Positions 1 to 25,736 of a stretch of DNA of 25,736 bases are shown in pieces; position 1 is the stretch's first letter, and each line of letters opens with the position of its first letter. A program made the translations under genes and the position numbers. The DNA is from a virus. Location: positions 1 through 25,736 of the IMG/VR virus record IMGVR_UViG_3300025128_000290; one strand, given 5' to 3'. The notes below the pieces were generated by a model. It saw only the letters and a list, made by a program, of their open reading frames with translations, ran no database searches and was not told where the DNA came from.

Positions 1-216
1 CAGTGGGTTGTTAAGATTATAGATGTTGACTTTCACGCTCAGGTACTAGATAAGGACGGTGATGTTACGATTGAATGGTACGATGTACCAAAGGGTGGAC
101 ATGTTGAACACTGTAATGTTGAAAGAGACCGTACCCAACCTCATATCATGACTCCATGCCACATCAAAAGCCTACCAAAGTATTACGCTGACAAGGAGGA
201 ATTGATAAATGCCTAA
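1..216 (+). CDS. Hypothetical protein, 5'-truncated
   Basis: The reading frame is open from the first base of the window and ends with TAA at 214-216; the visible 71 residues end in YYADKEELINA. The N-terminus lies outside the window. The sequence is acidic with several Trp, His and Tyr residues and has no membrane segment. I recognise no family. The next gene starts inside it, with its Shine-Dalgarno site (AAGGAGGA) lying in this frame, so the two are probably translationally coupled. Confidence 0.7.
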   Translation, partial: QWVVKIIDVDFHAQVLDKDGDVTIEWYDVPKGGHVEHCNVERDRTQPHIMTPCHIKSLPKYYADKEELINA

Positions 217-349
217 CGAAAACAGATTTGAGGAGGAAAGAAAGCAACTTGACAAGAGACTTGAGAACGAGAGAAAACAACTTGACAAGAGGCTTGAAGA
301 GGATATAAAGAAACTTGACAAGATAATAAAATTATCCAGAAAAACTTAA
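209..349 (+). CDS. Small coiled-coil protein with internal repeat
   Basis: This 46-residue protein starts with ATG at 209 after a strong AAGGAGGA site and overlaps the preceding gene by 8 nt. It is almost entirely charged helix. The unit ERKQLDKRLE occurs at residues 10-19 and again at 21-30, followed by a weaker third unit (EDIKKLDK). The spacing of Leu and Ile residues suggests a short coiled coil. The repeat is also visible in the DNA. No family is recognised; a small oligomerising adaptor or inhibitor is possible, but nothing here shows that. Confidence 0.7.
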   Translation: MPNENRFEEERKQLDKRLENERKQLDKRLEEDIKKLDKIIKLSRKT

Positions 350-358
350 AGTTACCTC

Positions 359-386
359 TTGCAACTGACGATAAGTATGTTATAAT
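359..386 (+). promoter_or_regulatory. Sigma70-type promoter upstream of a structured RNA
   Basis: The -35 box TTGCAA (359-364) and the perfect -10 box TATAAT (381-386) are separated by 16 nt. Transcription would start near A393, exactly at the 5' strand of the closing helix of the predicted RNA at 393-496. The spacer sequence resembles that of the promoter at 8384-8411 (GACGATNAGTAT). Confidence 0.75.
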
Positions 387-392
387 GGAATC

Positions 393-496
393 AACTGGCG
401 AGGTCACAAGTGACGGTGTGATCCAAAGCCGTAACCGAGCAGCATGATATGTCATCCCCTTGTGGAGCCTGCGTAAGTCGGATAAGCCAGTTTTTT
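393..496 (+). ncRNA. Candidate structured small RNA or 5' leader element
   Basis: The gene-free stretch 350-512 contains a promoter whose predicted start falls at A393. AACTGGC (393-399) pairs perfectly with GCCAGTT (486-492), and the pairing is followed at once by a T-run (491-496), as in an intrinsic terminator. Inside the closing helix, short hairpins can form (GTCA/TGAC, CGGT/GCCG, ATGA/TCAT) and a longer arm pairs CCGA-GCAG with CTGC...TCGG. The result is a compact multibranched RNA of about 104 nt. It could be a free small RNA, or a riboswitch or attenuator for the small-gene operon starting at 513. I could not match it to a known class. Confidence 0.5.
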
Positions 497-512
497 ATTC
501 AGGAGATTTAAG

Positions 513-692
513 ATGGCTAAAGTAGTAATTGAATTAGATTTTATCGTGTTTGAAGGTGGTCGCAAGGTATTGAACTGTGATGTCTACGACTACCTAGAAC
601 AACTAATTGAGGATGAATCGCTAGACTATACCGTATACGATGGTGATGAAACTTATGGCGTGTTAGACTATAAGGAGATTGAAAATGAATAA
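513..692 (+). CDS. Hypothetical small acidic protein
   Basis: This is a 59-residue acidic protein (starts MAKVVIELDF) with a good AGGAG site (501-505) ahead of the ATG. It is the first gene after the structured RNA, so any attenuation there would act on it first. The composition (many Asp, Glu and Tyr residues) is typical of small phage accessory proteins. No family is recognised. Confidence 0.7.
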   Translation: MAKVVIELDFIVFEGGRKVLNCDVYDYLEQLIEDESLDYTVYDGDETYGVLDYKEIENE

Positions 693-873
693 AACTTTAT
701 ACCTACACTTAGAACCACATATGATAAGCCCTGAGTCCGGTGCTACTGTTCATATTGAATTGCTCGATGAGGGAATAGTTGCTAAGGCTTGGAGTTTAGA
801 TGACTGCATAGCAACTACTAATAAGACCTACAATGAACTTCGTGTTGAAGTGAAGGAGATTGAAGATGAGTGA
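685..873 (+). CDS. Hypothetical small protein
   Basis: A 62-residue protein starting MNKTLYLHLE. The ATG at 685 is preferred over the TTG at 679 because AAGGAG (672-677) sits 7 nt before it. It overlaps the previous gene by 8 nt. The C-terminus is acidic (VEVKEIEDE). No membrane segment and no recognised family. Confidence 0.7.
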   Translation: MNKTLYLHLEPHMISPESGATVHIELLDEGIVAKAWSLDDCIATTNKTYNELRVEVKEIEDE

Positions 874-1084
874 TATTCGCTTTTGTCGTTATGACTGGAA
901 ACACGAGCGCGGTGATTGGGTAGTCGAAATCGCCAAAGATACTGACGGACATCTTAATCTCTACATTACAAATGTCAAGAGCGATAACATGTACGAGATT
1001 GATGGCGACCAACATGGAGAAGAGTTGCACTATAGAATTACAACAGCTGAAATAGAGGAGGCGTATCGTAATGAGCGAATATAG
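866..1084 (+). CDS. Hypothetical small protein
   Basis: A 72-residue protein starting MSDIRFCRYD. The start is ATG 866, behind AAGGAG at 853-858, rather than the in-frame GTG at 860. It overlaps the gene before it by 8 nt and the gene after it by 14 nt, so it belongs to the same operon. Alternating hydrophobic and charged residues in its centre suggest a small beta-rich domain. The family is unknown. Confidence 0.7.
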   Translation: MSDIRFCRYDWKHERGDWVVEIAKDTDGHLNLYITNVKSDNMYEIDGDQHGEELHYRITTAEIEEAYRNERI

Positions 1085-1241
1085 GAATAGAACTATCTGT
1101 GTAGATAAGCATGAGATAGTAGTAGATAGAGTACATGAAATTACAGTAGTTATTGAAGGCGGCATGTGTGTAGATGTCAGAGGACTACCAGAAGAATGGG
1201 ACTATGCTATTAAAGATTATGATGTGGAGAAGCAAGGATGA
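1071..1241 (+). CDS. Hypothetical small protein
   Basis: A 56-residue protein (starts MSEYRNRTIC, ends DYDVEKQG) behind an AGGAGG site inside the previous gene. Its stop TGA (1239-1241) overlaps the next start in an ATGA junction. Probably a small beta-strand domain (HEIVVDRVHEITVVIEGG). The family is unknown. Confidence 0.65.
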   Translation: MSEYRNRTICVDKHEIVVDRVHEITVVIEGGMCVDVRGLPEEWDYAIKDYDVEKQG

Positions 1242-1546
1242 GTAAAGATCACTACGAAGAGAATGACGAGCGTATGAACATCATTGGACAGAATGGTAAT
1301 GATGGCCTTCACTATGGCGAGAGTATTATAACTGATGTTTATGTTGGTAAGTATGTACTGGTTCAGTTAGTTGATGAGACTGTAGAGCTTACTGTAGAGA
1401 ACAATGTCTACAGCCTGACAGAATCCGTAGAGCTAGAGCAAGACTTACAGAGAGCATTGTATGAGCTTCGTAAAAGCCGTGTGTTAAAAGAAGCCTGTAC
1501 ATATTCACAAGAAATGCAAGAAGCACTGGAGCCTATTGATGAGTGA
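1238..1546 (+). CDS. Hypothetical acidic protein
   Basis: A 102-residue acidic protein (starts MSKDHYEEND) beginning at an ATGA junction with the previous gene. The N-terminal third is polar, the centre (residues 30-60) is rich in Val and Thr and likely beta, and the C-terminal part (ELEQDLQRALYELRKSRVLK) is likely helical. The next gene overlaps its end by 8 nt. No family recognised. Confidence 0.7.
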   Translation: MSKDHYEENDERMNIIGQNGNDGLHYGESIITDVYVGKYVLVQLVDETVELTVENNVYSLTESVELEQDLQRALYELRKSRVLKEACTYSQEMQEALEPIDE

Positions 1547-1697
1547 ACCAACAGTAGCATTTGACACTAAGGCAGGCGAGACATACTTTGAGTATGAACG
1601 TAAAAATGGTACACGATTCCTATCTATTGTTGGATGGGACGAGTGGGACTTAGAACAGTATGGGTTAGAATTCATAAGACGAGTGGTGTGGAAATGA
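1539..1697 (+). CDS. Hypothetical small protein
   Basis: A 52-residue protein (starts MSEPTVAFDT) whose frame opens at ATG 1539 within the end of the preceding gene and closes with TGA 1695-1697 in an ATGA junction. It is rich in Trp and acidic residues (VGWDEWDLEQYG). The upstream TGGAG (about 1527-1531) could serve as the ribosome site. Unknown family; support is its place in the chain of coupled genes. Confidence 0.55.
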   Translation: MSEPTVAFDTKAGETYFEYERKNGTRFLSIVGWDEWDLEQYGLEFIRRVVWK

Positions 1698-1807
1698 TAG
1701 CCTGTGGCGTATGTTTATTTACTATTTCCAAGATTTTAACTGTAGTCGCTACATGTGTTTATCCGATAATATATGCAATAACCAAGATGTTTAATAAAGT
1801 AAGATGA
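1694..1807 (+). CDS. Small single-helix membrane protein
   Basis: A 37-residue protein starting MIACGVCLFT, almost wholly hydrophobic, with a short basic tail (KMFNKVR). One transmembrane helix is expected at about residues 3-29, with the basic end probably facing the cytoplasm. It is coupled to both neighbours through ATGA overlaps, which is the main evidence that it is real. Function unknown; tiny phage membrane proteins of this kind often act on the host envelope, but that is inference. Confidence 0.55.
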   Translation: MIACGVCLFTISKILTVVATCVYPIIYAITKMFNKVR

Positions 1808-1920
1808 GGATTTTAGAAGTGGGACTTTACAGTTTAGCTTTAGCCGCTGGAATTGGAGGATTCATATTTGGCACAGCATTTGCTATATATACTATAACTC
1901 AGAAAGATTATGAGAAATAA
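1804..1920 (+). CDS. Small single-helix membrane protein
   Basis: A 38-residue protein starting MRILEVGLYS. One transmembrane helix covers about residues 7-31 and contains small residues (AAGIGG, GTAFA), followed by the polar tail TQKDYEK. It begins at an ATGA overlap with the previous tiny membrane protein. The Gly-rich helix suggests helix packing. No family recognised. Confidence 0.55.
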   Translation: MRILEVGLYSLALAAGIGGFIFGTAFAIYTITQKDYEK

Positions 1921-1921
1921 G

Positions 1922-2044
1922 ATGCTCAAAAAAGATATTAAATCCTTGACAGACATGACCTTGTATGTTATACTATGGTACATCGGAGGATACATCTTAG
2001 GATACTTTCTAATTTACTTTTTACATTGGATAGGGGTTTTATAA
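1922..2044 (+). CDS. Small membrane protein, coupled to the next gene
   Basis: A 40-residue protein starting MLKKDIKSLT, with a basic N-terminus and one hydrophobic stretch at about residues 14-40 containing WYIGGYILGYFLIYFL. Its TAA stop shares one base with the ATG at 2044 (TAATG), a classic termination-reinitiation junction. It is the third tiny membrane protein in a row (1694-2044). A good sigma70-like promoter lies inside it, so either the next gene is also transcribed separately or the ORF is partly fortuitous. Confidence 0.5.
   Translation: MLKKDIKSLTDMTLYVILWYIGGYILGYFLIYFLHWIGVL
1946..1974 (+). promoter_or_regulatory. Sigma70-type promoter for the gene at 2044
   Basis: TTGACA (1946-1951, perfect -35) lies 17 nt from TATACT (1969-1974). 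The expected start, near 1981, gives a leader of about 60 nt before the ATG at 2044. The bases around the -10 box (GTATGTTATA) match those of the promoter at 359-386. Confidence 0.65.
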
Positions 2045-2415
2045 TGGGACTAGATCAATACGCAAATGCTCGCAGAGGCGAGTCAAAAACTGATGAAGAA
2101 GGTTTTGAATACTATGAAGATAGTATAGAACTAGCCTACTGGAGGAAGCATCCTAACTTACAGGGATGGATGGAAAACCTGTATCATAAAAAGGGTGGAG
2201 ATGAATCATTCAACTGTATTGATTTAGAATTAGACCTAGAGGACTTGGAAGCTCTTGAAGCTAGTATTGATGGAGCAGACTTGCCGAAGTCCGTTGGCTT
2301 TTTCTTTGGTCAGGATTCAGACGACCATTACATAGAACAAGACCGTGAGTTTATAGTACAGGCTCGCGCGGCAATCAAACAAGGTTATACTGTTATTTAC
2401 TCTAGTTGGTGGTAA
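2044..2415 (+). CDS. Conserved phage protein of the MGLDQYA type
   Basis: This is a 123-residue acidic protein starting MGLDQYANARRG and containing IELAYWRKHPNLQGWMENLY. The same opening and the AYWRKHPNLQGWM motif occur in a widespread family of phage proteins of unknown function, sometimes mislabelled in databases. The start at 2044 is chosen over the longer frame from 1975 because 1975 follows directly on the -10 box of the promoter upstream, and because the family begins MGLD. AGGGG precedes the start. The C-terminus ends in aromatic residues (YTVIYSSWW). The role is unknown. Confidence 0.85.
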   Translation: MGLDQYANARRGESKTDEEGFEYYEDSIELAYWRKHPNLQGWMENLYHKKGGDESFNCIDLELDLEDLEALEASIDGADLPKSVGFFFGQDSDDHYIEQDREFIVQARAAIKQGYTVIYSSWW

Positions 2416-2425
2416 GGAGATTATT

Positions 2426-2617
2426 ATGGAACTAAAAGATTATCAAATTGAGATTATTGATCGTGCATTATCATTGCTCAGTTGCAATTATGATAGGTAC
2501 GACCTTGAACAACTAATGTATTCAGGCCTTGAACTTGAGTCAGAGATTGATCTGATTCGGAGAAAAATAGAAACAAAACTTAATGAGCTTAACGAAGAGG
2601 TGAACAATGGACGATAA
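2426..2617 (+). CDS. Hypothetical small helical protein
   Basis: A 63-residue protein (starts MELKDYQIEI) with a TAAGGAG site 7-8 nt before the ATG. It appears wholly helical and amphipathic; the second half (LELESEIDLIRRKIETKLNE) could form a coiled coil. It overlaps the next start by 11 nt. No family is recognised. Confidence 0.7.
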   Translation: MELKDYQIEIIDRALSLLSCNYDRYDLEQLMYSGLELESEIDLIRRKIETKLNELNEEVNNGR

Positions 2618-2804
2618 TTACCTGAGTGTAGACATTGGAAAAATTACAGTCTCAGTCAAGATGGACAATGAAGGCATCTCTTTAGATGTAATTAGGAAAG
2701 GCAACCCGATTGGGTTTGCTCCGGCTGAAGAGGAACTTGTAGAGTCTGCTTGGAAAACCTATAGCGAGTTTGGCTTTGAGGTAAAGGAATTAGGAGTTGA
2801 CTAA
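2607..2804 (+). CDS. Hypothetical small protein
   Basis: A 65-residue acidic protein (starts MDDNYLSVDI) whose ribosome site (GAGGTG) lies inside the upstream gene. Alternating hydrophobic residues (ITVSVKMDNEGISLDVIRKG) suggest a small beta sheet followed by a helix. It overlaps the following TTG-started gene by 8 nt. Family unknown. Confidence 0.7.
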   Translation: MDDNYLSVDIGKITVSVKMDNEGISLDVIRKGNPIGFAPAEEELVESAWKTYSEFGFEVKELGVD

Positions 2805-2985
2805 ATACGACTGGAAGGAATTAGACTTTAATGCTCAAAGGGATGGCTACTGGGCTACCCCAGAGAGAATAAAGGAACGTATCTTAGAAAAAGAGAGGCA
2901 AGCTAGGAAGGCTAGGCTCATCACGCTTCTTGTATTGGGAGGATGTGCGCTTTTTCTTGGTTTTGTTGTTTATTCATTCATTTAG
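2797..2985 (+). CDS. Small tail-anchored membrane protein
   Basis: A 62-residue protein with a soluble, basic N-terminal part (residues 1-40) and one hydrophobic helix at the very C-terminus (LITLLVLGGCALFLGFVVYS). It would be anchored by its tail with the basic part in the cytoplasm. The start codon appears to be TTG at 2797: AAAGGA lies about 8 nt upstream and there is no ATG in frame. Function unknown. Confidence 0.6.
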   Translation: MTKYDWKELDFNAQRDGYWATPERIKERILEKERQARKARLITLLVLGGCALFLGFVVYSFI

Positions 2986-2999
2986 AAAAGGATTTTGAA

Positions 3000-3290
3000 A
3001 TGAAAAAGTTTTTATTAGTGTTACCATTCTTATTGCCGGTATCGGTTGCAAATGCTGATGTTCAGTTTAGAATGATTCCTGTTGAAGAGTACGCCAAAAG
3101 CGCAGGTAGCTTTGTGCTTGATACGGGAACAAAGGTCATTGAAGGAATTGAAACTACTGTATTTGGTCTTGGAGAAATTGTGACTGCTCCCTTTAGGACA
3201 GACTTCTACAAACCAAAGAAGAAGACATATTACTTCAGGAAGCCTCGTTTAGAGTTTCAATACAACTCTGGTAGATTTTATAGAAATTAA
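3000..3290 (+). CDS. Secreted protein with signal peptide
   Basis: A 96-residue protein beginning MKKFLLVLPFLLPVSVANA, a textbook Sec signal peptide (basic n-region, hydrophobic core, Ala-X-Ala cleavage site after residue 19). The mature part of about 77 residues is basic and rich in Tyr, Phe and Lys (KPKKKTYYFRKPRLEFQY). There is no lipobox Cys. The ATG at 3000 follows AAAGGA by 7 nt; a longer frame from 2943 has no ribosome site. A phage protein exported to the periplasm may act on the envelope during infection or lysis. No family recognised. Confidence 0.75.
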   Translation: MKKFLLVLPFLLPVSVANADVQFRMIPVEEYAKSAGSFVLDTGTKVIEGIETTVFGLGEIVTAPFRTDFYKPKKKTYYFRKPRLEFQYNSGRFYRN

Positions 3291-3301
3291 GGAATTTGAA
3301 T

Positions 3302-3499
3302 ATGTTATGGACGCTTATGTTTATGTCTATATTTCCTATATTTCAGCTAGACAGATTTACAAGACGAGATATAAGAAAATATAATAGAGAAATTAGAAAG
3401 ATTGAAAAGGAGAGTATCAAATGGCTAGAGCGAGATCGAGACATGTTACAGGAACTTCTGTTACGACAAAGAGCTGGTTTGGCTCACATTCAGAGATGA
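3302..3499 (+). CDS. Small membrane protein with charged coiled-coil tail
   Basis: A 65-residue protein with a short hydrophobic N-terminus (MLWTLMFMSIFPIFQL, residues 1-16) followed by a highly charged helix (residues 18-60). AAGGA precedes the ATG at 3302. The architecture (N-terminal anchor plus periplasmic or cytoplasmic coiled coil) recalls i-spanins, but it is short. Its last 79 nt overlap the next gene in another frame. Rz-type function is a possibility only; no partner with a lipobox is seen. Confidence 0.55.
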   Translation: MLWTLMFMSIFPIFQLDRFTRRDIRKYNREIRKIEKESIKWLERDRDMLQELLLRQRAGLAHIQR

Positions 3500-3633
3500 T
3501 TGTCGAGCAATTAGAAGATAATCTAGTTGTCTGTGAGGATGATAGAGGAAGATATGTCACAGACATGAAAATGATTGACTCCGGCCTTGCTGATCCAAAT
3601 AGATACGAACTTAATAGAAAAATCGCAGAATAG
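3421..3633 (+). CDS. Hypothetical small protein overlapping its upstream neighbour
   Basis: A 70-residue protein (starts MARARSRHVT, ends NRYELNRKIAE). The start has a strong AAAAGGAGAG site just upstream. The first 79 nt are shared with the end of the 3302-3499 gene in a different frame, a longer overlap than elsewhere in this window. The N-terminus is basic and the rest acidic. No family recognised. Confidence 0.65.
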   Translation: MARARSRHVTGTSVTTKSWFGSHSEMIVEQLEDNLVVCEDDRGRYVTDMKMIDSGLADPNRYELNRKIAE

Positions 3634-3636
3634 TTG

Positions 3637-3665
3637 TTGCGAACAACGGACACTTATGATACAAT
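3637..3665 (+). promoter_or_regulatory. Promoter ahead of the sugar-phosphate genes
   Basis: TTGCGA (3637-3642) lies 17 nt from TACAAT (3660-3665). The -35 region begins with TTGCGAAC, as does the promoter at 8384. It sits inside an inverted repeat, GTTGTT-GCG-AACAAC (3634-3648), which could be an operator for a dimeric regulator. Confidence 0.6.
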
Positions 3666-3691
3666 ATTTCTAGTTACTATAGGAGAACAAC

Positions 3692-4192
3692 ATGCAATAC
3701 AAATTCAAATGCTGTGACATGATAGCTCCAGCGGCTAAAAATTACGGTAGATTACAAGAGTGTCCAACATGTGGGAAACAGAACCCTATCATGGAGGAGG
3801 TAGACAAAGAAGATAGAGTCTTCCTTATGCCTCCTCCACCATTCTCAGGTGATAAATCATTTGAGGTTAGAGAATGGGGTTCTTTTAAGGTTCTTCTTGA
3901 TGAGGAATATATCAAAGTAAAAAAGATAGTAGTTAATTCTGGTAAGCGATTAAGTCTACAGCTACATACCAAGAGAGATGAACATTGGTTTGTAGTGGAA
4001 GGCTTCGGGACTTTAGAATTAAACGGACAAGCAACTGATATTTCCACTGGTGATTCTTTTGATATTAAGAAGTACCAGACACACCGAGTTCGAGCTTCAG
4101 GTCTTAACGATTTAGTTATACTTGAAATTCAAACAGGTGTGTGTCAAGAAGACGATATTATACGAATTGAGGATGACTACGGACGAGTTTAA
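3692..4192 (+). CDS. Mannose-6-phosphate isomerase-type cupin with N-terminal zinc-ribbon-like segment
   Basis: The 166-residue protein carries the cupin domain found as mannose-6-phosphate isomerase type II and at the C-terminus of bifunctional mannose-1-phosphate guanylyltransferases. Residues 60-166 show the family signatures: REWGSFKVLL (60-69), the turn SGKRLSLQLH (83-92), the metal-site region with H92, E97 and H98, a later H131, and the end EDDIIRIEDDYGR. The first 30 residues add Cys pairs (C7-C8, C24-C27) that could bind zinc. With the phosphomannomutase at 4347 it points to mannose-6-phosphate and GDP-mannose metabolism. The guanylyltransferase domain itself is not in this protein. 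AGGAG lies before the ATG. Confidence 0.88.
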   Translation: MQYKFKCCDMIAPAAKNYGRLQECPTCGKQNPIMEEVDKEDRVFLMPPPPFSGDKSFEVREWGSFKVLLDEEYIKVKKIVVNSGKRLSLQLHTKRDEHWFVVEGFGTLELNGQATDISTGDSFDIKKYQTHRVRASGLNDLVILEIQTGVCQEDDIIRIEDDYGRV

Positions 4193-4245
4193 TTTAGTTA
4201 GACGATTGAAATTGTGCAAAATTTTATAGTCCGTTCATCCTCTCT

Positions 4246-4319
<74 letters not shown>

Positions 4320-4346
4320 CTAGTTAATTTTATAAGGAATCAGATT

Positions 4347-5078
4347 ATGATTAATTATTTATTTGATGTAGATGGAACTCTAACTCCATCAAGAAAACCA
4401 ATGGTTCTTGACTTCAAAACATATTTTAAGTTTTGGGTTAGAACGCAACAATCTTCTGGCAACAAAGTATACTTAGTTACTGGATCAGATAAAGACAAAA
4501 CCATTGAACAGGTAGGCGAAGAAATGTGGAAAATGGTTGATGGCTCCTACCAGAACGCAGGTAATCAACTTTTTGTAAACGGCGATCTGGTATTTGAGTC
4601 TGAGTGGGAGATGCCTAAAGACTTAGAGTCTGTCACACTTGATCTCATCCGACAGAGCAGGTGGTATGGCACAGCAGAAAACAATATCGAGAAGCGCATT
4701 GGCATGGTTAATATATCTACTATAGGCAGAGACTGTACTAATGAACAACGATCAGAATATTACGAGTGGGATAAAGACAATCTTGAGCGTGAAACCATAG
4801 CTGACGTAATTAACTCAAACTTTGAGGATGTTGAGGCTGTCATAGGTGGAGAGATTAGTATAGATATTTATCCCAAAGGTAAAGACAAGTCACAAATTCT
4901 TGGATGTCTTGAAGGTAAGAATATATTCTTTGGAGACAACTGCTATCTTGGAGGTAATGATTATACTATATCAGAAGCCGCTTATGAAAAGTATCATGTC
5001 GCAGACTGGACGCAAACCAGAGACATTCTGGCAGTTATAGATAAGATAAGAGAGATTGAACTAGAGCCTGCAAAATGA
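4347..5078 (+). CDS. Eukaryotic-type phosphomannomutase (HAD family)
   Basis: This 243-residue protein interconverts mannose-6-phosphate and mannose-1-phosphate, the precursor of GDP-mannose. It belongs to the PMM/PMM2 branch of the HAD superfamily, not the bacterial ManB type. HAD motif I is DVDGTLTP (residues 7-14, Asp7 nucleophile and Asp9 acid/base). Motif II is VTGSD (44-48). The cap domain has the PMM signature GMVNISTIGRDC (119-130) followed by NEQRSEYYEWDKDN. The later motifs are GGEISIDIYPKGKDK (167-181) and FFGDNCYLGGND (194-205). Length matches the family (about 245). A GATTATG start follows AAGGAAT. The C-terminus overlaps the next gene by 4 nt. Confidence 0.93.
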   Translation: MINYLFDVDGTLTPSRKPMVLDFKTYFKFWVRTQQSSGNKVYLVTGSDKDKTIEQVGEEMWKMVDGSYQNAGNQLFVNGDLVFESEWEMPKDLESVTLDLIRQSRWYGTAENNIEKRIGMVNISTIGRDCTNEQRSEYYEWDKDNLERETIADVINSNFEDVEAVIGGEISIDIYPKGKDKSQILGCLEGKNIFFGDNCYLGGNDYTISEAAYEKYHVADWTQTRDILAVIDKIREIELEPAK

Positions 5079-5335
5079 AATATTTACTAAAGTGCTGTAG
5101 CCGTATTGTCGATGTAGATAATAAGCCAATATGGTGTATTAAATGTGGCGAACACGGCATAGAAGTAGTAGCGTTCACAGATGATACAATGTTACCATGT
5201 CCTTTTTGCGGTGGCGAGCCAATGGCTGAGTCATTAGCTGGTATGTACTGGTATGAATGTGAAGATTGCACAGCTTCCTCTGGACACGCAGACGACTGGG
5301 TTAAAGCAAGAAAGAACTGGAATGGAAGAAAATAA
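5075..5335 (+). CDS. Lar-like zinc-ribbon protein
   Basis: An 86-residue protein with two zinc-ribbon segments. The C-terminal half fits the Lar (restriction alleviation) family: LPCPFCGGEP (residues 40-49), then YECEDCTASSGH and the family ending AXXXWNXR (here KARKNWNGRK). An extra N-terminal pair, CIKCGE (residues 21-26), and CC at 7-8 add possible ligands. In prophage Rac, Lar modulates type I restriction; many phage relatives have unknown roles, so only the fold is firmly called. It starts in an ATGA overlap with the phosphomannomutase. Confidence 0.75.
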   Translation: MKYLLKCCSRIVDVDNKPIWCIKCGEHGIEVVAFTDDTMLPCPFCGGEPMAESLAGMYWYECEDCTASSGHADDWVKARKNWNGRK

Positions 5336-5480
5336 GCACATACAGTGGATAGAATCAGAACAGCAATGGATTGTTTGGGATGAAGCAGAGATGGCTTTAG
5401 GTTTCTATGATACTCGTAGTGAAGCAGAAACAGCATTTAAGTTTTATTGCTTAGAGTTATTTGAAAATGAAGAGGAGTAG
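5322..5480 (+). CDS. Hypothetical small acidic protein
   Basis: A 52-residue acidic protein starting MEENKHIQWI. ATG 5322 lies in the last codons of the Lar-like gene and has only a weak purine stretch upstream, so translation is probably coupled. A longer frame from 5253 would overlap the zinc-ribbon gene more deeply and is less likely. The pattern WIVWDEAEMALGFYDTRSEA looks like a small beta-alpha domain. Family unknown. Confidence 0.6.
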   Translation: MEENKHIQWIESEQQWIVWDEAEMALGFYDTRSEAETAFKFYCLELFENEEE

Positions 5481-5482
5481 TT

Positions 5483-5695
5483 ATGGATGAAATAGTTTTC
5501 AAAGACTATCGTGATCCGTTTCGAGCTTTTAATATACATATGTCAATCATATGTGATTTAGAGCAGGGCGGCAAGATAACTGAAGAGGAAGCCTTCAGTC
5601 AGATAAAAGATTTATACAAACAGTTTAAGTATTATTATAAACACACAGTGAAACCAAAACTTGAGAACATGGACAAGAAAGGTTATTATAAATGA
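5483..5695 (+). CDS. Hypothetical small helical protein
   Basis: A 70-residue protein (starts MDEIVFKDYR) with AGAGGAG upstream. It is mostly helical with a basic, Tyr/Lys-rich C-terminus (YYYKHTVKPKLENMDKK). It overlaps the cytidylyltransferase start by 4 nt (ATGA) and may be coupled to it. No family recognised. Confidence 0.7.
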   Translation: MDEIVFKDYRDPFRAFNIHMSIICDLEQGGKITEEEAFSQIKDLYKQFKYYYKHTVKPKLENMDKKGYYK

Positions 5696-6144
5696 GTGGA
5701 AAAGTTGTCGTTGTGAGTGGATACTTTAATCCTATTCATTCTGGTCATTTAGATTATCTAGAGCAATCAAAAAAACTGGGCGACTACTTAGTAGTTATAG
5801 TAAATAGCGACAAGCAGGTCAAAATGAAGGGTAGTGACCCTTTTATGAATGAACTCGAAAGACTAAGAATAGTAAGAGCCTTACGATGTGTCGATAAAGC
5901 TGTGGTAGCTATTGATGAAGATGGTACTGTATGCCAAAGCATAAGAAAAGAGTATTACCAATTACAAGATGATCCATTCTTTGTAGATATGGTATTTGCT
6001 AATGGTGGAGACAGAAAGAAAGGTGGAGTTCCTGAAGACCTGCTAGAACAAGAATTAGGAATAAGAATGGTTTATAGTGTTGGTGGAGAAAAGACTCAAT
6101 CATCCAGCCACCTAATACATAAATCAAAAATACGGGGAGCGTAG
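5692..6144 (+). CDS. Cytidylyltransferase-like nucleotidyltransferase
   Basis: This 150-residue protein belongs to the HxGH nucleotidyltransferase superfamily that activates small phosphorylated alcohols and sugars with CTP or ATP (glycerol-3-phosphate cytidylyltransferase, HldE C-domain). The fold signatures are VVSGYFNPIHSGHLDYLEQS (H16 and H19 of HxGH), the strand LVVIVNSDKQVKMKG (residues 33-47), the NGGDRKKG segment, and a C-terminal EKTQSSSHLI in place of the usual ISSTxII motif. Length is typical. The substrate cannot be read, but it lies among mannose-phosphate genes, so an activated sugar or polyol phosphate is likely. Confidence 0.82.
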   Translation: MSGKVVVVSGYFNPIHSGHLDYLEQSKKLGDYLVVIVNSDKQVKMKGSDPFMNELERLRIVRALRCVDKAVVAIDEDGTVCQSIRKEYYQLQDDPFFVDMVFANGGDRKKGGVPEDLLEQELGIRMVYSVGGEKTQSSSHLIHKSKIRGA

Positions 6145-6146
6145 CT

Positions 6147-6326
6147 GTGGCTAAAAAAAAGACGTTTAAAAAACAAGAAACTAGTGAAGAAGAGCTTGAA
6201 AATTTCCGATTACATAGTAAGATGATTAATGAGAAGACCAAAGCGATAGTAGAAAAGTATCGCAAGTGGTGGGATAAAGATAAGAAAACATGGAAAAAAG
6301 GATTCAAAGGACATGGACATTCGTGA
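6147..6326 (+). CDS. Hypothetical small basic protein, GTG start
   Basis: A 59-residue strongly basic protein (after Met, AKKKTFKKQE; ending KKGFKGHGHS). The GTG at 6147 is preceded by GGGGAG at 6134-6139 with 7-nt spacing, and no ATG is available upstream. The central part (EEELENFRLHSKMINEKTKA) is helical. The stop overlaps the next start by 14 nt. It may bind nucleic acid, judging by charge only. Confidence 0.6.
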   Translation: MAKKKTFKKQETSEEELENFRLHSKMINEKTKAIVEKYRKWWDKDKKTWKKGFKGHGHS

Positions 6327-6564
6327 AGAGTTGTGTGAACGTCATAGCGATGATCTTCTGTTTGCCGATGGTTATGACGATGCTATTATTGGCGTTTGTG
6401 GTGGCTTCGATTCAGGAAGGGTTGCTTACTCTATTCCGAAAATGATCGAGATAGCGGCAAAAGACCTCAGTGTGGATTACGACGAAGCTATGGAGTGGCT
6501 TGAGTATAATACCTTTGGAGCCTATGTTGGAGAACACACGCCTATTTATGTGGAGACTACATAG
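6313..6564 (+). CDS. Hypothetical acidic protein
   Basis: An 83-residue acidic protein (starts MDIREELCER) behind AAAGGA. It contains GVCGGFDSGRVAYSIPKMIE and DEAMEWLEYNTFGAY. The last segment recalls small phage proteins with a DEAxEWxEYN-type motif, but I assign no function. It ends two bases before the next ATG, at 6567. Confidence 0.7.
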   Translation: MDIREELCERHSDDLLFADGYDDAIIGVCGGFDSGRVAYSIPKMIEIAAKDLSVDYDEAMEWLEYNTFGAYVGEHTPIYVETT

Positions 6565-6566
6565 CG

Positions 6567-6695
6567 ATGGAAGCACTATACGCAGGACTAGCGGCATGGG
6601 GAATTGAACTTACAGTAGCAGGGATAGCATTTTATCTTCTATATAGAGAAGAGCAGAAAGTATACAGGAGGCGTGAGGATGACAAGACAAGATAA
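6567..6695 (+). CDS. Small single-helix membrane protein
   Basis: A 42-residue protein starting MEALYAGLAA with one transmembrane helix (about residues 5-26) and a highly basic tail (REEQKVYRRREDDKTR), predicted to sit in the cytoplasm. It overlaps the next gene by 17 nt. No family recognised; support is the coding context and the plausible topology. Confidence 0.5.
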   Translation: MEALYAGLAAWGIELTVAGIAFYLLYREEQKVYRRREDDKTR

Positions 6696-6864
6696 AGTTG
6701 ATTGTATTGATTGTGAAAAGCCAACATCAAACTATTATGTTATAAAAACCAATAAGGGCGATGTTTATAGATGTGAAAAATGTTATGAAATTAGTTTTAT
6801 GAGGAAGCATAGGGATGAATACGCAAACTTCACGGACGGATTGCAACAAGCAAAAAAAATCTAG
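6679..6864 (+). CDS. Small zinc-ribbon protein
   Basis: A 61-residue protein (starts MTRQDKVDCI) with two Cys pairs, CIDC (residues 9-12) and CEKC (about 32-35), forming a likely zinc ribbon. AGGAGG (6666-6671) is 7 nt from ATG 6679, which favours that start over the GTG at 6673. The last 50 nt overlap the next gene. Partner unknown. Confidence 0.7.
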   Translation: MTRQDKVDCIDCEKPTSNYYVIKTNKGDVYRCEKCYEISFMRKHRDEYANFTDGLQQAKKI

Positions 6865-7264
6865 GAGAGGCGCGCCAAAGAAGACATGTCCTGACTGCGG
6901 AAGCAAGTGTCACGCCAGATCATCTTCCTGCCAATGTGGACATATATTCTTTCACAAACAGCTGTCTATCGTAGAAGACTGGACTATGCTTGGTGCTGGA
7001 GATAAAATAAAATCCGTAAAGGGTCACGGCTCTTATTGGATAAATCCTGACACGGGCGAGAAAACATACATGGGTGTATACGGCAGGCTAATTGTAAAAA
7101 GCATTAGGAGTGACGGTATTCTTGCCTATATAGTTCGCAAAGGAACTCGATCTTCTACTGTAGAATTTATTTACATGGGCAAGGCTGAAAAATGGCGGCT
7201 GATGGATAACTACTATCGTCGGCCACATAAATTAATTTGGGATAAAAAAATAAAAATACGTTGA
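6815..7264 (+). CDS. Zinc-ribbon protein with a beta-rich C-terminal domain
   Basis: A 149-residue basic protein. After a basic leader there is a zinc ribbon with CPDCGSKC and CQCGHIF (residues 25-45), then a domain of about 90 residues rich in beta strands (KIKSVKGHGSYWINPDTGEK ... GVYGRLIVKSIRSDGILAYI) that looks like an SH3-type barrel. The ribbon is of the kind seen in phage and bacterial nucleic-acid proteins. The start overlaps the previous gene by 50 nt, which is long; the GGAAGCATAGGG stretch upstream could serve as ribosome site. The stop codon falls within the promoter at 7261. Confidence 0.7.
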   Translation: MNTQTSRTDCNKQKKSRRGAPKKTCPDCGSKCHARSSSCQCGHIFFHKQLSIVEDWTMLGAGDKIKSVKGHGSYWINPDTGEKTYMGVYGRLIVKSIRSDGILAYIVRKGTRSSTVEFIYMGKAEKWRLMDNYYRRPHKLIWDKKIKIR

Positions 7265-7289
7265 CAATGGCCGCAGGTCATTCTATAAT
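7261..7289 (+). promoter_or_regulatory. Perfect-consensus sigma70 promoter
   Basis: TTGACA (7261-7266) and TATAAT (7284-7289) are separated by exactly 17 nt, an ideal host sigma70 promoter. It would drive the basic 68-residue protein at 7328 and the SSB gene. It is the strongest promoter visible in the window and suggests high early expression. Confidence 0.85.
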
Positions 7290-7327
7290 AGATTGTAACT
7301 TGTTTTTTTTAATTGGAGGATTTAATT

Positions 7328-7534
7328 ATGATTGATTGGGGTACTATTTTGTCTAATAAGACTAAGGTAAAGGCTGTGAAAAAATTCGCTCATAGCGAAG
7401 GTACTGGCAAAGAACTTACCTCAAGTTTTGCAAACACTGAGGGTAGCGGAGAAGTTCGTACATTACTTCGTACTCACGGTGTAACTTACGGTCGTCGTCT
7501 TGCTCGAAAAGCATTGAAGCGACGAGGATATTAA
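7328..7534 (+). CDS. Small basic protein behind a strong promoter
   Basis: A 68-residue protein starting MIDWGTILSN with a GGAGG site. The centre contains two similar units, HSEGTGKELTSSF and NTEGSGEVRTLLR (residues 23-50), and the C-terminus is very basic (GRRLARKALKRRGY). The perfect promoter and strong ribosome site imply abundant early product. A small basic early phage protein could bind nucleic acid or a host protein, but I recognise no family. It lies 20 nt ahead of SSB. Confidence 0.75.
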   Translation: MIDWGTILSNKTKVKAVKKFAHSEGTGKELTSSFANTEGSGEVRTLLRTHGVTYGRRLARKALKRRGY

Positions 7535-7554
7535 TTTTATAGGAGTATAACACG

Positions 7555-7923
7555 ATGAATAATTTTGTAACTTTTGAGGGAAACCTCACCAAAGACCCTG
7601 AATACAAAACTATTAATGAAAGTCGGGAACTCGCTGTTTTCCGAATGGCTATTAATGAGCGTATCAGTAAGGACTATGAAGAGACTCTCTACATTGATGT
7701 AAACGCTTGGGGATACCAAGCATCTTACTGTAAGAATGTAGACTTCTCAAAAGGTGATCGAGTCAATGTTCGTGGTCGTCTACAAGATCGCTCTTGGACT
7801 GACAATGATGGCAACAAACGATTTTCGATGGTCGTTGTTCCAGAAAATATCGCTAAAGTGGTGCGTGCGCCACGAAAGCAGGAAACTTCTGAAACTGTTT
7901 CGGCAGCGGCAGATGTTTTTTAA
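7555..7923 (+). CDS. ssb: Single-stranded DNA-binding protein
   Basis: The 122-residue protein is a bacterial-type SSB that coats single-stranded DNA during replication and recombination. Residues 1-105 form the OB fold with family signatures: VTFEGNLTKDPEYK (5-18), FRMAINER, the KGDRVNVRGRLQDRSW strand pair (67-82) and a following DNDGNKRFSMVVV. The C-terminal tail is short and ends AAADVF, which resembles the acidic-hydrophobic tip (DDDIPF) that recruits replication partners, but is less acidic. T4-type phages normally use gp32, so this is a different lineage of SSB. The start follows AGGAG. It is transcribed from the promoter at 7261. Confidence 0.92.
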   Translation: MNNFVTFEGNLTKDPEYKTINESRELAVFRMAINERISKDYEETLYIDVNAWGYQASYCKNVDFSKGDRVNVRGRLQDRSWTDNDGNKRFSMVVVPENIAKVVRAPRKQETSETVSAAADVF

Positions 7924-7945
7924 TCTCTCCTTGTGAGGATGGTTA

Positions 7946-8182
7946 ATGCAGACTCAGGCTGTTAATGTAGCTTGGGTCTGCTATACCTCAAAAAAAATAA
8001 TGAATACAGATAGAATATATAGTAGACTAGAAACAATTAATATTTCTCTTCAGGACATTGAATGTAAGATTGAGTCAAGCATCACTAACCGTGATATTAA
8101 AGAACTCACTAAGAAGCAAACTAAGTTACTGAAGGAGCGAAACAAATTAAAGAGAAGGCTTCAAAGAGAATATGAACAATAA
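7946..8182 (+). CDS. Small coiled-coil protein
   Basis: A 78-residue protein (starts MQTQAVNVAW). From residue 24 on it is a charged helix with a heptad-like pattern (SRLETINISLQDIECKIESS, then KELTKKQTKLLKERNKLKRR), so a coiled coil is expected. The ATG at 7946 has GAGGAT 6 nt upstream; an internal ATG at 8000 has no ribosome site. It overlaps the next gene by 11 nt. Confidence 0.65.
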   Translation: MQTQAVNVAWVCYTSKKIMNTDRIYSRLETINISLQDIECKIESSITNRDIKELTKKQTKLLKERNKLKRRLQREYEQ

Positions 8183-8381
8183 ACAAAAGCTAAAAAAGCA
8201 GAAGGCTCGCAAGAAGAAAGTCAAGGCTAAACTTGCAAGAAGAAGAAAAGCCAAGAAAGCCGAAGACAAGCGACAGAAAGAATTTTGGCTAATAAACCGC
8301 ATGGCCGAGAAGGAACGCAATAAGATTCTTGGCACTACTTACAGAAAACCTAAAGAAATTTCAGAAAACACTGAAGATTAG
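8172..8381 (+). CDS. Small Lys/Arg-rich protein
   Basis: A 69-residue protein starting MNNKQKLKKQ; residues 4-40 are nearly all Lys, Arg, Ala and Gln (RKKKVKAKLARRRKAKKAED), followed by a short acidic tail (KEISENTED). It is probably a nucleic-acid-binding or packaging-associated polypeptide, judged from charge only. It is the last gene before the promoter at 8384. Confidence 0.65.
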   Translation: MNNKQKLKKQKARKKKVKAKLARRRKAKKAEDKRQKEFWLINRMAEKERNKILGTTYRKPKEISENTED

Positions 8382-8383
8382 GC

Positions 8384-8411
8384 TTGCGAACGACGATTAG
8401 TATAGTATAAT
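8384..8411 (+). promoter_or_regulatory. Promoter for the rIIA-rIIB unit
   Basis: TTGCGA (8384-8389) and perfect TATAAT (8406-8411) are 16 nt apart. The spacer contains GACGATTAGTAT, nearly the same as in the promoter at 359-386 (GACGATAAGTAT). The leader to the ATG at 8457 is about 40 nt and contains AGGGG. Confidence 0.78.
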
Positions 8412-8456
8412 AAGACACGTATCAGGTTAATAACACGTTTATAGGGGTTTCAAATT

Positions 8457-10568
8457 ATGAAATTACAGACTAATCAAAACACTATTCAGCGATCATCTGA
8501 CTTCCAGTCAACTAACTACAAGATCGAGGCTACCGCAAAAGCGTTCTCTATCTTGTCAGATGGTCTTTACTCAAACAAGATCAAAGCAGTTGTTCGTGAG
8601 CTATCTACTAATGCGTATGACGCTCATGTCTCGGCAGGCTGTCCTGATTCCCCGTTCCGTGTTCAGCTTCCAACAAAGCTGGAGCCGGTATTTGTCGTGC
8701 GTGACTTTGGCACAGGCCTTAGTTACGACGACTGCTTTAATCTTTATACTACTTACTTCGGTAGCAACAAGACTGATTCCAACGATGCTGTTGGTTGCTT
8801 AGGTCTTGGTAGCAAGTCTCCCTTTGCCTATACTGACTCTTTCATGGTTGAGTCTTTCTTTAATGGTACTCGCTATGTCTTCAACTCTTATATGAATGAA
8901 GGCGGTTCTCCTGAGTTCGCATTGCTACATGAAGAGTCTACTGACGAACCTAACGGTATGCAGATCAGCATGAACGTAGACACTAATGACGTTTGGGAGT
9001 TCGAGAATGAAGCCACATCGGTCTTCCAGCATTTCGCTGTTCGTCCAGAGATCAATGCAGAGCTTGAATATAGGAGCGAAGAGGTTAAGTTTGCTGGTGA
9101 GGACTGGTCTGTTCTTAAAAGACGCGCTGGCAACCATGTTATCATGGGTCAAATTCTATATCCTATTGATGAAATGCAGTTCCAGAATGAAGAGACAGAC
9201 GACATCTGGCGTGCGCTACGTCAGCTTGGTAATCTCCGCTTATACATGGACATTGGTGACATTGACATCACTCCTTCTCGTGAGTCTATCTCATACACTA
9301 GTAGAAGTAAGTACAATATTGTTTGCGCTATCAATCGCATGATAGAAAGCATTGGAGAAAAAGCCAAAGCAGAAATACTTTCCTGTGATAATCTTTGGGG
9401 AGCAAGATGCAAAGCTATGGAAATCTTTGATACTGTCGGTAAGATTGGCGATTTGGCAGACGATGTTCTGTTTGAGATAGAGTTCAACGGCCAGAAGGTT
9501 TTTGAAGATGGTTCAGAACACATAAAGCTAAAAACAGATGATGATGAAAGACTGATGATTGTACGTTATGACAAGTCAAAATGGCGTGAGACTTGTTCAA
9601 GGGAAGACGTATACCACATCCGTGCTGGCAAAGGTTACGTCTTCTATCAGGACAAGAAGTCAGGTAGTGTTGCTCGTATAAGACACTTACTGAGAGAAGA
9701 AGGCGAAGGTATTGTATATCTTATTCCTAATGACAAGTTAGAGCAGGTTACTAAATGTCTTGGTTGTGAGCCAGAGTACATCACCAACGTGACTACTCTC
9801 CCTGCTCCTCCAAAGCAAGTATCTAAGACTACATCTAGCTCATCATACGTTGCTGGTCTTGATGGTCTGTACAAGTCTAAAGGTCAAGGCTACAATGAAT
9901 GGCGTGCAGCCACTTATAACGTAGGTGTTAAAGAAGAGGATGCTTATTATATTATCCAGACCAGAGGTGACATGGAGATCAAAGGTTACAATGTCGGTAC
10001 TCGTTATATCAAGTCGGCTCTGACTGTTTTGGATTCGCTTGGTGTTGATACAAGTCACCTAAGTGAGAAGTTATTCTATGTAACTCCATCCAAAGCTAAG
10101 ACCATGAAGCTCGAAGAACGGGATAACTGGCAGGATGGACTAGAATATATCCAAAACCAGATCAAGCGTCAGCTTGTCATTATGACTAACGATCTTACGT
10201 TGCTCCATAATTCATCCACCGGCAAGTGGTCTATCGGCAACGAACACACAGGGCGTGTAAATACACTGGAAGAGTTACATCCACTCCTGAATAGTCGTGG
10301 AGAGTTCTACGAGTTTTCTAAGTTGTTCCATCCAGACTACAGTGTTGATAAGGTCGTGTTGTCAGATTTGAAAGAAGTAGCCCAACGTCTGAAGGTATGG
10401 AAAGATTTTGCAGATAATCTGGAAGAAAATTCAAGTGAGTCACTTGATACTGACGAATTATATGATAGTATAGTAGAGAAGTATCCGATGTTAGAGTTTG
10501 CTACAAGCTGGATGTCGGACGAACAGTTACAAGTTATTGCAAATTATATTGATAGTATGGAGGTGTGA
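8457..10568 (+). CDS. rIIA: rIIA-like protein (GHKL ATPase fold)
   Basis: This 703-residue protein is a homologue of T4 rIIA, a membrane-associated protector needed for growth in some lysogens. The N-terminus has a Bergerat ATP-binding fold: the N-box VRELSTNAYDAH (residues 46-57, Glu48 and Asn52), the G1 motif VVRDFGTGLS (80-89, Asp83) and the G2 motif GCLGLGSKSPFAY (113-125). The acidic C-terminus (residues 650-703) is helical. The length is close to T4 rIIA (725). It ends one base before the next gene. The promoter at 8384 precedes it and no gene lies between. Confidence 0.92.
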   Translation: MKLQTNQNTIQRSSDFQSTNYKIEATAKAFSILSDGLYSNKIKAVVRELSTNAYDAHVSAGCPDSPFRVQLPTKLEPVFVVRDFGTGLSYDDCFNLYTTYFGSNKTDSNDAVGCLGLGSKSPFAYTDSFMVESFFNGTRYVFNSYMNEGGSPEFALLHEESTDEPNGMQISMNVDTNDVWEFENEATSVFQHFAVRPEINAELEYRSEEVKFAGEDWSVLKRRAGNHVIMGQILYPIDEMQFQNEETDDIWRALRQLGNLRLYMDIGDIDITPSRESISYTSRSKYNIVCAINRMIESIGEKAKAEILSCDNLWGARCKAMEIFDTVGKIGDLADDVLFEIEFNGQKVFEDGSEHIKLKTDDDERLMIVRYDKSKWRETCSREDVYHIRAGKGYVFYQDKKSGSVARIRHLLREEGEGIVYLIPNDKLEQVTKCLGCEPEYITNVTTLPAPPKQVSKTTSSSSYVAGLDGLYKSKGQGYNEWRAATYNVGVKEEDAYYIIQTRGDMEIKGYNVGTRYIKSALTVLDSLGVDTSHLSEKLFYVTPSKAKTMKLEERDNWQDGLEYIQNQIKRQLVIMTNDLTLLHNSSTGKWSIGNEHTGRVNTLEELHPLLNSRGEFYEFSKLFHPDYSVDKVVLSDLKEVAQRLKVWKDFADNLEENSSESLDTDELYDSIVEKYPMLEFATSWMSDEQLQVIANYIDSMEV

Positions 10569-10569
10569 T

Positions 10570-11442
10570 ATGAAATATATCATTAGTGATTCAGGTGTAG
10601 TAAATGCTTTTGTTGGTGGCGAGGCATATACTTTTGACAAGAACCATCATAATTATAACTCTCTCGTTCGTCATTTGAAGAGTGGCAATGTAGAACACTT
10701 TGAGGCGGCATACGATGTTGCATCTTCAGTAGAACATTTTTGTGACGGTTATGTGCATGTCAAGAATGGAACACTGAACTGGAACGGGATTCCAATGCCA
10801 GAGCTATTCACTGATCGTATCTTAGATATGAAGAAGGAAGGCTTTGATTTTGATTCCATGCTGAACTTCATGTGCAATCTAAATGATAATCCATCAGACA
10901 AATCTATTCTAGAATTGTTTGACTTCATGCAGAATAAGAATCTGCCGATTACACAAGATGGTCACTTCTTGGCTTATAAGGCTGTGCGTCCAGACTTCAA
11001 AGATATTTACAGTGGCTCGATTGACAATAGTCTTGGTGAAGTGGTTGAGGTTGATCGCTCTAAGGTTGATGGCAATCGTAATCGACACTGTAGTGCAGGT
11101 CTTCACGTTGGAGCTATCGACTATGTTACCAGCTACGGCGGTATCAGCTTGGACAATCATGATGACAATGACAGTGACGGTGGAAACCAGATTGTCATCT
11201 GCAAAGTCAATCCTGCTGATGTTGTGAGCGTACCGAGTGACGCTAAGTTCCAGAAGCTACGAGCCTGTCGCTACGAAGTAGTTGCAATCTTTGAGGATGT
11301 ATTTGATAAATCTGTTGAAGTTTTAGGTTCTACGGTTGATAATGTTAGTGTCGTGAAGTATAATGACGCTTGGAAAGAAGACATCCGTGTTCGACTTGAG
11401 CGTTTATCAACAGTCCTTAAGGGGCAGGATGTAGGAGTTTAA
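10570..11442 (+). CDS. rIIB: rIIB-like protein
   Basis: This 290-residue protein follows rIIA directly, with GGAGGTG before the ATG at 10570; a longer upstream frame (from 10498) would overlap rIIA and is rejected. Residues resemble T4 rIIB (312 residues): the N-terminal VVNAFVGGEAYTFDKNHHNY, FDFMQNKNLPITQDGHFLAY in the middle, and CSAGLHVGAIDY (about 177-188) and QIVICKVNPADVVSVPSD later. In T4, rIIA and rIIB act together in protecting infected cells from lambda-lysogen exclusion. The order and spacing here match the T4 pair. Confidence 0.9.
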   Translation: MKYIISDSGVVNAFVGGEAYTFDKNHHNYNSLVRHLKSGNVEHFEAAYDVASSVEHFCDGYVHVKNGTLNWNGIPMPELFTDRILDMKKEGFDFDSMLNFMCNLNDNPSDKSILELFDFMQNKNLPITQDGHFLAYKAVRPDFKDIYSGSIDNSLGEVVEVDRSKVDGNRNRHCSAGLHVGAIDYVTSYGGISLDNHDDNDSDGGNQIVICKVNPADVVSVPSDAKFQKLRACRYEVVAIFEDVFDKSVEVLGSTVDNVSVVKYNDAWKEDIRVRLERLSTVLKGQDVGV

Positions 11443-11445
11443 TAT

Positions 11446-12396
11446 ATGAAGTACATAGTTACAGGTGGCGCAGGTTTTATCGGTAGTCATATTGTTGATA
11501 GGCTGATTGAGGATGGTAACGAGGTTATCTCGTTGGATAATGAGTCAGCGACATCCAATGAAGAATTTTATTGGAACCCAAAGGCTCAAAAGGCTGTCCT
11601 AGATATATGCGACTACGATAAAATTGAACCTCTTTTTAAGGGGGTCAACTGCGTCTTCCACTTGGCGGCTGAAGCTCGTATTCAGCCAGCCATTAAGAAT
11701 CCCTGCAAGGCATCAGCTACCAATGTTTTGGGAACCTGTAACGTACTTCAAGCCGCTAGGGAGAACGGTGTAGATCGTGTTATATACTCATCTACATCGT
11801 CTGCCTACGGTTTAACTAACACTCCTCCCTTGACTGAGGACATGCCAAACGATTGTCTCAATCCTTATTCAGTTACTAAGGTTGCAGGTGAAGAGCTATG
11901 TAAAATGTATACTAAACTGTTCGGCTTGAAGACTGTCGTATTCAGATACTTTAATGTATATGGTGAGCGTCAGCCAATTAAGGGTCAGTATGCTCCCGTT
12001 GTTGGAATCTTTCTTCGTCAGTTTGAAGATTGCGAACCTCTAACTATTGTTGGAGATGGACATCAGAGGCGAGACTTCACACATGTAAAAGATGTAGTGC
12101 AGGCAAATATCTTAGCGGCTAATTCCAATAAGAAAGAATTATTTGGTCAGACTATTAATATTGGGGTTGGTAGTAATACTAGCGTGCTTGAATTGGCGCA
12201 GATGATTGGATATGATTTTGAGTATCTCCCCAAAAGACTTGGTGAAGCTAGAGTTACTTTGGCAGACATCAGCAATGCAAGAGAACTTCTCGGCTGGGAG
12301 CCTACGACTGAGCTAAGGGATTGGGTACTGCTACAGAAGGTTACTGGTGACTCTATGACTGCAACACAATTTTTGAGGCAACAGAAAGATGCTTGA
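11446..12396 (+). CDS. NAD-dependent sugar epimerase/dehydratase (extended SDR)
   Basis: This 316-residue protein is an extended short-chain dehydrogenase acting on nucleotide sugars, of the GalE/UDP-glucose 4-epimerase type. The nucleotide-binding motif is TGGAGFIGSH (residues 6-15), the Asp-rich turn SLDNES (29-34) favours NAD, VFHLAAEA is at 70-77, the catalytic Ser lies in YSSTSSAYG (114-122) and the Tyr-Lys pair is Y141-SVT-K145. RYFNVYGERQ (about 167-176) and RRDFTHVKDVV follow, as in the family. Length is normal. The precise substrate is not visible. It starts 3 bp after rIIB and overlaps the next gene by 8 nt. It could feed the glycosyltransferases at 15254-21515. Confidence 0.9.
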   Translation: MKYIVTGGAGFIGSHIVDRLIEDGNEVISLDNESATSNEEFYWNPKAQKAVLDICDYDKIEPLFKGVNCVFHLAAEARIQPAIKNPCKASATNVLGTCNVLQAARENGVDRVIYSSTSSAYGLTNTPPLTEDMPNDCLNPYSVTKVAGEELCKMYTKLFGLKTVVFRYFNVYGERQPIKGQYAPVVGIFLRQFEDCEPLTIVGDGHQRRDFTHVKDVVQANILAANSNKKELFGQTINIGVGSNTSVLELAQMIGYDFEYLPKRLGEARVTLADISNARELLGWEPTTELRDWVLLQKVTGDSMTATQFLRQQKDA

Positions 12397-12904
12397 TATA
12401 ATATTCATAGCTTTTCAAAATACAGGCAAGAGTGGTGGACTAACTGAACTTTTTCTGTTTATGCTACTCCTTCCCACTTTTTTAGCCATTATAGTAAGTA
12501 TACTAAAAACTCTATTTACCTCACAGCATGTGATGGCTACGCCTGTTCCCAGTGTGCCTGAGATCGAAACTGAAACATATACTACTGTAACCATGCAGTT
12601 TACTGATGACAAAGCCACCTCTGGCCTAACAAAAGAAGAGCAATGGCAAGTTATAGCTGATACCACTATGGAAAAAGCAATGCAGGGAGACAAAGCAGCT
12701 AGAGACTGGGTTACTAAGCACATATTCACCGATCCAGTCACTCCTGAATCTACGGGCAGTCCATTCATCGGTGATGCTGTGGATGCCCTCAAGAGTGCTG
12801 GATATAAGGCCAGTGATGTGAGAAAAGTTGCTAATCAACTGTGTTCTCAAAACGATTACGCATCTCTGGAAGATTTAATACAAGATATTGTCAAAAACTG
12901 TTGA
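12389..12904 (+). CDS. Membrane protein with RuvA domain III-like C-terminus
   Basis: A 171-residue protein. Residues 18-44 (LTELFLFMLLLPTFLAIIVS) form a membrane helix. Residues 45-78 look like a linker rich in Pro and Thr. Residues 80-113 are a helical segment (GDKAARDWVTKHIF) seen in various phage proteins. Residues 127-171 (IGDAVDALKSAGYKASDVRK, then a loop and LEDLIQDIVKN) follow the pattern of RuvA domain III, the three-helix module that contacts RuvB. The domain call is by pattern only. A membrane-anchored module of this kind is unusual. It overlaps the SDR gene by 8 nt and has only a weak ribosome site. Confidence 0.6.
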   Translation: MLDIIFIAFQNTGKSGGLTELFLFMLLLPTFLAIIVSILKTLFTSQHVMATPVPSVPEIETETYTTVTMQFTDDKATSGLTKEEQWQVIADTTMEKAMQGDKAARDWVTKHIFTDPVTPESTGSPFIGDAVDALKSAGYKASDVRKVANQLCSQNDYASLEDLIQDIVKNC

Positions 12905-12926
12905 TTTGTGTATAAGAGGTTGTACT

Positions 12927-13472
12927 ATGAATAGACTTAAAAACTCGCTCTGCTACCTTTGTGGAGCTATGGATCGTGTCAAAGATGGTGGGGTATTATG
13001 GAGAAATGTTCTTACACCAAAACTAAAAGACATGGGTGTTGGTGTACTCAATCCATGCGACAAACCAAGCGACTATGGTTTAGAGAATCAAGAGACTAGA
13101 GATTTACTTGAGAAACTAAAGCGATCTGGTGAGTATGATAAAGTCACTGAGTATATGAAACCTATCTGCGCGATTGATTTGCGTATGGTTGACATAGCTC
13201 ACTTCATAGTAATGAGTATCGACGTAGATGCTCACCTTTGCGGATCATATCACGAAGCGGCTGTTGCGATCAGTCAAAAGAAGCCGGTCGTTGTAATGTG
13301 TAAACAAGGAAAGAAAAGCCTTCCGACTTGGATGTTTGGTGTTGTTCCACACGAGATGGTATTCTCAAACTGGAGCGAGGTTTTAGAATATTTGAATCAC
13401 ATAAATGAAGACGAAGATGCGAAGCATCAAAATAGATGGCGATTTTTTGACTGGGAGAAAGTATATGTTTAG
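12927..13472 (+). CDS. Nucleoside 2-deoxyribosyltransferase-like protein
   Basis: This 181-residue protein resembles the nucleoside 2-deoxyribosyltransferase/DUF4406 superfamily, which cleaves N-glycosidic bonds of deoxyribonucleosides. It opens with CYLCGAMDRVKDGG (residues 9-22, the YLxGPM-like loop), continues to GVGVLNPCDK, has IDLRMVDIAHFIVMSIDVDA (83-102) and CGSYHEAAVAISQKKPVVVM (105-124), with E110 in the position of the catalytic Glu of the (G/S)T-x-x-E motif. The ATG at 12927 follows AAGAGG. Nucleotide salvage is the simplest role; a base or sugar modifying step cannot be excluded. Confidence 0.72.
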   Translation: MNRLKNSLCYLCGAMDRVKDGGVLWRNVLTPKLKDMGVGVLNPCDKPSDYGLENQETRDLLEKLKRSGEYDKVTEYMKPICAIDLRMVDIAHFIVMSIDVDAHLCGSYHEAAVAISQKKPVVVMCKQGKKSLPTWMFGVVPHEMVFSNWSEVLEYLNHINEDEDAKHQNRWRFFDWEKVYV

Positions 13473-13638
13473 TTTCTATTGTAAGGCGTGCGATCAAGAG
13501 GTAGATTCAGAAGCGTGCAGGCTTGCAGATATAATTGAAACCTCGGGCGGTAGACTATATGTCTTTGAGTGCTGTGACTGTGGAGAGGTATCATCAAGTG
13601 AACTGTTACAGGAGTATCAATATGACCTCGAAAGATAA
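13465..13638 (+). CDS. Small zinc-ribbon protein
   Basis: A 57-residue protein (starts MFSFYCKACD) with Cys pairs CKAC (residues 6-9) and CCDCG (near 36-40), a small treble-clef or zinc-ribbon fold. The start at 13465 is chosen over the longer frame because GGGAG lies upstream and the gene fits an 8-nt overlap. It overlaps the phosphatase start by 17 nt. Function unknown. Confidence 0.65.
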   Translation: MFSFYCKACDQEVDSEACRLADIIETSGGRLYVFECCDCGEVSSSELLQEYQYDLER

Positions 13639-14323
13639 CATCATAAAAGGTATCAATCAGGCCATGAGTGCTGAGATAGATTCTATAACCTACGATAAAC
13701 CTCCCAGTGATAAGAACTCTAAAGTACTACAGAAGAATCCCAACCTGCTGACTGTGGACTGGGAGAATGTGTTACCGGAGCCACCTAAGAATAGCTCAGA
13801 CATAACTCGCAGAGAGCTTGAGCTTATTTCTGATATGACTAAAGAGCTTTCTCAAGAAGAGCATGACTTAATTATGGCTGTGGACGACGATCCCAACAAC
13901 GTGTTTATGTCGTTGCTAAAGAGAATTGGAAAACAGTTTCCGAAGGAGAAGTTTGATGAGTTTTTCTTCAGTCAGGTTGATCCAGTAATCACAAACTTAA
14001 AGTATAAGTATAAGAGGGCTAGACCTTTTCAGTTAGCTGAGAAATATGGAATAGATATTAAAGTCACCGAGACTGAAACACATCATACTCCAGCCTATCC
14101 ATCTGGACATACAGCGTATGCGGCTTTCGGAGGCTCTATGCTCGCAACTCTTTATCCAGAACACACATCAGAGTTTTACGAGCTTATAAACTTAGCTGGT
14201 AGAGCTAGAATTCTACAGGGCGTACACTATCCTTCAGACAACGATGCCTCTATGGTTATAGCATCTGTCCTGTATGAAGATTTGAAATATGAAATGTTTC
14301 CAGATATGAAAATTAGGGGGTGA
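13622..14323 (+). CDS. PAP2-type phosphatase, stop overlaps tmRNA
   Basis: A 233-residue phosphatase with all three PAP2 motifs: K127-x6-R134-P135 (in KYKYKRARP), PSGH (160-163) and R196-x5-H202-x2-S205-D206 (RILQGVHYPSD). The family hydrolyses phosphomonoesters or pyrophosphates through a vanadium-haloperoxidase-like active site. No membrane helices are seen, so it is soluble, and it lacks an obvious signal peptide; class A acid phosphatase-like. GGAGTATCAAT precedes ATG 13622. Its last 8 nt lie inside the tmRNA gene; the stop TGA is 14321-14323 while the mature tmRNA 5' end is G14316. Confidence 0.85.
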   Translation: MTSKDNIIKGINQAMSAEIDSITYDKPPSDKNSKVLQKNPNLLTVDWENVLPEPPKNSSDITRRELELISDMTKELSQEEHDLIMAVDDDPNNVFMSLLKRIGKQFPKEKFDEFFFSQVDPVITNLKYKYKRARPFQLAEKYGIDIKVTETETHHTPAYPSGHTAYAAFGGSMLATLYPEHTSEFYELINLAGRARILQGVHYPSDNDASMVIASVLYEDLKYEMFPDMKIRG

Positions 14324-14655
14324 ATAGGGTTCGACTGGTTGTTAAACTAATAATTGCATTGAGTAGTTGAACGAGTGGCTACTTAAAAAATCGTTCAAAC
14401 TTTTTTAAGTGTAGAAGAGAATTTCGCACTCGCCGCCTAGCGCGGCAGGGGTATCACAGCCCTGTAAACCAAATAGTGATGACGCAGATAACTCTGATAG
14501 AGTATATATACTTGAACTAAATATATATGATAACAATAATTTGTTTGACTCCGATAATCGGATAACTTTGTTTGTTGTGTGATTACAATAAACTAACAAT
14601 GTAGAAACTATTACAGAGGCAATACAGGACGGCGGTTCGATTCCGCCCACCTCCA
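14316..14655 (+). ncRNA. ssrA: tmRNA (one-piece), tag VEENFALAA
   Basis: This is a 340-nt transfer-messenger RNA, which releases ribosomes from stopless mRNA and adds a degradation tag. The 5' end has the hallmark AGGGTTCGACTGG after the acceptor strand GGGGGTG (14316-14322), which pairs with CACCTCC (14648-14654), including the G3-U wobble used by alanyl-tRNA synthetase. The T arm is GGCGG-TTCGATT-CCGCC (14631-14647). A perfect H-type pseudoknot follows: stem 1 TTGAACGA (14367-14374)/TCGTTCAA (14391-14398), stem 2 ACTTAAAAAA (14381-14390)/TTTTTTAAGT (14401-14410). The tag frame starts about 14411 (GTA, with T at -5 and A at -4) and encodes VEENFALAA, ending at TAG 14438-14440. Further hairpins lie at 14432-14464 and 14491-14503. 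CCA is not encoded. Confidence 0.95.
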
Positions 14656-14659
14656 CTTA
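14647..14659 (+). repeat. Direct repeat at tmRNA end, left copy
   Basis: CCACCTCCACTTA occurs here and again at 15158-15170. The left copy spans the last base of the T stem, the acceptor 3' strand, the discriminator and four following bases, and includes the A of the HNH start codon. The two copies bracket the HNH gene; the unit between repeat starts is 511 bp. Confidence 0.85.
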
Positions 14660-15075
14660 TGAATCAACTAAATCTTTTCCACGAAGACGATCATGAAGAC
14701 ACAGACGTAGACAAGTCTGGATACAAAACCTGTCTTAAATGTAAAGAGAAATTGCCAGAACATAGATTTTCTATAAGAGGCAATGAAGGTTTCAGAAGGA
14801 CAGACTGCAAAAGCTGTGTAAAGAAAAGAACTAAACAAGCCGAAAACCTAAAAAAGAAATATGGGAAAGCTCCAGAGGGTTATATTTGTCCGATATGCCA
14901 CAGGGAGCAAAATGAGTTTAGCAGAGCCTTTTCCTTAGATCATAATCATGACACTGGTGAATTTAGAGGATGGCTTTGCCACAACTGCAACACTGGATTA
15001 GGGTTACTTAAAGATAATATTGAAAGTTTACAAAGAGCGATTGACTACCTTTCAAAAGACACAGACACTAATTAG
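14659..15075 (+). CDS. Endonuclease VII-type HNH nuclease inserted at tmRNA
   Basis: A 138-residue HNH nuclease of the T4 endonuclease VII-like group, many members of which act as free-standing homing-type nucleases. There are two zinc clusters: C25/C28 with C50/C53, and C77/C80 with C107/C110. The catalytic beta-beta-alpha-metal motif is LDHNHDTGEFRGWLCHNC (93-110), followed by the family segment NTGLGLLKDN. The ATG starts 3 nt after the tmRNA discriminator base A14655 and there is no Shine-Dalgarno site; the preceding sequence is instead CCACCTCC. So the message might be leaderless after tmRNA 3' processing. The gene is bracketed by two tmRNA tails. Confidence 0.88.
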   Translation: MNQLNLFHEDDHEDTDVDKSGYKTCLKCKEKLPEHRFSIRGNEGFRRTDCKSCVKKRTKQAENLKKKYGKAPEGYICPICHREQNEFSRAFSLDHNHDTGEFRGWLCHNCNTGLGLLKDNIESLQRAIDYLSKDTDTN

Positions 15076-15102
15076 AAGAATGTCGTAGACAATAACAATT
15101 AT

Positions 15103-15166
15103 ACTAAACATGTAGAAGTTAATAATAATATTATGTGGCACGCGGGTTCAAATCCCGCCACCTCCA
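15103..15166 (+). pseudogene. Second copy of the tmRNA 3' tail
   Basis: From ACTAAACATGTAGAA (15103) to the discriminator A15166 the sequence lines up without gaps with the tmRNA 3' end (14592-14655). Including four following bases, 46 of 68 positions match by hand count. It has an intact T arm (GCGGG-TTCAAAT-CCCGC, 15142-15158) and the same acceptor strand CACCTCC (15159-15165). Its helix-2 strand pairs less well with the 5' part of the tmRNA (5 bp against 7 bp for the upstream tail). It has no 5' half of its own. It is most likely the displaced original end or a remnant, though it could still act as an alternative end. Confidence 0.82.
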
Positions 15167-15170
15167 CTTA
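15158..15170 (+). repeat. Direct repeat at tmRNA tail, right copy
   Basis: Exact second copy of CCACCTCCACTTA (left copy 14647-14659). The flanking bases differ at both sides, so the repeat is exactly 13 bp. The following 83 nt up to 15253 hold no gene: a T-rich run (CCTTTTTCTTTT) that may aid termination and a small hairpin GCTG-GAGC-CAGC at 15228-15239. Confidence 0.8.
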
Positions 15171-15253
15171 GTAATTATACTACCTTTTTCTTTTGTCCTG
15201 CCCGAACAAGTCTGATCATGGTATAGGGCTGGAGCCAGCTAAAACGAGCAAAA

Positions 15254-16078
15254 ATGAATTCACCAAACGAAAGTTATGTAATACTTGAGCCGAACGGAGG
15301 ATTGATGTGCAACAACCTACTCTCAGTTTCATTTCAAATTCTAATGGCGATGAGGTTTGGCAAGAATGTATCGTTCACAAAATACTCCACAGATGAAATA
15401 GGAGATCATGATGCAGGTTACGCCGGAGGAGAAAACGGAAGCTTTAATCATTTTATTGACTTTGGTAGACTAAAAATTGTAGACAGTCCACAAGAATATC
15501 CTGAGCAGCCCGATAACAAAAATCAAATACTAATAAAGTCATCAAACCTATTGGATATTTTTGCCATATGCCCAGTCACATCAGCCGATAAAGACTTTAG
15601 AATTCATCCTCATCAGTTCTTTCAAGAGTCAATAGCAGCGGAGCATATCAGAAACAATCGAGAAAAGATATTTCATAAATGGCTGATCGAAGATACAACA
15701 GAAGGCATATTTATACATTATAGACTTGGGGATATTGCTGGAGACGATAGAGCAGTCCACATTGAACATTTTGAAAAAGCTGTCACTAGTATTTCAAACT
15801 ACGAAAATTTACCGAAGTATATATCTTCAGACTCCCCAGATGATTCTCGCGTAAAAAAACTTTGCAACGACTACGGATTTTCTATACATCAGTCCTCAGC
15901 CATAGAAACAATTTTGTTTGGGTCTAGATTCACAAACAAGTTGATAAGTTTTGGAACTTTCAGTTGGTTTATTGGTATTCTTGGAAGTCAGAAGAATGTA
16001 ATCATTCCGAACAGAAACGACTATCCAGCGTGGCACGGCGATATATTTAGTTTTGATGATTGGCATGAACTTATATAA
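15254..16078 (+). CDS. Fucosyltransferase-like protein (GT11-type GT-B)
   Basis: A 274-residue protein with the pattern of alpha-1,2-fucosyltransferases and related GT-B enzymes that use GDP-fucose. The N-terminus NGGLMCNNLLSVSFQILMAM (14-33) matches the GGLGNQLFQ-type motif followed by a long helix; FIHYRLGD (153-160) is the HxRxGD-like motif; and the C-terminal FGSRFTNKLISFGTFSWFIG matches the signature near the donor site (SxSTFSWW-type). The match is degenerate (YRLGD for RRGD), so another donor sugar is possible. It is the first gene of the glycan cassette. The ribosome site is weak. Confidence 0.68.
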   Translation: MNSPNESYVILEPNGGLMCNNLLSVSFQILMAMRFGKNVSFTKYSTDEIGDHDAGYAGGENGSFNHFIDFGRLKIVDSPQEYPEQPDNKNQILIKSSNLLDIFAICPVTSADKDFRIHPHQFFQESIAAEHIRNNREKIFHKWLIEDTTEGIFIHYRLGDIAGDDRAVHIEHFEKAVTSISNYENLPKYISSDSPDDSRVKKLCNDYGFSIHQSSAIETILFGSRFTNKLISFGTFSWFIGILGSQKNVIIPNRNDYPAWHGDIFSFDDWHELI

Positions 16079-16143
16079 CTAACATGTGTTTTTTATTGCG
16101 CAGTTATATAAAATATCTAGTAACTGTTTTTTTTGAGGTGTTT

Positions 16144-17013
16144 ATGAAAGACGTTCAGGTTTTTATAATTGAAGACTCAACATCTGTTGAGCAATTTCCG
16201 CAACATGAAGGATATTCTCCAGCTCTAATCGGAATACAAAAGCAAGCAAAGACTCTTGGGGTAGACTGTGACATTGAACTGGTAAATGTCAATGAGCTAC
16301 CAACGAAGAGCGATTCTAGGATTACGTCTATATTCAAGCAGAACTGTCTAGTACATAACAATTACCTTCTGTCTTTGGTTTCTATAAACAACATATATCC
16401 AGAGTCAGCCATTATGTGCGGCTACATTGGAACACTTTTCTCTTCGTTCAACAAAGATTTTTTCGCCTCTAAGTTAGCGTCCTCTTTTAAGTCATATAAG
16501 TTACATTCTTTAGAAAACACTTTGTTATATGACTTAGCTTCTGAGCCTCACAATCTTCCGCCCGCATACAATATATCAATGAACTCTAGGCTATACAATA
16601 CTCTTGGGGGATACTCTTTTACACAAACGCCAAAGGGTGAGATTTTAGATAACAGAAAGTTTATTCTTTCACTTTCAAAAAAAGGTTCTGTGCTTTATTC
16701 TAATATGCTATCAACCATAAACATATTTTCTGCAAATGATATTTCTACTTCTAACATATGCAAATACTTTTATGAGCTTGGATTTACTGCCGCATCCACA
16801 ATAAAGGAGACTGAAAAGCCCCACTTTGAAAGATTTTGGAAGCAGTTTGTTGAGAGTCCAGAGTGTTTAGATCATAGAGTTCTTGGTAATCTAACATTCG
16901 ATCAAACAATACCAGAAGCAGAGAAAAAAGAATACGCCGAGAAGTTGGCTATGATTAGATGCTCTTACCAAGCTGGCTTGTTTGAGGGTCTTTCGGGCGT
17001 GAAAGTATTATGA
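16144..17013 (+). CDS. Unknown protein in the glycan cassette
   Basis: A 289-residue protein starting MKDVQVFIIEDSTSVEQF. ATG 16144 follows TTGAGGTGT; a longer frame from 16084 has no ribosome site. It lacks a signal peptide and membrane helices. The first 80 residues alternate strand and helix (VQVFIIED, DCDIELVNVN) in a Rossmann-like way. I do not recognise a family. It overlaps the following glycosyltransferase by 4 nt, so it is coupled and probably serves the same pathway, perhaps as a divergent glycosyltransferase. That is inference from context. Confidence 0.75.
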   Translation: MKDVQVFIIEDSTSVEQFPQHEGYSPALIGIQKQAKTLGVDCDIELVNVNELPTKSDSRITSIFKQNCLVHNNYLLSLVSINNIYPESAIMCGYIGTLFSSFNKDFFASKLASSFKSYKLHSLENTLLYDLASEPHNLPPAYNISMNSRLYNTLGGYSFTQTPKGEILDNRKFILSLSKKGSVLYSNMLSTINIFSANDISTSNICKYFYELGFTAASTIKETEKPHFERFWKQFVESPECLDHRVLGNLTFDQTIPEAEKKEYAEKLAMIRCSYQAGLFEGLSGVKVL

Positions 17014-17981
17014 TCTCTCTGGATTTATCAAAATGTTATGGATTTGAAAAACACAGAAGTGGATGGGGATATTGTATAAATTCCCTAAAGCCTTACCATT
17101 CAAAATCGGGTATATTTTTTGATGGTTTTCTAGAGCATAACTTCAGCTGGCATATAAGAAAATATATACACGAAGGTTTTGATAGCATACCTTATACATT
17201 TCCGTGGGTTGGTGTAATCCATAATCCTCCTAATCCACCAGACTGGTATGATGTTTACAATTCACCAAAGGCAATGTTTGATAGAGACGTTTTTCAGTAT
17301 TCGTTAAGGTTCTGCAAGGCTATAATATGCCTATCAGATTATTTGGCTAACTGGATAAGAGGTGTCTGTGACACTCCAGTAATATCCGTTAAACATCCAA
17401 CGCAAACCAACTGTAAGAAGTGGGAGCCTATGAGATTCATTAAGTCTGAGAGACCAAAAATATTGCAGGTTGGCTACTGGCTTAGGAGACCAGAATCAAT
17501 ATGCTCCTTAAAGTCACCCTATCCTTACTCAAAAAAATGGCTACCAAGCGAGAATGAATATTCTCTACAAATGCTTAACGCATACAACAAAACTGATACC
17601 AGATTTTTTGATGACCGACATAAGTGGGCCGGTGTAGAAATATTAGACTGGCTTCCTCATCAAGAATATGATGACATATTGACATCTGGAATTGTGTTTT
17701 TAGATCTTTACGATAGCTCAGCAAACAACGCTGTCATTGAGTGTATAGCTAGGAACACACCACTACTTGTAAACAAACATCCTGCGGTTGTGGAATACTG
17801 CGGAGAAGATTACCCTCTATACTTTGATGACCTAGATCACGCATCTAATATACTGCATGACAGAGAACTTATCATTAGCGCACATGAGTACTTCAAAAAC
17901 ATGGATAAGTCTTGGTTAAATGGTGGATACTTCGCCAATGATGTAGTAGCTAAGCTGGGAGAAGTAACAAATGGAAGATAA
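17010..17981 (+). CDS. Glycosyltransferase, GT-B fold
   Basis: A 323-residue protein of GT-B type. The N-terminal half has WVGVIHNPPNPPDW (residues 66-79) and CKAIICLSDYLANWIRGVC; the C-terminal donor half has KILQVGYWLRRPE (150-162), WLPHQEYDDILTSGIVFLDL and SANNAVIECIARNTPLLVNK (about 247-266), which is the nucleotide-sugar-binding helix region with the conserved Glu, as in GT1/GT4-like enzymes. The donor and acceptor are unknown. It overlaps both neighbours (4 nt upstream, 11 nt downstream). Confidence 0.8.
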   Translation: MISLDLSKCYGFEKHRSGWGYCINSLKPYHSKSGIFFDGFLEHNFSWHIRKYIHEGFDSIPYTFPWVGVIHNPPNPPDWYDVYNSPKAMFDRDVFQYSLRFCKAIICLSDYLANWIRGVCDTPVISVKHPTQTNCKKWEPMRFIKSERPKILQVGYWLRRPESICSLKSPYPYSKKWLPSENEYSLQMLNAYNKTDTRFFDDRHKWAGVEILDWLPHQEYDDILTSGIVFLDLYDSSANNAVIECIARNTPLLVNKHPAVVEYCGEDYPLYFDDLDHASNILHDRELIISAHEYFKNMDKSWLNGGYFANDVVAKLGEVTNGR

Positions 17982-19347
17982 AAAATATTATTGCACTAGA
18001 CCCTTTGAGTGGTTTGCCGTTCTCGACAATGGAGATGTTTCTCCGTGCTGCCCGCCTTGGATTGATGGTTATCGCATTGGAAATCTTTACGAACAGTCCG
18101 TAGATGAAGTATGGAATGGCGAAAAAGCTCAGGACTTCAGGCGGTCAATATTAGATGGGTCTTTTGAATACTGCAACAGTCTCTCATGTCCATTTCTACA
18201 GTCCAAGACAGATTCCGTTTTAACGCTACATCAAATTGAAGGCATCAATCCTTTAGTCCATGATGACATAAAGAACAAGAAAACGAAACTAGAACATGGC
18301 CCAAGAGTAATTAGTTGCGAATACGACAGATCGTGCAATTTGGCTTGCCCATCATGCAGAAGAGATTTAATAATGGTGTTCGGAGAAAAGCGAAATAAGA
18401 TTCTTGAACTTCAGGACAAGATCATATCAGAAGCTCTGCCTAGCGCTAAACACTTAACTGTAACAGGATCAGGAGATGCTTTTGCTAGTCCGATATTTAG
18501 AAAGTTACTCCAGCGACTATCCAAAGAAAACGCGCCAAACTTAAGTGACATTCTTATTCTAACAAACGGCTTACTTATTAAAAAATACTGGGAAACACTT
18601 AGTGAGTTCTCTAGGGAGAACATAAACTCTATTTCAATCTCTATCGACGCAGCAACAGAAGAAACGTACATTATCAATAGAAAAGGTGGTAAGTGGAATC
18701 AGCTATTAGAAAACTTGGAGTTCGTTCAAAAACTAAAACAATCAGACCAAGTAGACAGCTTTGCTATGAGTATGGTCGTGCAAGAGAATAACTTTATGGA
18801 AATTAAAGATTTCGTTCTCCTTGCAGAAAAATACGGTGCGGGTTTAGTTCAGCTCCAAATTATAGAGCCAGACTTTATAAGAGATTTAGGTTTTTCGGAC
18901 TATTTTACGGAGTGGGAAAAAAAGGCCATACAGGAAAAGACACACCCTCTACATCAAAAGTTCTTAGAGTTATTGAAAGACCCTTTCTTTGACAAGTACA
19001 TTAATAAATTTTCACATGAGATGAGATTGTCTAAAGAAAAAAGAGAGGAAGAAGTTTTATATATGAACATTGGCCCTCTATACGACCTAAGAGAAGGCAG
19101 GGATATTTCTCAAAGAGATGAAGTCTTGAAGGAAGCGAACATAATTCAGAAAAACTCTCATAAAAAAGATGTTTTTTTTGACGGCAACGTATACTATGTA
19201 AACAATGATGATATTATTTCCATTGACTACACAGATTTTGCTGTTCTCGATACAAAAGTGGTAGTTTTCTGGAACGGATCTTCTTGGGAAGAATGTAAAA
19301 ACAAAGAAAAACTGAGACTCATAGGGATGACAGATGAACAAACCTAG
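17971..19347 (+). CDS. Radical SAM protein with N-terminal SPASM-like cluster
   Basis: A 458-residue iron-sulfur enzyme. The radical SAM motif is C122-x3-C126-x2-C129 (SCNLACPSC), with TVTGSGDAF (163-171) and a later strand LILTNG (195-200) as expected of the core; ISIDAATEETY follows. In place of a C-terminal SPASM domain, a SPASM-like cysteine cluster lies at the N-terminus: C8 (YYCTRPFEW), C26-C27 (GDVSPCCPPW), C68 and C73, with GNLYEQSVDEVWNGEKAQ between, the family's typical run. SPASM proteins modify peptides or sugars by radical chemistry. The rest (residues 310-458) is unassigned. It overlaps the paralogue downstream by 14 nt. Confidence 0.88.
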   Translation: MEDKKYYCTRPFEWFAVLDNGDVSPCCPPWIDGYRIGNLYEQSVDEVWNGEKAQDFRRSILDGSFEYCNSLSCPFLQSKTDSVLTLHQIEGINPLVHDDIKNKKTKLEHGPRVISCEYDRSCNLACPSCRRDLIMVFGEKRNKILELQDKIISEALPSAKHLTVTGSGDAFASPIFRKLLQRLSKENAPNLSDILILTNGLLIKKYWETLSEFSRENINSISISIDAATEETYIINRKGGKWNQLLENLEFVQKLKQSDQVDSFAMSMVVQENNFMEIKDFVLLAEKYGAGLVQLQIIEPDFIRDLGFSDYFTEWEKKAIQEKTHPLHQKFLELLKDPFFDKYINKFSHEMRLSKEKREEEVLYMNIGPLYDLREGRDISQRDEVLKEANIIQKNSHKKDVFFDGNVYYVNNDDIISIDYTDFAVLDTKVVVFWNGSSWEECKNKEKLRLIGMTDEQT

Positions 19348-20476
19348 CAACCTTGACAATATAAATCAAGATGTCACCAGTTCAGATATTCCTGATTTTG
19401 ATACAACTGGATTCTTCTGCGCACAACCCTTTACTAACCTAGAAGTAAACACCCGAGGGGAAGTTAGGACATGCTGCGCATATTGGATGAACCAGACTTT
19501 AGGAAACATAACATTTGACGAAACAGAAAACGTCCTAAACTCAGACACGGCACAGGACATACGGAAGTCCATTCTTGACGGGAGCTTTTCTTACTGCAAC
19601 AAAAAAACTTGCCCCAGAATACAATCTATACCAAAAGGTGGCGACGGAATACTCCAGAGAATAGAAGACGTAGAAGACCAACATCTATTAGATATAATAA
19701 AAAACAAAGAAACGAAGATTGACTCCATAAAATATGTCAACTTCTTGTGGGATTTATCCTGCAACTTGAGATGCCCAAGCTGTAGAGTTTCCACAATATT
19801 GAATACCAAAGGAGAGGCATATGAGAACAGTCTACAAATACAAAATAAAATACTTGACTACGCCCTTCCCTTAGATAGCGACTTAATATTTAACATAACT
19901 GGATCGGGAGATCCTTTCTCTTCAAAAGTTTTTCGAGATTTTCTTACGAGCTTTGATGGTAATAAGCATCCTAACGTAGTTATCAACCTACAAACAAATG
20001 GTGTCATGTTTACTGAAAATATGTGGGAAAAAATGAGCTTATGTCACGATAATATAAGTACTGTTCTAATATCTATTGATGCCGCAACCGAAGAGACATA
20101 CAACAAGGTTAGGGTTGGAGGCAAGTGGGATATTCTAATGAAAAATATAGAGATGGTTGACGAACTTAGGAGGTGTGGTGAAATTGATCGACTTAGGCTC
20201 GACTTTGTTGTTCAGCGACAAAACTACACTGAAATGCCGCAAGCCGTAGAGCTTGCACAATCCTTACTTGGCGTGGACGGGATATATTTTGCGATCCTAA
20301 CAGATTGGGGAACTTGGAGTAGGGATGAATACAAGTGGCACGCCGTATGGATGAAAGAAAATTTAATGCACGAAGATTTTATTCGAGTGCTAAATAATGA
20401 TATTTTTGAAAGTAAAAAGGTAGACTTGGGTAATGTCCGCCACTACTATGAGTTGTCAAGAGGCAAAAATGATTAA
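19334..20476 (+). CDS. Radical SAM protein with N-terminal SPASM-like cluster, paralogue
   Basis: A 380-residue paralogue of the preceding gene with the same order: SPASM-like cysteines C29 (FFCAQPF), C47-C48 (EVRTCCAYW), C88, C93, and then the radical SAM motif C143-x3-C147-x2-C150 (LSCNLRCPSC), NITGSGDPFSS and VLISIDAATEETYNKVRVGG. It lacks the extra 80-residue C-terminus of its neighbour. Two such enzymes side by side suggest two steps, or a heterodimer, in one pathway. The substrate is unknown; the surrounding glycosyltransferases favour a sugar or glycoconjugate. The last 8 nt overlap the glycosyltransferase start. Confidence 0.88.
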   Translation: MNKPSNLDNINQDVTSSDIPDFDTTGFFCAQPFTNLEVNTRGEVRTCCAYWMNQTLGNITFDETENVLNSDTAQDIRKSILDGSFSYCNKKTCPRIQSIPKGGDGILQRIEDVEDQHLLDIIKNKETKIDSIKYVNFLWDLSCNLRCPSCRVSTILNTKGEAYENSLQIQNKILDYALPLDSDLIFNITGSGDPFSSKVFRDFLTSFDGNKHPNVVINLQTNGVMFTENMWEKMSLCHDNISTVLISIDAATEETYNKVRVGGKWDILMKNIEMVDELRRCGEIDRLRLDFVVQRQNYTEMPQAVELAQSLLGVDGIYFAILTDWGTWSRDEYKWHAVWMKENLMHEDFIRVLNNDIFESKKVDLGNVRHYYELSRGKND

Positions 20477-21515
20477 CATAACAGCACCTATAAACACGCT
20501 CGGCTATGGAGTAGCCAGCTATAACATTATTAAAAATCTTTACGGCATAGGTGAGCAGGTCAGCTACTTTCCTATTGGAAATCCTGAACCTCCAGAAGAA
20601 CAAAATTTTCTAAATAGCATGATGTTGCAGTCGCCATCCTCACGGGTTCCGTCAGTTAAGATATGGCATCAGAACGATATTCATCATCATGTTGGCAAGG
20701 GTCTTCATGTGGGATTTCCTATATTTGAGCTTGATAGATTTTCACAGCAAGAAATCTGGAGTATGTCCCACAACGATAAAATTTTTGTCTGCTCGCATTG
20801 GGCAGAGTCGGTTGTTAAAAACGCCATAAGCATCGAAACAAGCGTTGTTCCTTTGGGTGTTGATACAGAACTGTTTCAGCCCTACGAGTCCAAGAGGCCA
20901 GCAACTATATTTTTTAACTGCGGCAAGTGGGAAGTCAGAAAAGGCCATGATGTCCTTGTAGAATGTTTTAATTCTGCCTTTAGTCATTCCGATGATGTAG
21001 AGCTATGGATGATGTGCGAGAACCCTTTTTATAACGACCAACAGCAGAAAGAATGGATTAACCTTTATAAGCAATCAAAGCTAGGAGACAAGATAAGAAT
21101 TATACCTAGACAAAAGACCCATCAGGATGTGTATAACATAATGAAGCAAACTGATTGTGGAGTATTCCCTGCTAGGGCTGAGGGTTGGAACCTAGAACTT
21201 TTAGAGATGATGGCGTGTGGAAAGCAAGTAATAGCCACTAACTACTCAGCTCATACGGAGTTTTGCAACTCTTCCAACTCCATGTTAGTGGATATAAACT
21301 CTATTGAGTTAGCTAATGATGGGGTTTGGTTTAAAGGGAATGGTATGTGGGCATCACTTGATTCAGATGCAATAGACCAAATAATTTCCCACATGAGGTC
21401 GGTACACAACCAGAAGCAACAAGGTTTTTCACATCAGAATATAGATGGAATACAAACATCTAAGGAGTTTTCGTGGAAAAACTCTGCAAAAAATTTCCTA
21501 TGTGGACTAAAATAA
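20469..21515 (+). CDS. Glycosyltransferase family 4-like
   Basis: A 348-residue GT-B glycosyltransferase. It opens MINITAPINTLGYGVASYNI, the glycine-rich acceptor-side loop. The donor domain starts near residue 145 (ATIFFNCGKWEVRKGHDVLV), and the retaining GT4 signature EX7E is E238-GWNLELL-E246, in PARAEGWNLELLEMMACGK. ATG 20469 is preferred over the longer frame from 20433 because AAGAGG lies at the right distance. It is the last gene of the cassette; the next promoter follows within 3 bp of its stop. Donor and acceptor unknown. Confidence 0.88.
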   Translation: MINITAPINTLGYGVASYNIIKNLYGIGEQVSYFPIGNPEPPEEQNFLNSMMLQSPSSRVPSVKIWHQNDIHHHVGKGLHVGFPIFELDRFSQQEIWSMSHNDKIFVCSHWAESVVKNAISIETSVVPLGVDTELFQPYESKRPATIFFNCGKWEVRKGHDVLVECFNSAFSHSDDVELWMMCENPFYNDQQQKEWINLYKQSKLGDKIRIIPRQKTHQDVYNIMKQTDCGVFPARAEGWNLELLEMMACGKQVIATNYSAHTEFCNSSNSMLVDINSIELANDGVWFKGNGMWASLDSDAIDQIISHMRSVHNQKQQGFSHQNIDGIQTSKEFSWKNSAKNFLCGLK

Positions 21516-21517
21516 GT

Positions 21518-21546
21518 TTGCAAATACCTCTTGCGCATGCTAGAAT
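21518..21546 (+). promoter_or_regulatory. Promoter ahead of the holin-like gene
   Basis: TTGCAA (21518-21523) and TAGAAT (21541-21546) are separated by 17 nt. The overlapping string TACCTCTTGC (21525-21534) also occurs at 353-362 next to the first promoter. The gene start is 42 nt downstream of the -10 box, behind TAAGGAG. Confidence 0.6.
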
Positions 21547-21587
21547 ATTTGCAGTGACCAAGTATCTTTTTAATAAGGAGAAAGAAT

Positions 21588-21761
21588 ATGGTAGATAAGC
21601 TAAAAGGCTTAGTAAAGTCAAAGCGTTTTTGGACTGCTATCGGTACTCTTGTTACCGTATGTCTTCAAGACGTTGTTGGCATCCCGCCAGAAACAGCAAC
21701 TAGTATTGTTGCGGTTGCTGTAGCTTGGATTGTAGGTGATTCTCTTCGTCCAACGGAGTAG
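21588..21761 (+). CDS. Small holin-like membrane protein
   Basis: A 57-residue protein starting MVDKLKGLVK. A basic N-terminal stretch is followed by KRFWTAIGTLVTVCLQDVVG (residues 12-31) and a second hydrophobic segment ETATSIVAVAVAWIVGDSL (35-53). This resembles small phage proteins often called holins (KSRKFWxAxxG...IPEE...AYIVGQ-type pattern). Two short helices in under 60 residues fit pore formers. Own promoter (21518) and own terminator (21789) make it a single-gene unit, which is plausible for a lysis timer. Function is inferred from pattern only. Confidence 0.65.
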   Translation: MVDKLKGLVKSKRFWTAIGTLVTVCLQDVVGIPPETATSIVAVAVAWIVGDSLRPTE

Positions 21762-21788
21762 ACATAAATAGAGAATCATGATTCTGAG

Positions 21789-21818
21789 TCCAGCACAAGA
21801 AGTGCTGGATTCTTTTTT
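21789..21818 (+). terminator. Rho-independent terminator
   Basis: A perfect 8-bp stem, TCCAGCAC (21789-21796) and GTGCTGGA (21802-21809), with a 5-nt loop, followed by TTCTTTTTT. It closes the unit of the holin-like gene. A second small palindrome GAATCATGATTC lies just upstream (21773-21784). Confidence 0.9.
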
Positions 21819-21833
21819 AACTAGGAGTAGCGA

Positions 21834-22079
21834 ATGAATATTGATTTTATTGTAGCGGCAGAGTCGCACTACAAGGCAAAGATGGATGAAGCTGGATTAA
21901 CAATGAGAATTTATATGAACTCACCTGCCGGCATTGGAGAACACCCACAGGTATTCGAGGAATTCAGAAAGTCCCTTGAAGATTTCCAAAACGCCAGAGA
22001 AGTTTTTAACCTCGTGCAAGAACTTAAAAGCCAGTATCTAAAAGCTCAAGAGTCTAAAGAAGATGAAGAAGAAAATTAA
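21834..22079 (+). CDS. Hypothetical acidic helical protein
   Basis: An 81-residue acidic protein (starts MNIDFIVAAE) with TAGGAG before the ATG. The second half (FEEFRKSLEDFQNAREVFNL, then VQELKSQYLKAQ) is helical and the end is strongly acidic (ESKEDEEEN). It overlaps the next gene by 17 nt. No family recognised. Confidence 0.7.
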   Translation: MNIDFIVAAESHYKAKMDEAGLTMRIYMNSPAGIGEHPQVFEEFRKSLEDFQNAREVFNLVQELKSQYLKAQESKEDEEEN

Positions 22080-22455
22080 GATAAGCCTTATTGCTGTGGC
22101 CTTCGATAACAAGTACGACACGTTTAATAAGAAAAGAAACAATGTACTGCTCCACAGAGATAAACTACCACATACCTTTCTTATGTCCGAAAAGACTATA
22201 GAAGAGGCGCTGGAAAAACTTACACAAAAGTATTTAAACTTCCACTTTAAATGGCTAGACATTAACTTGGTGGGTTTTAGAAACATAGACGAAGCAACCT
22301 GTGAGGCTATATACTTTACCCAGTTCCCGTACTCGTCAGGATTTAACAGCCTCGGTACTCCGACTAACTTGTTTGATTCCGACCTAGCAGAAAAATTAGG
22401 AGACTACTATCTTGAAACAATCTCAAGACACACCACTAGAAAGTTCGTTCTCTGA
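22063..22455 (+). CDS. Hypothetical protein, faintly Nudix-like
   Basis: A 130-residue protein (starts MKKKIKISLI). The layout of NNVLLHRDKLPHTFLMSEKT, IEEALEKLTQKY and LVGFRNIDEATCEAIYFTQF recalls the beta-grasp order of Nudix proteins, but the Nudix box (GX5EX7REUXEEXGU) is absent, so catalytic Nudix activity is not supported. It may be an unrelated family. The ATG lies inside the previous gene and the last 44 nt overlap the next. Confidence 0.65.
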   Translation: MKKKIKISLIAVAFDNKYDTFNKKRNNVLLHRDKLPHTFLMSEKTIEEALEKLTQKYLNFHFKWLDINLVGFRNIDEATCEAIYFTQFPYSSGFNSLGTPTNLFDSDLAEKLGDYYLETISRHTTRKFVL

Positions 22456-22726
22456 TTCAGCATACTTTTTATGCTGGACAGACAAAGAGACAAAAGATAT
22501 ATTTTTTAAGTGCGGATGGGGAGACACACTAGAGGATGTAGCTAATTTTGCTTTTATGCTTTATAAAATAAACAGTGGAGAGTATGAAAACAATATATTA
22601 GATGTACTGAAACATCAAACCGAAGATACCAATGACTTGAGCGTCTTTATGGAGTTATATTTCAAATATAAGAACGATAAACATTCAGATTTAGTTGTTC
22701 CTCCCTCGATGGTACACTTAAAATAA
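22412..22726 (+). CDS. Hypothetical protein, TTG start
   Basis: A 104-residue acidic protein. The start appears to be TTG at 22412 behind TAGGAGA (22397-22403), since no suitable ATG lies upstream. Contents include YFLCWTDKETKDIFFKCGWG and LEDVANFAFMLYKINSGEYE. No membrane segment and no recognised family. A TATAAT (22731-22736) follows the stop and might serve the next gene, but no convincing -35 box accompanies it. Confidence 0.65.
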   Translation: MKQSQDTPLESSFSDSAYFLCWTDKETKDIFFKCGWGDTLEDVANFAFMLYKINSGEYENNILDVLKHQTEDTNDLSVFMELYFKYKNDKHSDLVVPPSMVHLK

Positions 22727-22768
22727 TGTGTATAATATGTAGTAACACCTACTAAAAGGAGGTATTCT

Positions 22769-23416
22769 ATGTCTGTTAACAAAAAAATAGCTTGGCAAAG
22801 CTGGAACGCCGTTGTAGAGGAAATGTACGAAAAGAATACTGAGATAGAAATTCTTGAGGAGCTTTTACTAGCTCAAGAGATGCAGGAGTCTCATGGTGAA
22901 ATGCCTATAAAATTTATTGATCCAGCACCAAGGGTGATTTACACGCCCTACGGTATGTTTCCAGCTGATTCTTTTTTGAAGCCTTCAGATAGATGGAATT
23001 GCTGGCTAGGTTACACGAATTTTGATATAACCCATGTTGTTCAGGATATTTTGGAAGAAACAGAAGGCGTTGAAGCTATAAAGACACTAGGAAGATACAC
23101 TTTTTTTATAGGAGTGGGAAAACTTTTTAATCCTACGGATGTTAGACTAAATATTGAGAACATACTTACCGATACTACTCATATAAGTAGCCCTGAAGCT
23201 GTCTCCAATGAAATTAATGACGCAATAGAGTCAATAAAGAGTCAGGTAAGCGCTAAGAGGTACTGGTCTATATTTGTTTCCTCTGTAGGTGAAATTGATT
23301 ATATCATGTCCGATGCTCTCGATGAGCAGTATCTGCATGAGTTAAATAAGTTTGAAGATTTACGTCAAAAAATTGGTGGTATTATAATTAGGAGTTCAAA
23401 TGAACAAAAATATTGA
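22769..23416 (+). CDS. Hypothetical conserved-looking phage protein
   Basis: A 215-residue protein with a near-perfect AAAAGGAGGT ribosome site. It is acidic. A helical N-terminus (EEMYEKNTEIEILEELLLAQ) leads to an aromatic-rich segment (YTPYGMFPADSFLKPSDRWN, then CWLGYTNFDIT at residues 78-88) and a C-terminal helical part. No signal peptide, membrane helix or catalytic motif is seen. It overlaps the sigma-like gene by 17 nt and may be a virion or regulatory partner. Family not recognised. Confidence 0.75.
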   Translation: MSVNKKIAWQSWNAVVEEMYEKNTEIEILEELLLAQEMQESHGEMPIKFIDPAPRVIYTPYGMFPADSFLKPSDRWNCWLGYTNFDITHVVQDILEETEGVEAIKTLGRYTFFIGVGKLFNPTDVRLNIENILTDTTHISSPEAVSNEINDAIESIKSQVSAKRYWSIFVSSVGEIDYIMSDALDEQYLHELNKFEDLRQKIGGIIIRSSNEQKY

Positions 23417-23846
23417 TGAAGCTGTTAAGAATATTGATTACAAAAGAATTATGGATAAAGTTTGCTCGAAGTATAGCAGATATGTTGACGAAGACGATCT
23501 GTCTTCAATCAGACTGCACACCTTGTGGCAATGTTTAAATAAATTTGATCCAGAAAGAAAGGTTAAATTCACTACTTATCTTTATCAGCAACTAACATTT
23601 GCTATAAAGAATCATCTTAAAAAGCAGAGGAGAGAGTATACAAATATTCCGTTCTCTGTACGTCAGCGTCAAGATGTAGACATTGATATTGCTTTGCTAG
23701 ATATGCCTAGAGAAATGGCTAAGTTAATTGAGCAAAAATATGTTTCTCGAATGACCATGAACGAAATTGGCCAAGCGAACGGCTATAGCCGTGAAACTGC
23801 CAGAAGAAGATTAAAGAAAGCGGTTGAATACTACAAAAGCACCTAA
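23400..23846 (+). CDS. Small sigma-like factor (regions 2 and 4)
   Basis: A 148-residue protein resembling a minimal sigma70-family factor. Residues 32-78 (EDDLSSIRLHTLWQCLNKFD, then KVKFTTYLYQQLTFAIKNHLK) follow region 2, which binds RNA polymerase and the -10 element. Residues 106-146 (MAKLIEQKYVSRMTMNEIGQ, then YSRETARRRLKKAVEYYK) form a region 4-like helix-turn-helix. The stretch between is short, with no region 3, as in ECF sigmas and T4 gp55. Lying ahead of a probable structural gene, it is a candidate late sigma factor. AGGAG lies before the ATG. It overlaps the next gene by one base (TAATG). Confidence 0.82.
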   Translation: MNKNIDEAVKNIDYKRIMDKVCSKYSRYVDEDDLSSIRLHTLWQCLNKFDPERKVKFTTYLYQQLTFAIKNHLKKQRREYTNIPFSVRQRQDVDIDIALLDMPREMAKLIEQKYVSRMTMNEIGQANGYSRETARRRLKKAVEYYKST

Positions 23847-24481
23847 TGCGCATAGAGCTACTTTGCAACGAACCAAAATACCCAGATATACTGGCTTGCA
23901 TATTTGAAGGCAGCGAGAGAAGAGTCGATCAAATATGTACGCCTTCTGGGATAGTTCCTCGAATTGACGAATCCTTCATTCGTGAATATTGTAACTTTTC
24001 AGGCATAGTAGACTTTCCATATGGTATTTCTGAAACCCGCATAAGAGTGCATGAGATATTGTTATGCGAAAAACGTGGCATAAAAACAATAGACCTTGTA
24101 ATAAACAGGCATGACCTAGAAAGCTCTAACCTTTTTGCTATTAGGAAAGATTTTAAGACCTGCTACGAAGCCTGTAGGGTCAATAAAATCCACATAAGGC
24201 CGGTAATAGAATATAGATTAGCAGAGCCAATGTTTATTGAAGAGCTGTGCTTTTCTCTCAGGGAAAACGGGGCTTCTGAAATAGTACTAGGTACAGGTTC
24301 TATGGTTGATGATGTGCTAGATAATATTATATCATCAAAGCTAATAGAAGATAAACTAGGTCTTTCTGTCATAAGCTGCTCGCCCATTCTCTCTAGCGAC
24401 CATTATAATATGTTTTATGAATCAAAAATACATGGAATTAGGGTAAAGTCTTATAAGATACTCAATAATTTTGTGTATTAG
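23846..24481 (+). CDS. DeoC-like aldolase homologue lacking the Schiff-base lysine
   Basis: A 211-residue TIM-barrel protein similar to deoxyribose-phosphate aldolase. Matching elements are CTPSG (31-35), IVDFPYGISETRIRVHEILL (54-73, like VxGFPxG...K..E), IDLVINRHDL (82-91), IRPVIEYRLAE (117-127) and GASEIVLGTGS (142-152). The family motif at the last site is V-K-T-S-T-G, with Lys forming the Schiff base; here it reads V-L-G-T-G. So the catalytic Lys appears replaced by Leu148, and activity as an aldolase is doubtful. It might use another mechanism or be a binding protein. It begins within the stop of the sigma-like gene. Confidence 0.7.
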   Translation: MRIELLCNEPKYPDILACIFEGSERRVDQICTPSGIVPRIDESFIREYCNFSGIVDFPYGISETRIRVHEILLCEKRGIKTIDLVINRHDLESSNLFAIRKDFKTCYEACRVNKIHIRPVIEYRLAEPMFIEELCFSLRENGASEIVLGTGSMVDDVLDNIISSKLIEDKLGLSVISCSPILSSDHYNMFYESKIHGIRVKSYKILNNFVY

Positions 24482-24551
24482 ATATTAGGAACTGGACTCT
24501 TTCGGATAATTGTGGGAACATATTAATTTTTTCGTATAGGAGTCATATATC

Positions 24552-25211
24552 ATGGCAGTTCCAAGTGGACATCACATTTTTCCTTATGCCAACGTGCAAG
24601 CTCAGGGTGGTACTATCTTAAACAATAATAGTACCAGTACAGATAGAATCACTAAGGCTTTTGAAATTCTTACCGCAGTTGCTGACGCAGCTGACACCAA
24701 CACTCTCCCTAAGATTACCGCCAGCGGAATCTATAACGTACACAAACCTCTTACAGGCGGAACATTCGCCTATTCTGAAGCGGGCAAGTACGTTCTATCT
24801 CGTGTTTCTGATACCCTTTCTGGGGCATCTAATACTAAGCTTCTCTTTATGGGCGCTGGACAGAGACAGGCTATCCATAGATTCAAGCACGATTTTGGCG
24901 CCAAGCTATTGACTGCTTGGAGACAGAATCAGTTTAGCTGGTTAGGAACCCTTGACAGTGGAGCTAAGATCACCAACATGAGAACTCAGTGGCTCAACAG
25001 CGGTGGTACAGCAGCAGCTTCTGCTGACACGCTCAGCACTACTAACATGTGGGACCCAGTCGCTGGATCGACCTCAGCTAATAGTGATAGCGCAGCCAAT
25101 CCTACCCGTGCCGTACCGGGTGAATTCGTTATGAAAGTTGACTTTGTTACCATTAACATCGGAGCCGGTGCTGGTGACTTCTTTGACTACAAGCCAATCA
25201 CTGGTATGTAA
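24552..25211 (+). CDS. Probable structural (virion) protein
   Basis: A 219-residue protein rich in Ala, Gly, Ser, Thr and Asn with no Cys, the composition of phage surface proteins. It starts MAVPSGHHIF and has segments SGIYNVHKPLTGGTFAYSEA, FMGAGQRQAIHRFKHDFGAK and FVTINIGAGAGDFFDYKPIT. No specific family is recognised; head fibre, decoration or tail protein are all possible. It stands as a separate unit, with TAGGAG before the ATG, a 70-nt leader region (24482-24551) and a strong terminator 8 nt after the stop codon, which suggests high late expression. Confidence 0.7.
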   Translation: MAVPSGHHIFPYANVQAQGGTILNNNSTSTDRITKAFEILTAVADAADTNTLPKITASGIYNVHKPLTGGTFAYSEAGKYVLSRVSDTLSGASNTKLLFMGAGQRQAIHRFKHDFGAKLLTAWRQNQFSWLGTLDSGAKITNMRTQWLNSGGTAAASADTLSTTNMWDPVAGSTSANSDSAANPTRAVPGEFVMKVDFVTINIGAGAGDFFDYKPITGM

Positions 25212-25218
25212 TAATCCC

Positions 25219-25250
25219 GAGGGGGAGTTAACTCTCCCCCTCTTTATTTC
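25219..25250 (+). terminator. Rho-independent terminator
   Basis: GAGGGGGAG (25219-25227) pairs perfectly over 9 bp with CTCCCCCTC (25234-25242), with a 6-nt loop, followed by TTTATTTC. It sits just after the stop of the probable structural gene. Confidence 0.92.
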
Positions 25251-25270
25251 TTTCACGAGGGGAAAACCCT

Positions 25271-25552
25271 ATGGACTGGGCATCATTCAACGATATAGCG
25301 CAACTAATAGGCTTGATAGCACTACCTGCAATAGGCTGGGTTTTTCACACAGTCACGAAGCACGGGAGTAAATTAATCATGCTAGAGGAGAAAGTTAACG
25401 ATTCTATCCAAAGAAGAATGGATTCTTTAGAAAATAAGGTTGATGGATTAGAGGTAAAGATAGATAATAAGATAGACAAATTAGAAGATTCGCTTCATCA
25501 AACTCAGCTAGACGTTACTGAGAAGATACTAAAAGCGATCAATAGCAAATAG
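25271..25552 (+). CDS. Membrane protein with coiled-coil tail
   Basis: A 93-residue protein (starts MDWASFNDIA). One membrane helix is predicted at about residues 10-28 (AQLIGLIALPAIGWVFHTV), followed by a long heptad-patterned helix (RRMDSLENKVDGLEVKIDNK, IDKLEDSLHQTQLDVTEK) to the C-terminus. The layout (N-terminal anchor plus coiled coil) resembles spanin or holin-partner proteins of phages, but no family is firmly recognised. The ATG follows CACGAGGGG. Confidence 0.72.
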   Translation: MDWASFNDIAQLIGLIALPAIGWVFHTVTKHGSKLIMLEEKVNDSIQRRMDSLENKVDGLEVKIDNKIDKLEDSLHQTQLDVTEKILKAINSK

Positions 25553-25562
25553 GAGTTTTTTT

Positions 25563-25736
25563 ATGGCAAACAAAGAAGAAGTATTGCAAATGTTGGAAGC
25601 TATTAACGGTGGAAGTTATCATCGTCGTGACTTAGCTAGGGTTTTTGAAAGCATGGTTGAAGCACTAGGTTTCGCACCTGCACCTGCACCTGCACCTGCA
25701 CCTGCACCCGCCCCTGCTCCAGCCCCTGTAGAGGAG
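25563..25736 (+). CDS. Protein with Ala-Pro repeat, 3'-truncated by the window
   Basis: The first 58 residues are visible: a helical N-terminus (MANKEEVLQMLEAINGGSYH, then RRDLARVFESMVEALGF), then nine Ala-Pro units (residues 38-55) and VEE. The frame remains open at the window end. Ala-Pro tracts form stiff linkers, so a further domain probably lies beyond the edge. AGGAG lies before the ATG. Likely a virion or virion-associated protein, by context only. Confidence 0.7.
   Translation, partial: MANKEEVLQMLEAINGGSYHRRDLARVFESMVEALGFAPAPAPAPAPAPAPAPAPVEE
25674..25727 (+). repeat. Hexanucleotide tandem repeat coding for Ala-Pro
   Basis: Nine 6-bp units based on GCACCT run in the coding frame. 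The first five units are identical, then they become GCACCC, GCCCCT, GCTCCA and GCCCCT, so the DNA repeat decays while the Ala-Pro protein sequence is kept. The identical part could vary in number by replication slippage. Confidence 0.9.

Follow-up and report, generated by a model that had tools for sequence, protein, structure and literature searches.

A nuclease gene between two tmRNA 3' ends in a T4-like marine phage: a probable case of intronless homing

Endonuclease genes at tmRNA and other phage genes

The endonuclease genes known at tmRNA genes are LAGLIDADG genes within group I introns, which lie in the T loops (PMC11915505); in the literature searched, homing at tmRNA was described only by way of such introns, and no report of a free-standing nuclease at a tmRNA was found. 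Genomic islands at ssrA displace the native tail and restore the tmRNA (e.g. PMC3146451). Free-standing homing enzymes, for their part, are known for co-conversion and for their position at the boundaries of exchanges between phages (PMC13096335, PMC12724721, PMC10448857), and one such homing enzyme, F-CphI of cyanophage S-PM2 (PMC6083498), is encoded 66 nt behind psbA. SegB of phage T4 acts at tRNA genes (PMC13096335 and references therein).

Here we describe, in a 25.7-kb virus record of IMG/VR (hereafter the window, meaning the whole stretch of 25,736 nucleotides that was analysed), a nuclease gene that begins immediately 3' of a complete tmRNA and is followed by a second tmRNA tail. The same record carries a T4-type rIIA gene (PHROG 612, E 6.8e-126). 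Like F-CphI, the encoded protein is a small free-standing phage nuclease with a zinc ribbon and a C-terminal Endo VII motif, and its gene lies just behind its presumed target gene; however, the target of F-CphI is the protein gene psbA, whereas that in the window would be a tmRNA, and an intron shields F-CphI's own locus, whereas the window has no intron and shielding would rest on a diverged, split target. The Seg proteins of T4 (SegF, SegG and SegB) are GIY-YIG enzymes. The locus resembles theirs (PMC13096335) in having a free-standing nuclease, empty alleles in relatives and co-conversion of the flanks; in the window, however, one helix of the flanking RNA gene has been altered on its two strands, and the former tail is still present. 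As with the LAGLIDADG genes in group I introns, a homing endonuclease gene would be found at the tmRNA 3' domain, but here without an intron, after a complete tail and from another nuclease family. Finally, as in the ssrA islands (PMC3146451), the native tail has been displaced and the tmRNA restored, although the insert has neither an integrase nor an identical att repeat over the tail, its breakpoint is internal and the 5' end of the tmRNA was exchanged as well. A structured RNA poses an extra problem as a target in comparison with a protein gene, in that the two strands of a long-range helix have to be altered jointly. Judging from comparative sequence analysis, we consider it probable that a free-standing DHHRN homing endonuclease gene colonised the tmRNA 3' end of a T4-like marine phage, by intronless homing with co-conversion of the flanks.

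A mosaic tmRNA and its empty counterparts

Table 1. Features of the tmRNA locus, in window coordinates
Feature	Position	Strand	Basis
PAP2-family gene, upstream	13622-14323	+	PF01569, E 2.6e-13; 97% to L097
tmRNA, one-piece, complete, mosaic of two allele types	14316-14658	+	RF00023; alignment with 27 family members
tmRNA 5' end (acceptor 5' strand, D-like region, P2 5' strand), foreign type A	14316-14386	+	comparison with L053
pk3 region, native type B	14505-14558	+	54 nt identical to L097
Tail 1 (pk4, P2 3' strand, T arm, acceptor 3' strand), foreign type A	14545-14657	+	113 nt identical to L053
Exact 13-nt repeat CCACCTCCACTTA, first copy	14647-14659	+	exact runs
Endo VII-type nuclease gene, 138 aa, C-terminal DHHRN motif, N-terminal zinc ribbon	14659-15075	+	PF02945
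Right junction spacer	15076-15091	+	match to native pk4 not significant, shuffle p ~0.8
Tail 2, orphan, native type B (half of pk4, P2 3' strand, T arm, acceptor 3' strand)	15092-15169	+	identity to L097
Exact 13-nt repeat CCACCTCCACTTA, second copy	15158-15170	+	sequence

An initial annotation, made from the letters alone, had described a tmRNA followed by a nuclease ORF and a second tmRNA tail, and this arrangement was borne out (Table 1). Rfam family RF00023 matches the tmRNA with 107.1 bits (E 2.9e-41) and independently detects tail 2 (E 3.7e-12, with a score under the family's gathering score); ARAGORN, run on the window, did not detect the tmRNA that Rfam detects, and no second full tmRNA was found in the window by either program. 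The tag frame of the tmRNA, GAA GAG AAT TTC GCA CTC GCC GCC TAG, reads EENFALAA-stop. At a distance of 511 nt from each other, the two tails align without a gap over 68 nt, as first reported, with 45 positions alike rather than the 46 counted by hand. Placed elsewhere in the window, on both strands, tail 1 reaches 34 of 68 at the next best place, and 14-24 in neighbouring registers, so that the similarity of the tails is real. The exact 13-nt repeat said to be common to both was found at the two positions given in Table 1. A diverged remnant of pk4 left of tail 2, an idea formed by eye, was rejected (not significant, shuffle p ~0.8).

Three relatives were found through the PAP2 gene upstream: L097 (97% amino acid identity), L098 (91%) and L099 (62%). 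Each has one intact tmRNA with a single tail, which corresponds to tail 2 of the window, and none has the nuclease gene; empty alleles thus exist in similar phages, as the insertion at the tmRNA proposed at the outset would predict, and none of the three has both tails. Identity to tail 2 extends over 15092-15189 in L097 (98 nt), over 15097-15182 in L098 and over 15097-15179 in L099, and in the flank downstream of the tail 70 of 77 nt are alike in L097, 65 in L098 and 43 in L099; in L097 the single tail is joined straight to the flank that starts at 15171 in the window. Because L099, the most distant of the three, is also single-tailed, the simplest view is that the window form is derived. On this comparison, tail 2 is native, and tail 1 and the nuclease gene are incoming.

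The tag core is common to 30 viral contigs, to which complete counts are limited; a pattern scan of contigs for the tail gave at least 120 stretches. An Endo VII gene scoring above the Pfam cut-off is absent from all 30 records searched for it (L057 and contigs of this tmRNA group), and weak matches below the cut-off occur in two, the records of L121 and L064. Genome contigs searched for the tmRNA group gave one phage-like member (L246) and five chance matches, and BLAST of the locus against known phages found no relative of the window tmRNA.

Two main end types, A and B, are present in the tmRNA family. Type A (L053, L064, L079, L088 and L091) starts with GACTGGTTGT and ends with GGACGGCGG, GGACGCGGG or similar, and type B (L097, L098, L099, L101, L117 and L120) starts with GACCAGTAATAAAG and ends with TGTGGCACGCGGG. 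The window tmRNA combines the two: its 5' end is of type A (94.4% to L053, 77.5% to L097), its pk3 of type B (100% to L098 and L099, 66% to L053, over 14501-14553) and the part from pk4 to the acceptor again of type A (99% to L053, 68% to L097). Exact runs join the window to L053 over 14314-14346 as well as over the whole of tail 1, and to L097 over pk3 and from tail 2 into the flank. At the sites that distinguish L053 from L097, the window tmRNA mostly has the A letter up to pk3, where 17 B letters follow one another, and beyond pk3 it has A again as far as the tail, a clustering that was matched by none of 100,000 permutations. The breakpoints sit in short stretches common to both types (12 and 14 nt); the left breakpoint of the incoming segment is at 14545-14558, and the insert measures about 530 nt. 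The backbone of the window is L097-like (91.4% DNA identity over 16085-25704, 9.6 kb), whereas that of L053 has about 70% DNA identity to it where alignable. Given this backbone and the exact runs to L053, the type A ends were acquired from a distant phage, and recently. The tmRNA of L113 combines an L097-matching type B pk4 with other P2 strands, an indication that recombination between tmRNA modules takes place in this group also where no nuclease gene is present; pk3 varies among the type A members.

Helix P2 connects the 5' and 3' ends of the tmRNA. Type A and type B strands of P2 pair poorly across types: over 11 family members, the mean duplex energy is -15.0 kcal/mol for a tmRNA's own strands, and -8.2 and -6.9 kcal/mol when a type A 5' strand is combined with a type B 3' strand and a type B 5' strand with a type A 3' strand, respectively. 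The 5' strand of the window pairs at -10.2 kcal/mol with tail 1 and at -7.1 with tail 2, and the native 5' strand with tail 1 at -5.6 kcal/mol. When longer strands are taken, the window 5' strand reaches -13.6 with tail 1, and its value for tail 2, -7.1, is no better than that of shuffled sequence; the native 5' strand and tail 1 then reach -14.5, but in a different register that uses nucleotides beyond P2. Because the native 5' strand and tail 1 pair poorly, a unit that brought tail 1 only would have broken P2. Both strands of P2 were replaced by matching type A strands, and pk3 stayed native; the exchange may have been one patchy event or two events, or the donor may already have had a type B pk3. 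Tail 2 has no 5' half of its own in the window, in which no second tmRNA is present and the P2 5' strand pairs with tail 2 no better than with shuffled sequence (p 0.56); as a functional alternative 3' end, tail 2 was rejected on this pairing.

A DHHRN nuclease and a second nuclease gene at the same position

The 138-residue product of the inserted gene matches Pfam Endonuclease_7 (PF02945, E 3.4e-20, motif at residues 71-132), which confirms the endonuclease VII-like identity first assigned to it, and PHROG 2633 (E 1.9e-27). An alignment of homologs reveals the cysteine pairs of an N-terminal zinc ribbon, and D94, H95, H97, R103 and N111 are invariant across 27 homologs; D, H, H, R and N are the residues that define the DHHRN endonucleases, in which the motif is mostly C-terminal, whereas it is mostly N-terminal in DHHRN resolvases (PMC6083498). 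With F-CphI the protein aligns end to end (32% identity over 22-133), whereas the alignment with T4 gp49 (Endo VII) is confined to the catalytic part plus the helix that follows. The C-terminal position of the motif and the length of the alignment assign the protein, at the level of sequence, to the endonuclease clade of the DHHRN family. Among PDB sequences the best match is Hpy99I (5e-24 over 13-137), and T4 Endo VII matches with 5e-5 over 61-124; Hpy99I, a restriction enzyme, is also the best structural match (Foldseek E 4e-7) of a model predicted from 27 homologs (mean pLDDT 85.6). A tree did not settle the position of the window protein. No tRNA genes were seen adjoining its closest relatives in other viruses, and among the records with nuclease relatives only one has any tmRNA, which is not adjacent.

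A different nuclease gene is found in L079 and L081 (one insert on two contigs), where a type A tmRNA is followed by an HNH gene of PHROG 3322 (E 1.2e-22), for which Pfam gave no family above cut-off. The stop codon of this HNH gene is followed by ACCTCCACTTA, the 11-nt end of a family tail, and next by the gene MSDYS..., which in L088 starts straight at the tmRNA tail. In 4.26 Mb of DNA, counted on both strands, there are 26 copies of this 11-mer; L079 itself has one, and 200,000 random 30-mers of local composition contained none. Thus, in the window and in L079/L081, two nuclease families stand at one position, with a complete tail on one side and a tail remnant on the other.

Intronless homing and its alternatives

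Under intronless homing, the nuclease gene would have stood behind the type A tmRNA of a donor phage. When donor and recipient infected the same cell, the nuclease would cut the type B tmRNA of the recipient in or near pk4, and repair would copy pk4, the P2 3' strand and the T arm of the donor, together with the nuclease gene, into the break; an exchange on the left side would also import a 5' strand of P2 that fits, likewise of type A, leaving the hybrid tmRNA able to fold, and the old type B tail would end up downstream of the inserted gene. Once filled, the locus would be protected from its own nuclease, part of the native pk4 being replaced by diverged type A sequence and the rest split off by 0.5 kb. 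Of the native pk4 of L097, 24 nt between GACTCCGATAAT and ATAACAATTATAC are missing from the window locus. The cleavage target would be expected between these two sequences, because the native pk4 there was destroyed by the insertion; tail 2 would not be the whole target, because it is itself intact. No surrounding intron or intein is present (no intron family was matched by cmscan, and the tmRNA is complete before the ORF begins), and the type A ends, of the donor type seen in L053, adjoin the nuclease gene, as expected from co-conversion of a flanking target gene. Homing is also favoured by L079/L081, where the corresponding position is taken by a different nuclease gene, again accompanied by the remnant of a tail. 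We infer that the empty allele is cut by the nuclease, that this cleavage brought about the exchange, and that there is a donor carrying the nuclease gene; among the type A members, L053, L064, L088 and L091 lack this gene, and a donor combining it with a type A tmRNA was not found in the searches, which excluded records very close to the window. This negative result speaks against homing, and so do three further observations: the native pk3 between two type A segments requires patchy or repeated exchange or a donor with a type B pk3, modules of the tmRNA family are swapped without a nuclease, for example in L113, and the closest viral relatives of the nuclease are not beside tRNA or tmRNA genes. 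The locus keeps the donor type, the recipient type and the displaced tail within less than 1 kb, which makes the target site, the conversion tract and self-protection testable, and it suggests a concrete route for swaps of tmRNA ends between phages. A broader reading, which we offer only tentatively, is that unrelated endonuclease genes, bringing their own tmRNA ends, might settle at the tmRNA 3' end again and again, and that the nuclease might drive the replacement of tmRNA alleles by cutting one P2/pk4 type and putting the other in its place, both helix strands as a unit, so that one end type would sweep the phage population at the expense of the other.

Passive mosaic recombination of two tmRNA loci, in which a type A end and a nuclease gene beside it would have become linked to a type B tail, with the nuclease as a passenger and not the driver, seems to us unlikely, if a serious contender. 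It would be in keeping with the nuclease-free swaps of modules in the family (L113, and the differences in pk3 among type A members) and with breakpoints in shared stretches of 12 and 14 nt, but speaking against it are the two different endonuclease genes at one spot in the family, both with a complete tail in front and the remnant of one behind, and the end-to-end alignment of the protein with a proven homing enzyme, F-CphI (PMC6083498). An assembly chimera of two phages co-occurring in the metagenome is highly improbable: the locus is known from a single contig, but at least four switches within 0.9 kb would have been required, at shared stretches of 12-14 nt or at none, each preserving a coherent tmRNA. 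Stretches of 12-14 nt are shorter than common assembly words.

The initial annotation had likened the locus to an ssrA island, in which a self-contained unit supplies a fresh tail. That tail 1 came in and the native tail 2 was displaced agrees with this; the island-like unit does not. An integrase-type genomic island at ssrA, or the decayed remnant of one, has very little to recommend it beyond the insertion at the tmRNA 3' end, the displaced tail and the 13-nt repeat. The insert is about 530 nt long, with the 138-aa nuclease as its only notable ORF, and no integrase family was matched among the proteins scanned, in line with the initial annotation, which had noted the lack of an integrase. 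Moreover, the crossover does not lie in an identical att block at the 3' end, the left breakpoint falling at pk3/pk4 inside the tmRNA, about 100 nt upstream of its 3' end, and the P2 5' strand was exchanged too. As the tails differ at a third of their positions, they are not an att duplication. That tail 2 still functions, whether in a permuted or two-piece tmRNA, as an alternative 3' end or by way of a group I intron, is scarcely conceivable: both intron-bearing and permuted tmRNAs have been described (PMC11915505), and this phage group itself includes permuted ones, but cmscan matched no intron family, let alone one interrupting the T loop, the pairing of tail 2 with the window 5' strand is at shuffle level (p 0.56), and tail 1 is complete and better paired.

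The stop codon of the PAP2 gene (TGA) falls inside the 5' acceptor strand of the tmRNA, GGGGGTGA (14316-14323); the same overlap is present in L097 and L098, and in L099 a different gene intervenes. The start codon of the nuclease gene adjoins the tmRNA 3' end, with no Shine-Dalgarno sequence (14655-14661), and in L088 (3680-3690) an unrelated small gene begins at the equivalent spot; where start codons abut the tmRNA 3' end, translation may be linked to 3' processing of the tmRNA. Downstream, a glycosyltransferase-like gene at 15254-16078 (PHROG 2644, E 4.3e-6) has no counterpart at the same place in L097, and L099 holds another gene there, which makes this a second variable site directly behind the tmRNA; a pattern scan for relatives of this gene found none. 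In L079 (9260-10250) and L081, CCA is encoded by the tmRNA gene, and the T arm (GGCGGCTTCGATGCCGCC) is odd; in L057 (minus strand), an unrelated tRNA-rich phage, an HNH-like ORF lies directly behind the tmRNA. Permuted phage tmRNA was previously known from Melnitz (PMC9004378). In the present phage group, circularly permuted, two-piece tmRNAs occur in L060, L106, L110, L112/L118, L115 and L119; they have the same tag core as the one-piece forms, and RF04321 matches L060 at 91.7 bits. The presence of permuted and one-piece tmRNAs within one related group could reveal the origin of the permutation.
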